Assembly (NCBI RefSeq): GCF_020171465.1
Contig: NZ_JAIUZR010000006.1
Coordinates: 186,001 to 250,000, forward strand
Reading direction: 5' to 3'
DNA: 64,000 nucleotides
DNA from: Lutimonas saemankumensis
GTDB lineage: Bacteria > Bacteroidota > Bacteroidia > Flavobacteriales > Flavobacteriaceae
The notes below the pieces were generated by a model. That model did no database searches. It was given only the letters and a program-made list of their open reading frames with translations, and was not told the origin of the DNA. The position numbers were made by a program, and so were the translations under genes. Positions 1 to 64,000 of this stretch are shown piece after piece (within the stretch, counting starts at the first letter, position 1; the number at the start of each line of letters is the position of its first letter).

Positions 1-2471
1 TCCTGCCGTTTCTTATCCCGATTTTGAGTTTTGTGGTAATTGCCCTGGCGTATTTTTCTCCGGTTCTTGAAGGAAAGGAACTTTACCAATCTGATATTGC
101 ACAATTCAGGGGGATGTCAAAGGAGGTCAAGGAACACAGAGCTGAGTTTCAAGAAGAACCTTATTGGACAAACAGAGCATTTGGAGGGATGCCTACCTAT
201 CAGTTAAGTACTTACTATCCGCATGATTATGTTAAAAAAGTGGATAGTTTGCTGCGATTTTTACCCAGGCCTGCCGACTATTTGTTTTTGTATTTTCTGG
301 GATTTTTTGTTTTGTTATCTGTTCTGAAAGTGGAATGGAAATTGGCCTTTATAGGAGCGTTGGGCTTTGGTTTTTCTACCTATCTTATCATCATTCTGGG
401 TGTCGGACATAATGCCAAGGCTCATGCAATAGCCTACATGCCAATGGTATTGGCCGGATTGCTTCTGGTTTTCGATAAAAAATATTTGCAAGGATTTATC
501 CTTACAGCGGCAGCCATGGCATTGGAAATTAATGCGAGTCACCCTCAAATGACCTATTATCTGCTTTTTGCCGTACTGATCTTTGGGATCATTTATCTGA
601 TAGAAGCCTATAAGGAAAGAAAGTTGCCAGAATTTGCAGGACAAATAGGATTACTAATGGTTGCGGTAGTTTTGGCCGTTGGAGTAAATGCAACGAGTTT
701 ACTGGCAACCAAGGAATATGCGGACCATAGCACGAGGAGCCGAAGTGAATTAACCATTAATCCTGATGGCAGCCCAAAGGAGATCAGTTCAGGGCTTTCG
801 AGAGAATATATTACGCAATACAGTTTTGGGTTTCTGGAAACTTTTGACCTTTTTATCCCTCGTTTTATGGGAGGGTCCAATAATGAAAAATTAGACAAGG
901 AGAGTTATACGTACAGATTCTTGAAGGATAAGGCTGGGAGAAAACAGGCACTTAATTTTGCGGAAAATGCACCAATGTACTGGGGAGATCAGCCTATAGT
1001 AGCAGCTCCGCCTTACTTAGGTTCGGTTTTGATTTTCCTTTTTGTGCTCGGTGCCATTTTAATAAAGGGTCCGATGAAGAAATGGTTAATTGCAGTTACT
1101 GTATTTTCCATTGTTTTGAGTTGGGGGAAGAATTTCAGTTTAATAACGAATTTCTTTATTGATTACGTTCCGCTATACAATAAGTTCAGGGCAGTTTCTT
1201 CAATACAGGTTATAGCTGAACTGGCTGTTCCGCTTCTTGCCATTTTGGGATTACAAAAATTTTTAAGTGAGAATACAAAGAAGGAAGAACGCTTAAAGGC
1301 CTTTAAATGGGCAGGGATTTCAGTGGCAGGTCTGGCTCTGTTCTTTACCGCCTTTGGAGCTAATTTATTCTCGTTTGAAAGCTTTAGAGATCCTGGTTAT
1401 GAAAATATGCTGGCAGGATTATCGGATATTTTGATAGAAGACAGAAGAACCATCTTCTTTCAGGACAGTTTGCGATCCTTGGTCTATGTGGTCATAACAG
1501 CCTGTTTGTTATGGTTGTTTCTAACGGATAAAATTAAACGGAATGTTGTCATTGGAGGGATTTTGATACTTGTTGTTGTTGACCTGGTTGTTGTGGATCA
1601 GCGTTATGTCAACAATGATGATTTTATAACAAAATCAAGGCTTGAGAAGCCTTTTGATTTAAGCCCCATGCAATCTGAGATCTTAAAGGATAAAGGGCAT
1701 TACAGGGTCCTCAATTTTATGGTGGATCCTCTGAATGACGGAAGTACTTCATTTTTTCATAATTCAATCGGTGGATATCACGCTGCCAAGCCCAGAAGGT
1801 ATCAGGAACTTTATGAGTTTCAGATTGCGAGAAATAATATCGAGGTTTTAAACATGCTCAACACCAAGTATTTTATTTTTCCGGGCGAGAATAATGTTGA
1901 GAATGTTCAGTTGAATCAGGAGGCCAACGGGAATGCCTGGTTTGTTGACCAGATTGAATTTGTTGATACTGCCAATGAAGAAATAAGAGCTCTGGACAGT
2001 CTTGATACTGAGAAAGGAGTTGTGCTGACCAGAGATTTTGAGCCCGTCTTGGAGGGGAGAAGCTTTGTTAAAGACAGCACGGACAGTATTGTACTGGCCT
2101 CTTATAAAGCGAATGAAATGGTCTATGAAACAAATACCTCGTCTGATCAATTGGCTGTATTTTCTGAAATCTACTACAAAGATGGTTGGAGTGCCTATGT
2201 GGATGGAGAGCTTATTCCTCATATGAGGGCAAACTATGTGTTACGTGCAGCTGTTATTCCTGCCGGGAACCATACACTTGTATTTAAATTTGAACCAAAG
2301 GTAATTCATACAGGTAGTATCATTTCGCTTGTTTCCTACGGATTGTTATTGCTTATACCTTTGGGATGGTATTTGAAAGCCAGGAAATCTAAGAAAGGGC
2401 CAACAGATAAAGAGGGACCAACAGATAAAGAAGGACCAACAGAAAAAAATGAGTCAATTCAAGTCATATAA
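1..2471 (+). CDS. YfhO-family multi-pass membrane protein (5' partial)
   Basis: The frame is open from base 3. The first possible start, a TTG at 24, lies inside a hydrophobic helix, so the true start is upstream of the window; about 822 codons are visible. The protein has many membrane segments up to about residue 530, a soluble part of roughly 230 residues and a final membrane helix near residues 770-790, followed by a basic tail. This layout and the early YFSPVLEGKELYQSDI stretch match the YfhO family of Bacteroidota, membrane proteins associated with glycosylation of envelope polymers; the substrate is unknown. The tail consists of three copies of a GPTDKE-like repeat. The stop overlaps the next gene by 23 bp. 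Its position ahead of two glycosyltransferases and a sugar epimerase supports a role in surface glycan assembly. Confidence 0.85.
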   Translation, partial: LPFLIPILSFVVIALAYFSPVLEGKELYQSDIAQFRGMSKEVKEHRAEFQEEPYWTNRAFGGMPTYQLSTYYPHDYVKKVDSLLRFLPRPADYLFLYFLGFFVLLSVLKVEWKLAFIGALGFGFSTYLIIILGVGHNAKAHAIAYMPMVLAGLLLVFDKKYLQGFILTAAAMALEINASHPQMTYYLLFAVLIFGIIYLIEAYKERKLPEFAGQIGLLMVAVVLAVGVNATSLLATKEYADHSTRSRSELTINPDGSPKEISSGLSREYITQYSFGFLETFDLFIPRFMGGSNNEKLDKESYTYRFLKDKAGRKQALNFAENAPMYWGDQPIVAAPPYLGSVLIFLFVLGAILIKGPMKKWLIAVTVFSIVLSWGKNFSLITNFFIDYVPLYNKFRAVSSIQVIAELAVPLLAILGLQKFLSENTKKEERLKAFKWAGISVAGLALFFTAFGANLFSFESFRDPGYENMLAGLSDILIEDRRTIFFQDSLRSLVYVVITACLLWLFLTDKIKRNVVIGGILILVVVDLVVVDQRYVNNDDFITKSRLEKPFDLSPMQSEILKDKGHYRVLNFMVDPLNDGSTSFFHNSIGGYHAAKPRRYQELYEFQIARNNIEVLNMLNTKYFIFPGENNVENVQLNQEANGNAWFVDQIEFVDTANEEIRALDSLDTEKGVVLTRDFEPVLEGRSFVKDSTDSIVLASYKANEMVYETNTSSDQLAVFSEIYYKDGWSAYVDGELIPHMRANYVLRAAVIPAGNHTLVFKFEPKVIHTGSIISLVSYGLLLLIPLGWYLKARKSKKGPTDKEGPTDKEGPTEKNESIQVI
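2397..2450 (+). repeat. Three tandem 18-bp repeats
   Basis: Units start at 2397, 2415 and 2433, each beginning GGRCCAACAGA. They encode GPTDKE, GPTDKE and GPTEKN at the C-terminus of the YfhO-family protein. The unit length is a multiple of three, so copy changes would keep the frame. The last unit runs into the ATG (2449) of the next gene. Confidence 0.8.
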
Positions 2472-2979
2472 AACGATGCCAAAGAAAAGGTATGAGCATA
2501 CCTTGGAATTTTTGCAATCTGTTCTTCCGGCCCCGGCGACAATTCTTGATCTGGGCGTTAGAAATGAGCTTAGTGAAATTTTGGAAGCGCATGGCTATAA
2601 GGTGTACAACACAAAAGGCGAGGACCTGGACTTTGATTATGCCCATGTGAACAAGTACGAGGTCGATGCGGTTACAGCCTTTGAAATTTTTGAGCACCTG
2701 ATTGCTCCGTTTAATGTTCTAAATACAATTAAGGCGTCAAAATTGATAACTACTGTTCCTTTGAAATTATGGTTTGCATCTGCCTACAGAAGCAAAACCG
2801 ATAAATGGGACCGGCATTTTCATGAATTTGAAGACTGGCAGTTTGACTGGCTTTTGGAGAAATCGGGCTGGAAGATAAAAAAATATGAAAAATGGTCAAG
2901 CCCCGTCAATAAGATTGGATTCAGGCCCATACTAAGAAGGTTCACTCCTCGGTACTACGCGGTATATGCTGAAAGATAG
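2449..2979 (+). CDS. Class I SAM-dependent methyltransferase-like protein
   Basis: A 176-residue protein. Residues 29-42 (ATILDLGVRNELSE) sit where a class I methyltransferase has its glycine-rich SAM motif I, but only one glycine of the usual ExGxGxG remains. Residues 78-84 (FEIFEHL) resemble the motif near strand 4 in Methyltransf_11/23 proteins, and the HEFEDWQFDWLLEKSGW stretch matches the end of that domain. Length is short for the family, so this is a minimal or degenerate member whose catalytic competence I cannot judge. It overlaps the upstream gene by 23 bp and lies 11 bp before a glycosyltransferase. An alternative start is the ATG at 2476. The likely role is modification of a glycan precursor, by context only. 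Confidence 0.65.
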   Translation: MSQFKSYKTMPKKRYEHTLEFLQSVLPAPATILDLGVRNELSEILEAHGYKVYNTKGEDLDFDYAHVNKYEVDAVTAFEIFEHLIAPFNVLNTIKASKLITTVPLKLWFASAYRSKTDKWDRHFHEFEDWQFDWLLEKSGWKIKKYEKWSSPVNKIGFRPILRRFTPRYYAVYAER

Positions 2980-2990
2980 TTGAATTAAAA

Positions 2991-4193
2991 ATGAAAATTG
3001 GAATGATTTTAGACAAGCCCTTTCCACCCGATCCTCGGGTTGAGAATGAGGCTTTGGCTTTGATTGATTCAGGATATGAAGTCTATTTGTTTTGTCTTTC
3101 TTATCAGAAGGAGGCTGAGAGTGAGTCCTATAAAGGAATTCAAATAAAAAGATATTCAAGCAGCAGGATGGAATATAAATTTTCGGCTCTGTCTTATACG
3201 CTTCCCTTTTATCGTATGAGCCTTTCAAAGAAGATCCGGAATTTTCTGGAAGTTAATGAAATTGGTGTGATTCATATTCATGATATGGTAGCAGGAGAAG
3301 CCGTTTTGTCGGCAAATACAGGCCTAAACCTTCCGGTAATTTTAGACCTTCATGAGAATCGCCCTGAAATTATGAAGTACTATCCTCATCTGAATAAGTT
3401 TCCTGGAAACCTGCTTATTTCTCCTGGAAAATGGAGAAAAAAAGAAGGGGAACTGGTGAAAAAGGTTACAAAAACCATAGTTGTAACAGATGAGTCAAAA
3501 AAGGAATTGACAGAGCGGTTGGGAATTTCTTCTGATCGCGTCGCTGTGGTTCCTAATACGGTAAAAGAAGGCTTCTATCAGGATTATGTCCTGGATGGTT
3601 CAATTGTGAAAAGGTACGAAGGTAAATTCGTAATCCTTTATCTTGGGGATACGGGCCTTCGCCGTGGATTATTATCTGTCATCGAGGCGGTGGCAAATAT
3701 TGTACATGGTCAACATTTAAAGCAAAAATTAAAGCTGGTTATCGTGGGTAGTAATTCCACGGATCAGATTTTAAAAAATAAGGTGGAAGAACTGGGAATT
3801 CAGGAATATGTCGATTTTGAAGGATGGCAGGAACCCAATACCTTTCAAAGTTATTTAAAAGTGGCACGGATAGGAGTCTCACCATTGCACAGGAACCTTC
3901 ATCATGATACAACCTATGCCAATAAATTGTTTCAGTATATGAGTTTTGGGGTGCCCGTTGTTGCAAGTGATGCGAAAGCTCAAAAGCATCTGGTGGAAAG
4001 AGCAAAGAGCGGACTTATCCATAAGGAAAAGGATATAAAAGATTTAGAAGAAAAAATAAGACAGCTTTTAAAAAATGATGACCTTGCGAGCGAATTGGGA
4101 AGCAACGGTCAAAAGTTCATCAAGAACAAATTTTCATGGGAAATGGTCTCGAGTGAACTGAAGAACTTATATTTGGAATTTGAATCATCTTGA
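2991..4193 (+). CDS. Glycosyltransferase family 4 protein
   Basis: A 400-residue GT-B fold glycosyltransferase. The N-terminal acceptor domain opens with MKIGMILDKPFPPDPRVENE, the usual start of GT4 enzymes (the DPRVxxEA motif). The C-terminal donor domain starts near residue 210 (ILYLGDTGLRRGL). Near residue 305 comes HHDTTYANKLFQYMSFGVPV, the nucleotide-sugar binding region where the EX7E motif lies in this family. It probably transfers a sugar from a nucleotide donor to a lipid-linked glycan at the inner face of the membrane; neither sugar is identifiable. Its stop TGA overlaps the TTG start of the next glycosyltransferase. Confidence 0.88.
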   Translation: MKIGMILDKPFPPDPRVENEALALIDSGYEVYLFCLSYQKEAESESYKGIQIKRYSSSRMEYKFSALSYTLPFYRMSLSKKIRNFLEVNEIGVIHIHDMVAGEAVLSANTGLNLPVILDLHENRPEIMKYYPHLNKFPGNLLISPGKWRKKEGELVKKVTKTIVVTDESKKELTERLGISSDRVAVVPNTVKEGFYQDYVLDGSIVKRYEGKFVILYLGDTGLRRGLLSVIEAVANIVHGQHLKQKLKLVIVGSNSTDQILKNKVEELGIQEYVDFEGWQEPNTFQSYLKVARIGVSPLHRNLHHDTTYANKLFQYMSFGVPVVASDAKAQKHLVERAKSGLIHKEKDIKDLEEKIRQLLKNDDLASELGSNGQKFIKNKFSWEMVSSELKNLYLEFESS

Positions 4194-5461
4194 AAGCACT
4201 GTTGATCACATATTATTGGCCACCTGCCGGCGGAAGCGGAGTTCAGAGGTGGCTTAAGTTTGTCAAATACCTGCCTGAATTTGGGATTGAACCCGTTGTT
4301 TATACCGTTAAGGATGCCAATTATGCCATTACAGATGCGAGTTTGACTGAAGAGGTTTCACCCAAAGTAAAAGTGATTAAAGAACCGATCTGGGAGCCTA
4401 ACGATTTATTAACCAAGTTAGGTAATCAGGAGAAACAAGTGAGTGCAGGATTCCTGAGTAGTAAGCCATCTTTTGTTGGACGACAGATACAGTATATACG
4501 AGCAAATTATTTCATTCCGGATGCTCGAAAATATTGGATAAAACCATCGGTTAAAAGATTGTTGAACTACATGGCGAAGCAGTCCATAGATGTCGTTGTC
4601 ACCTCCGGCCCTCCTCATAGCCTTCATTTGATTGGGAAGGAATTAAAGGAGAAAACAGGTGTAAAGTGGATCGCCGATTTTCGGGACCCCTGGACAAACA
4701 TAGATTATTTCCATGCCCTTCCCATGACAAAAAAATCTAAAAACAAGCACTATAAACTCGAAAATGAAGTCTTGAAAAAAGCGGATGCCATAGTCGTAGT
4801 CGGTGCCTCAATGAAGAAGGAATTTGACGATCGCAATAAAAACGTACATATAATTACAAACGGTTTTGATGGAAAAATTGCGAGTGGCCAGGATAAGCTT
4901 GACAAGAAATTCAGTATTTCGCACATTGGAATGATGAACGCTGACAGAAATCCATTGATCCTTTGGGGAGTTCTAAAAGAACTGATCGTGGAATCTCCTG
5001 ATTTTGCCAAAGACCTGCAGGTTAAACTAATTGGTCAATGTGATAAGTCCGTTTTTGATAGTATTCAATCGGAAGGACTCACGGAATCGGTAAACTTTAT
5101 TTCTTATTTACCGCATAAAGAAGTGATGAATTATCAAAAAATGTCCCAAATATTGTTACTATCCGTAAATAAGGTTCCCTCGGCGAGATCAATTATCACA
5201 GGAAAGGTTTTTGAATACCTACAGAGTAACAGGCCCATCCTGGCAATAGGGCCCCTTGACGGGGATCTGGCGGATATAATAAATGATTCAGGGAGTGGCA
5301 TAATGATTGATTTTGAGGATGCAAAAGGACTTAAAGAATACATTCAGGCTTGCTATAAGAAGTTCAAATCAAATAAATTAAAGGTCAGATCGGAGCATAT
5401 TGATCGGTATCACAGGAGGAACCTTACCGAGAAACTGGCAGGGCTCATAAAAACAGTTTAG
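4190..5461 (+). CDS. Glycosyltransferase family 4 protein, TTG start
   Basis: A 423-residue glycosyltransferase. It begins MKALLITYYWPPAGGSGVQR, the conserved N-terminus of a Bacteroidota GT4-like family, and this fixes the start at a TTG that overlaps the preceding TGA as TTGA. Further motifs are IADFRDPWTN near residue 160 and a donor-site stretch, ITGKVFEYLQSNRPILAIGP, near residue 340. It is translationally coupled to the upstream GT4 gene and 45 bp before the epimerase gene. Both GTs therefore probably add successive sugars to the same polymer. No ATG close by would keep the conserved N-terminus. Confidence 0.87.
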   Translation: MKALLITYYWPPAGGSGVQRWLKFVKYLPEFGIEPVVYTVKDANYAITDASLTEEVSPKVKVIKEPIWEPNDLLTKLGNQEKQVSAGFLSSKPSFVGRQIQYIRANYFIPDARKYWIKPSVKRLLNYMAKQSIDVVVTSGPPHSLHLIGKELKEKTGVKWIADFRDPWTNIDYFHALPMTKKSKNKHYKLENEVLKKADAIVVVGASMKKEFDDRNKNVHIITNGFDGKIASGQDKLDKKFSISHIGMMNADRNPLILWGVLKELIVESPDFAKDLQVKLIGQCDKSVFDSIQSEGLTESVNFISYLPHKEVMNYQKMSQILLLSVNKVPSARSIITGKVFEYLQSNRPILAIGPLDGDLADIINDSGSGIMIDFEDAKGLKEYIQACYKKFKSNKLKVRSEHIDRYHRRNLTEKLAGLIKTV

Positions 5462-5506
5462 GGATTTCTATTAAATGGAAGAACGAATAACAAGGTCAAT
5501 TCAAAG

Positions 5507-6595
5507 ATGAAGAAAATAGTTAGCATATTGGGAGCCAGGCCACAGTTTATAAAGGCTGCTGTGTTAAGCCGAATCATAAGAGAACAAGGGGAGTTTGCAG
5601 AGGTAATTATTCATACCGGTCAGCATTTTGATCAAAATATGAGTGATGTCTTTTTTGATGAAATGGACATTCCAAAGCCTCAGTACAACCTTGAGGTGAA
5701 TAATCTTGGCCATGGAGCAATGACAGGAAGAATGCTTGAGGGAATTGAAGAAATTCTTTTAAAAGAAAATCCCGATTTGGTTGTGGTTTATGGTGATACA
5801 AATTCTACACTTGCCGGGGCTCTTGCCGCAAAGAAACTCGGTGTCCCGGTTGCTCATGTAGAAGCAGGGCTTAGATCATTTAATATGGAAATGCCCGAAG
5901 AGGTGAACAGGATCCTTACGGATCGAATCTCTGATCTTTTGATGTGTCCAACCCAGTCCTCTGTCGCCAACTTAAAATCGGAAGGTTTTGATCATTTTGA
6001 TGCAGATATAGTTTTATCTGGTGATATTATGAAGGATTCAGTAGCGTATTACAGTGGGATGTCTTCCCAAAAATCGACTTTAATGGATCAATTATCCCTT
6101 GAAGGCAATAGTTTTGTACTGGCTACTGTGCACAGACAAGAGAATACGGATGATGTTGAAAATCTGGAGTCCATTATAACAGGCCTCAATGAGATTTCTA
6201 AATCTACCAAGGTAGTCCTGCCTATGCATCCTAGAACCAAGGCGGCAATGAGAAAATTTGGATTAAGTTTTGAGGGTTTGACCACAGATCCGTTAGGATA
6301 TTTTGATATGCTTGAGCTATTAAAGCATTGCGAAATGGTCATCACAGATAGCGGAGGACTGCAGAAAGAGGCTTATTTTAATCAAAAGCCTTGCATTATT
6401 GTACGAGAGGAAACCGAATGGGTAGAATTGGTCAGGAATCATTATGCTTCGCTCACCGGAGCAAAGGCTGGTAAAATAAAAGAGGCCTACAGTCTCTTCA
6501 AAGAAAACAAACCTGTTTTTGATCCAGGTCTTTATGGGGAAAATGCAGGAAAAACCATCTATCTGGTTATTAAAGGGTTTCTTCAGAATAAATAA
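5507..6595 (+). CDS. wecB: UDP-N-acetylglucosamine 2-epimerase (non-hydrolysing)
   Basis: A 362-residue cytosolic enzyme that interconverts UDP-GlcNAc and UDP-ManNAc. The family's motifs appear in order: GARPQFIKAA at the N-terminus, HTGQHFDQNM, VVYGDTNSTLAG, HVEAGLRSFNMEMPEEVNR, VLATVHRQENTDD and DSGGLQKEA. Length is normal for the family. It closes the glycan operon that starts upstream of the window. UDP-ManNAc is a precursor of ManNAc- or ManNAcA-containing capsules and enterobacterial-common-antigen-like polymers, so the operon probably makes such a polymer. No dehydrogenase to ManNAcA is present here. Confidence 0.95.
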   Translation: MKKIVSILGARPQFIKAAVLSRIIREQGEFAEVIIHTGQHFDQNMSDVFFDEMDIPKPQYNLEVNNLGHGAMTGRMLEGIEEILLKENPDLVVVYGDTNSTLAGALAAKKLGVPVAHVEAGLRSFNMEMPEEVNRILTDRISDLLMCPTQSSVANLKSEGFDHFDADIVLSGDIMKDSVAYYSGMSSQKSTLMDQLSLEGNSFVLATVHRQENTDDVENLESIITGLNEISKSTKVVLPMHPRTKAAMRKFGLSFEGLTTDPLGYFDMLELLKHCEMVITDSGGLQKEAYFNQKPCIIVREETEWVELVRNHYASLTGAKAGKIKEAYSLFKENKPVFDPGLYGENAGKTIYLVIKGFLQNK

Positions 6596-6913
6596 TCCAG
6601 ATGCTGGGTTTTACCTTTTATGATTCAAGATCATCAAGGGTTTCAGTCAGGCACCTCTTAATGGTTTTGAGGGTCGATTTAAAACAGTATAAACTTATCT
6701 CAATATTTACTCTATTCCATTCTTTCTGAATACCTGTAACCGCAATCATTGCAATTTGTAAACTAATAAATTGAATCTATCAATTCTAATTACATATGTA
6801 AATAAATATTCAAGTAAAAGTTATAAATTATAATTAATAATAAATTATTATTTACGTATTGAAATATTTAATTCATATTTGCAACCTAATTAATAATTAA
6901 AAGAGAAGATACG
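6596..6913. other. Intergenic region upstream of asnB
   Basis: 318 bp without a convincing gene. The left half has ordinary composition and holds a 43-codon minus-strand reading frame (6618-6749) that I cannot assign. The right half (about 6770-6900) is extremely AT-rich. A sequence one base off the -7 consensus (CATATTTG, 6874-6881) lies 32 bp before the asnB ATG, but I see no matching -33 TTG. I see no terminator hairpin after wecB. Confidence 0.5.
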
Positions 6914-8599
6914 ATGTGTGGAATAGTTTGTGCATTTGATTTAAAGGAAAAGGCAGAGGTTTTGAGGCCTCAATTGTTGGAAATGTCTAAGAGGATTCGT
7001 CACAGAGGTCCGGACTGGAGTGGGATATATAGTAATGACAAGGCTATTCTTGCTCATGAAAGACTCGCGATTGTTGATCCGGCTTCAGGAAAGCAACCTT
7101 TATACAGTGAAGATAAAAAACTGGTATTAGCTGCAAACGGTGAGATATATAATCACAGGGAATTACGTGAGCAGTTTGCCAAAGATTATAATTTTCAGAC
7201 GGAGTCAGATTGTGAGATCATCCTGGCTTTATATCAGAAAAAGGGAGTTGATTTTATTGATGATATGAATGGTATCTTCGGTTTTGCGCTATATGATGTA
7301 GAGAAAGATGAGTATTTTATTGCCCGTGATCATATTGGAATTATTCCATTGTACATAGGTTGGGATGCAAACGGAACCTTTTTTGTAGCCTCTGAGCTAA
7401 AAGCTCTTGAAGGAGTTTGTACCAAAATAGAATTGTTTCCTCCCGGATATTATTTATCAAGTAAGGATGGTGAATTGACCCGGTGGTATGACCGTGACTG
7501 GACGGAGTACGAAGCAGTAAAAGAAAATCAGACGAGCATCGATGAACTTCACGATGCCTTGGAAGCGGCGGTTCACAGACAATTGATGAGTGACGTACCT
7601 TATGGTGTTTTACTTTCCGGAGGTCTCGATTCTTCCGTTACATCAGCCCTTGCAAAAAAGTATGCCGATAAACGAGTTGAGTCAGGGGATACTCAGGAAG
7701 CCTGGTGGCCGAGACTTCATTCTTTTTCTGTAGGCCTGGAAGGATCTCCGGATCTTGCGGCGGCTCAGAAAGTAGCAGATCATATTGGAACGGTGCATCA
7801 TGAGATCAAATTCACAATTCAGGAAGGACTTGATGCTGTGCGCGACGTGATATATAACCTTGAAACTTATGATATTACAACGATTCGTGCTTCGACTCCA
7901 ATGTATCTGATGGCAAGAGTAATCAAATCCATGGGGGTAAAAATGGTACTTTCAGGAGAAGGTGCTGATGAGTTATTTGGCGGGTACTTATATTTTCACA
8001 AGGCGCCTAGCGCTGAAGAGTTTCATAAAGAAACGGTAAGAAAACTTGACAAGTTACATATGTATGACTGTTTAAGGGCTAACAAATCTCTGGCTGCCTG
8101 GGGTATTGAAGGTCGTGTTCCATTTTTGGACAAGGAGTTTATGGATGTTGCCATGCGTTTGAATCCCGAGGATAAAATGATCAACGGTGAGCGAATGGAA
8201 AAATGGGTGGTAAGGAAAGCATTTGAAAAATACCTTCCGGAAAGTGTAGCCTGGAGGCAGAAAGAGCAATTTTCTGATGGAGTAGGGTATAGCTGGATTG
8301 ACACTTTAAAGGAAATTGTGGAGCAGGAAGTGTCCGATGAGCAACTGGCCAATGCCAAATATAAGTTCCCTATTCAGACACCGACCAGTAAAGAAGAATT
8401 CTATTACAGAAGTATCTTTGCAGAGCACTTCCCGTCTGATACTGCCGCGCTATGTGTGCCTCAGGAAGCCTCTGTTGCCTGTAGTACAAAGATCGCCCTG
8501 GAATGGGATGAGAGCTTTAAAAACATGAACGACCCTTCAGGAAGAGCCGTTGCTAATGTTCATGAAGAAGCCTATGAAAAAGATGAGGCAAGTGTGTAA
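6914..8599 (+). CDS. asnB: Asparagine synthase B (glutamine-hydrolysing)
   Basis: A 561-residue enzyme that makes asparagine from aspartate, ATP and glutamine. Cys2 right after the start (MCGIVCAF) is the catalytic nucleophile of the class II glutaminase domain, and RHRGPDWSG and NGEIYNHREL follow as expected. The synthetase domain carries the ATP-binding PP-loop SGGLDSSV around residues 235-242 and SGEGADELFGGY near residue 350. Length agrees with E. coli type AsnB. Purine-rich AAGAGAAG precedes the ATG, which is not required in this phylum. The gene is monocistronic and convergent with the TonB receptor gene, with 6 bp between the stops. Confidence 0.96.
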   Translation: MCGIVCAFDLKEKAEVLRPQLLEMSKRIRHRGPDWSGIYSNDKAILAHERLAIVDPASGKQPLYSEDKKLVLAANGEIYNHRELREQFAKDYNFQTESDCEIILALYQKKGVDFIDDMNGIFGFALYDVEKDEYFIARDHIGIIPLYIGWDANGTFFVASELKALEGVCTKIELFPPGYYLSSKDGELTRWYDRDWTEYEAVKENQTSIDELHDALEAAVHRQLMSDVPYGVLLSGGLDSSVTSALAKKYADKRVESGDTQEAWWPRLHSFSVGLEGSPDLAAAQKVADHIGTVHHEIKFTIQEGLDAVRDVIYNLETYDITTIRASTPMYLMARVIKSMGVKMVLSGEGADELFGGYLYFHKAPSAEEFHKETVRKLDKLHMYDCLRANKSLAAWGIEGRVPFLDKEFMDVAMRLNPEDKMINGERMEKWVVRKAFEKYLPESVAWRQKEQFSDGVGYSWIDTLKEIVEQEVSDEQLANAKYKFPIQTPTSKEEFYYRSIFAEHFPSDTAALCVPQEASVACSTKIALEWDESFKNMNDPSGRAVANVHEEAYEKDEASV

Positions 8600-8605
8600 T
8601 CGATT

Positions 8606-11020
8606 TTAGAACTCAATCATGATTCCTATTGAAGGTAACACCGTTCCTGTTGTGTTTTCAATCTCTCTGACCAGGTAACGCTCAGGATCTGCAGGATCTT
8701 CAATAGGATCACCATTTTCATCTCTTACCACATCAAGAAAAGGCTGAGTTTCTGTTTTAAAGTTGTAAATATTCTGAATATCGAGATAGGCATTTAATGC
8801 CCATTTTTTGAAATACCATCTTTTGTCTACCCTTAGGTCAAGACCGTGTGAATTTCCATTTCTTTCGGTGTTTAAAAGATCCCAGTCATTGATTCCCCTT
8901 TGGGTTACGTCCCATATTTCTTTTCTTGAAGATTGCTCAATGTCATAAGGAGTGTAGGGCGAGCCTCCTAAAAACCGGAATTTCGCTCCAAGTTCCCAGT
9001 TTTTCCGTAATTTTTTACCAGCTGTTACATTGAGAACGTGTCTGTTGTCCCAGGATGAGGCCACATAATCTCCGTTTTTGTCTTCAAATTCGCTTCTGAC
9101 GAATGTATAAGAGATCAAACCATATACTGAGGAGCTGAGCTTTTGCTGCAGGAAAAATTCAATTCCGTAGCTCCTACCAACCGAGGTAGGGATAGCCGGT
9201 TCATTTCCAATCACGCCAAAATCACCACCAAGATTAGCTAAAGAGATGCTGTCATTTGTTAAAAAAGGATAGTTATCATATTTTTTATAGAAGCCTTCAA
9301 CTGTGATCTTTGAGTATTTGGTAGGATTGTATTCCACACCTCCCACAAAATGATCACTTTGTATATAGGTAATGCCGTTTTCTTTATTGACGAGATTTCC
9401 GTCATTATCTCTATATCCCATTACCGTATAGGCAGGCAATTGGTAATAACGACCCAAATTGAAGCTTGCCGCGAACTTTTCTGTAATTTGATAAGAGGCT
9501 GAAAAACGAGGAGATAACTGATCCAAAAAGTTAGACATCTCATCCGAATAGCTGTTCGCGTCAGTTCTGATGCCGAAAGACAACGAGAGCCTTTCGCTAA
9601 AAAAGGCCTTGCTGATCTGTGTGAATAATTCGTATTTCTGCATGCTGAATTCCGAATCAAAATCAATGATCTGTACCTCTCCGTTAATTGCTTTTTTGTT
9701 GAATGTAGAATTCTTGTACACTACATGCTGGAATCCTGCTCCAATGTTCCAGTTCCACCCGTTTTTTCTTTTTGTGCTTTCAACCCTGAGCTTATTTTCT
9801 ATTTCTTCTGAACTGTAGTCATACAGTAATTCTTCAGGGATCTCTATATTATCCCTGTACTTAACGGCTTTGTTATTTAAATGGTTACGACTTATAACCA
9901 CATTCTGAAAACTGTTTTTTGAAAAATGTTTCCAATTGGCTCCAATGGCATAGTTCCATTGGCTGTTAACCGGCAGGTTACCAAGAATGTAATTATTTCG
10001 ATCTATGGTTTCCTGATCAGTTTCACCGTCATTTACATCTTCATTCAATTCAAAATCATCTATAGCTCCCAAGCCCACGAGAGTTAGCTGGTTCTTTTCG
10101 TCAAGTTCAAAGAAGTGTTTGTATTGAAAATCATTATATGTGGGTAAGAATGGAAGTTTTAAAGCCTGAAACAAAAACTGTAAATATGATCTTCTGGCCG
10201 ATAAAATAAACGAAGAATTCTCTCCTGTGGGACCATTTAAGGTCAACCCGATATCACTTGAACCCACCATAAAGCTGCCTCCGAATTTCTCTCTGTTTCC
10301 CGTGATCTGCTGAAACTCCATTACGGAACTCATGGTGTTCCCTCTGTTTGCTGGAAATGCTCCTGAGTAAAAATCAACGTCTCTAATAAAATTGACATTA
10401 ATCATCCCTACCGGGCCTCCGGAAGACCCTTGCGTAGCAAAGTGGTTTATATTTGGAATTTCTATACCATCCAGGTAGAATCTGTTTTCATTCGGGGCTC
10501 CGCCTCTAACAATAATATCATTTCGGAAAGATACGGTGGTTGCGACCCCGGGAAGGATCTGTATCACTTTTGAGATGTCTCTGTTGGAACCTGGGTTTCT
10601 GTAAATTTCAGTCGCGCCGATGGTCTGTTTGCTCAGAGGGCTTACCTGAGATTTTTCAATTCTGTTGGTCTGTATAACGACCTGATCCAGTAAGGCGCTT
10701 TCTTCTGTTAAGGCAATGTCAATCTCGGTTGTTGCGGTTGATCCAACAATGATTTCATACACATATACGGTTGTGAATCCTACAAAGCTGCAAATGAGGT
10801 TATACGTTCCTGGCTGGATTTCATCCAACTGGTAGTTACCGTTTTCATCTGATGTGGCTCCGATCTGAGTGCCTTCCAGAATGATATTGGCAAAGGGTAT
10901 ACTTTCATTGTTTATTTCATTGTAAACCCTTCCTTTGATCGATCCGGTCTGTGCAACCATATTGATACAAAAAAGCAGGGCAAATGAAAGAAAAAAAAGT
11001 TTTTTTATGAACACGAGCAA
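8606..11020 (-). CDS. TonB-dependent receptor with carboxypeptidase-like regulatory domain
   Basis: An 804-residue outer-membrane protein. A signal peptide of about 23 residues (FIKKLFFLSFALLFCINMVA) is followed by a CarboxypepD_reg-like beta-sandwich (GSIKGRVYNEINNESIPFAN) at about 26-112. The plug domain holds DISKVIQILPGVAT and IIVRGGAPNENRFYLDGIE at about 145-195, then comes a beta-barrel. The chain ends in a C-terminal phenylalanine, as in outer-membrane barrels. It imports an unidentified substrate using TonB energy. No SusD-like partner is adjacent, so it is not a typical SusCD pair. A TATTTTTG -7 box on the minus strand lies at 11133-11140, giving a leader of about 110 nt; no clear -33 TTG is seen. 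Confidence 0.93.
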   Translation of the reverse strand: MLVFIKKLFFLSFALLFCINMVAQTGSIKGRVYNEINNESIPFANIILEGTQIGATSDENGNYQLDEIQPGTYNLICSFVGFTTVYVYEIIVGSTATTEIDIALTEESALLDQVVIQTNRIEKSQVSPLSKQTIGATEIYRNPGSNRDISKVIQILPGVATTVSFRNDIIVRGGAPNENRFYLDGIEIPNINHFATQGSSGGPVGMINVNFIRDVDFYSGAFPANRGNTMSSVMEFQQITGNREKFGGSFMVGSSDIGLTLNGPTGENSSFILSARRSYLQFLFQALKLPFLPTYNDFQYKHFFELDEKNQLTLVGLGAIDDFELNEDVNDGETDQETIDRNNYILGNLPVNSQWNYAIGANWKHFSKNSFQNVVISRNHLNNKAVKYRDNIEIPEELLYDYSSEEIENKLRVESTKRKNGWNWNIGAGFQHVVYKNSTFNKKAINGEVQIIDFDSEFSMQKYELFTQISKAFFSERLSLSFGIRTDANSYSDEMSNFLDQLSPRFSASYQITEKFAASFNLGRYYQLPAYTVMGYRDNDGNLVNKENGITYIQSDHFVGGVEYNPTKYSKITVEGFYKKYDNYPFLTNDSISLANLGGDFGVIGNEPAIPTSVGRSYGIEFFLQQKLSSSVYGLISYTFVRSEFEDKNGDYVASSWDNRHVLNVTAGKKLRKNWELGAKFRFLGGSPYTPYDIEQSSRKEIWDVTQRGINDWDLLNTERNGNSHGLDLRVDKRWYFKKWALNAYLDIQNIYNFKTETQPFLDVVRDENGDPIEDPADPERYLVREIENTTGTVLPSIGIMIEF

Positions 11021-11143
11021 AAGTTTTATTAAAGGTAATGAGAAAAGGCTTCAGTTTAAATCATTATGTAAGAAGAATGGACCGATGATTGCAATAACCA
11101 TCGATCCACGCATCCAAAATAAATCAAACTATCAAAAATAAGA

Positions 11144-11178
11144 TTATAAACTCGGGGAAAGCGACCCCAGGTTTATAA
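11144..11178 (-). terminator. Stem-loop at the end of the fasciclin gene
   Basis: The outer 8-bp stem TTATAAAC (11144-11151) pairs with 11171-11178, and an inner GGGG/CCCC stem closes an AAAGCGA loop. The fasciclin stop codon lies within the structure. Only a weak T-rich stretch follows on the minus strand, so efficiency is uncertain. Confidence 0.55.
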
Positions 11179-12996
11179 CTCTGGGATTAATACTTTATCT
11201 ACTGCATGAATTACACCATTGCTTCCATGCACATTTACTATAATAATTTCGGCATTATCATCAGTTTTATCTTCAAGGAAGGCTCCGTTATCATTAAGAA
11301 TCACTTTTAAAGTTTGTGTATTCAGTGTCGGAACTACCTGGCCGTTTACAAGATTGTAGCTAAATACCCTTGCGCCAACCGCATGATAGGTCAAAATTGT
11401 TCTGATTTGATCCTCAGTTAAAGTTGGAATAACGTCCTCAATTTCTTCGAATGCCGCGTCAGTTGGAGCAAATACCGTAATGTTTTCAGCATCTATAATG
11501 GCTTGGGTAATGTCTGCAAAAGCATCAGAAGCCAATAAGCTCGTTAATACTGTGAATTCTGAGGCATCTCCGTTATCCGCTAAAGCTAACGCAATCTCGA
11601 CCACGTTTGGAGCCGGAGGGATCAACGTTCTGTCGATTACGTGAACCACACCATTGCTCTTTTCGATATCAACTGCTGTAATCGTAGTCAATCCATTGAT
11701 CAATACATTTGCTGAATATCCAAGGTAAATATTTTCTCCGTTTAAAGTAGCAGCTATTCCGCTTTCAGGTAAATCTCCGGATTTCACAACCCCACCTAAG
11801 ACGTGGTATGTTAATACAGGTGTCAAGTCTTCTTTTTCCAAACCATCAAGGGAAGTAATTCCCGCGGCTACGAATCCTGCGTTAGTTGGAGCAAATACTG
11901 TTAAGTCAGCAGTAGTAGCTACTGTTTCCAGTAATTCAGCTTTTCTCAAAGCAGCTGCCAAAATTGTAAAGTCATTTTCAAACAGTACGGGCTCGGCAAT
12001 TGTTCCTACAGAATAGGCTACATAACTTGGTAGTAAGACCGCATCAACCACATGCGCCACACCATTGACAGCTTTTAAATCTGCTGCTGTAACATTGGCA
12101 TTGTTAATTTTAACACCATCTGTAAGGTCTACCGTCACAAATTCGAATTCTGGTCCTCCAGGTATTCCTGGTAGTAAGGTATTGACATCTCCGTTAGATA
12201 ATTGATCCGAAGTAACAGCACCACCTAAAATGTGATATGTTACTATTTCTTTTAGTAATTCCACCGGAATTTCGTCTATACTTGCTTTTCCTAAAGCTCC
12301 TAAAACAGCCTCGAAAGCGGCATCAGTCGGTGCGAATACTGTAAGGTCCTGAGTAGGATCGTTCGCTGCAGCCAACAAATCTCCTAACTCTGGTTTTCCA
12401 AGAGCACTCAATAGTATCGTATGATCAGGACTTCCTGCAACAATCTGAGCAAGTGTATTTGTTACAAAATCTTCAGGAATTAAAACTTCATTGATTATAT
12501 GAATAACCCCGTTAGAAGCTGGTACATCGGCAGTTGTAACGTCTGCGGATCCATTCAAAACAACTCCGTTAGAAAGGTCAACATCAATGGTTTGTCCGGA
12601 TAGCAGGGTTTGAACAGGGCCATTGGTAAGGTCACCGGATTCTACTTCACCTGAGACTACATGATATTGAAGTAAAGCAGTTAATAATGATTTATTTGCG
12701 ATCACATTATTAAGTACATCTTGATCCATAGCGTTAAAAGCGGCATTTGTTGGAGCGAAAACCGTGAATGGTCCCGGTCCTGCAAGAGCTTCATCAAGTC
12801 CTGCAGCTACTACAGCGCCAGTTAAAGTAGAAAGGTCAGGTCGTCCTGAAACGACTTCTACAATGTTCTGATCTCCCGGGTCTATCATGTCATCGTCGTC
12901 ATCGTCACATGATTGTGTTGTCATCGTAAAGGATAATACTAATATAAGCATCAGGGCCTTGGGTAAATAGTTTAAGTGTTGGATTAAATTTTTCAT
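11173..12996 (-). CDS. Surface lipoprotein with four fasciclin (FAS1) domains
   Basis: A 607-residue protein. The signal peptide ends in the lipobox TTQSC (Cys30), followed directly by six aspartates (31-36), the kind of acidic tail that sends Bacteroidota lipoproteins to the cell surface. Four FAS1 domains follow, at about 44-174, 178-324, 328-461 and 464-607. Each has an H1 motif (VFAPTNAAF, VFAPTDAAF, VFAPTNAGF, VFAPTDAAF) and each ends in NGVxHxxxxxLxP. FAS1 domains mediate adhesion in many organisms; the ligand here is unknown. The gene is divergent from the MerR gene, and its promoter shares the motif found at the carotenoid promoters. Confidence 0.93.
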   Translation of the reverse strand: MKNLIQHLNYLPKALMLILVLSFTMTTQSCDDDDDDMIDPGDQNIVEVVSGRPDLSTLTGAVVAAGLDEALAGPGPFTVFAPTNAAFNAMDQDVLNNVIANKSLLTALLQYHVVSGEVESGDLTNGPVQTLLSGQTIDVDLSNGVVLNGSADVTTADVPASNGVIHIINEVLIPEDFVTNTLAQIVAGSPDHTILLSALGKPELGDLLAAANDPTQDLTVFAPTDAAFEAVLGALGKASIDEIPVELLKEIVTYHILGGAVTSDQLSNGDVNTLLPGIPGGPEFEFVTVDLTDGVKINNANVTAADLKAVNGVAHVVDAVLLPSYVAYSVGTIAEPVLFENDFTILAAALRKAELLETVATTADLTVFAPTNAGFVAAGITSLDGLEKEDLTPVLTYHVLGGVVKSGDLPESGIAATLNGENIYLGYSANVLINGLTTITAVDIEKSNGVVHVIDRTLIPPAPNVVEIALALADNGDASEFTVLTSLLASDAFADITQAIIDAENITVFAPTDAAFEEIEDVIPTLTEDQIRTILTYHAVGARVFSYNLVNGQVVPTLNTQTLKVILNDNGAFLEDKTDDNAEIIIVNVHGSNGVIHAVDKVLIPEL

Positions 12997-13025
12997 CGTT
13001 TAATAATTTAGTTATAAAAGTTGAA

Positions 13026-13057
13026 CAAAGATAAATAAAAAAAAATTTAACGTCCAA
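13026..13057 (-). promoter_or_regulatory. Promoter of the fasciclin gene
   Basis: On the minus strand, a TTG (13057-13055), a 21-bp spacer and TATCTTTG (13033-13026) fit the Bacteroidota promoter. The -7 box continues into TTTGTTCAAC, which is the reverse complement of the motif GTTGAACAAA (13020-13029) shared with the merR and crtI promoters. Confidence 0.7.
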
Positions 13058-13104
13058 GAAAAAAATAAAAAAATTGAACAAAAAAATAATTTTGCACATT
13101 TTTA

Positions 13105-13136
13105 TTGCTTATTTCTGAGATTTTATACTATATTTG
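13105..13136 (+). promoter_or_regulatory. Promoter of the MerR/CarH-like gene
   Basis: TTG (13105-13107), a 21-bp spacer and TATATTTG (13129-13136) form a good Bacteroidota promoter. Transcription would begin near 13141. The TTG at 13105 is therefore a -33 element, not a start codon, and the gene starts at 13165. The motif TTTGTTCAAG (13133-13142) overlaps the -7 box and the start site. Confidence 0.75.
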
Positions 13137-13164
13137 TTCAAGTATTAACTTTTTATTGTTAAAC

Positions 13165-14052
13165 ATGATTACTTATTCAGTAGCACAGGTTGAAGCCTTA
13201 ACAGGTATTAAAGCTCATACTTTAAGGATATGGGAAAGAAGATATGATTTCCTTACCCCGATGAGAACGGCAACCAATATTCGTTATTATTCTGATGAGC
13301 AGTTAAAGAAGCTTTTGAATTTTGGTATTCTGGTAAGAAATGGTTATCGGGTATCCAAGCTGAATAAAATGTCAGATGCGGAAGTTTATGAAGAGGTTAC
13401 AAAAGTCCTGGCCAGTCCTGGATCTGAAAGCAGCGACGAAATGAAAGGATTGACATTGAGTATGTTGGAAATGAATGAAGAGGATTTTGACGAAATTTTT
13501 GAAAGACAAGTCATTCGAAAAGGTTTTTTCCGAACTATTACAGAGTCAATCTATCCTTTTCTGCAATATGTTGGGGTGCTTTGGACAACTAATAAGGCGA
13601 TGATAGCTCAAGAACATTATATGTCTAATTTGATCCGTCAGAAAATAATTGCTGCTATTGAAAAGTTAGCGATTCCTCCTAAAGGAGCTCCTTCTCTGGT
13701 TCTTTTTTTACTTGAAGGTGAAGAGCATGAAATTGGATTGTTGTTAGCTAGTTTTATGGCAAAAGAAATGGGTTGGAACGTTTATTATTTGGGTTATGGT
13801 GTACCAATCTTGAATATAAAAAAGGTTTTGGAGATTGCTGAGCCAAACCTGATGATGACCATGTTTGTAACGCCGAAAATGCAAAAGGTAAATGGATTTA
13901 TAGCATCAATCCTTGATGGAGTCGACGTCCCTTTTGTAATTTCTGGAAGTCAGGAGAATTTAGACGCGGTGGAAGATCATGATTTGGTGCTTAAAGTTAC
14001 ATCCCCTCACGACTTCAGGGATCAGTTGGAGAAAATCCAAAATAACTTATAA
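13165..14052 (+). CDS. MerR-family regulator with cobalamin-binding-type domain, CarH/LitR-like
   Basis: A 295-residue protein. The N-terminal MerR winged helix (residues 2-70) includes AHTLRIWERRY. A helical bundle near 100-165 holds W140 followed by E150-H151, the Wx9EH signature that packs on adenosylcobalamin in CarH. A Rossmann-like domain (about 175-290) carries ExHxxG at 186-191 with H188 as candidate lower axial ligand. The later SxL and GG motifs of B12 domains look degenerate (TMF near 232-234, SGS near 260-262). CarH proteins repress carotenoid genes in the dark and release DNA when light breaks the cobalt-carbon bond. Here the gene lies directly upstream of crtI and divergent from the fasciclin gene. 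Cofactor binding is inferred from motifs. Confidence 0.85.
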   Translation: MITYSVAQVEALTGIKAHTLRIWERRYDFLTPMRTATNIRYYSDEQLKKLLNFGILVRNGYRVSKLNKMSDAEVYEEVTKVLASPGSESSDEMKGLTLSMLEMNEEDFDEIFERQVIRKGFFRTITESIYPFLQYVGVLWTTNKAMIAQEHYMSNLIRQKIIAAIEKLAIPPKGAPSLVLFLLEGEEHEIGLLLASFMAKEMGWNVYYLGYGVPILNIKKVLEIAEPNLMMTMFVTPKMQKVNGFIASILDGVDVPFVISGSQENLDAVEDHDLVLKVTSPHDFRDQLEKIQNNL

Positions 14053-14056
14053 CAGA

Positions 14057-14080
14057 CGCCTCAATATCAATATTGAGGTG
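14057..14080 (+). terminator. Hairpin after the MerR gene
   Basis: The 9-bp stem CCTCAATAT (14059-14067) and ATATTGAGG (14070-14078) extends by a G-T and a C-G pair. It starts 5 nt after the stop. No T-run follows, so it may protect the mRNA end or terminate only weakly. Confidence 0.5.
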
Positions 14081-14290
14081 ACTATATCTGAGATACTGTC
14101 TCTTCTTATTTACTCTTAATGCTTCCAATTAAATTTATATTTTTTGTATTTTTCCAATAATTCGATTGCCAGTAAACGGTTTTCTGCATAATTTTTATTG
14201 TTTTATTCCGATTTGAAAGTTTTGTTCATCAGATTTTCGAGGAGGAATCAATTTTTTTAAGCTGTTTGAAAGACACAGTGATTTGTTTTA

Positions 14291-14350
14291 GTTAGACAAA
14301 ATTAGTCTTGAACAAAAAAGTTTAAAAAAAAATATAAAAAGTTAAACAAA
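14291..14350 (+). promoter_or_regulatory. Candidate CarH-like operator: three direct repeats upstream of crtI
   Basis: GTTAGACAAA (14291-14300), CTTGAACAAA (14307-14316) and GTTAAACAAA (14341-14350) share the form NTTRRACAAA. The start-to-start spacings are 16 and 34 bp. The last copy ends 2 bp before the crtI -33 element. A weaker copy, GTTTAAAAAA, lies at 14320-14329. The same motif occurs at the merR and fasciclin promoters (13020-13029, 13073-13082, and inverted at 13133-13142). Operator function is inferred. Confidence 0.6.
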
Positions 14351-14352
14351 AA

Positions 14353-14385
14353 TTGACGTTTTGTGCAAAAATTAATTTAGATTTG
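14353..14385 (+). promoter_or_regulatory. Promoter of the carotenoid operon
   Basis: TTG (14353-14355), a 22-bp spacer and TAGATTTG (14378-14385) match the Bacteroidota promoter. The crtI ATG is only 7 bp after the -7 box, so the transcript should be leaderless or nearly so. Confidence 0.7.
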
Positions 14386-14392
14386 TATAACG

Positions 14393-15856
14393 ATGAAAAA
14401 AAATATTTCCATAATTGGTTCAGGATTTGCCTCTATATCGGCCGCATGTTATTTGGCGAAAGAAGGATTTAACGTTACTGTCTATGAAAAAAACGTTCAG
14501 CTAGGAGGAAGGGCAAGACAATTTGAAAAGGATGGTTTCAAATTTGATATGGGACCAACCTGGTACTGGATGCCCGATGTGTTTGAACGGTTTTTTGCAG
14601 ACTTTGGCAGGAATCCATCAGATTATTATGATTTGGAAAGGCTGGGACCTGCCTACCGTGTTTATTTTGGAGAGCAGGATTATATTGATATATCGGATAA
14701 CCTGGAAGAGATCAAATCAACTTTTGAAAAGGAAGAGCCCCAATCCTCTGCTGCCCTGACCGATTTTCTAAAAAAAGCGGAATTCAATTATGAGGTGGCC
14801 ATTAAGGACCTCGTATACAAACCCGGTCTTAGTCCTTTTGAATTGGTAACCAGGAGCACTGTTTTAGAGATTCCCCAGTTTATTGGAACAATTCATGATG
14901 TGGCCAAGAGGAAATTTAAAAGTTCCAAGTTGAGGCAAATAATTGAATTTCCAGTTCTTTTTTTAGGTGCAAAGCCTTCCATGACGCCGGCTTTTTATAG
15001 TTTTATGAATTTTGCAGACCTAAGCTTAGGCACATGGTATCCTAAAGGAGGAATGAAATCTGTAGTGGACGGAATGATAACGATGGCGAAAGAATTGGGG
15101 GTAAGTTTCATGACCAATGCCAACGTTGATCAAATCATCACAGGAAAGAACAAAGAGGTTAAAGGAATAAAGGTAAACGGAGAAATCCTTTCTACAGAGC
15201 TTTTGGTATCAGGCGCTGATTACGCACATACAGAATCCTTGTTGCCAGAGGAGCTCAGGATGTATAGTGAAAAATACTGGCAGAAAAGAGTGATGGCACC
15301 CTCTTCACTTCTCTTTTACGTAGGTCTTGACAAGAAATTGGACAATGTTTTGCATCATACGCTATTTTTTGATGTTCCCTTTGATGAACATGCCAGGGCC
15401 ATATACGATGACCCCATGTGGCCAAAAGAACCATTATTCTATGCCAGTTTTCCTTCAATGACAGATGACTCCATAGCACCAGCAGGAAAAGAGGCCGCAA
15501 TCTTCCTGATCCCTTTGGCCCCGGACCTTGAGGATACGGAAGAATTAAGGGAGCAGTATTTTGATATTATCATGACAAGACTTGAAAAATTAACAGATCA
15601 AAACGTCAGATCTTCAATACTCTTTAAGGAGTCATATTGTGTGGAAGATTTTAAAAATGATTATAATTCATATAAAGGAAATGCCTATGGAATGGCCAAT
15701 ACTTTGCTGCAAACTGCTTTTTTAAGGCCCAAGCTGAGGAGCAAGAAAATAAAAAATTTGTATTTTACGGGTCAGTTGACTGTTCCGGGTCCTGGAGTTC
15801 CACCTTCCTTGATCTCGGGTAAACTGGTTTCCGATCTACTAATTAAAGACCAATAA
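14393..15856 (+). CDS. crtI: Phytoene desaturase
   Basis: A 487-residue flavoprotein that desaturates phytoene to lycopene. The N-terminal FAD-binding fold has IGSGFASISAACYLAKEG (GxGxxS form) and GGRARQFEKDGFKFDMGPTW. The C-terminal part holds the family motif FTGQLTVPGPGVPPSLISG. Length is standard for bacterial CrtI. It is the first gene of the operon, with crtB one base after its stop. The promoter and repeats directly upstream suggest control by the neighbouring CarH-like regulator. A related 3,4-desaturase is less likely because no other CrtI-type gene is present. Confidence 0.95.
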   Translation: MKKNISIIGSGFASISAACYLAKEGFNVTVYEKNVQLGGRARQFEKDGFKFDMGPTWYWMPDVFERFFADFGRNPSDYYDLERLGPAYRVYFGEQDYIDISDNLEEIKSTFEKEEPQSSAALTDFLKKAEFNYEVAIKDLVYKPGLSPFELVTRSTVLEIPQFIGTIHDVAKRKFKSSKLRQIIEFPVLFLGAKPSMTPAFYSFMNFADLSLGTWYPKGGMKSVVDGMITMAKELGVSFMTNANVDQIITGKNKEVKGIKVNGEILSTELLVSGADYAHTESLLPEELRMYSEKYWQKRVMAPSSLLFYVGLDKKLDNVLHHTLFFDVPFDEHARAIYDDPMWPKEPLFYASFPSMTDDSIAPAGKEAAIFLIPLAPDLEDTEELREQYFDIIMTRLEKLTDQNVRSSILFKESYCVEDFKNDYNSYKGNAYGMANTLLQTAFLRPKLRSKKIKNLYFTGQLTVPGPGVPPSLISGKLVSDLLIKDQ

Positions 15857-15857
15857 C

Positions 15858-16697
15858 ATGAAACAAATATTCGACAAATTATCTTATCAGTGCTCACACA
15901 AGGTCACCAGCCTGTACAGTACATCGTTTTCACTTGCCGTTAAAATGTTATCTCCCAAGATACAGAAAGACATTTATGCCATTTATGGTTTTGTTCGATT
16001 TGCGGATGAAATTGTAGACACCTTTCATGAATACGATAAGGAACTTTTACTGGACGAATTTGAAGAGGATCTTGCCAAGGCCCTTGACAGAAGATTGAGT
16101 ATGAACCCCATATTGAATTCTTTTCAGGAGGTAGTTCATAAGAATAATATTGATGCTGATCTTATTGACCACTTTATGAAAAGTATGCGGGCAGATTTAA
16201 ATAAACAAGAATATAAGAGTGTTGAAGAATATGAGGAATACATCTATGGATCGGCAGATGTTGTTGGTTTGATGTGTTTAAAGGTTTTTGTGCAGGGAGA
16301 TCAGAAAAGATATGATGAATTAAAGGAGCCGGCCATGAAATTGGGAAGTGCATTTCAAAAGGTCAATTTTTTGAGAGATCTTAAGGATGATACTGAGAAT
16401 CTTCATCGGTCTTATTTTCCGCATATCAAAGGGGGTATCATAGATAGCGAGTCCAAAGCATTGATCATCGAAGAAATAAACAAGGATTTTGAAGAGGCTT
16501 ATGTTGGAATCCAAAAGCTTCCTATTGAGGCGAAATTTGGGGTATACACGGCCTTTATCTATTACAGAAAACTTTTGAGAAAGCTTACGGTAACTAAAGC
16601 AAGTGAAATAAGGGAGAAAAGAATTCGAATCAGTAATCCGATGAAAATGGTGCTTTTGACTAAATCATTTGTAAATTATAAGTTGAATTTGCTTTGA
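15858..16697 (+). CDS. crtB: Phytoene synthase
   Basis: A 279-residue squalene/phytoene synthase that condenses two geranylgeranyl diphosphates to phytoene at the membrane. Two Asp-rich Mg-diphosphate sites are visible: DEIVD (50-54) in FVRFADEIVDTF, and DLKDD (173-177) after FLR. YSTSFSLAVKML near residue 20 is typical of the family. It follows crtI by 1 bp, and its stop TGA overlaps the TTG of the next gene. No GGPP synthase gene (crtE) lies in the cluster, so the substrate must come from elsewhere in the genome. Confidence 0.95.
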   Translation: MKQIFDKLSYQCSHKVTSLYSTSFSLAVKMLSPKIQKDIYAIYGFVRFADEIVDTFHEYDKELLLDEFEEDLAKALDRRLSMNPILNSFQEVVHKNNIDADLIDHFMKSMRADLNKQEYKSVEEYEEYIYGSADVVGLMCLKVFVQGDQKRYDELKEPAMKLGSAFQKVNFLRDLKDDTENLHRSYFPHIKGGIIDSESKALIIEEINKDFEEAYVGIQKLPIEAKFGVYTAFIYYRKLLRKLTVTKASEIREKRIRISNPMKMVLLTKSFVNYKLNLL

Positions 16698-17212
16698 AGA
16701 TAATGTTGTTCATATTAATGTTACTTTATTCCGGATTGACGATGGAGAAAGATATCATTCTTCATAATATCCGATCAGCTTTTCAGGAAATTAACAGCCA
16801 GGAAGACATTGAGTCCATAAACCGGATCAGGGCGGAGGAGGCAGAATATGACAACCAAAATGTGATCAGAGCCTATCAGGCGGCTGCCACTTGTATGAAG
16901 GCAGAATATGTGTTTTCACCTGTTTCCAAGCTCAAATATTTTAACAAGGGAAAGAAAAAACTGGAAACACTCATTGAAAATGACAAATCAGTGGAGAAGG
17001 TTTACCTGAGGTTACTGATACAGTTAAATGTGCCACGTCATCTTAATTACCATCAGGAAATTAACGAAGACATTGTTTTTTTGGAGAATCATTTGGCTGA
17101 CGCCCGAATTGATTTAAGCTATAAACGTATTATGATAAAAAATCTGGTCAGTGTGGCCGATAAGAGGGAAATAAGAGATATCTTAGAGCAGATAAAGGTT
17201 GAAAATAGTTGA
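16694..17212 (+). CDS. Uncharacterised protein in the carotenoid operon
   Basis: A 172-residue protein I do not recognise. A TTG start overlaps the crtB stop (TTGA); an in-frame ATG at 16703 is the alternative. The N-terminus (KIMLFILMLLYSGLT) is a short hydrophobic stretch resembling a signal peptide, and the rest is predicted by eye to be helical and charged. Repeated helix pairs near 35-110 (VIRAYQAAATCMKAEYVFSP, KKLETLIENDKSVEKVYLRL) recall TPR-like solenoids. It sits between crtB and crtZ with tight spacing, so it is surely co-transcribed. A periplasmic or membrane-associated helper in carotenoid handling is possible, but that is inference only. Confidence 0.75.
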   Translation: MKIMLFILMLLYSGLTMEKDIILHNIRSAFQEINSQEDIESINRIRAEEAEYDNQNVIRAYQAAATCMKAEYVFSPVSKLKYFNKGKKKLETLIENDKSVEKVYLRLLIQLNVPRHLNYHQEINEDIVFLENHLADARIDLSYKRIMIKNLVSVADKREIRDILEQIKVENS

Positions 17213-17226
17213 TTTAATTTAGAAAT

Positions 17227-17676
17227 ATGGTCTTGTTTATAACAATTTTGGTTACAGCGGTCCTGATGGAAGGAGTAGCCTGGGCAATGCACAAATACAT
17301 CATGCACGGAATTTTTTGGAATCTACATGAAGATCACCATGTCAGAGATAATCATGACTCATTTTTTGAACGTAATGATTCCTTTTTTGTTTTTTTTGCC
17401 ATTATTTCTATTACTGCCTTTGCCCTGTGGTCCATATTTGACTGGCAAATTAGTCTGGGCATTGGAATTGGTGTTTTTATTTACGGGGTCGTCTATTTCA
17501 TCATACATGATCTTTTTATTCACCAAAGAATAAAGATCTGGAGAAAAACAAAAAATCCGTATTTGTTAGGGATAAGGAGAGCTCATAAAATTCACCATAA
17601 ACACCTCGGTAAGCATGATGGAGAATGCTTCGGAATGCTGTGGGTCCCAATGAAATACTACAAAGGAAACTATTAA
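17227..17676 (+). CDS. crtZ: Beta-carotene hydroxylase
   Basis: A 149-residue di-iron membrane hydroxylase that adds 3- and 3'-hydroxyl groups to beta-carotene to give zeaxanthin. The fatty-acid-hydroxylase histidine boxes are complete: H22-x4-H27, H34-x2-HH (37-38), H94-x4-H99 and H120-x2-HH (123-124). Three or four hydrophobic helices surround them. It is 14 bp downstream of the unknown gene and 4 bp before the cyclase gene. Its presence makes zeaxanthin the expected product of the operon; no ketolase (crtW) is present here. Confidence 0.95.
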   Translation: MVLFITILVTAVLMEGVAWAMHKYIMHGIFWNLHEDHHVRDNHDSFFERNDSFFVFFAIISITAFALWSIFDWQISLGIGIGVFIYGVVYFIIHDLFIHQRIKIWRKTKNPYLLGIRRAHKIHHKHLGKHDGECFGMLWVPMKYYKGNY

Positions 17677-17680
17677 AGAA

Positions 17681-18382
17681 ATGTCTCTCTACCTTTGGAT
17701 TGATCTATTATCACTATCTGTCCCGCTACTTGTATCCTTTCACCCGAGATTAGAACTCTACAAACAATGGAAATTTTTGTTTCAGGCGATAGCGATTACA
17801 ATGCTACCCTTTATCGTCTGGGATGTTTATTTTACGATTCAAGAGTATTGGGGTTTTAATCCGGAATACCTTTCGGGAATATATGCGCTTCATCTGCCTG
17901 TAGAGGAGTGGCTATTTTTTATTTGCATTCCTTATGCATGTGTGTTTACTCATTTATCATTGCTTGAACTTAATCCAAACATAAGGTTATCGGATCGGGT
18001 TACTAAGAAAATTACTTATCTATTGGCCATCATATTCACCGGCATCCTGCTCTTTAATTTTAATAGAGCCTATACCGCGGTAGATATGATTTTTGCCCTG
18101 ATCGTATTATTCATTGCACATCGAATTCGGCCGAAACTACTTAATTCTTTTTATTTGACTTTTTTGGTCATGCTGATACCTTTTTTTATTGTGAATGGCA
18201 TTCTAACCGGCACAGGTATTGAGGGAAATATAGTTTGGTACAATGATAAAGAAAACCTGGGGGTAAGAATGGGGACAATTCCTGTGGAAGACAGTGCCTA
18301 CGCCTTCTCAATGATCCTAATGAATCTTTTGATCTTTTTACAATTCAGAGATCGTGCAAAAAATAAGCTTATCAAAGACTAA
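17681..18382 (+). CDS. Lycopene beta-cyclase, fused CrtYc-CrtYd type
   Basis: A 233-residue integral membrane protein made of two copies of the lycopene cyclase domain that is split into CrtYc and CrtYd in actinobacteria. Each half has the signature: PVEEW at 73-77 and PVED at 201-204. About six or seven hydrophobic helices are seen. It converts lycopene to beta-carotene. This family is unrelated to the FAD-dependent CrtY of proteobacteria. It is the last gene of the operon and converges with the GNAT gene, with only 2 bp between stops and no clear hairpin terminator. Confidence 0.92.
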   Translation: MSLYLWIDLLSLSVPLLVSFHPRLELYKQWKFLFQAIAITMLPFIVWDVYFTIQEYWGFNPEYLSGIYALHLPVEEWLFFICIPYACVFTHLSLLELNPNIRLSDRVTKKITYLLAIIFTGILLFNFNRAYTAVDMIFALIVLFIAHRIRPKLLNSFYLTFLVMLIPFFIVNGILTGTGIEGNIVWYNDKENLGVRMGTIPVEDSAYAFSMILMNLLIFLQFRDRAKNKLIKD

Positions 18383-18384
18383 TT

Positions 18385-18819
18385 TCACAGCAAGGCTGAC
18401 AAATACTGATGTTTGATTCCGACTTCTTCAAATTCTTCTCCTTCAGTTTTGAATCCAAATTGGGTGTAGAAGGAGGTCACTTCACTCCTTGAATGTATGA
18501 TTACTTCTTTGATTCCATTCTCGGAAGCAAATTTTAACAAATGGTTTACGAGTAATTTTCCAATTCCTTTTCCCTGATGCTCGGCGTCCACGGCCATCTG
18601 CATTAACTGGGCTTTGGATTTTTCCTTGTCAAGCGGGCAAAGAATGACGCAGCCTATAACAGACTGACCTTTCAAAGCAACAAAGTGCCAGGATATTTTA
18701 TCATTTTTTTCCCATCCATAATCAGGAATACCTATAGGCCTTAGCAGCACCTTGTTTCTTAATTCTCGTTCTTGCTGATAATAGGGGCCGGAAGTTTTTA
18801 TTTCCTGAATTTTCTCCAT
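18385..18819 (-). CDS. GNAT-family N-acetyltransferase
   Basis: A 144-residue cytosolic protein. The acetyl-CoA pyrophosphate-binding motif A is clear (MAVDAEHQGKGIGKLLVNHL, near residues 77-96), preceded by strand 4 (KAQLMQM), and the C-terminal SFYTQFGFKTEGEEFEEVGI is typical of GNAT motif B. The substrate is unknown. It may share a transcript with the acyl-CoA synthetase upstream (16 bp gap). Confidence 0.88.
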   Translation of the reverse strand: MEKIQEIKTSGPYYQQERELRNKVLLRPIGIPDYGWEKNDKISWHFVALKGQSVIGCVILCPLDKEKSKAQLMQMAVDAEHQGKGIGKLLVNHLLKFASENGIKEVIIHSRSEVTSFYTQFGFKTEGEEFEEVGIKHQYLSALL

Positions 18820-18835
18820 AAGAATATAGGATGAT

Positions 18836-20776
18836 TTAGGAGATCGTTGTAATTTTTTTTAACTCATTGACATTTTCTTCCAAAGCCTTATCAACGGCTT
18901 TGGTTCCATACATCAGATCAAGACGGCCACGGTAGGTTTCAGTAATTTTATGCCGAACCATTTTTAGTGTTGAATTGATCATTTTATTCTCTTCCGTAAA
19001 CGGTTCCTGCAGCACCTGAAAATTTGACGGTATCCATTTTCCCGGAAATTTACCTTCAAATTCTTTTTGTTTGGCAAATGACAGCATGTCCTCTTTAAGC
19101 CTTCTGTTAATATCTTTGTACGATTTGATCCCTTCCTTTTGAATGATTTCTTCCAGATTTTTTTTATTGATCGTTACCAAAGCCGTAGTATACTTTTCAT
19201 GGTCATTATAGATCATGATCTGATCGATACATTCAGCGCTATTTACAATGGCCTCTTCAATTTCCTCAGGAGAATACTTTTCTCCATCCTCAGAAATAAG
19301 AAGCGCTTTTTCCCTTCCTACAACCACAAGAAAATCATCTTCATCCATGAAGCCAAGGTCTCCCGTATGCAACCAGCCATTTTTAATAGTTTCTTGTGTC
19401 GCAGATTCATTTTTGTAATATCCTTTCATGACATTATCTCCCTTAATGACAATTTCACCTTTTTCACCTTTGGGAAGCTCCTTACCCGATTCATCACAAA
19501 TCTTGCATATGATTCCCTCAAGAACTTTTCCTGAGGTCCCCATTTTATGGTTGAAAGGGGTATTGGTTGAAATAATTGGAGTTGCTTCGGTCAGGCCGTA
19601 TCCCTGATAAACGGGAATTCCTATGGCCTTGTAGAATTGTTGCTGCTTGATGTCAAGAAGCGCTCCACCTCCAACAAAGAATTCTATTTTTGAGCCAAAA
19701 ATAAGTCTCAATTTACTGAAAATCAGTTTTTCTGCCAGGTTGGCATTAAACCAGGTAGAGGCCTGAACCCCGAAGCCGGGTTTACTGAATCCATCCCCGT
19801 TTCTTTTAATTGCGGCTTGTACACCTCTGTTAAAGATCCCTTCGATAAAAGGACCTTTTGCTTTTATCCCTTCCTTGAATTTTTGGATAAAATTGCTTGT
19901 CAATGCGGGAACCGTTAGAAGAAAATTCGATTCGGCCTCAACTAAATTTTTCGGAATATTCTTTAAGGCATTAACACTTCCACCCCTGGCATCAACAAAA
20001 TGAAGTGAAAGGCCTTTAACCAGTGCGGTATAAATACCAACCGTATGGGCAAAAGAATGATCAGTGGGTAAAATAAGAAGCGTAGAAATATTCTCCTTGA
20101 TCTTAAAGGTGGCAACCGCTGCATGACTGTTGGAAAAGTAGTTTAAATGCGTCAACATGATCCCTTTGGGATTCCCTGTGGTTCCCGAGGTGTAGGAAAT
20201 GGTGACGACCTGATCCTCTTTTGTGTTCTCTTCGATTTTTTTCAGTGTTGCTTCATTGGAGTCAAGTTTCTCCGCCCCCAGATCGTACAAGTCCTTGATA
20301 TAAAACAGGTTACCCTCATCAAATCCGTATTGTTTGCATTGTTTGCTGATCTTTTCCGAGGGTTGATCCAGAAGGATTAGTTTCAGCTTCTTATTTTCAT
20401 ACTTTTTCCACTGGCTGATCACTTTTTCCAGGGTGTTTTCTGAAATAATAAAAAAACTTGAATCCGAATGGTTAACCCTAAAAGGAACTTCTTCGGGTAA
20501 CAATTTGATAGATAAGGGAACCGAAACCCCACCTGCGTAGAGTGCTGCAAATTCAGAGATGATCCAGTCCGTTTTGGCCTCTGACAAAATAGCAACCTTG
20601 TCACCTTTTTTTAATCCGAGTTCAAGAAACGCTGATGCCAGCTTTCTCGATTTCATTTGAGCCTCTTTGAAGGAAGTTCTGATCCAGCCTTTATTTCCTT
20701 TTGAACTTAAATAAGGGGCATTTGGATATTTCAATACTGCAGTGTCAAGCATTGAAAATATGTTTCTTTTACTCAT
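18836..20776 (-). CDS. Long-chain acyl-CoA synthetase (AMP-binding)
   Basis: A 646-residue adenylate-forming enzyme that activates a fatty acid to acyl-AMP and then acyl-CoA. The P-loop TISYTSGTTGNPKGIMLTHL lies near residue 195; GYGLTEATPIIS and GWLHTGDLGFMDEDDFLVVV follow. The frame extends upstream to 20854, but a perfect -7 box at 20797-20804 lies between, so the ATG at 20776 (MSKRNIFSMLD) is the start. It is divergent from a small acidic protein gene. Confidence 0.92.
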   Translation of the reverse strand: MSKRNIFSMLDTAVLKYPNAPYLSSKGNKGWIRTSFKEAQMKSRKLASAFLELGLKKGDKVAILSEAKTDWIISEFAALYAGGVSVPLSIKLLPEEVPFRVNHSDSSFFIISENTLEKVISQWKKYENKKLKLILLDQPSEKISKQCKQYGFDEGNLFYIKDLYDLGAEKLDSNEATLKKIEENTKEDQVVTISYTSGTTGNPKGIMLTHLNYFSNSHAAVATFKIKENISTLLILPTDHSFAHTVGIYTALVKGLSLHFVDARGGSVNALKNIPKNLVEAESNFLLTVPALTSNFIQKFKEGIKAKGPFIEGIFNRGVQAAIKRNGDGFSKPGFGVQASTWFNANLAEKLIFSKLRLIFGSKIEFFVGGGALLDIKQQQFYKAIGIPVYQGYGLTEATPIISTNTPFNHKMGTSGKVLEGIICKICDESGKELPKGEKGEIVIKGDNVMKGYYKNESATQETIKNGWLHTGDLGFMDEDDFLVVVGREKALLISEDGEKYSPEEIEEAIVNSAECIDQIMIYNDHEKYTTALVTINKKNLEEIIQKEGIKSYKDINRRLKEDMLSFAKQKEFEGKFPGKWIPSNFQVLQEPFTEENKMINSTLKMVRHKITETYRGRLDLMYGTKAVDKALEENVNELKKITTIS

Positions 20777-20796
20777 TTTAAGATTCTGTTTTGATA

Positions 20797-20804
20797 CAAA
20801 AGTA
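20797..20804 (-). promoter_or_regulatory. -7 element of the acyl-CoA synthetase gene
   Basis: TACTTTTG on the minus strand, 20 bp upstream of the chosen ATG. The -33 region has TTA rather than TTG at a 17-bp spacing. It decides the start codon of the gene. Confidence 0.6.
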
Positions 20805-20925
20805 GTTTTTTTTGATGAATGTAATTTTTTCTTTTTAGCCGCTTGAAATGGCAATGCTTTTATTAATTTTGAGAACTAATTTTCTGTTTGATCATTCCCG
20901 CGATTTACAGAATTAATTTTTAAAT

Positions 20926-21153
20926 ATGACAGTACCAAGATTTTTATTAGGGGACAATACCGATCATCCTGAAGATATTTTCATCATGCATACTGAATAT
21001 CCGCAATTTATTATCAATTTGGCAAATGACGATGTGGAATGGTACGATGAGCTAAGGGGAGATGAATCAGAAATTGCAATAGAAATCGCTCGTCTGATTG
21101 AAGAAGCGAGTTTGTTCTATGATCGTGAAATGGAGCGCTACGCGGAAGAGTAA
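20926..21153 (+). CDS. Small acidic protein of unknown function
   Basis: A 75-residue, strongly acidic protein (MTVPRFLLGDNTDHPEDIF...) with no signal peptide or membrane segment. The last half (SEIAIEIARLIEEASLFYDR) should form an amphipathic helix. It reads as a genuine gene because of its composition, the distinct intergenic spaces before it and the absence of any competing frame. It resembles small proteins common in Flavobacteriaceae, but I know no function. It converges with mutS2, with 3 bp between the stops. Confidence 0.75.
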   Translation: MTVPRFLLGDNTDHPEDIFIMHTEYPQFIINLANDDVEWYDELRGDESEIAIEIARLIEEASLFYDREMERYAEE

Positions 21154-21156
21154 TTT

Positions 21157-23418
21157 TTATTTGGCTGCTTTTTTTACAAGTTCCAATTGGGATAGATCAG
21201 TTTTGGCCGTAAATAATCCATAATTGATCACGGCGGTATTTTTTTCTATTTTTTCTATGGTTCCTTTGGCATTACCATCTTTTAGCCGTACAGTGTCATT
21301 AAGTTGAAAACGATAATCTTTGATATATATCGCCTTTTCTCTTTCCACTTTTTCCTTTTGAACCCGAACTTTTTCGACCTCTGGAAGAACTGCTTTTTCA
21401 ATTTTCTTTAGCTCAGCTTCCTTTTGACGTTGCTTTTCCTTTAAAGCCTTATTGATCTTGGTTCTTTCTCTTTTTGACAATGGTTTTTGCCTTTCATCAT
21501 TTTTTTTGTTCAGTTCCGCCTGTATTTTTTCTTTCTTCCTCTGATCATACTTGCTTTGTTCTATCAGTGACCACTTGACAAAAGCATCTCTAAGCTCTTT
21601 TTTGTTTTTCGTCTGAAAAAATTTATTAAACAATTCATTGGTCTTTCGACCATAGGAGAGCATTTTTTGATTGTTGTCATAGAGTTCCTGGAACCCTTCA
21701 ATTTTCTCCTGAATTTTTTGCTGTTGAAGTAATAGCTTTTCAGCCCCGCTTTTGGCCAGTTCCTGCTCTTTCAACAACCCATCTGATTTCTTCTGTAAGG
21801 CGTTACGCTCTTTTTGCAGTTTAGCGATGGTCTTATCAAGGCGAATCTTTTCCCTTTCTACTTTTTTCTTGGCCTTGTTGATCAGCCTGAACGGAATACC
21901 GTTTTTCTGAGCTACTTCAAAGGTAAAAGAGCTTCCTGCCTGTCCTGTATGCAATTTAAACAAGGGTTCAAGGGAGGACTGGTCAAACTGCATATTGGCA
22001 TTGGTTACATTGGGGAGTTCGCTGGCAAGTACCTTGAGGTTCGAATAGTGTGTCGTAATGATACCGAATCCCCCTTTTTCATAAAATTCTTCAAGAAATA
22101 CTTCGGCCAGGGCTCCACCCAGTTCAGGGTCGCTTCCCGTCCCAAATTCATCTATCAGAAAAAGTGTATTATCATTGCATTTTTTTAAAAAGTTTCTCAT
22201 GTTCTTTAAGCGATAACTGTAGGTGCTCAATTGATTTTCAATAGACTGGTTATCTCCAATATCAGTGAGAACTTTGTCAAAAATACTTACCTCGCTTCTT
22301 TCATGTACCGGAATAAGAATACCACTTTGCAACATAACCTGGAGTAATCCTATTGTTTTTAGCGTAATACTTTTACCACCTGCATTAGGCCCTGAAATCA
22401 CAATAATCTGCTGCTTTTCATTTAGTTCCAGGTTTTGCGGAATCGTTTTTAATCCTTTTCTCTTGTTTTCAAGCCATAAAATGGGGTGATAGGCATTTTT
22501 AAGATTGATTTTTTTTTCGTTTACAATTTTAGGAAGACAGGCGTTTATCTTCCTGGCATATTTGGCACGAGAACCCAGGCTGTCAAGATGTGTCAGGTAC
22601 TCCTGATATTTTTGGAGAAGAGGGGAATAAGGCCTTACACTGTTGGTAAGTTCCTTAAGAATCTTGACGATTTCTTCCTGTTCTTCATAGGTCATATTCT
22701 GCAGTTCCCTTGAAAGTTGCAAAGTCGCTTCCGGGGCGATATAAACGATGCTTCCCGTCTTGGAACTTCCCATGATGGCCCCTTTGACCTTGCGTCGATG
22801 CATGGCCTGAACCGCCAGGACCCTTTGACTGTCGATTACTGATTCACGGATGTCGTCCAAATAACCCAGGCTGGCATAGTGGGCGAGCGCTTTGTTAAAA
22901 CTTCCCCCTAACAGTCCTCTTAATTTATTCATTTCTTTTCTGATCCTCAGCAACTCGGGAGAGGCTTTGTCTTTAACCTCCCCAAAAGGTGAAATGATTT
23001 TGCTGATGAGTTTTACCACCTCCTTATTCAGTTCTATTTCTTCGGATTCAGCGAATAGGGTGGGGTAGTAGTCTTTGAATTTTTTAAAGAATAGAAGCAG
23101 GTTGTTCATATTTTCAGATATACCTGAGATCTTCATAAAAGAAGGGCCTTCCAAAAAACTATCTTCAATAGCCAAAAGAGAAATTTCTTTGGTTATTTCT
23201 TCAAAATAGTGGCTTGGTATACGATTTTCGTTTTCAAAAGATGACAGATACTCATTCACCTGGTTCAGTTCAGATTTCAATTCAAGAGATCTTCTTATTG
23301 GGCTTAGTTTCTTTACAGCTTCTCTTCCAAGATCTGAAATGCAATACTCCCTGATCGTTTCTAAAACGGTAGAAAATTCGAGGTCTGTTAATGTTTTTTG
23401 AGCAATATTATGTACCAA
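21157..23418 (-). CDS. mutS2: MutS2-family DNA-binding ATPase without Smr domain
   Basis: A 753-residue protein of the MutS2 branch. The N-terminal MutS core/lever region (1-300) lacks the mismatch-recognition domain. Walker A GPNAGGKS is at 344-350, the Walker B region LFLIDEFGTGSD at 419-430 and the ABC-type TTHYSN switch at 455-460. A long Lys/Glu-rich, probably coiled region spans about 520-690, and the C-terminus looks like a small beta domain (FQLNDTVRLKDGNAKGTI). The C-terminal Smr nuclease domain of classical MutS2 is not seen. MutS2 acts on branched DNA or collided ribosomes. The gene is divergent from ung with overlapping promoters. Confidence 0.9.
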   Translation of the reverse strand: MVHNIAQKTLTDLEFSTVLETIREYCISDLGREAVKKLSPIRRSLELKSELNQVNEYLSSFENENRIPSHYFEEITKEISLLAIEDSFLEGPSFMKISGISENMNNLLLFFKKFKDYYPTLFAESEEIELNKEVVKLISKIISPFGEVKDKASPELLRIRKEMNKLRGLLGGSFNKALAHYASLGYLDDIRESVIDSQRVLAVQAMHRRKVKGAIMGSSKTGSIVYIAPEATLQLSRELQNMTYEEQEEIVKILKELTNSVRPYSPLLQKYQEYLTHLDSLGSRAKYARKINACLPKIVNEKKINLKNAYHPILWLENKRKGLKTIPQNLELNEKQQIIVISGPNAGGKSITLKTIGLLQVMLQSGILIPVHERSEVSIFDKVLTDIGDNQSIENQLSTYSYRLKNMRNFLKKCNDNTLFLIDEFGTGSDPELGGALAEVFLEEFYEKGGFGIITTHYSNLKVLASELPNVTNANMQFDQSSLEPLFKLHTGQAGSSFTFEVAQKNGIPFRLINKAKKKVEREKIRLDKTIAKLQKERNALQKKSDGLLKEQELAKSGAEKLLLQQQKIQEKIEGFQELYDNNQKMLSYGRKTNELFNKFFQTKNKKELRDAFVKWSLIEQSKYDQRKKEKIQAELNKKNDERQKPLSKRERTKINKALKEKQRQKEAELKKIEKAVLPEVEKVRVQKEKVEREKAIYIKDYRFQLNDTVRLKDGNAKGTIEKIEKNTAVINYGLFTAKTDLSQLELVKKAAK

Positions 23419-23445
23419 TGTCTTACTTTTGTTAAGGCAAAAATA
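23398..23445. promoter_or_regulatory. Overlapping divergent promoters of ung and mutS2
   Basis: On plus, TTG (23398-23400), a 23-bp spacer and TACTTTTG (23424-23431) face ung. On minus, TATTTTTG (23445-23438) faces mutS2, but without a good -33 TTG. The two -7 boxes are only 6 bp apart, so the promoters are probably mutually exclusive. Confidence 0.6.
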
Positions 23446-23459
23446 ACCAATTTAATCCT

Positions 23460-24125
23460 ATGAATGTAGCCATTGAAGAGAGTTGGAAAAAGATTCTGCA
23501 TACGGAGTTTGAAAAAGAATATTTTGAACAATTGACACGATTCGTAAAAGCTGAATATTCAAAGCACACATGTTTTCCCGGTGGTGGTGAAATATTTGCC
23601 TCTTTCAACCGCTGTAGTTTTGATGATGTTAAGGTTGTTATCATAGGCCAGGATCCCTATCATGGTCCAGGACAGGCTAACGGACTTTGTTTTTCCGTTC
23701 ATGAATCAGTTTCACACCCTCCTTCGCTTATCAATATATTTAAAGAGCTGCAACAGGATGTTGGAAAACCTTATCCTCACTCCGGAGATTTGGGAAACTG
23801 GGCTGATCAGGGCGTATTGCTTCTCAATGCAACACTTACCGTCAGGGCCTCTGAAGCAGGATCGCATCAGGGAAAAGGCTGGGAGATATTTACAGATGCA
23901 GTGATAGAAAGCTTGTCAGCAAAAAGAGAACACCTTGTTTTTATGCTCTGGGGAGGCTATGCGAAAAAGAAAGGCAGAAAAATCAATCAAAAGAAACACC
24001 TTATTTTAAACAGTGGGCACCCTTCTCCCTTAAGTGCCAACAGAGGTTATTGGTTTGGCAATAAGCACTTTAGTCAGGCTAATTCCTATTTAAAGAGAAT
24101 AGGGAAAGATGAAATTATCTGGTAG
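23460..24125 (+). CDS. ung: Uracil-DNA glycosylase, family 1
   Basis: A 221-residue DNA repair enzyme that removes uracil from DNA. The water-activating motif GQDPYHGPGQANGLCFSV lies around residues 62-79, and the DNA-intercalation loop motif HPSPLSANRGYW near 190 is complete. Length is normal for UNG. Convergent with pepD. Confidence 0.97.
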   Translation: MNVAIEESWKKILHTEFEKEYFEQLTRFVKAEYSKHTCFPGGGEIFASFNRCSFDDVKVVIIGQDPYHGPGQANGLCFSVHESVSHPPSLINIFKELQQDVGKPYPHSGDLGNWADQGVLLLNATLTVRASEAGSHQGKGWEIFTDAVIESLSAKREHLVFMLWGGYAKKKGRKINQKKHLILNSGHPSPLSANRGYWFGNKHFSQANSYLKRIGKDEIIW

Positions 24126-24149
24126 TGACCTTCAAATCAAAAAATAAAA

Positions 24150-25610
24150 CTAATTCTTAACAGGAATATTTTTCAGTATTTCCTGCAAAAAAATCCAGAA
24201 TCTTTGAGAAGAGGCTATGTTCGCTCTCTCATCAGGCGAATGCGCCCCCTTGATTGTAGGCCCAAATGAGATCATGTCCATTTCCGGATAGTGAGTTCCC
24301 AGAATTCCACATTCAAGTCCTGCATGACAGGCAACAACTTCGGGTTTACTTTTAAACAGCTCCTCGTAAAGCTCAGTAAGAACTTTTAATATGGCAGAAT
24401 CTCGATTTGGGCTCCATCCCGGATATGATCCTGATAATTTCACTTCGAACCCTGCCTTTTCGAAACTTGCTCTTAATTGTTGGGCAACTTCCTCTTTGGA
24501 TTTTTCAACCGAAGACCTTGTTAGGCACAAAATTTGAATTGTTCCATCCTCCACGAGGACTTTGGCAATATTGTTTGAAGCTTCAACCAAACCAGGAATT
24601 TCTTCACTCATTTTATAAACCCCGTTAATGGCCTCATCAATCGACTTGATCAGTTTTGTTTTTGAATTAGAATCCATCGCATTTTCTGGAAATTCAACAG
24701 ATTTAATGCTGAATAATAATTCAGGTTCTTTCTCTTTGTATTCCGATTTAATTTGTAATTGGTAATTGTTATATGCCAATTTCAGAGCCTCAGTATTTTC
24801 TTTGTTACAAGAGATAATTGCCTCACTCTCCCGAGGAATGGCATTTCTTAGCCCGCCACCATGAATACTGTGAATTTCAATAAGGTCAGCTACTTTTTTT
24901 AAGAAGCCATTCATGAGTTTATTGGCATTGGCGAGGCCCTTATCAATGTCCATTCCTGAATGTCCTCCCTGCAAACCTTTAACATTTATTCTGAAGCCTT
25001 CCGAAAATGAATTCACTTGTGTTTGAGTATAGGTTCCTTTGGCTGTAACATCAACACCACCAGCGCATCCTATATCAATTTCATCGTCCTCTTCAGTGTC
25101 CAGGTTCAGCAGTATTTCTCCGTTGAGATATCCCGGTTGAAGCCCCTGAGCTCCTGTCATTCCGGTTTCTTCATCGATGGTAAACAAAGCCTCTATACCT
25201 GGGTGTTCTATTTTGTCAGAAGCCAAAACACTCATGATAGCCGCAACCCCCAAACCATTGTCGGCACCCAGGGTGGTCCCCTTTGCCTTGACCCATCCAT
25301 TCTCCACATACATTTCAATTCCCTGGGTATCAAAATCAAAATCGGTATCAGCATTTTTTTGATGCACCATGTCGAGATGAGACTGAAGGACAACAGTTTT
25401 TCTCTTCTCCATACCTATCGTGGCCGGTTTTCTGATGATTACATTCCCCACGGGATCCACGAGAGTCTCCAATCCAAGTTTCTTTCCAAAGTCGACCATG
25501 AATTCAATGATACGTTCCTCCTTTTTTGAGGCTCTGGGGATGGCATTGATGTCTGCAAAATGATTCCAAAGTATTTTAGGTTCCTGGTTTCTGATTTCAG
25601 TATTGCTCAT
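24150..25610 (-). CDS. pepD: Cytosol nonspecific dipeptidase (aminoacyl-histidine dipeptidase)
   Basis: A 486-residue M20-family zinc dipeptidase. Metal and catalytic motifs are visible: SHLDMVHQKN near residue 78 (metal His and catalytic Asp), GADNGLGVAAIMS near 120 (bridging Asp), TIDEETGMTGAQGL near 150 (catalytic Glu and metal Glu), CHAGLECGIL near 420 and the last His in KGAHSPDERA near 460. A lid/dimerisation domain fills the middle. It hydrolyses Xaa-His and other dipeptides in the cytosol. Confidence 0.95.
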   Translation of the reverse strand: MSNTEIRNQEPKILWNHFADINAIPRASKKEERIIEFMVDFGKKLGLETLVDPVGNVIIRKPATIGMEKRKTVVLQSHLDMVHQKNADTDFDFDTQGIEMYVENGWVKAKGTTLGADNGLGVAAIMSVLASDKIEHPGIEALFTIDEETGMTGAQGLQPGYLNGEILLNLDTEEDDEIDIGCAGGVDVTAKGTYTQTQVNSFSEGFRINVKGLQGGHSGMDIDKGLANANKLMNGFLKKVADLIEIHSIHGGGLRNAIPRESEAIISCNKENTEALKLAYNNYQLQIKSEYKEKEPELLFSIKSVEFPENAMDSNSKTKLIKSIDEAINGVYKMSEEIPGLVEASNNIAKVLVEDGTIQILCLTRSSVEKSKEEVAQQLRASFEKAGFEVKLSGSYPGWSPNRDSAILKVLTELYEELFKSKPEVVACHAGLECGILGTHYPEMDMISFGPTIKGAHSPDERANIASSQRFWIFLQEILKNIPVKN

Positions 25611-25653
25611 TGTGAAGAAAGTTCAGTTATAAGTTTATATTAGTAATTGAGAA

Positions 25654-26301
25654 TTAGTCTATTTCAATGATTACATCCTCCAGCGGTTTTCTAACTTTTT
25701 TCATACCGCTCATGATGTCATCCTCTGCTCTGTATCCTACAGGCAGCAAAAGGACAGATCGAAGATTCAGTTTATCCAGTTCCAGGATATCATCAAACTT
25801 GACCGGGTTAAATCCCTCCATGGGGCAGGAATCGATTCTTTGATCCGCACATACCGTCATCAGGGTGCCAATAGAGATATAGGCCTGATATATGGCTGAT
25901 CTGTCAATCTGCTCCCTGGACTTGCCTTTGAAAATATCTTTTAATTGTTGCCTGAACTTGCCGATGATATCTTCACTTGTTCCCCGTATGTTTTTTTCAA
26001 GATCAAAATAGGCATCAATAGAAGATTCGTCAAATGCCGTATCTATACAAATCACAAATAAATGAGAGCATGTGGTTATCTGTTGCTGAAAATAAGCATG
26101 AGGGAGTAATTTCTCCTTCAGTTCTGAGCCTTTTATGATCAGCATTTTAAGGGGCTGAAGGCCAAATGAGGTCGCTGTCAGGTTAAATGAATTTGACAGT
26201 AATTCAACCTGATCTTTGGTCAATTTTTTATTTTGATCAAATTTCTTGCATGCGTAACGCCATTTCAGGCTTTCCAGGATATTGTTCACTTCCATTTCCA
26301 T
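25654..26301 (-). CDS. Nitroreductase-family NAD(P)H-dependent flavoprotein
   Basis: A 215-residue FMN protein of the NfsB/YfkO-like group. The N-terminal RYACKKFDQNKKL holds the Arg/Lys residues that bind FMN phosphate, TSFGLQPLKMLII is the typical SxxLQPW-like site and the C-terminal LLPVGYRAEDD closes the domain. The electron acceptor is unknown; quinones or nitroaromatics are common for the family. The start could be MEMEV at 26301 or the Met two codons later. It lies between pepD and the MsbA-like gene on the same strand. Confidence 0.88.
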   Translation of the reverse strand: MEMEVNNILESLKWRYACKKFDQNKKLTKDQVELLSNSFNLTATSFGLQPLKMLIIKGSELKEKLLPHAYFQQQITTCSHLFVICIDTAFDESSIDAYFDLEKNIRGTSEDIIGKFRQQLKDIFKGKSREQIDRSAIYQAYISIGTLMTVCADQRIDSCPMEGFNPVKFDDILELDKLNLRSVLLLPVGYRAEDDIMSGMKKVRKPLEDVIIEID

Positions 26302-26338
26302 TAATTTCTTTTCGATTCACTAAGCTTTTTTATTTTCA

Positions 26339-28168
26339 TCAGGCCAAAGATTGCATATTGACCAGTTTGAAATAGGCTCCTTTTTTCTTGAGTAATTCCG
26401 AATGTTTACCTTGCTCAACAATTTTACCGTTTTGCATCACAACAATCAGATCAGCCTTTTGAATTGTCGATAATCTGTGTGCAATAACCACGGAAGTCCT
26501 GTTCTCCATCATTTTTTCCAGAGCGGACTGAACAAGCTGTTCGGATTCCGTATCGAGTGCCGAGGTTGCTTCGTCAAGAATCATTATCGGAGGGTTTTTC
26601 AATACCGCCCTGGCTATCGATAACCTTTGCCTCTGCCCACCGGAGAGCATGTTTCCACTGTCTCCGATATTATTGTCATATTGCTCCGGAAGTGCCATAA
26701 TGAATTCATGAGCATTTGCCACTTTAGCAGCCTCCTCAATGGCTTCATCACTGGCATGGTCAACTCCCAGTGTGATATTGTTTTTAACGGAGTCGTTGAA
26801 CAAAATGGATTCCTGGGTTACTATGCCCATCAACTCTCTTATACTTCTTTTCTTTATATCCTTAACAGATACGCCGTCAATCAGAATCGCTCCTTCATTG
26901 ACATCATAAAATCGTGGAATGAGATTGGCCAAGGTCGATTTTCCACTACCGGATTGCCCAACCAGGGCTATGGATTTCCCTTTTGGAATCTTCATTGAAA
27001 AATTCTTAAGGACATAATCATCCTTGTATTTAAAACTAATATTTTTTAGTTCGATTTCGTGTTCAAAACTTTCTTTTTCAATGGCATTGTCACGGTCAAT
27101 TATATCATTCTCCGTTTCGAGTATGGAAATGATCCGTTCAGCTGAGGCATTTCCTTTTTGAATACTAAAAAGTGCCTTCGAAATTGCCTTGGCGGGATTT
27201 AAAATCAAATAGAACAGTCCTATATAGCCAAGAAATTCCTGAGGCTTCATTTCATCTTCCCCCAGAAGAACAATTCTTCCTCCGTACCATAAGATGGCAA
27301 TAATAGTTGCAGATCCTAAAAATTCACTCATCGGCGAGGCCAGATTCGTTCTATTGAAGACACTTGTCATCAATTGTTTCAATCTCAGGGTTGAGCCTTT
27401 GAATTTTTGTTCCATTTTCTTTTCGGCCGTAAAACTTTTGATCACTTTCAGCCCTGTCAATGTTTCCTCGATAAAAGAAAGAAAATTTCCAGTTTCCTGT
27501 TGCGCCAAGAGTGATTTTGCCTTCAGTCGTTTGCTAACTGAAGAAATGATGACTCCGGATACCGGTAACAGAATAAAGGCAAAAAGTGTCAGTTTTGCAC
27601 TTATGGCAAACATTGACGTGAGGGTAAAAACAATGGTCAAAGGTTCTCTTACAATGGCTTCCAGGGTATTGAGAAATGACACCTCGATTTCCTGGACATC
27701 ATTCGACATTCTTGCCATAGTATCTCCTTTTTTCTTTTCTGAAAAATAGGAAAGAGGTAAGGAGACAATTTTCTTGTACAAGGCATCCCTCAGATCTTTT
27801 ACAACTCCGGTCCTAAGAAATGACAATACAAAAAGCGCCAGATACCTAAAGAGGTTTTTAAAAAAGAACATGGAAAAACTGATCAAACAAATGAAGAGCA
27901 AAGCCTGTTCAAGACCCCCGGTTTCCATCATGTTGGAAACATAGAAATTAAGAGAATCCTGAACATAATCGTAGATGCCGGTTAAGCCTTTAAATTCAGG
28001 TTTTACCGTAACTTTTTCCTCTCTTCCAAACAGTATTCCAAGAACCGGGATAAAGGCAAGTACCGATAACACATTAAAAATGGCATAAAGGATGTTGAAA
28101 AAAACATTCAGCCATGCATACCTGAGATAAGGTTTAGCAAAACGCAGGATTTTTTTAAAATAATTCAT
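26339..28168 (-). CDS. MsbA-like ABC exporter (fused permease and ATPase)
   Basis: A 609-residue half-transporter. Six membrane helices lie in residues 1-320. The ATPase domain has Walker A VGQSGSGKSTLAN near 393, the signature LSGGQRQRLSIARA near 500 and Walker B IMILDEATSALD near 520. The organisation and length match MsbA-type lipid flippases and related drug exporters. Substrate cannot be told from sequence; lipid A-core export is one option because this is a Gram-negative lineage, but these genomes often have several such proteins. Confidence 0.92.
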   Translation of the reverse strand: MNYFKKILRFAKPYLRYAWLNVFFNILYAIFNVLSVLAFIPVLGILFGREEKVTVKPEFKGLTGIYDYVQDSLNFYVSNMMETGGLEQALLFICLISFSMFFFKNLFRYLALFVLSFLRTGVVKDLRDALYKKIVSLPLSYFSEKKKGDTMARMSNDVQEIEVSFLNTLEAIVREPLTIVFTLTSMFAISAKLTLFAFILLPVSGVIISSVSKRLKAKSLLAQQETGNFLSFIEETLTGLKVIKSFTAEKKMEQKFKGSTLRLKQLMTSVFNRTNLASPMSEFLGSATIIAILWYGGRIVLLGEDEMKPQEFLGYIGLFYLILNPAKAISKALFSIQKGNASAERIISILETENDIIDRDNAIEKESFEHEIELKNISFKYKDDYVLKNFSMKIPKGKSIALVGQSGSGKSTLANLIPRFYDVNEGAILIDGVSVKDIKKRSIRELMGIVTQESILFNDSVKNNITLGVDHASDEAIEEAAKVANAHEFIMALPEQYDNNIGDSGNMLSGGQRQRLSIARAVLKNPPIMILDEATSALDTESEQLVQSALEKMMENRTSVVIAHRLSTIQKADLIVVMQNGKIVEQGKHSELLKKKGAYFKLVNMQSLA

Positions 28169-28229
28169 TTGTATTATTTAAAAGGCTGCAACTAAATGCC
28201 AACCCAGAAAGTAATAACCTATTATCGGT

Positions 28230-29951
28230 TTATAACTTGAATTCCTTAATTATTTCCTGGATCTTTTGATCCAATAGTTCTTCTACCTGTTTGGCATTGC
28301 CAATGCTTTCAAGAGGTCGATGAACGCTAAAATAGAACTTAATTTTAGGTTCCGTTCCACTTGGTCTTGCTGCCATCCTTGTTCCTTCAACCGTTTGATA
28401 GATCAATACATTTGACTTTGGAAGATCAATCTCTGATTCTTCACCGGTCAATAGATTCTTGGACACAGAAGTTTGATAATCAAACAGGAAATTCACCTTT
28501 TCCCCGTGAATTTCTGTGACAGGAGAATTTCTCATATCAGACATCATCTGTTGGATCTCATTGGCACCCTCAACACCCTTTTTCACTACAGAAATCAAAT
28601 GTTCTTTATAAAAACCATGTTTTTTATAAAGTTGCAGCAATTCGGCATAGACAGAACTACCCATGGATTTTGCCTGGGTTGCGATCTCACAAGCCAAAAG
28701 GGTGCTCGAAACAGCATCCTTGTCTCGCACAAAATCCCCAACCATAAAACCAAAGCTTTCTTCACCACCACCTATAAACTCTTCTTTCCCCTCTGCTTCT
28801 CTGATCATTTTTGCGATCCATTTGAATCCGGTGAGGCCTATTTTGGTATTTACACCATAACTCGTGGCTATTTTTTGAATCATTGGCGTTGAAACTATGG
28901 TAGAACCAACAAACTGTTTACCGTTAATTCTGCCCTCTTCCTGCCATTTTTTGAGCAACGCATCTACCAAAACCGCAAATGTCTGATTACCATTGAGAAG
29001 TACAAGTTTATTATCAAGATCTCGAACCGCAATACCCAATCTGTCACAATCCGGGTCAGTGCCGATTACTATGTCAGCCCCAATTTGATCCGCAAGGTCC
29101 GTCGCCATTTTAAGAGCGGCAGGCTCTTCCGGGTTCGGAGACTCAACGGTAGGAAAATCTCCGTTAGGTTCCCTTTGTTCCTCCACAATGTGCACATCAG
29201 TGAACCCAGCGAGTTCTAAAGCACGGGGTACCATTGTAATGGAGGTTCCGTGAAGTGATGTAAAAACAATTTTTAAATTATCTCGACCCTTAGTATCTTT
29301 TGAGGCGGCATTCTCAACAGCTTCCTCGGCAAATTTTGCATCGATTTCTTCCCCTATGATTTCAATGAGTTCTTCCCTTGCCTTAAAGTTGATATCTTCA
29401 AATTGAACCTCGTTGATTTCATCAACAATTTCCCCGTCCTGAGGAGGAATGATCTGTCCGCCATCGTTGAAATAAACCTTATATCCGTTATATTCCGGTG
29501 GATTATGCGAAGCGGTTAGTACAATTCCTGCGTCACATTGAAGGGCACGCACTGCATAGGATAATTCAGGAGTTGCTCTTAAATCCTCGAACAGGTAAAC
29601 AATTATGTTATTCGCAGAAAAGACATCAGCCACTGATTTTGCAAATGTCTTGCTGTTGTGCCTGCAGTCATATGCAATGGCCACCTTGGGCTGTTTTCCT
29701 GAGAAGGTTTTCAGGAGGTAGTTAGACAGACCCTGTGTGTTTTTACCGAGGGTATATTTATTGATTCTGTTCGTACCGGCTCCCATGGTTCCTCGCATAC
29801 CGCCTGTTCCAAACTCAAGATTCTTATAAAACCTGTCGGTTAATTCCTTGGAGCCTGAATTTAATAATTCCTGAATTTCATTTTGGGTTGCTTGATCAAA
29901 TGGGGCTTTGATCCATAATTTGGCCTTGTTGATTATTTCGTTGCTGTTCAT
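28230..29951 (-). CDS. Phospho-sugar mutase (phosphoglucomutase/phosphomannomutase)
   Basis: A 573-residue alpha-D-phosphohexomutase. The four active-site elements are complete: the catalytic phosphoserine loop LTASHNPPEYNGYK near 145, the Mg-binding loop GTDPDCDRLG near 305, the sugar-binding loop GGGEESFGF near 400 and the phosphate-binding loop RPSGTEPKIKF near 535. It interconverts hexose 1- and 6-phosphates and so feeds nucleotide-sugar synthesis. The length is that of the PGM2-like group. A -7 box (TATCTTTG, minus strand, 29974-29981) lies about 23 bp upstream. Confidence 0.95.
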   Translation of the reverse strand: MNSNEIINKAKLWIKAPFDQATQNEIQELLNSGSKELTDRFYKNLEFGTGGMRGTMGAGTNRINKYTLGKNTQGLSNYLLKTFSGKQPKVAIAYDCRHNSKTFAKSVADVFSANNIIVYLFEDLRATPELSYAVRALQCDAGIVLTASHNPPEYNGYKVYFNDGGQIIPPQDGEIVDEINEVQFEDINFKAREELIEIIGEEIDAKFAEEAVENAASKDTKGRDNLKIVFTSLHGTSITMVPRALELAGFTDVHIVEEQREPNGDFPTVESPNPEEPAALKMATDLADQIGADIVIGTDPDCDRLGIAVRDLDNKLVLLNGNQTFAVLVDALLKKWQEEGRINGKQFVGSTIVSTPMIQKIATSYGVNTKIGLTGFKWIAKMIREAEGKEEFIGGGEESFGFMVGDFVRDKDAVSSTLLACEIATQAKSMGSSVYAELLQLYKKHGFYKEHLISVVKKGVEGANEIQQMMSDMRNSPVTEIHGEKVNFLFDYQTSVSKNLLTGEESEIDLPKSNVLIYQTVEGTRMAARPSGTEPKIKFYFSVHRPLESIGNAKQVEELLDQKIQEIIKEFKL

Positions 29952-29973
29952 AGGGTATTAAAATTTAAGGACA

Positions 29974-29981
29974 CAAAGATA
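29974..29981 (-). promoter_or_regulatory. -7 element of the phospho-sugar mutase gene
   Basis: TATCTTTG on the minus strand, 22 bp before the ATG. No TTG is seen at the expected -33 distance. Confidence 0.5.
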
Positions 29982-30054
29982 AACTTTTTGTCTTGAAATT
30001 CGACCCCTAACGGATCAGGGTTTATGAAGTGAAGAACCAAAAATTCATCCAGTT

Positions 30055-31011
30055 TTAAAGATTCAGTTTTTCACGAATCGAGTACCGTTGAGGTTTTCTT
30101 TTTGATCTTAATATCAATTCACCCAAGAACCCGGCTAAAAAAAGTTGGGATCCCAGGATCATGCAGGTCAGGGCTATGTAAAACCAAGGGTTGTCGGTTA
30201 TCAGAATCGTAGGTTCCTTCAGATAAAGTTTGATAAGCTTGGTAATGCCAATATACAAGGAGGCAAAAAATCCAAGAATAAAGACCAGAGTTCCCAAAAG
30301 CCCAAATAAATGCATAGGCCTTTTGCCGAATTTGGTCAAAAAATTTATGGTAATAAGATCGAGAAACCCATTGATAAACCGATCCATGCCAAATTTTGTC
30401 GTTCCGTATTTTCTGGCCTGGTGGAGAACTACTTTTTCACCAATATTTCTAAATCCGGCATTTTTGGCAAGAACAGGAATGTATCGATGCATTTCTCCGT
30501 ACACATCAACGCTTTTTACTACTTCATTTTTATAAGCTTTTAAACCACAATTAAAATCATGTAGCTTCAAGCCTGAAGTTTTTCTCGCCGCAGCATTAAA
30601 TAGCTTTGAAGGTAAATTCTTTCGGATTTTTGAATCGTATCTTTTCTTTTTCCATCCTGAAACAAGATCAAAACCCTCTTCAGATATCAGTCTGTACAAT
30701 TCAGGGATTTCGTCAGGGCTATCCTGCAGGTCGGCATCCATAGTGATCACGACGTCTCCATCAGCCTCTTTAAAAGCTGCATTCAATGCCTGGGACTTGC
30801 CATAATTTTTCTGAAATCGAAGCCCTTTGATCGCACTGTTGTTTTTAGATAATTGTGTGATCCTGCTCCAGGAATTGTCCTGACTTCCGTCATCTACAAA
30901 AAGTATTTCATAAGAAAAACGATTGGATTGCATAACTTTTGCAATCCAATCATGTAATTCCTGTAAAGATTCTTCCTCATTCAGCAGAGGAATAACTATG
31001 GATATATCCAT
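30055..31011 (-). CDS. Glycosyltransferase family 2 with two C-terminal membrane helices (GtrB/DPM1-like)
   Basis: A 318-residue enzyme. The GT-A domain opens with ISIVIPLLNEEESL, has FVDDGSQDNSW near 40 and the metal-binding DADLQDSPDEIP near 94. Two hydrophobic helices at about 235-260 and 270-298 anchor it in the membrane. This layout matches enzymes that transfer a hexose from a nucleotide sugar to a polyprenyl phosphate carrier. The gene is 19 bp downstream of the DUF4199 gene and so in one transcript with it. Confidence 0.9.
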   Translation of the reverse strand: MDISIVIPLLNEEESLQELHDWIAKVMQSNRFSYEILFVDDGSQDNSWSRITQLSKNNSAIKGLRFQKNYGKSQALNAAFKEADGDVVITMDADLQDSPDEIPELYRLISEEGFDLVSGWKKKRYDSKIRKNLPSKLFNAAARKTSGLKLHDFNCGLKAYKNEVVKSVDVYGEMHRYIPVLAKNAGFRNIGEKVVLHQARKYGTTKFGMDRFINGFLDLITINFLTKFGKRPMHLFGLLGTLVFILGFFASLYIGITKLIKLYLKEPTILITDNPWFYIALTCMILGSQLFLAGFLGELILRSKRKPQRYSIREKLNL

Positions 31012-31030
31012 TTAATTGTTATCAATTTAT

Positions 31031-31558
31031 TTAATCTTCCTTCGATTTTTTCATCACCAACCCAGCCACAAGAGATATAATTAATCCAAAGAAAAGGCTT
31101 ACAATAATGGTAATTGTCAAATTAGGTCCAGTACTCGCAAACATAGCGGCATTTTTCTGTGCCCCTTCTAATTGTTCGTCGGTCAATTGGGGGTATCTCT
31201 CAGCAATCATTTGCTCCTGAAACTCAATCATATTTGTAAAGTAATCAGGTTCAATTACATTGTAAAAGATTAAGAGATATACACAATAAATAATGGCTGA
31301 AACCAGAGAAATTCCAAGGCCTGTTTTAATGGCCTCTCCAACACTCAGGAAACCTGAATTTCCTTCTTTGAACTTTTTCAGCGCCATCACAATGATCGCT
31401 GAGGTTATAACAAGTGAAATAACCATTATGGACCAGTGAGGCTCGTACAGGTCTCCGAAAACATAATTGATTAACATCACAATGATCGAGGCCAGGCCGA
31501 GAACAAGCCCGTAATTAAGCATGATCGATTTCGCGTTTGATTTAGGTTGGTCTTCCAT
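31031..31558 (-). CDS. DUF4199-domain membrane protein
   Basis: A 175-residue protein with four hydrophobic helices near 15-35, 45-62, 77-103 and 145-170, typical of the DUF4199 family found in Bacteroidota; function unknown. The frame extends to 31582, but that TTG is part of a perfect -7 promoter box, so the ATG at 31558 (MEDQPKSNAKS) is the start. The adjacent GT2 gene suggests a link to membrane glycosylation, but this is only a neighbourhood argument. Confidence 0.88.
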   Translation of the reverse strand: MEDQPKSNAKSIMLNYGLVLGLASIIVMLINYVFGDLYEPHWSIMVISLVITSAIIVMALKKFKEGNSGFLSVGEAIKTGLGISLVSAIIYCVYLLIFYNVIEPDYFTNMIEFQEQMIAERYPQLTDEQLEGAQKNAAMFASTGPNLTITIIVSLFFGLIISLVAGLVMKKSKED

Positions 31559-31579
31559 AAAGTTTGATTTTAATTTACA

Positions 31580-31587
31580 CAAATATA
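31580..31587 (-). promoter_or_regulatory. -7 element of the DUF4199-GT2 operon
   Basis: TATATTTG on the minus strand, 21 bp upstream of the ATG at 31558. It excludes the upstream TTG start. No -33 TTG is seen at 17-23 bp. Confidence 0.6.
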
Positions 31588-31647
31588 ATTAATATAACGT
31601 ATCATCAGGTATTAGTGAATAATGAATATGAAAAGTTACAAAAAAAC

Positions 31648-31677
31648 TTGTTTTATTGTAAAAGGGTAGTATTTTTG
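31648..31677 (+). promoter_or_regulatory. Promoter of the SRP RNA gene
   Basis: TTG (31648-31650), exactly 19 bp, then TATTTTTG (31670-31677): a perfect Bacteroidota housekeeping promoter. The expected start falls at about 31680-31682, the first base of the RNA stem. Confidence 0.85.
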
Positions 31678-31680
31678 CAC

Positions 31681-31776
31681 CGGCAAGTCCTGCACAACCA
31701 GCTCCCTTTGAATCCTCCAGGGCGGGAACGCAGCAAAGGTATTAGGTCGTAGCGGTGTGATGCAGGTAGCTTGCCG
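31681..31776 (+). ncRNA. ffs: Signal recognition particle RNA, small bacterial type
   Basis: About 96 nt. The ends pair: CGGCAAG (31681-31687) with CTTGCCG (31770-31776), then further inside CCTGCAC with a GTG..TGCAGG side. The distal loop region contains GGCGGGAACGCAGCAAAGG, the Ffh-binding SRP domain IV with its conserved GGAA-like and AGCA elements. It is followed by a run of six T, giving an intrinsic terminator made from the closing stem. The RNA scaffolds Ffh and works with FtsY, whose gene is in this window at 60456. Confidence 0.9.
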
Positions 31777-31799
31777 TTTTTTGTTTTTCGAAACAAAAA
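31777..31799 (+). terminator. T-run and A/T stem-loop after ffs
   Basis: Six T directly after the closing stem of the RNA, then a 9-bp A/T stem (31778-31786 with 31791-31799) closed by a TTCG loop. Together with the GC-rich terminal stem of the RNA this should end transcription. Confidence 0.6.
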
Positions 31800-31862
31800 C
31801 TGCTTCACGAATAAGACCCGCTTACATTTAAAAATTTCATTTATTTATGCCATCTTTGCAGC

Positions 31863-32663
31863 ATGAGTAAGGTTATTTTAATTACGGGTGCATCTTCGGG
31901 TATAGGCGCCATTACCGCAAGATATTTAACTGCCCAGGGGCATAGGGTATATGGAACCAGCAGAAATCCAAAAAAGACTGACCAGGAGTTTGAACTTATT
32001 CGTCTTGATGTCCATGATACGAAAAGCATAGAAGAAGCGATTAAAAAAATCATTGGAAGGGAAGGAAGGCTCGATGTCCTGGTTAATAACGCAGGAATGG
32101 GTATTACCGGGCCTATTGAGGAAATACCCACGGATGAAATGCGAAGGGTCTTTGAAACGAATTTTTTCGGGGCCATTGAAGTGATTAAAGCGGTGCTTCC
32201 TCAGATGAGGAAACAAAATAGCGGCCTTATCGTGAATGTGACTTCAATTGCCGGTTATATGGGGTTGCCTTTTCGAGGGGTCTATTCTTCAACCAAAGGG
32301 GCCTTGGAACTTATAACAGAGGCCTTGAGCATGGAGACGAAACCTTTTAATATTAAGGTCACGAATGTTGCCCCAGGGGATTTTGCAACAAATATCGCTT
32401 CAGGAAGATACCACAGCCCTGTAATAAAAAACTCTCCTTATGCCGAGACCTATCAGAGGAATCTCGATCTGATGAATGAACACGTTGACTCAGGTAAAGA
32501 TCCCATAATGATGGCAAAGGCCATTGGAAGGATCATAGAAAGTTCGAACCCAAAAATTCATTATAAGGTAGGGGAGTTCATGCAGAAATTTTCAATCGTA
32601 CTCAAAAGGGTTTTGCCCGACAAAATGTACGAAAAGCTGATCATGAACCACTATAAGTTGTGA
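31863..32663 (+). CDS. Short-chain dehydrogenase/reductase
   Basis: A 266-residue classical SDR. The NAD(P)-binding motif TGASSGIG is at 8-15, the NNAG motif is near 77, and the catalytic Ser and YxxxK (YSSTK) are near 140-156. Substrate is unknown. A sequence one base off the -7 consensus (CATCTTTG) ends 4 bp before the ATG, so the mRNA would be leaderless. Convergent with the deiodinase-like gene, with 10 bp between the stops. Confidence 0.93.
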   Translation: MSKVILITGASSGIGAITARYLTAQGHRVYGTSRNPKKTDQEFELIRLDVHDTKSIEEAIKKIIGREGRLDVLVNNAGMGITGPIEEIPTDEMRRVFETNFFGAIEVIKAVLPQMRKQNSGLIVNVTSIAGYMGLPFRGVYSSTKGALELITEALSMETKPFNIKVTNVAPGDFATNIASGRYHSPVIKNSPYAETYQRNLDLMNEHVDSGKDPIMMAKAIGRIIESSNPKIHYKVGEFMQKFSIVLKRVLPDKMYEKLIMNHYKL

Positions 32664-32673
32664 TCCAATGGCT

Positions 32674-33372
32674 CTATTCATAAAATTCAGAAATATCCTC
32701 AAGGCTCTTCCTTTTCAGGTCAGGTACGTATACCGGGTCTTCCGGGTAACCAACCGGGAGCAATAAAAAGGCTCTTTCATTATCCGGCCTGTTCAATAAT
32801 TCAGTTAGAAATTTCATGGGACTGGGGGTATGTGTCAAGGTTGCCAGGCCGGCATTATGGATAGCGGTAATAAGCATTCCACAGGCGAGGCCAACCGATT
32901 CATTTACATAATAATTATTATGCTTTGTCCCGTCGCTTTTATACTCATAAGCCCTCTTAAAAGCAACGATGATCCATGGTGCAATTTCAAGAAACGGTTT
33001 GTGCATATCTGTGGCCATAGCGGCCAGATCATTTTTCCAACGCTCCCCCATTCTGTTTTCATAGGTTTCCTTTTCTTCAGCTTCCGCAGCAACCCGGATT
33101 TTTCTTTTGAGTTCCTTATTGGAGACTACGCAAAAGGTCCAGGGTTGCTTATGAGCACCGGACGGAGCAGTTGATGCTGTTTTCAGGATGTTTTCAATAA
33201 CGGATCTCGGAACTTCTTTATTGCTGAATCCTCTGACGGAACGTCTTTTATCCATAAAATGATAAAAGCTCTCAGCGCGCTTGAGCATTTCATTTGTTGA
33301 AAATTCAAGGGCATCGTATTTCACATGTTTGAACCCGTTTATGTTGATTTCGTTTTGAACCTTTTTAGCCAT
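32674..33372 (-). CDS. Iodotyrosine deiodinase-like flavoprotein (nitroreductase superfamily)
   Basis: A 232-residue FMN protein. It follows the iodotyrosine deiodinase (IYD) branch rather than ordinary nitroreductases. RRSVRGFS at 43-50 binds FMN, and STAPSGAHKQPW at 67-78 is the flavin-contacting stretch. The lid has NRMGERW at 106-112, and the C-terminus is LLPVGYPEDPVYVPDLKRKS. The three residues that bind the amino-acid part of halotyrosine in human IYD (Glu157, Tyr161, Lys182) align with E100, Y104 and K125 with identical spacing. Predicted activity is reductive dehalogenation of iodo- or other halotyrosines using NAD(P)H-derived electrons. It lies downstream of an AhpD-like gene on the same strand. 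Confidence 0.85.
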   Translation of the reverse strand: MAKKVQNEININGFKHVKYDALEFSTNEMLKRAESFYHFMDKRRSVRGFSNKEVPRSVIENILKTASTAPSGAHKQPWTFCVVSNKELKRKIRVAAEAEEKETYENRMGERWKNDLAAMATDMHKPFLEIAPWIIVAFKRAYEYKSDGTKHNNYYVNESVGLACGMLITAIHNAGLATLTHTPSPMKFLTELLNRPDNERAFLLLPVGYPEDPVYVPDLKRKSLEDISEFYE

Positions 33373-33447
33373 GGATTGAGTTTGATTTTTAGAAATGAAC
33401 GTAATATAGTATTTGCATTTTAGAATGGATTCTTCAAGCCGAATTCC

Positions 33448-34053
33448 CTAGACATGGGACCAGTTGTCAGGATTTGTGTTGTCATTTGGTGACAATCCCA
33501 GAATGTCACCAACTGTGTTTACTCCTAAGCCAAGTACCGTTCGGTTGGCATAATTAAAATAGCTTACCACCTGATTGATTTCGAGGATTTCTCCGTCTGA
33601 AAAAGATTGCTCTTTCAATCGTAAAACATCAGATTCCTTCAATTGAGCGGGAGTCTTTGTCAACTTTCTGGCGTATGACAAACCTAAGTACCATTTTTCC
33701 TCAAAAAATGATTTCAGATCTTCATTTTCCAGAGCTGATTTGAACTTCGAAGATTTGGCATTGTCATTCCAGATTCTTTTGAGTCCCTCAAAGTGGTGCT
33801 CAACGCAATAGGAGCAATTATTGATATGACTGACGTAGATTCCAATGGTCTCAAGGTACCATTTGGGGAGTTTGTTATTTCCGTTGTGAAGAACATTTTT
33901 ATATAGTGCCATATGACCGATTAAAGTATGGGGCCTAAGACTGTGAGCCATCAAAATATTATCAATGTTTTTGTCAGGACCACTAACGCGATCATAAACT
34001 TTTTTAAGCCTTGCATCAGCCTCTTGGTAATCAAAATGTTTTATCCAGAACAT
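33448..34053 (-). CDS. AhpD-like / carboxymuconolactone decarboxylase-family protein
   Basis: A 201-residue all-helical protein. The redox signature Ex11CxxCx3H is intact: the Glu of WYLETIG, then NNCSYCVEHH near residues 78-87. This places it with the AhpD-type peroxidase-related proteins. It probably has thiol-dependent peroxide-reducing or related redox activity in the cytosol; the partner is unknown. The gene is 75 bp upstream of the deiodinase-like gene on the same strand and may share its transcript. Confidence 0.88.
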   Translation of the reverse strand: MFWIKHFDYQEADARLKKVYDRVSGPDKNIDNILMAHSLRPHTLIGHMALYKNVLHNGNNKLPKWYLETIGIYVSHINNCSYCVEHHFEGLKRIWNDNAKSSKFKSALENEDLKSFFEEKWYLGLSYARKLTKTPAQLKESDVLRLKEQSFSDGEILEINQVVSYFNYANRTVLGLGVNTVGDILGLSPNDNTNPDNWSHV

Positions 34054-34236
34054 AGACAGATTTTACTTTTTGGGATTTGAAATTAAAAAATTGAGTTAAA
34101 GGTAATCAAAAGTGGAAAAGCCATGAATGATTATTTTTCTCATTTTTTTGCAAATTGTAATGTAGATGTTTTTTGGTCAGTGCCAGAAGGTCCTAAAAAA
34201 TATCTGGTGATTTATTTTAAGAGGAATAAATTAAAT

Positions 34237-34244
34237 TATATTTG
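34237..34244 (+). promoter_or_regulatory. -7 element of the transaldolase-family gene
   Basis: TATATTTG, 21 bp upstream of the ATG at 34266. The expected -33 position reads TTT instead of TTG. Confidence 0.6.
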
Positions 34245-34265
34245 CAAAAATTATAAATTAACCAC

Positions 34266-34919
34266 ATGAAATTTTTTATAGATACCGCAAACCTTGATCA
34301 GATTAAAGAAGCCCAAGCACTAGGCATTCTTGACGGAGTAACCACTAATCCATCTTTAATGGCAAAAGAAGGAATAACCGGGGCTGAAAATATCGTCAAT
34401 CATTATAAGGCAATTTGTGATGTCGTGGAAGGTGACGTCAGTGCAGAAGTAATTGCAACGGACTTCGAGGGAATGGTCAGAGAAGGAGAAGCTCTAGCTG
34501 CTTTAAATCCTCAGATTGTTGTTAAACTTCCTATGATAGCGGATGGGGTTAAGGCTTGTAAATATTTTGCAGATAAGGGAATCAAAACCAATATGACATT
34601 GGTCTTTTCTGCGGGCCAGGCTCTTTTGGCTGCCAAAGCAGGTGCAACTTATGTATCTCCATTTATTGGAAGGCTGGATGATGTTTCTACGGATGGATTG
34701 GGATTGATCTCTGAAATTAGATTGATTTTTGATAATTACGGATATACTACGGAAATACTAGCCGCCTCTGTGCGACACACTATGCATATCATTGATTGTG
34801 CAAAAATTGGTGCCGATGTAATGACCGGCCCTTTAAGTGCTATTTCTGGGTTGTTGAAACATCCACTGACAGATATAGGCCTGGCTAAATTCCTGGCAGA
34901 TTTCAAAAAGGGCAATTAA
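34266..34919 (+). CDS. Transaldolase / fructose-6-phosphate aldolase family protein
   Basis: A 217-residue class I aldolase of the short TalC/FSA group. It starts [16 protein letters not shown] and has [13 protein letters not shown] at about 25-37. The Schiff-base lysine lies in VVKLPM near residue 88, and [19 protein letters not shown] and [14 protein letters not shown] follow. Such short proteins act either as transaldolase in the pentose phosphate pathway or as fructose-6-phosphate aldolase, and sequence by eye does not decide. It is monocistronic, with its own promoter and a strong terminator. Confidence 0.93.
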
Positions 34920-34990
34920 AAAATTATTACAGAATTAAAAAATGCCGAACCTCGTTTCAGACCGAGGAAGATTCTTTACCGGATAAGAAA

Positions 34991-35024
34991 AAAAAGTTGC
35001 AAGTCTTGCAACTTTTTTTTTTTT
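34991..35024 (+). terminator. Intrinsic terminator after the transaldolase-family gene
   Basis: The 12-bp stem AAAAAGTTGCAA (34991-35002) and TTGCAACTTTTT (35006-35017), with a GTC loop, runs into twelve T (35013-35024). The best rho-independent terminator in the window. Confidence 0.9.
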
Positions 35025-35086
35025 AACATCAATTATTTTGGGTTGCATTAAATTTATTTTAGATTTAACCAACTAAAATTATCAAG

Positions 35087-35935
35087 ATGCAACAATTTAT
35101 TTTAAAAACGAGGCCTTTTCTGGTCATTATTCTATTGATTTTATTCACTGGTTGCGGAGGGGATGATGACGGTCCCGGTCCCGGTCCCGGTCCTGGTCCC
35201 GGCCCTGACCCTGACGTGAGGACTGCTCAGGATGTCATAGACGACTTTAATAATTTGGAAATAACCGAAGGTAAAAATGACCTGGAACTGGAATCCTTAC
35301 AGATAGGAGTTTTCTGGAAATTTCGATTGATTGTGCCTGAAGGAGCTTCAGCTACCAATAAAAGGCCATTGGTATTACGCCTTCATGGGGCGGCAAGATC
35401 CGGTTCACCGGATGCTCACCTTTCTACCGAATGTCTTGTAGAACCTGGCTTTGAAGGCAAGGATGTTTTTATCCTTAGCCCAAACAGTAACGGAATATTT
35501 TGGTATCAGGAACCAAATATCGTTCAGGTTCAGGCTTTGCTCGACCTGGTATCTTCAAGGTTTGATGTAGATAAAGACAGGGTTGTGTCAATGGGCTACA
35601 GCGACGGAGGTAACGGAAGCTGGTTTTTTGCGGAATTCAATTCTGTTTTATTTGGAGATCAATTCTCGGCCTCGATTCCGATGGCGAGTTCTTACAGGAA
35701 CCCGCCAAGTGGTGGAGACGTCAGCAAGATCGATATTCCCGTATATGTGATTCACGGTACAGATGATGACCTGTTCCCAATAGAAACAACAAGAGGATTT
35801 GTTGACGAATACATTGCTGAAGGCTCTGACATAACTTTTGCCGAAGCAGAAGGACTTGTCCATAACGCTCCCTGTTCGTATGTTTCTTATTTGAGGGAAG
35901 CGGTTAACTGGCTGGAAACAGAAGTTTGGGATTAA
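35087..35935 (+). CDS. Secreted lipoprotein esterase, alpha/beta hydrolase (LpqC/PHB-depolymerase-like)
   Basis: A 282-residue protein. The signal peptide ends in the lipobox LFTGC, with GGDDDG following, an acidic tail consistent with surface export. Next is a Gly-Pro linker encoded by hexanucleotide repeats (35171-35206). The hydrolase domain has LVLRLHGAARSG (oxyanion region), the nucleophile elbow MGYSDGG, an acid site in HGTDDDLFP and His in GLVHNAP. The layout is that of LpqC/feruloyl-esterase-like proteins; the natural ester is unknown. Its gene ends in a bidirectional terminator shared with the T9SS protein gene. Confidence 0.85.
   Translation: MQQFILKTRPFLVIILLILFTGCGGDDDGPGPGPGPGPGPDPDVRTAQDVIDDFNNLEITEGKNDLELESLQIGVFWKFRLIVPEGASATNKRPLVLRLHGAARSGSPDAHLSTECLVEPGFEGKDVFILSPNSNGIFWYQEPNIVQVQALLDLVSSRFDVDKDRVVSMGYSDGGNGSWFFAEFNSVLFGDQFSASIPMASSYRNPPSGGDVSKIDIPVYVIHGTDDDLFPIETTRGFVDEYIAEGSDITFAEAEGLVHNAPCSYVSYLREAVNWLETEVWD
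35171..35215 (+). repeat. Hexanucleotide coding repeat (GGTCCC)
   Basis: Five consecutive GGTCCC-like units plus two diverged ones encode alternating Gly-Pro and then Asp-Pro, just after the lipidation site. The unit is six bases, so copy changes would only alter linker length. Confidence 0.8.
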
Positions 35936-35958
35936 ATTAAGAATAAATATCAAAGTCA

Positions 35959-35982
35959 AAAGGTCGGTATATACCGACCTTT
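35959..35982. terminator. Bidirectional terminator
   Basis: Perfect 24-bp palindrome (half-site AAAGGTCGGTAT) with A and T tracts on both sides, between convergent stops at 35935 and 35983. It overlaps the stop codon of the minus-strand gene. Confidence 0.85.
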
Positions 35983-38755
35983 ATTCATTACGCAGGAGGC
36001 TGAAGTGTTTGGTGTAGGTTGTGGAAATATTATCCGGATCTACAACAGTTATGGTAAACCAATAGTCATCAGAAGGAAGTCTTTTTCCGTTGTAGGTTCC
36101 ATCCCAGTGACCATCAGGAGGAATCGAGGCCAGTAGTTTCCCAAATCGATTAAAGATCTGAATATTGGAATACTGAAAATCTACCGGATCAAGTCCTTTA
36201 ACCTCCCATACATCGGTTTGCCCGTCATTATTAGGCGTAAAGTATTTTGGAAATCCAAAAACAAAGAATTTCTTCTCGACTAAATTGCATGTATTGAGAT
36301 CTCGAACAAAGACGGAATAGGAATCCGGGGGTAAATTATCAAATCTTGGATTTTTCTGATAAGGACCGAATGGGTTTTCTAAAGAGAATTCAAAATCACC
36401 TTCTCTTTCCAGGATAACAGTGGCACTGTGGGTGCCTGTATTTTCCTCTAACTCAACCCTTTTCACAATAGGCGCTTCAACGGTATTTAATTTGATGCTT
36501 TTAACCGTGCTGCAGAGGGTAAGTTTGTCCGTTATAGTCAAATAGTATTCCCCTTCATTTCGCGCCTCGAGCTGATACGTTTTTTCTCCACTTAGCCATT
36601 CATAAGTATAATTCTGTTGCTCCGAAATATCTACCCCTCCATCGATAATAATCGGGAAATCATCCGCACAGATATCGTATTCTTCATCCAGATTTATCCT
36701 TGGTAATACCGGCATATCCAACTCAATCTGACCTATCCCGTAACAAATATTTTCATTTTCAATTCTTATATAGGCCATCAGAGGCGGGCCAATATGCAAG
36801 TCTTCAAAAGCATTATATCCAAGTGAGGCATTTTCCAAATTATCATGAAAACTTACCACAGTTGAGGGTAGCAATCCTAAATCAGTGATAATTCCGGATT
36901 TCAACGAGCCCAGGTCATATTCTGCCGTTCCATCCCCAAGGTTGCAACCATAGAGCTTCTCCTGTTCAAATTCGATCGATTTATTGGCCTTCAATACAAG
37001 TTCGGCTGTTGTGAAACAATCTGAACCTGATCTGTATACTTTTGCAAACAAAGGTTCACCGTAAACCGTATTCGTGTAAAAATTCGGAAGGGCCTTGATG
37101 TTTAAGGTATCCGAATTTAAAAGTTCAAGATCCTTGTAATAATAAACATCAACTTCATTTCCTCTGCCCATCGTAATGGGATCATTGGCAAGTTGTAAAT
37201 TAAAGGTGGTAATTCCATCTTCAGAATCTTCATCTACGTCACACTCAATAAAATCATAAGGTTCATCCACAACCTCAGGAACACCTACTATTTCAATTTT
37301 CTTCTTTAGCGGCTTATTGGTGAATCCATTGAATTTAGTTGTCAGCGTAACCGTATACTCCCCAGGTTCCTGATAGCGATGGTATGGTTCCTCGTCGGTG
37401 CTGGTTGTTCCATCTCCAAAATCCCATACCAGCGTATCATAAGGATCCTCCGAAGTAATATAAAAATGGGTTTCATCACCAAAACAGAGGAACTCAAAAT
37501 CAAAGGTTAAAATAAAAGCTGATGAAATAAAGGGAGGTAAGCCATAATTGGAATAAGTTCCGGGTAATAAGTTGACGCCAATGCTTTTATAAAGGACATC
37601 TCTTCCCTCTAATTCGGGCCTTTCAATTACGGCAAGACTCGATTCTCCGGTAAAAGAACCTACAAGCCTTTTGGCCCTGTATATACGGCCGTTTAATGCC
37701 AGCTGCAGACCTCCAGCAAGCAAGGTTCCTGAACTACTTATTTCAACCCTTGTAGATGCTACATTGGGGCTTTCGACATTAAACTGGTAGAGTTTACTTC
37801 CTGCAAACTGAACAACCCCTCTGTTCGTTTGATAAGTACTGGTTGTAATGTATAATTTTCGCGACTTAGGGGAGAATTCCACCCCGTAAGGATAGCTTCC
37901 GCTCAATAGTTGCTGACCATTCTGAGAAACTGTTCCTGAAGTATTGTCAAAATCGTATAGAAAAACTTTTCCAGAGGTTCTGTTCCTTGCTGTAGCACTG
38001 TGGGCAATAGCTACTTTTTTTCCATTGGGAGAAAGTTTTAAATATCCCGGTGCGGATCCGTTGGTCCGTATAGACTGACTTTCGTCCTCCCAGTCCACAA
38101 TAGGAATGACATCGTTAACCCTGGACTGAACAGCAGACTCATTTATTCCGTTCTCATCGATTTCAAAGGCGTAAAAAGTGTCTACAAAAAAAGTCAAAAC
38201 CCAAAATGAGTTTCCGTTGTCATGAATCGTTGCCGAAATTTTTTCAGTACACTTCCAAAAACTTTGTTCCGGATTGCTTTCATTATAGGTGATCAAATGC
38301 ATATTCTTTGATCCCTCGATTACATCTCCATTTCCATTGTCCAGATTCATATCCACGATTGAATAATTCAGGCCTTCAGGAATGGTATTTGTAAGTTTTC
38401 TTTCAGGATTGTCAACCGTAAAAACATAGTAGATGTTCTTATCCCCGGGTTTCGGGACAATAATTGCCGACTGAGTACTGGAACTTCCACCGAAAAGTCC
38501 CGTACCGTTTGGCATAGGATCATGATTTCTGTTCCAGACAGTACTGCCATCCGTATAAAACAGAAGGGCTCCCTGATCATTGGAAATTGCCGCACATCCT
38601 TCCAGTGTTGCCAAAGATCCTTCTTGGGCAGTAGGTGTTTTTGTGCTAAAATTCAGCCCACCAAATTCCCCGAAAAACCAGTTGTTTGTCTCCTTCTGCC
38701 CATAGGAAAAGGAGAAAATAAAACTCAATAATATGATGAATAGTTTATTTTTCAA
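35981..38755 (-). CDS. T9SS type B cargo protein with PKD domain
   Basis: A 924-residue secreted protein. The signal peptide (about 1-19, ends SYG-Q) is followed by a beta-propeller-like N-terminal half (ETNNWFFGEFGGLNF; LKLSPNGKKVAIAHSAT) seen in many gliding-motility-associated proteins. A PKD domain (LVWDFGDGTTSTDEEPYHRY) lies near 440-490. The final ~85 residues (PKYFTPNNDGQTDVWEVKG ... FNRFGKLL ... DYWFTITV) are the type B C-terminal sorting domain that directs export through the Bacteroidota type IX system. No enzyme signature is seen; a cell-surface or secreted structural/adhesive role is likely. Monocistronic, ending at the shared palindrome. Confidence 0.92.
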   Translation of the reverse strand: MKNKLFIILLSFIFSFSYGQKETNNWFFGEFGGLNFSTKTPTAQEGSLATLEGCAAISNDQGALLFYTDGSTVWNRNHDPMPNGTGLFGGSSSTQSAIIVPKPGDKNIYYVFTVDNPERKLTNTIPEGLNYSIVDMNLDNGNGDVIEGSKNMHLITYNESNPEQSFWKCTEKISATIHDNGNSFWVLTFFVDTFYAFEIDENGINESAVQSRVNDVIPIVDWEDESQSIRTNGSAPGYLKLSPNGKKVAIAHSATARNRTSGKVFLYDFDNTSGTVSQNGQQLLSGSYPYGVEFSPKSRKLYITTSTYQTNRGVVQFAGSKLYQFNVESPNVASTRVEISSSGTLLAGGLQLALNGRIYRAKRLVGSFTGESSLAVIERPELEGRDVLYKSIGVNLLPGTYSNYGLPPFISSAFILTFDFEFLCFGDETHFYITSEDPYDTLVWDFGDGTTSTDEEPYHRYQEPGEYTVTLTTKFNGFTNKPLKKKIEIVGVPEVVDEPYDFIECDVDEDSEDGITTFNLQLANDPITMGRGNEVDVYYYKDLELLNSDTLNIKALPNFYTNTVYGEPLFAKVYRSGSDCFTTAELVLKANKSIEFEQEKLYGCNLGDGTAEYDLGSLKSGIITDLGLLPSTVVSFHDNLENASLGYNAFEDLHIGPPLMAYIRIENENICYGIGQIELDMPVLPRINLDEEYDICADDFPIIIDGGVDISEQQNYTYEWLSGEKTYQLEARNEGEYYLTITDKLTLCSTVKSIKLNTVEAPIVKRVELEENTGTHSATVILEREGDFEFSLENPFGPYQKNPRFDNLPPDSYSVFVRDLNTCNLVEKKFFVFGFPKYFTPNNDGQTDVWEVKGLDPVDFQYSNIQIFNRFGKLLASIPPDGHWDGTYNGKRLPSDDYWFTITVVDPDNISTTYTKHFSLLRNE

Positions 38756-38849
38756 AGCAGTTTGATTTCTTGGTATAGTAGTGCAAGATAGTTAAAATTA
38801 ATTCGTTTGATTTAAATTCGAGGTAACGAGAGGATGAAAATGTAATATC

Positions 38850-40841
38850 CTATTTAAGATGTAGTTGTAATTCTTTGATTTCATCCCTTATTTGGGCCGC
38901 AATAAGAAAATCAAGTGCTTTTGCCGCTTTTTCCATGTCTTTTCGTCTTTCCCTGATCCGCTTCTCAATTTCACTTTTACTCAAATACTGTATTTCATTT
39001 TCCGAAATTTTCTGATTGGCTTCCTCATACTGATACGTAGCCAGTTGATTTTTGGTCAGCGAATCATCAATGTTCTTTTTTATTTGCTGAGGAGAAATTC
39101 CATTTTCCTGGTTGTAAATGGACTGCTTTTCACGTCTTCTTTTTGTTTCATCTATGGTAAGCTGCATGCTACGGGTGATTTTATCGGCATACATGATGGC
39201 TTTCCCATTGACATTTCTCGCGGCTCTTCCTACGGTTTGAGTGAGTGAACGATGACTTCTGAGAAACCCTTCCTTATCGGCGTCCAGAATCGCAACAAGG
39301 GATACCTCCGGAAGGTCGAGGCCTTCTCTCAGTAAATTTACCCCGATAAGCACATCAAAAAGGCCTTTTCTAAGATCTGTCATGATTTCGATTCTCTCCA
39401 GGGTGTCCACATCAGAATGGATGTAGCGACATCGAATCTGAATTCGGGATAAATATTTTGTCAATTCTTCCGCCATTCTTTTAGTCAATGTTGTCACCAG
39501 GATCCTTTCGTCATTTTCAATACGCTGCTGAATCTCTTCAATAAGGTCATCAATTTGATTTTTGCTGGGTCGGACATCGATTTCAGGATCCAGTAGTCCC
39601 GTAGGACGAATTACCTGTTCTACAAAGACCCCCTCTGAATGCTGTAATTCATAGTCAGCCGGGGTGGCGCTGATATAGATAACCTGATTTTGAATGGCTT
39701 CGAATTCTTCAAATTTTAGAGGTCTGTTGTCCATAGCTGCAGGAAGCCTGAACCCATATTCAACTAGATTTTCTTTTCTCGATCTGTCACCTCCGTACAT
39801 GGCATGTACCTGTGGAATGGTAACATGGCTTTCATCTACCAGCATGAGATAATCATTCGGAAAATAGTCAAGCAGGCAAAAGGGCCTTGTGCCGGCAGGT
39901 CTGCCGTCCAAATATCTAGAATAATTTTCGATACCACTGCAATAACCCAGCTCTCTGATCATCTCCAGGTCAAACTCCGTTCTTTCTTTTAACCTTTTGG
40001 CTTCCAAGGGCCTGCCTGAATCCTCAAAGAAGGCTACCTGCTTCATCAGGTCATCTTGAATCTGGTGTATAGCATTTTGCAAAACGTCAGGAGAGGTTAC
40101 AAATAGGTTCGCAGGATAAATATTGAGTTTTTCAAATTCATCAATAATTTCTCCACTGATGAGGTTAAAACTTTCTATTTCCTCTATTTCATCCCCAAAA
40201 AAATGAACCCTGAACCCGTATTCTCCATAAGATGGATAGATAGTTATGGTGTCGCCTTTTACCTTAAAGGTGCCGCTTTTAACTTCTTCATCAGTTCTTG
40301 AATAAAGGCTTGTCACAAGTTGATGTAAAAAACGTGTTCTCGCAATCGTTTGCCCAACTTCAATTTCGATAACATTTTTTTTGAACTCAACCGGATTGCC
40401 AATACCATACAGGCAACTTACCGAGGCAACAACCAGTACATCTCTTCTCCCGGACAACAATGCTGAGGTTGTACTTAGTCGCATCCTTTCTATTTCATCG
40501 TTGATCGAAAGATCTTTTTCTATATAGAGTCCGGTTGTCGGAATAAATGCTTCGGGCTGGTAATAGTCATAATAAGATACAAAATATTCCACGGCATTAT
40601 CAGGAAAAAACTGCTTGAATTCGGAATACAGCTGACCGGCCAGGGTTTTGTTGTGAGCCAGAACCAGGGTTGGTTTTTGCACTCTTTCAATGACGTTGGC
40701 AGCAGTAAATGTTTTACCTGATCCCGTTACCCCGAGAAGAACCTGGTATTTTTCATTATCCTGTATACCCTTTACCAACTCATTAATGGCGTTAGGCTGG
40801 TCCCCTGTGGGTTTGAAGTCTGAAACGATTTGAAATTGCAT
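38850..40841 (-). CDS. uvrB: Excinuclease ABC subunit B
   Basis: A 663-residue helicase-like subunit of nucleotide excision repair. Walker A LLGVTGSGKTFTAANV is near residue 40. The beta-hairpin that clamps DNA contains YYDYYQPEAFIP near 92-103. Walker B LVDESHVT is near 335, helicase motif VI TQVGRAARN is near 535, and the C-terminal UVR motif (EKRIRERRKDMEKAAKALDF) binds UvrC. Length is normal. A perfect -7 box ends only 4 bp before the ATG, so the mRNA is probably leaderless. Confidence 0.98.
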   Translation of the reverse strand: MQFQIVSDFKPTGDQPNAINELVKGIQDNEKYQVLLGVTGSGKTFTAANVIERVQKPTLVLAHNKTLAGQLYSEFKQFFPDNAVEYFVSYYDYYQPEAFIPTTGLYIEKDLSINDEIERMRLSTTSALLSGRRDVLVVASVSCLYGIGNPVEFKKNVIEIEVGQTIARTRFLHQLVTSLYSRTDEEVKSGTFKVKGDTITIYPSYGEYGFRVHFFGDEIEEIESFNLISGEIIDEFEKLNIYPANLFVTSPDVLQNAIHQIQDDLMKQVAFFEDSGRPLEAKRLKERTEFDLEMIRELGYCSGIENYSRYLDGRPAGTRPFCLLDYFPNDYLMLVDESHVTIPQVHAMYGGDRSRKENLVEYGFRLPAAMDNRPLKFEEFEAIQNQVIYISATPADYELQHSEGVFVEQVIRPTGLLDPEIDVRPSKNQIDDLIEEIQQRIENDERILVTTLTKRMAEELTKYLSRIQIRCRYIHSDVDTLERIEIMTDLRKGLFDVLIGVNLLREGLDLPEVSLVAILDADKEGFLRSHRSLTQTVGRAARNVNGKAIMYADKITRSMQLTIDETKRRREKQSIYNQENGISPQQIKKNIDDSLTKNQLATYQYEEANQKISENEIQYLSKSEIEKRIRERRKDMEKAAKALDFLIAAQIRDEIKELQLHLK

Positions 40842-40845
40842 AATG

Positions 40846-40853
40846 CAAAAATA
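40846..40853 (-). promoter_or_regulatory. -7 element of uvrB
   Basis: TATTTTTG on the minus strand followed by CATT and the ATG at 40841. The distance implies transcription start at or next to the start codon. No -33 TTG is obvious. Confidence 0.6.
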
Positions 40854-40871
40854 GGGTATTCAATTCACTAA

Positions 40872-41708
40872 TTACAGGTCCCTGATTTTTAACAGGTAAA
40901 AAGAACCGTAAATGAAAATTGCGGTCCATCCAAGAACAATGGCTATCTCGTAAATTTGTATTCCATAATCCGTGCTGATGTCTTCGCCAATTTGATTGGC
41001 CAGCGTTTTAACAGCATTAAGTCTTGAAAAGGGTTCATCGATCAAATTCCACATCGCCTTCAACGGAGCAAACTGAAAAATATAATCTGCAACATCGGTT
41101 CCTTTAAACAGATTCCATTTAAAGATATTATAGCCAATAGTCTCTGCAAAGAACCAAACCAGCATGGCTCCAACAGCAAAAGCAGATCGTTTGATCAAAA
41201 CCCCCAGGAATAAGCCGAATGAAAAGAAACCGGTCAATTTTACAAAAAAGGCAATAAGATATTCCAGATCAGAAAATATTATAGAAACTTCATTGTAATC
41301 GGAGTAGATCAAACCGAGAACCATGGAGACACCAAAAACAAAAAGTGTTGAAACAAAAGCGAACAATACCACCGTGTAGAATTTGCTCAGAACAAACTCT
41401 TTTTTACTCAGTCCGTCAATTAAATTTTGCTTCAGGGTCTTGTTGCTGTATTCATTGGCCATCATGGATACAATGACCAATAGCAAAAAGAATTTAAAGA
41501 AGGCGGCAATAAATGTATTGAAGTGCCAGATATAAGGGAAATTGAAAATTCCCTGCTCGGCGAGATGGAATTGAATAGGGCCTATATCAAATTTTATGGC
41601 GGCAATCAGGGCAATGGAGGTAAGAAGTGCGAAATACACAAAAATCAAGATCTTACTTGCCCTGCTGTTTTTTAATTTATGAATTTCTATGTTTAGTAGT
41701 CTTAACAT
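40872..41708 (-). CDS. ABC-2 type transporter permease
   Basis: A 278-residue inner-membrane protein with six hydrophobic segments: near 20-38, 58-82, 108-132, 150-170, 178-198 and 250-272. The N-terminal MLRLLNIEIHKLKNSRASK is the usual cytosolic start of this class. It pairs with the ATPase encoded 22 bp upstream to form an exporter; substrate unknown (antibiotics, lipids or peptides are typical). Confidence 0.9.
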   Translation of the reverse strand: MLRLLNIEIHKLKNSRASKILIFVYFALLTSIALIAAIKFDIGPIQFHLAEQGIFNFPYIWHFNTFIAAFFKFFLLLVIVSMMANEYSNKTLKQNLIDGLSKKEFVLSKFYTVVLFAFVSTLFVFGVSMVLGLIYSDYNEVSIIFSDLEYLIAFFVKLTGFFSFGLFLGVLIKRSAFAVGAMLVWFFAETIGYNIFKWNLFKGTDVADYIFQFAPLKAMWNLIDEPFSRLNAVKTLANQIGEDISTDYGIQIYEIAIVLGWTAIFIYGSFYLLKIRDL

Positions 41709-41730
41709 GGTGCTTGTGGCTTTACCCTGA

Positions 41731-42630
41731 TCAGTGGTTATTAGTTATGGTTAGGAATTGTTGTTCTAAAGTAGGTTTTCTTTTGACCAGATGAGAGAGA
41801 ACAATCTTGTTTTTCATTAAGTACTGATTAATTTCTCCACCGGAGATTTCTTTATTGAGCTTGAGAAAAATTTTCCCTCCTTCTTCGCTGATGCTTTCTA
41901 TCCCGTCGTAATCTTTTAAAATTTTGACAATAGCCTTTTCAGATCCGTAACATCCCAGCTCAATTACCCCATAGGAGGAGGTCATTTCATCAACGCGCCC
42001 CGAATATAATTTTATACCATTTCTGATCACAACAACATGCGTGCACACCTTTTCAACCTCGTCCAGGAGGTGTGAGGCAAGAAGTATTGTCGTGCCGTTT
42101 GCAGCAATGGTTTTAATGATACTTCTTATTTCATGAATTCCCTGAGGGTCGAGGCCATTCGTGGGTTCGTCAAGAATTAATATTTCAGGATCGTTCAATA
42201 AGGCTGAAGCGATGGCCAGCCTCTGTTTCATACCAAGAGAAAAGGTTTTAAACTTGCTGTTACGTCTCTCGTATAAATTTACCTCTTTTAATTTTTCATC
42301 AATTTTGTCAAAGGGTACACCTTTAATTTTACAAACCAGCTGAAGGTTTTGAGTTGCAGTCATGTACGGATAAAAATTGGGTCGCTCTATGATGGCGCCC
42401 ACTTTTTTCAGTGCATCATGCGTTGACATATTTCCGTCAAACCAGCTGAAGGTGCCAGAGGTTTTGTTCACCACATTCAAAATGATTCCCAAGGTAGTAG
42501 ACTTCCCGCTGCCATTAGGTCCGAGTATGCCATAAACATTACCTTTTTGAATGTCAAATGAAAGGTCATTGACCGCATGAATCCGACCAAATTTCTTATG
42601 AAGTTTGTTTAGTGATAATATAGTTTCCAA
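41731..42630 (-). CDS. ABC transporter ATP-binding protein (drug/antimicrobial export type)
   Basis: A 299-residue ATPase. Walker A GILGPNGSGKSTTLG is near 33-47, the signature FSLGMKQRLAIASAL near 133-147, Walker B EILILDEPTNGLDPQG near 153-168 and the H-loop ASHLLDE near 190. The C-terminal extension of about 80 residues is typical of the CcmA/BcrA-type group. It is the partner of the ABC-2 permease downstream. A TATTTTTG box on the minus strand at 42685-42692 lies 54 bp upstream of the start. Confidence 0.93.
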   Translation of the reverse strand: METILSLNKLHKKFGRIHAVNDLSFDIQKGNVYGILGPNGSGKSTTLGIILNVVNKTSGTFSWFDGNMSTHDALKKVGAIIERPNFYPYMTATQNLQLVCKIKGVPFDKIDEKLKEVNLYERRNSKFKTFSLGMKQRLAIASALLNDPEILILDEPTNGLDPQGIHEIRSIIKTIAANGTTILLASHLLDEVEKVCTHVVVIRNGIKLYSGRVDEMTSSYGVIELGCYGSEKAIVKILKDYDGIESISEEGGKIFLKLNKEISGGEINQYLMKNKIVLSHLVKRKPTLEQQFLTITNNH

Positions 42631-42768
42631 GCGCTGTTATTTTGGATGACATTAATTAGACGAGTCATCTCTCAAAATGTTACTCAAAAATAAAGCTCTA
42701 TGCCGAAATGTTAGGTTCTGCGGCTAAAGTTTCTTAAATTCGTCAATGTCGGATTTAATTAATCTTGG

Positions 42769-43833
42769 ATGATGAATGAGAAATTAATTTCTAAGAAAAA
42801 ACCTACTTTTCCAATTAACGAGGAATTGTACAGTTACCTAAGTACCTATAACAGAAGTATAAAGATTCCAATTTTTTACGATGATCTTCTTCGATTTTCA
42901 GGTTCGGTGAATGTTTACGATAAATATGATAAGGATACCTTGTGGATACGAGTGTATTACCCTGAATTTGAGCAGAAAGAAATTGATTTGAGCCTGAAGC
43001 GCATGTATAATATATTGCATGGAGACGGAAGTGAGGAGATCTTGGAAAACCTAATGATAGATGAAATTGACTATTGTACTTTCGGTAATTCCAAACCTTT
43101 CAGAGTAAAGGTGAGAAACATATTAAATGATAATTACACCTACATTTATGTAAAAAAAGCAGATGCCTCAAGGGTTTACGGACTTGAGTTTGAGCATCTC
43201 CTGTCACCGAATCATTTAAACTTTTTAATTTATAAAGACACACTGATCGAAGAGCATGTTTTGGGAATTCCCGGAGACATGTTTATTGAGGAAAGCCTTG
43301 ATTCAATCTCAAAAGCCGAAAAGCAAAGACTTTCAAAGGAGTTTGTCAAATTCAACGAACGATCCACCTTAAGATTGCTGGGGGATATGAGAGCATATAA
43401 CTATGTCATCGTTCCAACCTATGATTTTGACCAGGTTCAGTATCGGATCAGGGCGATGGATTTTGACCAGCAAAGCTTTGAAGGCAAATTAAAAGTGTAT
43501 CGTCCCCAATTCTTTAAAGATAATTTTGCCTTCGTTAAAATGGTGGAACAGAATCTGGGCAAGGAATCCGTGGAGCAGTATAAAAAAGAAGAGCGTTCCG
43601 CCCTGGCGAAAAGATTAAAAGCTACCGGAAACAGAATTCGTAGATTGATGGAATGCATGAAGAACGACCAGATTTCTACACCTGAAAACGTCGAGATGCT
43701 AAAAAAGGAACTTGTGGATTACACCCATGACAAAGATTTCAAAGAATGTAAAAACATGGGTGAGATCATTCAGGTAGTCTTTAATTTCGTTGTTAGGAAC
43801 TACGAAAGTGTCAATGCCTATATTATTCGGTAA
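42769..43833 (+). CDS. Uncharacterised protein with protein-kinase/APH-like motifs
   Basis: A 354-residue protein I cannot name. Read along a kinase fold it has: a strand with YIYVKK (K129/K130, beta-3 lysine position); YGLEFEHL (E140/E142, helix C glutamate); a hinge-like LIEEHVLGIPGD at 159-170; LGDMRAYN at 204-211 (D206 and N211, a HxDxxxxN catalytic loop with Leu in place of His); and MDFD at 230-233 (D231 as the metal-binding Asp). These occur in the right order and with plausible spacing for an aminoglycoside-phosphotransferase-like enzyme. There is no glycine-rich loop I can point to. A C-terminal helical region (255-354) is extra. Kinase function is inference. It lies alone between the divergent ABC exporter and the AraC regulator. 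Confidence 0.7.
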   Translation: MMNEKLISKKKPTFPINEELYSYLSTYNRSIKIPIFYDDLLRFSGSVNVYDKYDKDTLWIRVYYPEFEQKEIDLSLKRMYNILHGDGSEEILENLMIDEIDYCTFGNSKPFRVKVRNILNDNYTYIYVKKADASRVYGLEFEHLLSPNHLNFLIYKDTLIEEHVLGIPGDMFIEESLDSISKAEKQRLSKEFVKFNERSTLRLLGDMRAYNYVIVPTYDFDQVQYRIRAMDFDQQSFEGKLKVYRPQFFKDNFAFVKMVEQNLGKESVEQYKKEERSALAKRLKATGNRIRRLMECMKNDQISTPENVEMLKKELVDYTHDKDFKECKNMGEIIQVVFNFVVRNYESVNAYIIR

Positions 43834-43875
43834 AACAATGGGATGGGTTTACTTATCATCTGCAATAATTGATTC

Positions 43876-45000
43876 ATGGAATCTGTAATTAATACGATTG
43901 TATGGGCTGCCATTTTACAGGGCCTGTTACTTGGATTATTGTACATCTTTTCAAAACGGCACCGAAGTCTGGCCAATAAGTTACTCGGCTTTTTTCTGTT
44001 ATGTTTCGTTATGGAAGCCTTAACCATGTGGATTCCCTATAATTATGTAGCAGACTATAGCATCGGGCAATATTTTGATTTACCCGAGGTAAAATTATTT
44101 TTTCCGGTTTTATTCCTGCACTATGTTCTTGAAAAAATTGGGAAAACCAAAAAATTCATTCGATTTCTTGTTTTTCATTATATCCTTGCCACAATGATCT
44201 CGTTCCTGACGGTGATCAACCTTATTATCTTTTTGGCAACAGGAAATTCCTTACATGACTATTTTTCCTGGGATACGATTTCCACCACTTTTATGACGAA
44301 TCAATATTACGCCTTTTTTCTTACGATTGTTGTTTTTGTGATCGCGGTGGTTGAAGTTTTGCATTACAAAGACGAGATAAAAAATCAGTATTCCGACCTC
44401 GGTATGCTTCAGATCAGATGGTTATGGCAATTTATTTTTAGTTTGACCCCTATCATAGCCATGTGGGGACTTGAATTGTTGAGAATTGCTTTGGGAGGAT
44501 CCGGAATGTCTCCCTTTGTTCTCTGGACCTGGGCATTTATAATTTTATTCATCTATTTTGTCAGTTTTATTGCCTTTCAACAAAAGAATCTATTTGATGG
44601 TGCCCCTCAACTTATTATTGATAAGGAATTTTCATCTGTGGAAAATCAAGATCAGAATAAAAAGGACCTTACATCAATGCGTGCAACCATCGAAGATGGA
44701 ATGAACCTGAATAAATATTATCTCGATCAGGACCTTACACTTTATGATCTTTCCAAGGAGATGGGAATCTCCTCTCGCGCCATATCCAATTGCATTAATA
44801 AAGAATTAGGGATAAATTTTAATGAATGGGTCAATAATTACAGGGTGGATGCCGCCCTGAAATTGTTAGAGGACCCGGATAAAATCAATTTTTCCATTGA
44901 AGGAATTGGTGAGGATTCAGGTTTTAAATCGCGTTCGGCCATGTATGCCGCCTTCAAGAAAAAAACAGGATTTTCGCCAGGGCATTACCGAAGGTCCTGA
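43876..45000 (+). CDS. Membrane-anchored AraC-family transcriptional regulator
   Basis: A 374-residue protein. About seven hydrophobic helices fill residues 5-235, then an AraC-type DNA-binding domain with two helix-turn-helix motifs fills 270-374 (LYDLSKEMGISSRAISNCIN; FSIEGIGEDSGFKSRSAMYA; ends KKTGFSPGHYRRS). This membrane-sensor/AraC arrangement is common in Bacteroidota; the signal is unknown. The gene is upstream of the DUF418-hydrolase gene, and three related 11-12 bp sequences lie between them, so that gene is its likely target. Confidence 0.9.
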   Translation: MESVINTIVWAAILQGLLLGLLYIFSKRHRSLANKLLGFFLLCFVMEALTMWIPYNYVADYSIGQYFDLPEVKLFFPVLFLHYVLEKIGKTKKFIRFLVFHYILATMISFLTVINLIIFLATGNSLHDYFSWDTISTTFMTNQYYAFFLTIVVFVIAVVEVLHYKDEIKNQYSDLGMLQIRWLWQFIFSLTPIIAMWGLELLRIALGGSGMSPFVLWTWAFIILFIYFVSFIAFQQKNLFDGAPQLIIDKEFSSVENQDQNKKDLTSMRATIEDGMNLNKYYLDQDLTLYDLSKEMGISSRAISNCINKELGINFNEWVNNYRVDAALKLLEDPDKINFSIEGIGEDSGFKSRSAMYAAFKKKTGFSPGHYRRS

Positions 45001-45006
45001 CTTACC

Positions 45007-45064
45007 TTGTCCTGAATCGTGTAATTTGACCACAATCTTGTCCTGAATACTGATTCAGGGACAA
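45007..45064 (+). promoter_or_regulatory. Candidate AraC binding region: three copies of TTGTCCTGAAT
   Basis: Direct copies at 45007-45017 and 45038-45048 are exactly identical and 31 bp apart (about three helical turns). An inverted copy with one extra base, ATTCAGGGACAA, is at 45053-45064. The last two could also form a hairpin. All lie just upstream of the next gene's -7 box. Confidence 0.6.
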
Positions 45065-45094
45065 CAGGTCCCCTCCAAAACTGACATACTGAAA

Positions 45095-45102
45095 TAATTT
45101 TG
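45095..45102 (+). promoter_or_regulatory. -7 element of the DUF418-hydrolase gene
   Basis: TAATTTTG matches the consensus. No TTG lies at the -33 position, and the candidate activator sites end 30 bp upstream. This fits an activator-dependent promoter. Confidence 0.5.
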
Positions 45103-45146
45103 AGTCTATGATATAAATGAATTAAAAAACAATTAAATCTAATATC

Positions 45147-47276
45147 ATGGAATTTAAAGCCTCTACTAAAAAAAACAGAATTGAAGTTGTTGATGCTCTT
45201 CGTGGATTTGCGATACTTGGAGTATTAATTGCGAATGTGCCTTTCAGCATGGCGGAATCTGTTCAAACCGCACTTGACCCAACCCTTAATTTTTTATACC
45301 ATCTCTTAATTGATAAAAAGTTCATCAGTATATTTTCCATGCTTTTCGGTTTTGGCTTTTATATTCAGATGACCCGAGCTAAAGAGAACAATGTAGGATT
45401 CGTCTCATATTTTATCAAAAGAATGGTACTTCTTTTTATTATCGGGTCCATACACTGTTTTGTATTTTGGAACGGGGATATTATTATGTCTTACGCAGTT
45501 GGAGGATTGTTGCTTCTCGGCATCAGAAAATTATCAAATAAATGGTTGTTCGTTCTTGCCCTATTCTTTAACGTGATTCTTACGGGAGTCATTTTTATCG
45601 GAAATTCGGCACTGGGATGGGCCACTTATGATTATGATTTTGCCATTGCGGCAGAGCAACCTCTTACACAATCTATGTTCCGGTATTTGGAGATCAACTG
45701 GATCACTGCCCCGTGGAATAATTTTTTGAACGATATGCCCTTGACACTTTCGTTTACTTTTGGAAACATGCTGATCGGGGTGCTTCTTGGAAGAACTGGA
45801 TTTTTCCTGTTGCCTGAAAGGTTTAGAAAAGCAACAAACTGGCTTATTATTCTGGGATTGACCATCGGGATTGCCTCGAGTTATGTTCTTCATTTAGTCT
45901 TTAGTGGTAATCTTGAACTGGACATACCTCTTTTATGGGTCCCTTTCGCCATCGTGGCAGGAATGCTGCTTCAAAGTATGGCCTATATTTCAATTTTCCT
46001 GCGATTGTACAGGTCAAATTTATTTGGAAAAAGACTTGGGTTTTTTAATCCCGTAGGCAAAACAGCCTTGACAAACTACTTGATGCAGTCCGTATTTTAT
46101 ATTGTGGTATTTTTCCATTTCTTTCCAGGATTGCACCTATATGAAAATATCACAATTGGAGAAACCTACTTGATTGCTTTTGTCTTTTTTGGATTGCAGT
46201 CCTGGATCAGTTCGCAATGGTTAAAAAGGTTTAAACAGGGGCCATTTGAATACCTTTGGAAGAAGTTGAGTTACAGCAACCTCAGTACCATGAAAATAAA
46301 TCAAAAAACCAGAGAAAAGAAGGTTAAAACCATCCTGATGATCCTTCTGATTTTATCCGGAGTCTTAAGTGGTAACGCTCAAAACAGAATCGCTTCTAAG
46401 GTATTGTTTCAAAGCGGTGAAGAAACCATTGAAGGTATACTTGTGCGTCCTAATTTAGATAATAATACTCCAGCTGTAGTTTTTCAGCAAGGATCCGGCC
46501 CTCATGCTTTTGATGGTTATGAGACTGAAGCCTGGGGCCCTCATAAATATTATATTGAAGATGTATTACTGGAGCTAGGCTATGCGGTTTTGTATTGCAA
46601 TAAAAGAGGATTGGGAAATTCAACCGGAAACTGGAGGCAAAACGATTTTTACGGCAGGGCAAAAGACGCCTATGCAGGAGTTCAATTTTTAAGAACATTA
46701 CCTTTTATCGATGGTTCGAGAATTGGAATTTCGGGCCATAGCCAAGGGGGATGGATCTCTCAGATTGTTGCCTCACAGCATCCCGATATTGCTTTTGTGA
46801 TTTCTTTGGCGGGTCCCACCACAGGTGTTCAGGCACAGGTTGATGATAATGATCGGTCAAGATTTATTTGCGAGGGATACTCTGGTGAAAAGCTGGAGAG
46901 AAAAGTTGAAAAAAGAAAAAAATCTTTAATCAAGTCAGCAAATCTTGGAAAAAAATCCGGTTTGATAGGAGCTGCCAAACACTGGTATCTGATCAGTGAT
47001 TATGAAAACGAAAAAGAATTAAAGAACCTGACTTGTCCCACCTTATTTTTATTTGGAGAATTTGATATTAATGTGGACCCTGAAATCAATATTAATCATC
47101 TTAAAAAAGTATACAACAATCAGGTGCCAAAAAACATTACCTATAAGACAATGCCCGGCGGAAATCATGGGTTTTACAAAGTAGAAAACAAGTGTGTGGA
47201 TTGGGACAGTGCTACAAAGAATGACTTTGATCCTGAATTTCAAAATGAGATTCGTAAATGGGTATTATCACTTTAG
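45147..47276 (+). CDS. DUF418 (YeiB-like) membrane protein fused to a secreted alpha/beta hydrolase
   Basis: A 709-residue two-part protein. Residues 1-380 are a DUF418/YeiB-type membrane protein: it starts with RIEVVDALRGFAILGVLIAN, has about ten helices and ends in the usual PFEYLWKKLSY. Residues 382-709 look like a complete secreted hydrolase with its own start (MKINQKTREKK), hydrophobic segment and signal-peptidase-like site (GNAQ-N) near 393-413. It has the nucleophile elbow GHSQGG with S532, an acid site in GEFDINVDP and His in GGNHGFYK. The two are in one frame without a stop between. The ATG at 46290 could also start a separate hydrolase. The substrate is unknown; the DUF418 part belongs to an acyltransferase-like membrane superfamily. 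Confidence 0.88.
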   Translation: MEFKASTKKNRIEVVDALRGFAILGVLIANVPFSMAESVQTALDPTLNFLYHLLIDKKFISIFSMLFGFGFYIQMTRAKENNVGFVSYFIKRMVLLFIIGSIHCFVFWNGDIIMSYAVGGLLLLGIRKLSNKWLFVLALFFNVILTGVIFIGNSALGWATYDYDFAIAAEQPLTQSMFRYLEINWITAPWNNFLNDMPLTLSFTFGNMLIGVLLGRTGFFLLPERFRKATNWLIILGLTIGIASSYVLHLVFSGNLELDIPLLWVPFAIVAGMLLQSMAYISIFLRLYRSNLFGKRLGFFNPVGKTALTNYLMQSVFYIVVFFHFFPGLHLYENITIGETYLIAFVFFGLQSWISSQWLKRFKQGPFEYLWKKLSYSNLSTMKINQKTREKKVKTILMILLILSGVLSGNAQNRIASKVLFQSGEETIEGILVRPNLDNNTPAVVFQQGSGPHAFDGYETEAWGPHKYYIEDVLLELGYAVLYCNKRGLGNSTGNWRQNDFYGRAKDAYAGVQFLRTLPFIDGSRIGISGHSQGGWISQIVASQHPDIAFVISLAGPTTGVQAQVDDNDRSRFICEGYSGEKLERKVEKRKKSLIKSANLGKKSGLIGAAKHWYLISDYENEKELKNLTCPTLFLFGEFDINVDPEININHLKKVYNNQVPKNITYKTMPGGNHGFYKVENKCVDWDSATKNDFDPEFQNEIRKWVLSL

Positions 47277-47319
47277 AGAGATGATTCAAACTGCCGGTTA
47301 GGCAAAATAGTTAGACACG

Positions 47320-47350
47320 AAAAAGGCCTGATAAACAGGCCTTTTTTTCA
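47320..47350. terminator. Bidirectional terminator
   Basis: The 11-bp stem AAAAAGGCCTG (47320-47330) and CAGGCCTTTTT (47336-47346) with an ATAAA loop, and T tracts in both directions. It separates the convergent hydrolase-fusion and pRiA4b-type genes. Confidence 0.9.
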
Positions 47351-47376
47351 ATATATTGAATTGTGCTGGAAAATTC

Positions 47377-47883
47377 TTAATTGTAGCTGAAATCTCCATA
47401 GTCTTCGTCAAAACCTTCCTGTTCCTCTCCGGAGAGATCATCAAGGGAAAGGTCTTCACTCTCAAATTGAATTTCAGGGGCATTACTGGGTACTACCCCA
47501 AGTGAGAAAAGAAGGGCAGGAAGTTCCATATTACTATGGTCAAATTCGGTTTCTATCAGTTCCACATAAAATGACCACATATTGAAAAAGTCATAGACAT
47601 AGATCATTTTATCATTTGCCTCCCTCAGCACTTCTTCCAGTTTGATCTCGCTCATTTGAATTTTTCTCTCGGCTCCTTCTCCCATGTCAAAAAGGGGATG
47701 TTCTTCACCCTGAATCCAAGTTTCATCGGATCTGTAAAATGAAGCCATTTGATCACCGGTGAATCCAAAGGAGTTAGTTATCGAATTATGAAGGTCCTCA
47801 AGTGAAGAACCAGAATCGATAGCAATATCCCTTATTGCATCTTCTTCGGTATTTAGAATAACTCTAATTTTATATACCATCAC
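47377..47883 (-). CDS. Plasmid pRiA4b ORF-3-like family protein
   Basis: A 168-residue cytosolic protein. It opens with VYKIRVILNTEEDAIRDIAI and has the family's SSLEDLHNSITNSFGFTGDQ and MIYVYDFFNMWSFYVELIE stretches, with an acidic tail. The family name comes from a plasmid, but members are common chromosomal genes in Bacteroidota and function is unknown. I do not take it as a sign of a mobile element. A perfect -7 box on the minus strand (47904-47911) precedes it. Confidence 0.8.
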   Translation of the reverse strand: MMVYKIRVILNTEEDAIRDIAIDSGSSLEDLHNSITNSFGFTGDQMASFYRSDETWIQGEEHPLFDMGEGAERKIQMSEIKLEEVLREANDKMIYVYDFFNMWSFYVELIETEFDHSNMELPALLFSLGVVPSNAPEIQFESEDLSLDDLSGEEQEGFDEDYGDFSYN

Positions 47884-47903
47884 TACCTTGTCTAAATTTT
47901 TTG

Positions 47904-47911
47904 CAAAAATA
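47904..47911 (-). promoter_or_regulatory. -7 element of the pRiA4b-like gene
   Basis: TATTTTTG on the minus strand, 20 bp upstream of the start. No suitable -33 TTG is seen. Confidence 0.5.
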
Positions 47912-47974
47912 CTACTTTAATCCAAATGTCTTACTTTTACCTTGTTAAAAGAATCCATATTTTTCAAAAATTAA

Positions 47975-48391
47975 ATGAATCCTAAAAAAGTTTTAGAAAA
48001 GCTCAACACCTATAATAAAAACACCTTAATGGAAACCCTGGATATTAAGTACACAGAGGTGGGTGAGAACTATCTCGTGGCAAGTATGCCTGTTAATGAT
48101 AGGGTTCATCAGCCCATGGGGCTTTTGCATGGTGGAGCCTCGGTGGCTTTAGCGGAAAGTGTTGGTAGTGCGGCATCTTTGCATTTTTTGGATCCTACAA
48201 AAGGAGAAGTCAGAGGAATAGAGATTTCAGCAAACCATATCAGAAGTGTCAGACAAGGGATGGTCTATGCAAAGGCCAAATTAACACACAAGGGAAGAAC
48301 CACCCTATTATGGGAGATAAGGATAACGGACGAAAGGGATCGATTGATTTCTGTTTGTAAACTTACCTGCATCGTGCTTCAAAAAGACTAA
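47975..48391 (+). CDS. menI: Hotdog-fold thioesterase, probable DHNA-CoA thioesterase
   Basis: A 138-residue PaaI/MenI-type thioesterase. The signature VHQPMGLLHGGASVALAESV lies near residues 44-63, with the conserved His-Gly-Gly and catalytic Glu. Its position 8 bp before a hydrolase and then menF and menD points to 1,4-dihydroxy-2-naphthoyl-CoA hydrolysis in menaquinone synthesis rather than phenylacetate metabolism. The gene symbol is inferred from context and family. Confidence 0.82.
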   Translation: MNPKKVLEKLNTYNKNTLMETLDIKYTEVGENYLVASMPVNDRVHQPMGLLHGGASVALAESVGSAASLHFLDPTKGEVRGIEISANHIRSVRQGMVYAKAKLTHKGRTTLLWEIRITDERDRLISVCKLTCIVLQKD

Positions 48392-48399
48392 ACTGGAAG

Positions 48400-49266
48400 A
48401 TGTCAGGAAGAACAATAAAAAGAATTCTAAAAATATTAGGCGGAATATTTGTTGTTCTTTTGATAACTTTTTACTTGTTGGTTCACTATTTTATAAGACC
48501 AAAATCCGACGAAACGGTTCTTAATACCTTTAAAGAAGTAAACCTTGATCCTGCTTTGAATTATATTGATTTCAAAGGGGAAAAGGTTAGGGTAATCCAA
48601 ATGAAACGCATCCTTGACAGCAAACTGCCCACCCTGGTTTTTGTTCACGGTTCTCCAGGATCATTTATGGACTTTAAACGCTATTTGTCAGATTTTACTC
48701 TAAACAACAAAGCCAATATGATTGCGTATGACAGAATTGGTTACGGAGCCAATAATGAGGGTAAGGTATTGAAAAGCCTGGAGGAGGAAATGGCTGTTTT
48801 GGATAAGGTTTTAAAGAGTTTCAACTTGTCTGATGTTGTTTTGATCGGTTATTCATACGGAGGGACCTTAATCATGGCCGCTGACAAGAATTACAGGAGC
48901 AAAATAGCACTGGCCCCTTCGGTCAGAGGTGATCTGGAGCCCATGTTCTGGTTGATGAATTTATCTCGATGGAAATTGAGTAGGCCTTTTCTTCCCAAGG
49001 TTTTGCTCGCTGCAAGTTCAGAAAAGTTCAGACATGTGGATGAGTTGCCGCTGTTTCATGATCGATGGGAAATAAGTTCGAGCAAAGTATTGGCTATTCA
49101 CGGCGAGAAAGACAGAATAGTACCCTTTGGAAATTCGATTTATTTGAGAGATAACTTCGAAAAAGAAAAATTTACGCTTATTCCGATCAAGCAAGGGAAT
49201 CATTCCTTAATTTGGACTAATTTTGATCTGATAAAGGATGAGATTATAAAAAGTTTAGAAGATTGA
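48400..49266 (+). CDS. Membrane-anchored alpha/beta hydrolase in the menaquinone operon
   Basis: A 288-residue protein. One hydrophobic helix near residues 13-32 anchors it, followed by an alpha/beta hydrolase domain: LVFVHGSPGSFMDF (oxyanion), nucleophile elbow GYSYGG near 150, acid in HGEKDRIVP near 232, His in KQGNHSLIW near 268. It lies between the menI-like gene and menF, with its TGA overlapping the menF ATG. MenH (SHCHC synthase) is an alpha/beta hydrolase, but it is normally soluble and shorter, so a MenH role is possible but unproven. Confidence 0.82.
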   Translation: MSGRTIKRILKILGGIFVVLLITFYLLVHYFIRPKSDETVLNTFKEVNLDPALNYIDFKGEKVRVIQMKRILDSKLPTLVFVHGSPGSFMDFKRYLSDFTLNNKANMIAYDRIGYGANNEGKVLKSLEEEMAVLDKVLKSFNLSDVVLIGYSYGGTLIMAADKNYRSKIALAPSVRGDLEPMFWLMNLSRWKLSRPFLPKVLLAASSEKFRHVDELPLFHDRWEISSSKVLAIHGEKDRIVPFGNSIYLRDNFEKEKFTLIPIKQGNHSLIWTNFDLIKDEIIKSLED

Positions 49267-50387
49267 TGGATATTAAGGGATTGATGAAAAAAATTCTGGA
49301 GGCTCAGGAAAATCAGCTGCCATTTACTGTTTTTCGATATCCGGAATCAAATCAGGTTTTTGCCTACGTCCAGCACAGCGATGACCTTTTTTTTACCAAG
49401 GATTTTGAAGCATCAGGCTTTGTAATGGCTCCATTTGATTTATGCGATAATACGGTCATCTTCCCGCAGGGAAAAAGTGATCAATACAATGCTTCATTTG
49501 ATAACCTTGACCTCTTAGTTGATCCCAATGATACTTCAACTGATGTGAGCTCTTTACATCCTGATACTGATATTACTGAGAATGAAAAAATGGTTCACCT
49601 TAGTCTGGTGAGGAAGGCCATTACAAAAATTCGGACAGGTGAATGTCAAAAAATTGTAGTTTCCAGAAAGGAAGAATTAGAAGTAGTTGAATTCGATATT
49701 CCTAAACTTCTTAAAAGATTGATTTTAACATATCCTTCGGCAATGGTTTACGTCTGGTTTCACCCAAAAGTGGGATTATGGGCGGGAGCCACACCAGAAA
49801 CTTTTTTACTCACTGAGGGAAACAATTTTAAAACAATGTCACTGGCTGGCACCCAGAAATACGAAGGAAATATTGATGTACGTTGGGGACCCAAAGAAAT
49901 TGAGGAGCAAAGAATTGTTACACGACATATTGAAAATGTATTACATGACCTGTCAGTTGAGAGTGGAGAAACATATACGGTCAGGGCAGGAAATTTGCTG
50001 CATTTATGCAATGAAATAAAAGGAGAATTTGGAAATGATCTGCATCTCAGGGTATTGATAGACAGATTACACCCTACGCCTGCAGTATGTGGTTTGCCAA
50101 GGACAGAGGCAATGGATTTTATCCGATCGGAAGAGAATTACAAAAGGGATTTCTATACAGGTTTCCTTGGAGAGATAAACAAAAAAAAGGATGTTTCGAA
50201 TGGAATGGATACGAATGCCACTGAGGTTTCAAAGTTATTTGTGAATTTGAGATGCATGCAAATCAGTGAGAAGAATAATGTCACTGCAACACTTTACATA
50301 GGGGGTGGAATAACGGATCAGAGCGATCCGGATTTAGAATGGCTTGAAACAGTTCAAAAAGGCCTTGTGATGAAGTCAGTATTATAA
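49266..50387 (+). CDS. menF: Isochorismate synthase
   Basis: A 373-residue chorismate-using enzyme that converts chorismate to isochorismate, the entry step of menaquinone synthesis. Characteristic motifs are KIVVSRKEELEVVEF near 130, WAGATPETFLL, MSLAGTQKYEG near 195, EIEEQRIVTRHIE near 215 and LHPTPAVCGLPR near 270. The ATG overlaps the hydrolase stop by one base (TGATG). A TTG three bases earlier is the alternative start. Salicylate-type siderophore synthases share the fold, but menD downstream supports MenF. Confidence 0.93.
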   Translation: MDIKGLMKKILEAQENQLPFTVFRYPESNQVFAYVQHSDDLFFTKDFEASGFVMAPFDLCDNTVIFPQGKSDQYNASFDNLDLLVDPNDTSTDVSSLHPDTDITENEKMVHLSLVRKAITKIRTGECQKIVVSRKEELEVVEFDIPKLLKRLILTYPSAMVYVWFHPKVGLWAGATPETFLLTEGNNFKTMSLAGTQKYEGNIDVRWGPKEIEEQRIVTRHIENVLHDLSVESGETYTVRAGNLLHLCNEIKGEFGNDLHLRVLIDRLHPTPAVCGLPRTEAMDFIRSEENYKRDFYTGFLGEINKKKDVSNGMDTNATEVSKLFVNLRCMQISEKNNVTATLYIGGGITDQSDPDLEWLETVQKGLVMKSVL

Positions 50388-50475
50388 GCATGAGCCAATT
50401 TTTTAAAGGCTTTTAATTAATTTTTCACCATTTTTTTATCTCTGAAAAACGATTTAGGAATCAAGAAAATTGACG

Positions 50476-50483
50476 TATTTTTG
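50476..50483 (+). promoter_or_regulatory. -7 element of menD
   Basis: TATTTTTG, 22 bp upstream of the menD ATG. The -33 site is weak. menD may thus be transcribed both from here and by read-through from menF. Confidence 0.55.
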
Positions 50484-50505
50484 TAGGGAAACTTTAAAAG
50501 TATAA

Positions 50506-52221
50506 ATGCCTAAGTACCCGAAAAAGAAACTTGCCCAATTGATAATTCAGGCATGTGTACAAAATGACATTGAACAGGTTGTTATTTCTCCAGGTTCAAG
50601 AAATGCTCCATTAACATTAGGTTTTGTAAATCATCCCGAGGTCAATACCTTTAGCATTGTAGATGAAAGATGCGCTGCCTTTTTTGCCTTAGGAATTGCG
50701 CAGAAAAGGAGAAAAACTGTTGCGATTCTATGTACTTCAGGATCGGCCCTTTTAAATTATTACCCAGCCATTGCAGAAGCATATTACAGCAGGATTCCTT
50801 TGTTGATTATTTCAGCTGACCGTCCAAAAAGGCTTATTGATATTGGAGATGGACAAACTATAAGGCAGGAAGGGGTTTTTGGACACCATATTTTTTATCA
50901 GGCGGGTTTGGAGGAGCCAGAAGAATATCAGAATGAATCCGCTTCAATGGATATTTTGGCAGAAAACGCTGTAAAGATCAAGGAAGCTTTGAAAATTGCC
51001 CAGGCAGAGCAAGGCCCCGTGCATTTGAATGTTCCTTTGGACGAACCTCTGTATGAAACCTCGGAATCGCTGAAAGAGTTTAAGCATTTACTTGTAGAAG
51101 AAGAGACCGGAGATAAAAATTCCTTGCTAGATGAGGTTCCCTTGAGCGTAGAAGCGTTGGAAGAATTTTCTAATATCTGGAATAACTCTTCCAAAAAGCT
51201 GGTTCTTGTGGGATGTAGTGACCCTGATGAGCTCTTGCAAACTCAGATTTCGCATTTGGTCAAGGACCCATCGGTTGTCGTTCTTACTGAGACAACTTCT
51301 AACTTAAGAAATCCTTTATTCATAAATAATATAGATCAACTTATATTCCCGCTGGAGGGGTATGAATTTGAGAAGTTTCAGCCTGAGATATTATTGACGC
51401 TTGGAGGAATGGTAGTTTCGAAAAAAGTCAAGCAGTTACTGAGAAATTACAAACCTGATCATCACTGGCATGTAGACGGTAGACAAGCTCTTGATACCTT
51501 TTTGTGCCTGACTCATCATTTTAAAATTTCTCCTCAGCTTTTTTTCAGTCAGTTTTTCTTTTTGACGAAAAATAAAGAAAGTGACTTTCAAAACAAATGG
51601 CTTGAGTTAAAGAAGAAGCGAAAAGAATTACACGCAAAGTTTTTGGATGATGCTCCCTATTCCGATCTAAAGGTTTTTGAAAAGGTTTTTGATAGCCTTC
51701 CCTTTGGAACAAATTTACAATTGTCGAACAGTTCCATTATCAGATACAGTCAGTTATTTGATTTTGACTCTGATAAAAGTATTTTCTGCAACCGGGGGGC
51801 GAGTGGTATTGACGGAAGTACTTCAACTGCATTAGGATCAGCCATCGTAACTGAGGAACAAACCGTTTTTATAACGGGTGATATCAGTTTTTTTTACGAT
51901 AGTAATGCTTTGTGGAACAACTATATACCGCGTAATTTCAGAATCATAGTGATCAATAACGGGGGAGGAGGAATTTTTAAGATTATTCCGGGCCCAAAGG
52001 CTTCAGGTGCTTTGGACTACTTTGAAACCACACATAGTCTGAATGCTTCTAAATTATGCGAAATGTTCGAATTCAGCTATTATTCAGCTCATACAACAGA
52101 TGAACTGGAAGCTGTCCTTCAGGATTTTTATGGACCCTCAGATAAACCTTCTTTACTCGAAATCTTTACTTTCAAAGAAGATAACGATTCAGTACTCAGG
52201 ACTTATTTTAAAAGTATATAG
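50506..52221 (+). CDS. menD: SEPHCHC synthase (2-succinyl-5-enolpyruvyl-6-hydroxy-3-cyclohexene-1-carboxylate synthase)
   Basis: A 571-residue thiamine-diphosphate enzyme that joins isochorismate and 2-oxoglutarate in menaquinone synthesis. The N-terminal pyrimidine-binding domain has VVISPGSRNAPLTLG and FSIVDERCAAFFALG. The C-terminal diphosphate domain has RGASGIDGSTSTALG near 430 and a Mg-binding GD..N region (ITGDISFFYDSNALWNN). Length is normal. It is 118 bp after menF with its own -7 box. Confidence 0.96.
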   Translation: MPKYPKKKLAQLIIQACVQNDIEQVVISPGSRNAPLTLGFVNHPEVNTFSIVDERCAAFFALGIAQKRRKTVAILCTSGSALLNYYPAIAEAYYSRIPLLIISADRPKRLIDIGDGQTIRQEGVFGHHIFYQAGLEEPEEYQNESASMDILAENAVKIKEALKIAQAEQGPVHLNVPLDEPLYETSESLKEFKHLLVEEETGDKNSLLDEVPLSVEALEEFSNIWNNSSKKLVLVGCSDPDELLQTQISHLVKDPSVVVLTETTSNLRNPLFINNIDQLIFPLEGYEFEKFQPEILLTLGGMVVSKKVKQLLRNYKPDHHWHVDGRQALDTFLCLTHHFKISPQLFFSQFFFLTKNKESDFQNKWLELKKKRKELHAKFLDDAPYSDLKVFEKVFDSLPFGTNLQLSNSSIIRYSQLFDFDSDKSIFCNRGASGIDGSTSTALGSAIVTEEQTVFITGDISFFYDSNALWNNYIPRNFRIIVINNGGGGIFKIIPGPKASGALDYFETTHSLNASKLCEMFEFSYYSAHTTDELEAVLQDFYGPSDKPSLLEIFTFKEDNDSVLRTYFKSI

Positions 52222-52230
52222 GTCTTCTAA

Positions 52231-53460
52231 TTACAGGCCTTGTTCTGAAGAATCAGGTTCAGATTCATCGATGATTTCTTCTTCTGTAGTATAACCAAGT
52301 CGTTCCGCTCTTTGTTTTTCAAGTACCCTTTCAATATTGGCGTAGTAACCATCTGAGTTAGGATTGTCTGAACCAATTTTAGCGTAACCGTTCTTATAGT
52401 GCTTGAGTGCCTTTTTATACTGGTATCCAGTTTCATAGTAGAGCCCAATATAATAATCTCCAAGAGGACTGTCAGGATAGAGACGCATGATCATTTTTCC
52501 AAATTCTTCCAGGTAATCCCCATTCATTTTGTCAATTATGATAGGTTCTATTTTGTAAATATCCTTCTCTCTGATTTTTACATTAGAACCATATAGGTAT
52601 TCTATTTCCACATATTTACGTTCTAAAAATTCGATGGCATCGCCTGGATCCATGTCGGCAATTTCCGTATCGAATTCTTCCTTGGTAATTGCTGCGAACT
52701 GCTTGAAGGTAAATGCGATTGCACTGGCCGAAGCCTGACCTATTGACGCTGTTTTACTCGAATTTGAGAAATCGTCATAATGGTATTTGAAATTTGGATT
52801 TTCAGATAAGCTTAAAAGATTATTCGTATTGTTGATGCCTGCCGTACGCTTTTCAGTGTTGAAATCGCCTCCACTCAAATAATAAAAATATTGTGTGATG
52901 AGACTCTGGCTTTTAAGCTCCAGCTTCTGATGCATTTCTGGTGCATAACTTGGATTTATGTTGATATAGGCGTTGAACACCGGAGATTCCTCAAAAAAGA
53001 AATAATTGATAAAATTTGCTGTCAACGTATTTCCAACGATGGTCTTGAACAATGAGGTGGGATAGTTGTTGTCAATATAAGGGAGTAATTCATCCCGGAC
53101 GAATCCATAAAATTTTGAGCTTTCCTGATTAGGAAGACCCGTATCTTCACTGTAATCGCAATCCGAATAGCGTTCTTCATTCTGGTTCTGGTATATTCCT
53201 ACAACGATTTGCTCAGGAGCTTTATCTCTTGCCGCAAAAAGTTTAGAATTCGCAACATAAACATCAAATAAATATTCTGCGTCAAAAATCACAGCAACCG
53301 GGTAGGTGTTTTTGTCGTCCTCAGCGTATGATTCCGGAACATAAATTTTTAAAATTCGTTCTTCATTCAAATGGAAAGAATTGAATTTTTTGTAAACAAT
53401 ACTATTCTGCCCCTTCACAGCAAACGAAAATAAAAACAGGATAAGAACTAAATTTCTCAT
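52231..53460 (-). CDS. Secreted esterase-like protein with degenerate active site and TPR-like tail
   Basis: A 409-residue protein. The signal peptide (MRNLVLILFLFSFAVKG-Q) fixes the start at 53460, although the frame extends to 53496. Residues 25-270 follow the IroE/esterase-D type fold (YPVAVIFDAEYLF; RDELLPYIDNNYPTSL). The nucleophile elbow GHSxxx is changed to GNTLTA at 143-148, so Thr145 replaces Ser. I see no His in the usual position near 245. A C-terminal helical part with a TPR-like repeat (YYIGLYYETGYQYKKALKHY) follows. It is probably not a serine esterase any more. It is inserted on the opposite strand between menD and menB. Confidence 0.82.
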   Translation of the reverse strand: MRNLVLILFLFSFAVKGQNSIVYKKFNSFHLNEERILKIYVPESYAEDDKNTYPVAVIFDAEYLFDVYVANSKLFAARDKAPEQIVVGIYQNQNEERYSDCDYSEDTGLPNQESSKFYGFVRDELLPYIDNNYPTSLFKTIVGNTLTANFINYFFFEESPVFNAYININPSYAPEMHQKLELKSQSLITQYFYYLSGGDFNTEKRTAGINNTNNLLSLSENPNFKYHYDDFSNSSKTASIGQASASAIAFTFKQFAAITKEEFDTEIADMDPGDAIEFLERKYVEIEYLYGSNVKIREKDIYKIEPIIIDKMNGDYLEEFGKMIMRLYPDSPLGDYYIGLYYETGYQYKKALKHYKNGYAKIGSDNPNSDGYYANIERVLEKQRAERLGYTTEEEIIDESEPDSSEQGL

Positions 53461-53609
53461 AGGAAATGTTTTAAATGGTGTTTTACAGCATGACAAAAAC
53501 GATTAACAAGAAGCTTAATCTCTAAACTTTTGTTAATTTCGCTCTGTTTATTTATTTACCCAACGAAAAGCAAGGGCGAATATTTTACAGAAACGATAAA
53601 ACTTATCAA

Positions 53610-54449
53610 ATGAAGCAAGCAAATTGGCAAACAGTAAAGGAATTTAAGGATATTACATATAAAAAGTGTGATGGAGTGGCTAGAATTGCATTCAATCGCC
53701 CGGATGTGAGAAATGCATTTCGTCCTTTGACCACAAAAGAATTGTATGAGGCGTTTTATGATGCCCAGGAAGACGTCAATATTGGAGTGGTTTTACTCTC
53801 AGCAGAGGGCCCTTCAAGCAAGGACGGGGTGTATTCATTTTGTAGCGGAGGCGATCAGAAAGCCAGGGGGCACCAGGGTTATGTTGGAGATGACGGGTAT
53901 CATCGACTGAACATCCTTGAAGTTCAAAGGTTGATTCGATTTATGCCTAAAGCAGTAATAGCAGTGGTTCCGGGTTGGGCCGTAGGAGGAGGGCACAGCC
54001 TTCATGTTGTTTGTGACCTGACACTTGCCAGCAAAGAACATGCAATTTTTAAGCAGACGGATGCAGATGTTACCAGTTTTGACGGAGGATATGGTTCGGC
54101 ATACCTGGCCAAAATGGTTGGGCAGAAAAAAGCACGTGAAATATTTTTCCTGGGAAGAAATTATTCTGCTCAGGAGGCCTACGAGATGGGAATGGTAAAT
54201 GCTGTTGTTCCTCATCAGGAGCTGGAGGATACCGCTTTTCAATGGGCCCAGGAAATTCTGGCCAAATCACCAACCTCGATAAAGATGCTGAAATTTGCCA
54301 TGAACCTGACAGATGACGGTATGGTAGGACAGCAGGTATTTGCGGGAGAGGCGACTCGACTGGCTTATATGACCGACGAAGCCAAGGAAGGAAGGGATGC
54401 TTTCCTGGAGAAAAGAAAACCAAATTTTGAAAAGAAATGGATTCCTTAG
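53610..54449 (+). CDS. menB: 1,4-dihydroxy-2-naphthoyl-CoA synthase
   Basis: A 279-residue crotonase-fold enzyme that closes the ring of O-succinylbenzoyl-CoA. It starts with WQTVKEFKDITYKKCDGVAR and has FNRPDVRNAFRP near 30-41, FCSGGDQKARG near 78 (oxyanion hole), VPGWAVGGGHSLHVVCDLTL near 120-139 and SFDGGYGSAYL near 155-165 with the catalytic Asp region. Length and motifs match MenB rather than general enoyl-CoA hydratases. menA, menC and menE are not in the window. Confidence 0.96.
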   Translation: MKQANWQTVKEFKDITYKKCDGVARIAFNRPDVRNAFRPLTTKELYEAFYDAQEDVNIGVVLLSAEGPSSKDGVYSFCSGGDQKARGHQGYVGDDGYHRLNILEVQRLIRFMPKAVIAVVPGWAVGGGHSLHVVCDLTLASKEHAIFKQTDADVTSFDGGYGSAYLAKMVGQKKAREIFFLGRNYSAQEAYEMGMVNAVVPHQELEDTAFQWAQEILAKSPTSIKMLKFAMNLTDDGMVGQQVFAGEATRLAYMTDEAKEGRDAFLEKRKPNFEKKWIP

Positions 54450-54478
54450 GAATTATTCGAATAATTAAGAATTGAATT

Positions 54479-55087
54479 ATGAAAATAATCTGCATAGGAA
54501 GAAATTACACCAAGCATATTGAAGAACTAGAGAATGAAAGGCCTGATGAGCCGGTCATATTTATGAAGCCCGATTCTGCAGTTTTACTCAAAAATAACCC
54601 CTTTATCATTCCTCCTTTTTCTGAAGATATACACTACGAAGTAGAGATACTGGTAAAGATCAACCGGATTGGGAAATTTATTGATCAGAAATTTGCACAT
54701 AAATACTATGAAGAAATTGGTTTGGGGATCGACTTTACCGCTCGTGATCTACAGCAAAAGTTGAAGGAAAAAGGGCTTCCATGGGAGAAGGCCAAAGCTT
54801 TTGATGGAAGTGCCGTGATTGGCAAGTTTTGCAAGAAATCAGAACTGGATTTAGCAGCGATTCCGTTCCAGCTCTTAATAAACGGAGAGGTGGTTCAGGA
54901 TGGAAATACTTCCCACATGCTGTGGAAAATTGACGAATTGATTTCTTATGTTTCTCAGTTCTTTACCCTTAAAATTGGAGATGTAATCTTTACCGGAACC
55001 CCGGCAGGTGTCGGAAGGGTGGAGCCTGATGATGTGCTGGTAGGAAGAATAGCTAATGAGGATTTTTTCCGCGTTAAAGTGAAATAG
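54479..55087 (+). CDS. Fumarylacetoacetate hydrolase-family protein
   Basis: A 202-residue single-domain FAH protein. It begins MKIICIGRNYTKHIEELEN, with EVEILVKINRIGKFI holding metal-binding Glu residues near 57-61, TARDLQQKLKEKGLPWEKAK near 83 and IFTGTPAGVGRV near 165. Small FAH proteins act as acylpyruvases, isomerases or oxaloacetate decarboxylases; the substrate here is unknown. It is 29 bp after menB and 2 bp before the CYTH gene. Confidence 0.9.
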   Translation: MKIICIGRNYTKHIEELENERPDEPVIFMKPDSAVLLKNNPFIIPPFSEDIHYEVEILVKINRIGKFIDQKFAHKYYEEIGLGIDFTARDLQQKLKEKGLPWEKAKAFDGSAVIGKFCKKSELDLAAIPFQLLINGEVVQDGNTSHMLWKIDELISYVSQFFTLKIGDVIFTGTPAGVGRVEPDDVLVGRIANEDFFRVKVK

Positions 55088-55089
55088 AT

Positions 55090-55563
55090 TTGGTCAATAA
55101 AGAAATCGAAAGGAAATTCCTGGTACTTAATGATGATTTTAAGAAGGAATCATTCAAAAATGAACGCATTGTACAAGGATTTTTGTCCTCGGTGCCAGAG
55201 CGAACCGTAAGAGTAAGAATATCAGGAGAGAAAGGATTTATAACAGTAAAGGGTATTGGCAATCGTTCCGGAACTACTCGCTTTGAATGGGAAAAAGAAA
55301 TCGATGTGAGCGAAGCCGAAAACTTACTGTTGATTTGCGAGCCGGGAACTATCGAAAAAATACGATATTTCGTAAAATCAGGAGCCCATATATTTGAAAT
55401 TGATGAATTTGGTCTAGAAAACCAGGGACTGACCGTGGCCGAGATTGAATTAAATGATGAGGAAGAAAGTTATATAAAACCGCTTTGGCTTGGCGCTGAG
55501 GTCACCGGCCAAGCCAAATACTACAATTCTTCACTTGCAAGGAAGCCATTTAACCAATGGTAA
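55090..55563 (+). CDS. CYTH-domain protein (triphosphate tunnel metalloenzyme), TTG start
   Basis: A 157-residue protein of the CYTH/TTM superfamily. The hallmark ExExK motif appears as EIERKF at residues 5-10, followed by strands with alternating charged residues (RTVRVRISGEKGFITVKG, TRFEWEKEID, VAEIELNDEEE). These tunnel enzymes hydrolyse triphosphates such as tripolyphosphate or thiamine triphosphate, or rarely act as adenylate cyclases. The start must be the TTG at 55090, because no ATG lies before the ExExK motif. Confidence 0.88.
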   Translation: MVNKEIERKFLVLNDDFKKESFKNERIVQGFLSSVPERTVRVRISGEKGFITVKGIGNRSGTTRFEWEKEIDVSEAENLLLICEPGTIEKIRYFVKSGAHIFEIDEFGLENQGLTVAEIELNDEEESYIKPLWLGAEVTGQAKYYNSSLARKPFNQW

Positions 55564-55593
55564 TTTTATTCCGCGTTTCAGTCTAAGTTGACT

Positions 55594-56130
55594 TTATTTA
55601 CATTTTTCCAGGACATGGGTTAGCTCCTCTTCCGTTAGTGACATGACATGATGAGGATTTGGAACGATTTCTTTGATCTCAGTTAGGGCGCAGGCACAAT
55701 ATTCATCAGCATCGGAGGCCGATACGCCATTTTCAATCTGCGTAGATTTACAATGTTTCAGAAATAAATTCTCAACCTCTTCGGTCCATGGATCTTCTAT
55801 TTTGATTAGGAGAAGGTCATCCATACATTTGGAACCTTCAAATAGCTTTACAATCTCATTTTGCTCCAACTCCATTGCCACCGCAGGATCGGGATATGCC
55901 TTGATCGAGGTTTCAAGCAAACAGTCACAATATTCTTTGGCATTGTCGACACCTTCACTTTCGAGGAATCCAACACAATTTTTTTCAAATTCCTTGATGT
56001 TTTTTTCCGTCCATTGGTGATTTGGTTCAATTTCTGCCGTTGTAGGCGTATTTATTTTTTTTTCCTTTCCACAACCCGCAAAAAGAATTAATGCAGTCAG
56101 GACCAGTAATGGGAGTTTATTTTTTTTCAT
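55594..56130 (-). CDS. Lipoprotein of unknown function
   Basis: A 178-residue protein. The ATG at 56130 gives a good lipoprotein signal (KKNKLPLLVLTALILFAGC, Cys at about 21), and so I reject the longer frame up to 56253. The mature part has two similar helical segments each ending with Cys pairs (FLESEGVDNAKEYCDCLLET and SASDADEYCACALTEI), suggesting an internal duplication. I recognise no family. It lies 4 bp downstream of another envelope protein gene. Confidence 0.78.
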   Translation of the reverse strand: MKKNKLPLLVLTALILFAGCGKEKKINTPTTAEIEPNHQWTEKNIKEFEKNCVGFLESEGVDNAKEYCDCLLETSIKAYPDPAVAMELEQNEIVKLFEGSKCMDDLLLIKIEDPWTEEVENLFLKHCKSTQIENGVSASDADEYCACALTEIKEIVPNPHHVMSLTEEELTHVLEKCK

Positions 56131-56134
56131 ACCG

Positions 56135-56638
56135 TTAAAATTCAAATATTTCACATTTAATTCTTTCTGTCCTGAGTTTTTCCCGGGAGACAAAATCTGA
56201 AACAACATTACCCGCGGTTGAAGTCCAATAAATGACATCTCCCGCATCACCACCCACGGCCCTTCCTAAGAACTGTCCGGCAGTTGCAGCAATGGCCCTG
56301 GTTTCTCGTCCTTTCATTTTCTTTTCATCAGGACGTCCGACAGCAATAATATTTTCCACTGGAATTTTTTTTCCTGCAATCGGCATAAATCGGGTACTTC
56401 TTGCATAATCAAACACCCTGATCACGCCCCGGTCCTTAAATATTCCTGTAATTTTACCCTGAAAATAATGAGGGTTTTTACCTTTTTTAGCATGCCCAAT
56501 GATGATCAGGTCGCCCAACATAAAAGTATCTATGCTTACTTCATTGTAGTTCGAATCAAATCGTCTTACAAGTAATTCCTGGCCCATTGCCGGCAGGACA
56601 AAAAAAAGGATTAAAAAGGATAAAAAAACATTTTTCAT
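56135..56638 (-). CDS. Secreted or envelope protein of unknown function
   Basis: A 167-residue protein with a clear signal peptide (KNVFLSFLILFFVLPAMG-Q). The mature part begins with beta-rich sequence (LGDLIIIGHAKKG, FQGKITGIFKDRGVIRVFDY), followed by a glycine/alanine-rich stretch (AIAATAGQFLGRAVGGDAG) that might insert in a membrane. I know no family. It is the upstream partner of the lipoprotein gene on the same strand. Confidence 0.75.
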   Translation of the reverse strand: MKNVFLSFLILFFVLPAMGQELLVRRFDSNYNEVSIDTFMLGDLIIIGHAKKGKNPHYFQGKITGIFKDRGVIRVFDYARSTRFMPIAGKKIPVENIIAVGRPDEKKMKGRETRAIAATAGQFLGRAVGGDAGDVIYWTSTAGNVVSDFVSREKLRTERIKCEIFEF

Positions 56639-56699
56639 GAATTATCAATTTAGTTAATTGAACTCGCCCAGTTTCAGAATACCCTAACTAGGACGATAA

Positions 56700-56730
56700 A
56701 AAAAAGGGCTAAAAAATAATTTTTTAGCCC
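56700..56730 (-). terminator. Intrinsic terminator after the M28 peptidase gene
   Basis: The 11-bp stem GGGCTAAAAAA (56706-56716) and TTTTTTAGCCC (56720-56730) with a TAA loop. On the minus strand a run of T follows (56699-56705). Confidence 0.85.
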
Positions 56731-56753
56731 TACTAATTTACGGAATATTTGAA

Positions 56754-58250
56754 TTAATCCAATACGGAAGTTTCAGCTTCTTGTTCTTTGTAGAGTTCCA
56801 CACCCGCTTCATAGTACTTATCACCCTCCGTCCAGAATGGTGTTTTAGGATCGTTTGCAATAAGCCTAGAAGAAAGTACATAGGATTTAAAGAACTTTTC
56901 CAGATAATCATAATCTACATTGTCCGGATTATCCGTTACCTGATGGTAATATTTGTTGATCTCGTCGTCAAAGGCGTTGAAACCCATGCTGTACGTTGGT
57001 GAAGGAATTCCTTTAGCCGCAAAATTCACATTATCCGATCGATCAAATAAGTTCTGTTCAGGAGCCGGGTCATCAATTGCTGTCAATCCAAACTCGCTTG
57101 CGCCCTCAATAATATGATGTGCCGCAGTAGTTCTGTTAAGTCCAAAAATGGTAATTTTTGAGGTGTCATTATAACCCGCATTATCACTATTGAAACAATA
57201 AACCATTTTTTCCAGTGGAATTACCGGGTTTTCAACATAATATTTACTCCCGAGTAAGCCTTTTTCTTCACCTGTGAACAAAATGAATAATGAAGATCTT
57301 TTCGTGGGATATTTCGATAAATTTTCAGCAACACTTAAAACGGTAACGGTACCAACAGCGTTGTCTCGGGCACCGTTATAGATAGAATCGTTTTCAGCAT
57401 TTGGTGTTCCTATTCCTACGTGGTCATAATGGGCAGAATAAATAATGTATTCGTCTTTCAGTTTAGGATCTTTTCCTTCTAAGTAACCTACAACATTTCT
57501 TGAAGAAATTTCTTTAGTTTCGATTCCATCAATTGAGAGTGAAGATCTCAGTGTTTTCGATTCCGACAGTTTGGTGGCTCCGTTCAGTTCCTTGTCCATC
57601 ATCCATACATGGACAAACTTGGCCTCTTCTTTTTCTTTTTTCAGGCCTGTTTTACCTTCATTAAAATAATGCGCATAACGGCTCCACATTTTTTCATCGG
57701 CGTCGGTAAGTTCAACAAGGCCAACGGCTCCATTTTCCAAGGCTAAAGACTTTTTCTTTCTCCCTGCTCGATATTTCTCACGCATATTCGACCCTTCCTC
57801 CGTTCCGGCCTTCACGATAACAAGTTTACCTTCAACGTCATTATTTTTAAAATCTTCCTCAGATCCGAATCCTAAAAACACTGCATCTCCTTCGTAGGTA
57901 AAGTTTTTTACGGACATGGCCAGGAAATTATCAAAATTCTGGTCATTTATCTTCAAGGTTATCGCATTAGGCGCACTCACTTTTTCCAAAGGTACATTTT
58001 GATAAAAAGAACCATCTTTTCCCGCAGGTTTTACACCGTATTTTCTCAGGTTATTCGCTAGATAGGCCGCTGCAATATCAAGTTCATGTGTCCCGGTTTG
58101 CCTTCCTTTCAATTCATCTGAGGCCAAAAAATAAATATGTCCTTCAATATCCTTTTTGAATACAGTTGAATTCGCGAGCTCTGCTTCTGTTTGTCCGGTT
58201 AAAACTAATACTGAACAAATTGACAGCGTCAGAAAAAATTTGATTTTCAT
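56754..58250 (-). CDS. Secreted M28-family zinc aminopeptidase
   Basis: A 498-residue protein. A signal peptide (IKFFLTLSICSVLVLTG) is followed by a PA-like insert near 120-200. The M28 catalytic domain has zinc ligands in SAHYDHVGIG near 272, GARDNAVGTVTVLS near 293, LFTGEEKGLLGSKYY near 330 (catalytic and metal Glu), FNSDNAG near 356 (Asp) and YYHQVTDNPDN near 437 (His). Expected to trim N-terminal residues from peptides outside the cytoplasm. Confidence 0.94.
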   Translation of the reverse strand: MKIKFFLTLSICSVLVLTGQTEAELANSTVFKKDIEGHIYFLASDELKGRQTGTHELDIAAAYLANNLRKYGVKPAGKDGSFYQNVPLEKVSAPNAITLKINDQNFDNFLAMSVKNFTYEGDAVFLGFGSEEDFKNNDVEGKLVIVKAGTEEGSNMREKYRAGRKKKSLALENGAVGLVELTDADEKMWSRYAHYFNEGKTGLKKEKEEAKFVHVWMMDKELNGATKLSESKTLRSSLSIDGIETKEISSRNVVGYLEGKDPKLKDEYIIYSAHYDHVGIGTPNAENDSIYNGARDNAVGTVTVLSVAENLSKYPTKRSSLFILFTGEEKGLLGSKYYVENPVIPLEKMVYCFNSDNAGYNDTSKITIFGLNRTTAAHHIIEGASEFGLTAIDDPAPEQNLFDRSDNVNFAAKGIPSPTYSMGFNAFDDEINKYYHQVTDNPDNVDYDYLEKFFKSYVLSSRLIANDPKTPFWTEGDKYYEAGVELYKEQEAETSVLD

Positions 58251-58321
58251 TTATTTGATTTTTTAAAATTAGGGCCTAAATATATAGATTAAAATTAAAA
58301 CCCTGAATAGATAACACCATG

Positions 58322-58348
58322 TTGTGTTGCATACAATGATTATCTTTG
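58322..58348 (+). promoter_or_regulatory. Promoter of cinA
   Basis: TTG (58322-58324), a 16-bp spacer and TATCTTTG (58341-58348). The spacer is one shorter than the usual range. The ATG follows at 58368. Confidence 0.6.
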
Positions 58349-58367
58349 TCCGTTACAATCCATATAT

Positions 58368-59627
58368 ATGCATGCAGAGATCATTACTATAGGAGATGAA
58401 ATCCTTATTGGACAGATTGTGGATACAAATTCACAGTGGTTGAGTAAAAAACTGAACGAAATAGGGGTTTCGGTCTATCAGATTACTTCTGTTCAGGATG
58501 ATAAGGACCATATTTTAAAAGCTATTGCTGAGGCAGAATCCAATGCAGATATTGTCATATTAACAGGGGGATTAGGGCCTACCAAAGATGATATAACAAA
58601 AATTACCCTGGCTGAATATTTTCAGGATACTTTGGTGAGAAAACCCGAAATAGAACAGCATATCAAATTTTTATTTGCTAAAATCAAATATAAATTTACC
58701 GATATGGATATGAAGCAAGCCATGCTTCCAAGTACCTGCAAGGTTTTAAAGAATAATTTGGGAACAGCTTCAGGAATGTGGTTCGAAAAAGAAGATAAAG
58801 TTATAGTCTCGCTTCCGGGTGTGCCAAATGAAATGAAGGGTTTGATTGAAAATGATGTGATTCCGGGTATCAGAGATAAGTTCCATTTGCCTTTTATTAT
58901 TCATAAAACCCTCCATACTTATGGAATGGGTGAGAGCCGTTTAGCTGAAAGGCTGGAATCCTGGGAGAATCAATTGCCCTCTTATGTAAAACTTGCCTAT
59001 TTGCCATCTTATGGAAAGGTCAGACTCAGGTTGAGTGCAAAAGGGGATCAACTTGAGTGGCTTCAAAAGCAAATCGAGAAAGAAACCGGTGCCTTAAGGT
59101 CTCTTGTTAAAGACATTCTGGTAGGAGAGGATTTAAATGAAGCCCTTGAGATTTCGATCAACACATTAATGAGAGAACGGAATTTGACCTTGAGTATAGC
59201 CGAAAGCTGTACCGGTGGAAATATCTCTAAAATGATTACCACGATTCCGGGAACTTCCAACTTTTTGAATGGAGCTCTAATAGCGTATAATAAAAAAGTC
59301 AAAACCCAAATTTTGGGAGTAAGGGAAAGTACCATTGATGAATTTTCTGTAGTCAGTAAGGAGGTTGCCGAGGAGATGGCCGTTGCATGCAGAGATCTTT
59401 TTAACTCGGATTTAGCGGTTGCCACCACCGGTAATGCCGGACCGACAACTGATGAAACGGATAAATCAGTGGGTGTTGTCTTTATTGCTATTGCAACTCA
59501 GTCAGGGGTTTATTCCAAAGAATTTTATTTTGGCAAACCGAGATCCAAAGTCATTGAGCGAGCTTCCGTTAAAGCCCTGGAACTAATCAGGAAAGAAATT
59601 TTAAAAAACCCTGTAAATAGTTTGTGA
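58368..59627 (+). CDS. cinA: CinA-family protein (competence/damage-inducible; nicotinamide-nucleotide amidase)
   Basis: A 419-residue two-domain protein. The N-terminal molybdopterin-binding-like domain (MHAEIITIGDEILIGQIVDT; LTGGLGPTKDD) is linked with ADP-ribose pyrophosphatase activity in characterised CinA. The C-terminal domain (LSIAESCTGGNISKMITTIP near 275-295; GNAGPTTDETDKSVGVVFIA) is the NMN deamidase domain, with the conserved Ser and Cys region. It probably works in pyridine-nucleotide recycling. It is upstream of rpmB, whose promoter overlaps its stop. Confidence 0.94.
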   Translation: MHAEIITIGDEILIGQIVDTNSQWLSKKLNEIGVSVYQITSVQDDKDHILKAIAEAESNADIVILTGGLGPTKDDITKITLAEYFQDTLVRKPEIEQHIKFLFAKIKYKFTDMDMKQAMLPSTCKVLKNNLGTASGMWFEKEDKVIVSLPGVPNEMKGLIENDVIPGIRDKFHLPFIIHKTLHTYGMGESRLAERLESWENQLPSYVKLAYLPSYGKVRLRLSAKGDQLEWLQKQIEKETGALRSLVKDILVGEDLNEALEISINTLMRERNLTLSIAESCTGGNISKMITTIPGTSNFLNGALIAYNKKVKTQILGVRESTIDEFSVVSKEVAEEMAVACRDLFNSDLAVATTGNAGPTTDETDKSVGVVFIAIATQSGVYSKEFYFGKPRSKVIERASVKALELIRKEILKNPVNSL

Positions 59628-59652
59628 GATTAGGAAAGAATATTTATTTTTG
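59622..59652 (+). promoter_or_regulatory. Promoter of the rpmB-rpmG operon
   Basis: TTG (59622-59624), a 20-bp spacer and TATTTTTG (59645-59652): a full Bacteroidota promoter overlapping the end of cinA. Leader of about 33 nt. Confidence 0.8.
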
Positions 59653-59689
59653 CACCTCGTTTTGAAATAAGAATTAAAACAGTCAGGAA

Positions 59690-59929
59690 ATGTCAAGAGT
59701 TTGTGAGTTAACGGGCAAGAGAGCAATGGTTGGAAACAACGTATCTCACGCTTTGAATAGAACCAAAAGAAAATTCAAAGTTAATTTGGTAAAAAAACGT
59801 TTTTATTTACCAGAGGAAGATAAATGGATAACTTTAAAGGTTTCCACAAGAGCTTTAAAGAACATCAATAAGAAAGGTGTTGAGGCAGTAATTGCTGAAG
59901 CAAGAGCTAATGGTTATCTAAAAAAATAA
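59690..59929 (+). CDS. rpmB: 50S ribosomal protein L28
   Basis: A 79-residue basic protein. The MSRVCELTGKRAMVGNNVSH start and the RKFKVNLVKKRFYLPEEDKW stretch are diagnostic for bL28. Only one cysteine (Cys5) is present, so it is the zinc-free type. First gene of the rpmB-rpmG-DUF4295 operon. Confidence 0.97.
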   Translation: MSRVCELTGKRAMVGNNVSHALNRTKRKFKVNLVKKRFYLPEEDKWITLKVSTRALKNINKKGVEAVIAEARANGYLKK

Positions 59930-59935
59930 GAAGAG

Positions 59936-60121
59936 ATGGCAAAGACTAAAGGAAATAGAATTCAGGTAATATTAGAATGTACGGAGCATAAAGCTTCAGG
60001 ACAACCTGGTACTTCTCGTTACATTACAACGAAGAATAAGAAAAATACTCCGGATAGATTGGAAATCAAAAAATTCAATCCTATCCTGAAAAAAATGACA
60101 GTTCACAAAGAAATTAAATAA
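59936..60121 (+). CDS. rpmG: 50S ribosomal protein L33
   Basis: A 61-residue basic protein ([20 protein letters not shown] ... [20 protein letters not shown]). It matches bL33. Only a single Cys remains of the four zinc ligands, so it is the zinc-independent form. It is 6 bp downstream of rpmB. Confidence 0.97.
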
Positions 60122-60167
60122 TTAAGGGATTTTCACTTTTGTGAGAATGTCACATAAACATTGAGTC

Positions 60168-60320
60168 ATGGCAAAGAAATCAGTAGCATCTTTACAAACA
60201 GGGTCAAAGAGATTGACAAAGGCTATTAAAATGGTGAAATCTGAAAAAACAGGTGCATATACATTTGTTGAAAGTATCATGGATCCATCAAAAGTTAATG
60301 AGTATTTGAGTAAAAAATAG
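60168..60320 (+). CDS. DUF4295 small ribosome-associated protein
   Basis: A 50-residue basic protein: MAKKSVASLQTGSKRL at the start and FVESIMDPSKVNEYLSKK at the end. This is the DUF4295 family, nearly always found after rpmG in Bacteroidota. To my recollection, a small protein of this kind was seen as an extra large-subunit protein (named bL38) in the Flavobacterium johnsoniae ribosome; that identity is from memory. The stop is followed by an intrinsic terminator. Confidence 0.9.
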   Translation: MAKKSVASLQTGSKRLTKAIKMVKSEKTGAYTFVESIMDPSKVNEYLSKK

Positions 60321-60344
60321 TCGTTAAGAAACACCATATACATA

Positions 60345-60380
60345 AAGCTGCTTTCCTTCGAAAGCGGCTTTTTTGTTTTT
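60345..60380 (+). terminator. Intrinsic terminator of the rpmB-rpmG-DUF4295 operon
   Basis: AAGCTGCTTTC (60345-60355) pairs with GAAAGCGGCTT (60360-60370), with one G-T pair and a CTTC loop, followed by TTTT and a second T-run. Confidence 0.88.
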
Positions 60381-60412
60381 AGGCCAGGACCCTTAATCAT
60401 CTGAATTTTAAT

Positions 60413-60420
60413 TATCTTTG
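60413..60420 (+). promoter_or_regulatory. -7 element of ftsY-rimO
   Basis: TATCTTTG, 35 bp upstream of the ftsY ATG and downstream of the ribosomal operon terminator. No -33 TTG at the usual distance. Confidence 0.6.
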
Positions 60421-60455
60421 TGTCCGCTAAAAAATGATCTAATCAGAGAACTATC

Positions 60456-61412
60456 ATGAGTTTGTTCAAAAATATATTTTCCAAGGAAAAAAAAGAAACC
60501 CTTGATAAAGGGCTTGAAAAATCCAAAACATCTTTCTTTAATAAATTATCCAAGGCAGTTGCCGGGAAATCGAAAGTTGATGATGACGTACTTGACAATC
60601 TAGAGGAGGTCCTGGTTTCTTCGGATGTGGGTGTGGATACAACCTTGAAAATAATAGAACAGATCGAAGATCGTGTTTCAAGAGATAAATATTTTGGAAC
60701 CGACGAGTTGAACCGTATACTTCGTGAAGAAATTGCTGCCCTTCTGGCCAAAACAAATACTGGTAATGAAACGGATTTTTCTATTCCTGAAAACACAAAA
60801 AGGCCTTACGTGATTATGATCGTGGGGGTTAATGGGGTTGGAAAGACAACGACCATTGGAAAATTAGCCGCCCAATTCAAGCGCAAGGGCCTTAAAGTGG
60901 TTTTAGGTGCAGCCGATACGTTTCGAGCAGCTGCAATTGACCAGCTTCAGGTATGGGCGGACCGGGTAGACGTTCCTATGATAAGGCAGCAAATGGGAAG
61001 TGACCCCGCTTCGGTTGCCTATGATACACTTCAGTCTGCGGTAAATCAGGAAGCTGATGTGGTGATTATTGACACGGCAGGAAGGCTTCATAACAAAGTC
61101 AACCTGATGAATGAATTGACAAAGATCAAGAGGGTGATGCAGAAGATTGCTCCTGATAAACCCGATGAAGTTTTATTGGTTTTAGATGGCTCAACCGGTC
61201 AGAATGCATTTGAACAGGCAAAACAGTTTACAAAAGCAACCGAAGTTACTTCTTTAGCAGTAACAAAGTTAGATGGAACGGCAAAAGGCGGTGTTGTTAT
61301 AGGAATTTCAGATCAGTTCCAGATTCCTGTCAAATATATAGGGGTAGGAGAAGGAATTGATGACCTGCAGGTCTTCAATAAAGTAGAATTCGTAGATTCT
61401 TTTTTTAAATAG
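60456..61412 (+). CDS. ftsY: Signal recognition particle receptor FtsY
   Basis: A 318-residue GTPase that docks SRP-ribosome complexes at the membrane. The acidic/basic N-terminal part is short, as is common in Bacteroidota. The NG domain has the P-loop GVNGVGKTTTIGKL near 122-135, DTFRAAAIDQLQVWA near 155, DTAGRLHNKVNLMNEL near 206 and TKLDGTAKGG near 270. It partners with Ffh and with the SRP RNA encoded at 31681. It is 3 bp before rimO. Confidence 0.97.
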   Translation: MSLFKNIFSKEKKETLDKGLEKSKTSFFNKLSKAVAGKSKVDDDVLDNLEEVLVSSDVGVDTTLKIIEQIEDRVSRDKYFGTDELNRILREEIAALLAKTNTGNETDFSIPENTKRPYVIMIVGVNGVGKTTTIGKLAAQFKRKGLKVVLGAADTFRAAAIDQLQVWADRVDVPMIRQQMGSDPASVAYDTLQSAVNQEADVVIIDTAGRLHNKVNLMNELTKIKRVMQKIAPDKPDEVLLVLDGSTGQNAFEQAKQFTKATEVTSLAVTKLDGTAKGGVVIGISDQFQIPVKYIGVGEGIDDLQVFNKVEFVDSFFK

Positions 61413-61415
61413 GAT

Positions 61416-62726
61416 ATGAGGACTAAATCTACCAAGAAAAACAAGATCAATGTCGTTACCTTGGGTTGTTCTAAAAATGTCTATGACAGCGAGGTCCTTA
61501 TGGGTCAGCTGAAGGCCAATGATAAGGAGGTAGTACACGAAGATATTAACGATGAAGGAAACATCGTAGTCATAAATACCTGTGGATTTATAGGAAAAGC
61601 CAAAGAGGAATCTGTCAATACTATCCTGCATTACGTTGATAAAAAGGAGGCAGGAGAGATAGACAAGGTTTTCGTTACCGGCTGTTTGTCTGAACGCTAT
61701 AAACCGGATCTTGAAAAGGAAATTTCTGATGTGGACCAATATTTTGGCACCCATGACCTTCCCAACCTCCTGAAAGCCCTGGAGGCTGACTATAAACATG
61801 AACTTCTTGGAGAACGACTAACGACTACCCCAAAACATTATGCTTATCTGAAAATTGCCGAAGGTTGTGACAGGCCCTGTTCATTTTGTGCCATTCCCCT
61901 GATGCGGGGGGGTCATACATCGACTCCGATTGAGCATTTAGTAGAGGAGGCTGAGAATCTCGCATCAAAAGGAGTCAAAGAACTTATTCTGATCGCTCAG
62001 GATCTTACGTATTACGGCCTTGACCTTTACAAAGAAAGAGCTTTGGCCAAACTCCTGAAGGCTTTAGTTAAGGTTGAAGGAATAGAATGGATCCGATTGC
62101 ATTACGCCTTTCCTACAGGCTTTCCTTTGGATGTGCTTGATGTCATGAGGACAGAGCCAAAAGTGTGTAATTATCTTGACATTCCCTTACAGCATATAAA
62201 TACTGATCTTTTAAAGTCTATGCGCAGGGGAACCAGTGCGGAAAAGACAATGGACCTGATACGAAAATTCAGGGAAGCTGTGCCTGATATGGCTATCAGG
62301 ACCACATTTATTGCGGGTTATCCCGGGGAAACAAGAGCTCAGTTTGAAGAGCTGAAGGATTTTGTAAAAAGTGTGAAATTTGAAAGAATGGGTTGTTTTA
62401 CCTATTCTCATGAAGAGAACACCCACGCCTACAAACTGAATGATGATGTTCCTGAAGCTGAAAAGGAAAAACGAGTCAGTGAACTCATGGAGATCCAGGG
62501 GCAAATATCCTTCGACCTGAATCAGGAAAAAGTTGGAAGGACCTTCAAATGCATATTCGACAGAAAGGAAGGGAATTATTTTATAGGCAGAACGGAGTTT
62601 GATAGCCCGGATGTGGATAATAATGTAATTGTTGATGCTACAAAGTATTATCTGCAAGTAGGCCAGTTTATAAACATTACCATTACGGAGGCAACGGATT
62701 TCGATCTTTACGGTCATCCGGCTTGA
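61416..62726 (+). CDS. rimO: Ribosomal protein S12 methylthiotransferase RimO
   Basis: A 436-residue radical SAM enzyme that methylthiolates an Asp of ribosomal protein S12. The N-terminal UPF0004 domain has VTLGCSKNVYDSEVLMGQL, NTCGFIGKAKEES and VTGCLSERY with its three cluster-binding cysteines. The radical SAM motif CDRPCSFC is near residue 150, and a C-terminal TRAM domain follows (from about 370). Length and the SKN motif separate RimO from MiaB. It is co-transcribed with ftsY. Confidence 0.97.
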   Translation: MRTKSTKKNKINVVTLGCSKNVYDSEVLMGQLKANDKEVVHEDINDEGNIVVINTCGFIGKAKEESVNTILHYVDKKEAGEIDKVFVTGCLSERYKPDLEKEISDVDQYFGTHDLPNLLKALEADYKHELLGERLTTTPKHYAYLKIAEGCDRPCSFCAIPLMRGGHTSTPIEHLVEEAENLASKGVKELILIAQDLTYYGLDLYKERALAKLLKALVKVEGIEWIRLHYAFPTGFPLDVLDVMRTEPKVCNYLDIPLQHINTDLLKSMRRGTSAEKTMDLIRKFREAVPDMAIRTTFIAGYPGETRAQFEELKDFVKSVKFERMGCFTYSHEENTHAYKLNDDVPEAEKEKRVSELMEIQGQISFDLNQEKVGRTFKCIFDRKEGNYFIGRTEFDSPDVDNNVIVDATKYYLQVGQFINITITEATDFDLYGHPA

Positions 62727-62827
62727 TAGGAATCTCCTTTTTTAGAAGAAACTGCATAGTAAAATGCTCAAGTAATTTGTTGTGAAATAAAGCGTCTTAA
62801 GGTAAGGTTAAAAAAATCTTCGTGCCT

Positions 62828-62856
62828 TTGTCAAACTCAAAAAAGGTGTATTTTTA
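62828..62856 (+). promoter_or_regulatory. Promoter of bshC
   Basis: TTG (62828-62830), an 18-bp spacer and TATTTTTA (62849-62856), one base off the -7 consensus. The start codon follows 17 bp downstream. Confidence 0.55.
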
Positions 62857-62873
62857 CTAAAAACTTCAATTCA

Positions 62874-64000
62874 TTGAGACAGCATTCTACGATTCACTTT
62901 AAGGATACCGGATATTTTTCAAATTTAATGTGCGATTACCTTGATCAAAATGAAAAGGTGAATGCATTTTACAATCACTTTCCAAATATCGAAGGATTCA
63001 GGGCTCAGATAATCGAAAAACAGGATTCGTTTAATAAAGATAAAAGGATTGTCCTGTACGATTGCCTTAGGAGACAATACAAGGGAACAGAGCTTTCTGA
63101 ATCCACGGAGGATAATTTAAAACTGCTCAAAAAAGAAAATACATTTACCATTACAACAGGCCATCAGCTGAACCTGTTTACAGGCCCGCTGTACTTTTTA
63201 TATAAGATAATTTCCGTAATCAATCTAACCAGACAACTGAAGCTTGAATTTCCCGAAAAGAATTTTGTTCCTGTGTACTGGATGGCAACTGAAGATCACG
63301 ATTTTGAGGAAATAAAGTATTTCAATTACAAAGGAAAAAAAATTAAATGGGACCGCGAACCAGGAGGTGCTGTAGGAAAACTGTCAACGGAGGGAATGGA
63401 AGCGGTCTATGACATCATTGAAGAGAGTTTTGGAACTGGATCCAATTCAAAAAGGTTGAAAAGCCTGTTTTATGACTCCTACCTTAAGCATAAAACTTTG
63501 ACAGAAGCAACTAGGTACCTCGCCAATGAGTTATTTGCTGCACATGGGTTGGTCATTGTGGATGGCGACGATTCCGGCCTGAAGAGAGTTTTTACTCCTT
63601 ATGTTGAAAAGGAATTGATTGAAAACAATTGTTTTAAAACCGTTTCGAAAACCAACGAAAGTCTGTCCCTGAATTATCCCATTCAGGTGAACCCCAGAGA
63701 GATCAACCTTTTTTATCTCGATAAGGGACTCAGGGAACGTATCTTATTTCAAAATGAGCGGTTTCAGATAAATAACACAAATCTGGTTTTCGAAAAAGAA
63801 GATTTTATCAATTTGGTAAGGGAGCATCCTGAAAAGTTTAGTCCTAATGTTTTAATGAGGCCCCTTTATCAGGAAGTGATCCTGCCAAACCTTTGTTATA
63901 TAGGCGGGGGAGGAGAGATGGCTTACTGGTTGCAGTTGAAAGGATATTTTAATGAGGTTAAGGTTCCGTTTCCCATTTTGCTGTTACGGAATTCGGTACT
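62874..64000 (+). CDS. bshC: Bacillithiol biosynthesis cysteine-adding enzyme BshC (3' partial)
   Basis: The frame is open to the end of the window (375 codons of about 530). A TTG start at 62874 gives the family N-terminus (RQHSTIHFKDTGYFSNLMCD). Later motifs are TITTGHQLNLFTGPLYFLYK near 100, VYWMATEDHDFEEIKYF near 135, PNVLMRPLYQEVILPNLCYI near 325-344 and GGGGEMAYWLQLK. BshC adds cysteine to glucosaminyl malate in bacillithiol-type thiol synthesis. An ATG at 62928 is the alternative start, but it would cut the conserved N-terminus. bshA and bshB are not in the window. Confidence 0.93.
   Translation, partial: MRQHSTIHFKDTGYFSNLMCDYLDQNEKVNAFYNHFPNIEGFRAQIIEKQDSFNKDKRIVLYDCLRRQYKGTELSESTEDNLKLLKKENTFTITTGHQLNLFTGPLYFLYKIISVINLTRQLKLEFPEKNFVPVYWMATEDHDFEEIKYFNYKGKKIKWDREPGGAVGKLSTEGMEAVYDIIEESFGTGSNSKRLKSLFYDSYLKHKTLTEATRYLANELFAAHGLVIVDGDDSGLKRVFTPYVEKELIENNCFKTVSKTNESLSLNYPIQVNPREINLFYLDKGLRERILFQNERFQINNTNLVFEKEDFINLVREHPEKFSPNVLMRPLYQEVILPNLCYIGGGGEMAYWLQLKGYFNEVKVPFPILLLRNSV

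Follow-up and report, generated by a model that had tools for sequence, protein, structure and literature searches.

Among the pigmented bacteria of sunlit waters, Bacteroidota are a major group. In Lutimonas saemankumensis, a gene for a MerR-type protein lies next to carotenoid genes, which poses the question whether this protein is a B12-dependent light sensor and, if so, through which sites and on which genes it would act. We addressed this question in a window of 64,000 nucleotides (contig NZ_JAIUZR010000006.1, positions 186,001 to 250,000 of the forward strand), to which all coordinates below refer. Comparisons of sequence and of a predicted structure lead us to assign the protein, with a probability of about 0.8, as a CarH-type (LitR class I-like) B12 photoreceptor-repressor. 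This type of sensor is already known; new are an operator box, TTRRACAA, and a fasciclin lipoprotein as a likely second target. The open-access literature, covered mostly at abstract level, yielded no description of a B12 photoreceptor from Bacteroidota, only of "MerR" genes in crt clusters, and within the same scope no earlier description of operator sites or of a fasciclin partner for a CarH-type sensor in this phylum. Such genes, placed like ours in or before a flavobacterial crt cluster, are known from Sediminicola YIK13 (PMC4732338) and Nonlabens (PMC11855829), where the available text names a MerR regulator and gives no B12 or light role; PMC9304148 and PMC9758184 were consulted as well. 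The protein and its motifs are encoded as follows:

13165..14052, + strand: carH-type regulator, 295 aa, with a MerR DNA-binding domain and an AdoCbl domain (translation, domain search, PDB matches, model)
13174..13377, + strand: MerR winged helix, residues 4-71 (Pfam)
13573..13617, + strand: GxxW and Wx9EH motifs (G137, W140, E150, H151), which in CarH cap the adenosyl group
13585..13587, + strand: T141, equivalent of Thermus His132 (light-state cobalt ligand), a non-His residue (alignment)
13717..13737, + strand: GxxH / ExHxxG with H188, equivalent of the lower axial ligand His177 (alignment)
13792..13806, + strand: GxxxP motif, G210 and P214 (alignment; motif name from PMC11796333)
13945..13950, + strand: G261-S262, equivalent of GG, with the second Gly replaced (alignment)

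Pfam assigned MerR_1 (PF13411, 7e-14) and B12-binding_2 (6e-7) to the 295-aa protein, on which PF02310 gave no scoring match. The best PDB sequence match was Thermus CarH (E 5e-20 with the single sequence, 9e-28 with a profile of 25 relatives; 28% identity), and the alignment paired W140 with W131, T141 with His132, E150 with E141, H151 with H142, and H188 with His177. The initial annotation had proposed a CarH-like W140-x9-E150-H151 signature and an ExHxxG motif (here EEHEIG) containing H188; both indeed sit at these positions and align with Thermus CarH. Their spacing is close to that of known CarH, as had been claimed, being identical from W to EH (x9) and 48 residues, against 46 for W131-H177, from W to the lower His. 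All four light-responsive motifs named in the available text of PMC11796333 (GxxW, EH, GxxH, GxxxP) were found. The score for the NCBIfam CarH equivalog NF052513 was 96.7 bits, below its cut-off of 400, which 0 of 14 control genomes pass, among them Thermus composti, a species that may or may not encode a CarH.

An AlphaFold model, computed with the window protein and 44 relatives (mean pLDDT 92, pTM 0.74), displayed the four-helix bundle and Rossmann AdoCbl fold, and the top 12 Foldseek rows against the PDB were full-length Thermus CarH (5c8d/e/f). The next rows were isolated CarH cobalamin domains (mostly with a TM-score by target of about 0.8 and rmsd of about 3-4), CtMerR and photocobilin. 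The full-length rmsd to Thermus CarH was large, 13-18, presumably reflecting another placement of the DNA-binding arm in the model. The Rossmann half is thus divergent in sequence, yet present in the model. With CarH as top PDB match and the pocket residues in register, the structure prediction and Thermus alignment that the annotation had put forward as a check support its assignment.

Pocket residues were then compared across 154 Bacteroidota homologs. E150 and G210 are kept in 154, W140 in 153, H188 and G137 in 152, H151 in 149, and P214 and G261 in 148; within residues 90-295, the stretch ranked, few positions are as well conserved as W140, E150, H151, H188, G210 and P214. Since the pocket is near invariant, the agreement of motifs with CarH is not due to chance. 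The annotation had also called the SxL and GG motifs degenerate, the former corresponding to T232-M-F234 at the classic SxT/V site. This holds for the second Gly of GG, S262 in the window protein and Gly in only 3/154 homologs, while the deviation is otherwise mild, position 232 being S or T in 145/154 and G261 being as widely kept as noted above. Its further suggestion of a different cofactor chemistry found no support for the dark state and was rejected, because both corrin faces are lined by conserved residues; the differences lie in the light-state ligand and the second Gly.

Position 141, the equivalent of Thermus His132, is mostly Gln (88 of the 154), Leu (21) or Gly (17), and His in 2. 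In a small cross-phylum alignment, His occurred at 132 only in two Thermus proteins, being replaced by Arg in Caballeronia, Glu in Eleftheria and Azoarcus, and Ala in Rhizobium, four proteobacterial relatives that keep GG. The absence of His132 is thus not peculiar to Bacteroidota; replacement of the second Gly may, from these sequences, be specific to them. CtMerR is reported to be photoactive with Arg at this position, which varies among cobalamin photoreceptors (PMC11796333), and the Thermus H132A variant to be largely tetrameric in light, against an earlier report (PMC10442372). Judged from CtMerR and the alignments, His132 is not a family-wide requirement, and the homologs supply many natural CarH-like proteins that lack this residue, on which the Thermus reports disagree. 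In five of the 154 rows (L096, L170, L061, L065, L068), at least one of W140, E150, H151 and H188 is not kept. In the small alignment, a Gemmatirosa row lacks both the Trp motif and the axial His, and the row from a Persicobacter plasmid (L196, Bacteroidota) has lost the axial His. L096, L170 and L196, all Bacteroidota paralogs, lack the axial His along with further pocket residues and are candidate B12-independent forms.

Compared with known systems, the window protein is closest to Thermus thermophilus CarH (LitR class I), with which it shares domain order, Wx9EH, ExHxxG, GxxW, GxxxP, the fold, a position beside crt genes and an ACA-type operator repeat; the TtCarH gene is reported to adjoin phytoene synthase and photolyase genes. 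It differs by its 28% identity, by Thr for His132 and the replaced second Gly, and by a divergent fasciclin gene; its boxes, in place of three tandem 11-bp repeats, are spread over promoters, and those of relatives often stand inverted or at a distance of 44/52 bp. CtMerR from Chloracidobacterium and photocobilin (8jbs/8jbt, 8j2w/8j2x) share the AdoCbl fold, the signature and a non-His residue at 132 (Arg, Gln); photocobilins are described as using biliverdin as well (PMC11796333).

The genes downstream are:

14393..15856, + strand: crtI, phytoene desaturase, above the NCBIfam CrtID cut-off too (Pfam, NCBIfam)
15858..16697, + strand: crtB, phytoene synthase, SQS_PSY (Pfam, NCBIfam)
16694..17212, + strand: 172-aa protein between crtB and crtZ, no Pfam/NCBIfam match
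17227..17676, + strand: crtZ-like hydroxylase, FA_hydroxylase (Pfam)
17681..18382, + strand: lycopene cyclase, CarR/crtY-cd type (Pfam, NCBIfam)

crtI is the next gene downstream of carH, as had been annotated, after a gap of 340 bp. The set of crtB, crtI, CarR-type cyclase and crtZ-like hydroxylase makes zeaxanthin a plausible product. The crtI product scored 726.6 bits against CrtID, a bifunctional phytoene / 3,4-desaturase family with a cut-off of 640, so that the end product may differ from plain zeaxanthin.

Homologs of the regulator matched in 127/149 genomes of the family, and beyond the HTH alone in 120/149, of which one (G106) matches in part only. On a quick tree with SH-aLRT support only, two clades received a support of 99 each: class A, containing the window protein, and class B, commoner in the same family, whose gene usually lies directly before crtI. 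Class A holds together as a clade only if the sister row L076 is placed within or next to it; its members include Arenibacter, Mangrovimonas, Xanthomarina, a Flaviramulus MAG and some Flammeovirgaceae MAGs. Class B leaves out one member of the family, L055. Among 119 loci, with each neighbour family named from one representative, we found crtB near 71, crtI near 66, crtZ near 62, an ECF sigma factor gene near 44, crtY near 33, the PF04240 carotenoid synthesis protein near 20 and photolyase near 13. Six listed genomes of one order-mate family had no full-length homolog (five no match, one weak). For Chryseobacterium, in which carotenoids are light-induced, the available text of PMC7064467 reports no car or lit genes.

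To define candidate operators, we used a strict box, STTRRACAAA, and a relaxed one, TTRRACAA. Elements called -7-like fit TAnnTTTG, which we take to be the Bacteroidota -7 element. Repeats of the type GTTRAACAAA were first spotted by eye in both gaps flanking carH, ahead of comparison with the published CarH operator repeat nAnnTnnACAn (reported in PMC8156234). The initial annotation was silent on these boxes and on the fasciclin gene, whose start lies 168 bp upstream of carH. The corresponding features are:

11173..12996, - strand: candidate fasciclin lipoprotein of 607 aa with four FAS1 domains, divergent from carH
12997..13164, no strand: common fasciclin/carH promoter region, with three boxes
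13020..13029, + strand: putative operator box GTTGAACAAA, overlapping CAAAGATA (13026-13033, reverse), the -7-like element of the fasciclin side; no match in the sister species
13073..13082, + strand: putative operator box ATTGAACAAA, with the same sequence in the sister species
13133..13142, - strand: putative operator box CTTGAACAAA (reverse), overlapping the carH -7-like element TATATTTG (13129-13136)
14291..14300, + strand: putative operator box GTTAGACAAA, upstream of crtI
14307..14316, + strand: putative operator box CTTGAACAAA, upstream of crtI
14341..14350, + strand: putative operator box GTTAAACAAA, upstream of crtI
14378-14385: crtI -7-like element TAGATTTG, overlapped by no box

At the sequence level, five of the six boxes fit nAnnTnnACAn in full and all six carry its T and ACA, the box at 14307 lacking the A. 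The window contains six strict boxes (2.5 expected; at least six in 3/100 shuffles), five of them inside the two gaps, and 19 relaxed boxes, with six in the 508 bases of these gaps and one in the 4340 bases of other gaps. Across the genome (3.58 Mb), pairs of strict boxes on one strand and at most 60 bp apart were found before crtI and nowhere else. Five of the six boxes still match in the sister species, the exception being that at 13020. Two of the six overlap a -7-like element, one on the fasciclin side and one on the carH side, an arrangement that fits a repressor blocking polymerase.

The boxes recur in relatives, where gene starts were set at the first ATG/GTG/TTG and distances are rough. 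Upstream of carH in 16 other class A loci, we counted 22 strict boxes in 4320 bases, whereas the reversed control gave 0 and the other 178 kb contained 9; this set includes three Arenibacter loci and excludes L034 (own genus), L105 (near L041), L111 (contig of L040), L112 (contig cut) and L074 (short flanks). Strict boxes are absent from four of the 16 (L036, L041, L102, L103), two of which, L102 and L103, lack relaxed ones as well. CarH-linked promoter gaps contain 28 boxes in 2905 bases for class A, where L034, sister to the window that supplied the motif, is included, 18 in 7822 for class B and 122 in 19343 for the rest (9.6, 2.3 and 6.3 per kb), with L103, L105, L108, L109 and L111 dropped and L112 counted with the rest. 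The reversed pattern occurs 3, 5 and 9 times in the same gaps, an imperfect control since box and -7 element have letters in common; unrelated promoter gaps, the better control, contain 1 box in 4939 bases, 1 in 5968 and 19 in 27111 (0.2, 0.17 and 0.7 per kb). Concentrated in this way in CarH-linked promoter gaps, TTRRACAA would constitute the CarH operator box, opening the way to a testable operator and promoter plan for Bacteroidota CarH.

For the sigma-region and box-variant counts, class A was represented by 14 loci, the former set without L103, L108 and L109 and with L149 added. The upstream regions of ECF sigma factor genes contain a box in 37/44 cases (94 boxes; reversed control 4), and spacings of 24 bp on opposite strands (17 cases) and 44 bp on the same strand (9 cases) recur among these 44 regions; a spacing of 52 bp occurs in three class A loci (L035, L042, L106). 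With relatives showing spacings of 24, 44 and 52 bp, no Thermus-like tandem 11-bp operator was seen. The box variant TTRTACAA was discarded, with counts of 4 against 1 in class A carH regions and 4 against 0 in fasciclin regions, and no excess elsewhere. The sigma factor gene follows carH in L133 (7070-7579) and in 43 other loci, many of which have crtI as the next gene; together with the boxes, this order suggests that CarH may act through the sigma factor there.

The target set is probably wider than crtI, as the divergent fasciclin gene has its promoter region in common with carH. By eye, the N-terminus of its product is hydrophobic and followed by SCDDDDDD, a Cys and Asp run often seen, as we understand it, in surface lipoproteins of Bacteroidota, so that we regard the protein as a candidate lipoprotein. 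A divergent fasciclin gene is found in 16/19 wide class A loci (L034-L042, L104-L109, L111), or 15 of the 18 distinct ones, since L111 lies on the same contig as L040; the three without it are L102, L103 and L110, with L102 and L110 having short flanks on one side. In 10 class A loci (9 distinct), fasciclin is followed after 65-126 bp by crtI on one strand, and in three Arenibacter loci after 115-122 bp by crtB, again on one strand. In the genus of the window, the crt genes lie on the opposite side of carH from fasciclin. Taken together, the common promoter region and the position of fasciclin at the head of the crt operon in 12/18 distinct class A loci make it a likely second target of CarH, and hence a new candidate target for this type of regulator.

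Alternatively, fasciclin may not be a target, the pairing being a chance gene order passed down within one clade. Fasciclin genes are not rare, with five in the genome of the window species, a single origin would account for the class A pairing, and only 8 of 15 carH-fasciclin gaps have a box overlapping a -7-like element on the fasciclin side (against 6 on the carH side), the box concerned in the window having no match in the sister species. However, each of these 15 gaps, the window included, carries at least one box. Across the tree, where carH and fasciclin are adjacent (<600 bp) in 23 rows, not adjacent in 96 and unscored in 35, the pairing requires at least six changes, including in Marinilabiliaceae-type loci without crt genes in the flanks examined; overall, fasciclin lies near 24/119 loci. 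Moreover, one genome (G135) contains both classes, and its class A copy retains fasciclin while its class B copy sits with crt. The same divergent pair occurs in the betaproteobacterium Eleftheria terrae, one of five annotated proteobacterial neighbourhoods, and is absent from the four others (two with 600 bp per side, two with 2500). We thus regard a mere accident of gene order as unlikely, and retain fasciclin as a likely CarH target. In five loci (L134, L140, L156, L164, L168), whose examined flanks contain no crt gene, fasciclin immediately precedes carH in the same orientation.

The fasciclin protein matched TGFBI and periostin best, and it also matched the carotenoid-binding FAS1 protein AstaP (8c18, 4e-16), with which it shares the FAS1 domain; compared with AstaP, it has four domains and scores higher to TGFBI and periostin. 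From its position in operons comes the idea that it handles carotenoids, adhesion being the other candidate role. Speculatively, it could belong to the light response as a bacterial counterpart of algal AstaP: located at the surface, this FAS1 protein would bind or position the zeaxanthin-type pigment and be produced along with it, both controlled by a single B12 photoreceptor that reaches its light state in the absence of a bis-His ligand; we hold this combined proposal to be unlikely. A cyanobacterial FAS1 protein is reported not to bind carotenoid (PMC10147662).

We next consider the possibility that the regulator acts without B12, as do Myxococcus CarA or class II LitR, its domain being a relic oligomerisation module and the light signal arriving via another protein (LOV, anti-repressor). 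Myxococcus xanthus CarA resembles the window protein in combining MerR and B12-like domains and in controlling crt genes. As in class II LitR from Pseudomonas, Pfam scores only the helix-bundle half, B12-binding_2, and the GG motif is incomplete; class II LitR is reported to be B12-independent, PmlR2 working with a LOV protein. However, CarA is described as keeping the classic motif and lacking the Trp of Wx9EH, which is present in the window protein and almost all its homologs, and class II LitR, set apart here by description, lacks a proper Rossmann B12 domain, whereas H188 and a Rossmann fold are present here. Across the 154 homologs, conservation reaches 97-100% for each of W, E, H and the lower His; decayed paralogs, L096 and L170 in this set and Persicobacter L196 in the small alignment, stand out as exceptions. 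B12-independent action is thus improbable, and the intact motifs led us to reject a CarA-like or class II LitR-like regulator.

A further explanation, to which we give similarly little credence, is that the protein senses the supply of AdoCbl, or oxygen/redox, and represses when the cofactor is plentiful, light being incidental. The host encodes a PF01923 adenosyltransferase and, elsewhere in the genome, three B12-binding proteins above the Pfam cut-off, and some relatives, including Bacteroidales, have no crt gene within up to 6 kb per side. Against it, the Trp/Glu cap and GxxxP are described as marks of light-responsive domains (PMC11796333), and the frequent neighbours are photoprotective: crt genes and, near the 13 loci counted above, photolyase. 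Across the 149 family genomes, the adenosyltransferase is found in 116/120 with the regulator and 21/29 without it (Fisher p 2e-4; p 0.002 in 125 better genomes), an association that lends the CarH assignment weak support since small or incomplete genomes may lose both genes; the regulator is still present in 4 of the 12 genomes without the enzyme. As for a small MerR regulator of the MliR type, MliR is described as a 109-aa protein with no effector domain (PMC9478572), hence a different protein.

A CarH-type regulator of crt genes is therefore the reading supported by sequence, fold, conservation, neighbourhood, boxes and the host adenosyltransferase. In the mechanism that we propose, the four-helix bundle and the Rossmann subdomain would sandwich AdoCbl in the dark, with W140, E150 and H151 above it and H188 below, and the cofactor would stabilise an oligomer. 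This oligomer would bind the TTRRACAA boxes at the crtI, carH and fasciclin promoters and keep polymerase off, by covering the -7-like elements at carH and fasciclin and from boxes upstream of the -7-like element at crtI. Light would break the Co-C bond, the oligomer would dissociate or weaken, and carotenoid genes, carH and fasciclin would be expressed. Because His132 is replaced by Thr, the light-state step would have to differ from that of Thermus in its final ligand. If true, this mechanism would link B12 supply, light and pigment in Bacteroidota.

Two minor observations concern the crt locus. A family related to the 172-aa protein encoded at 16694-17212 is found in 8/119 loci, and the light-induced crt cluster of Chryseobacterium lacus is reported to contain a hypothetical gene at the matching place (PMC7064467), a correspondence of position. 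Finally, an inverted repeat, CCTCAATATCAATATTGAGG, seen by eye at 14059-14078 just 3' of the carH stop codon, is possibly a terminator or an operator.
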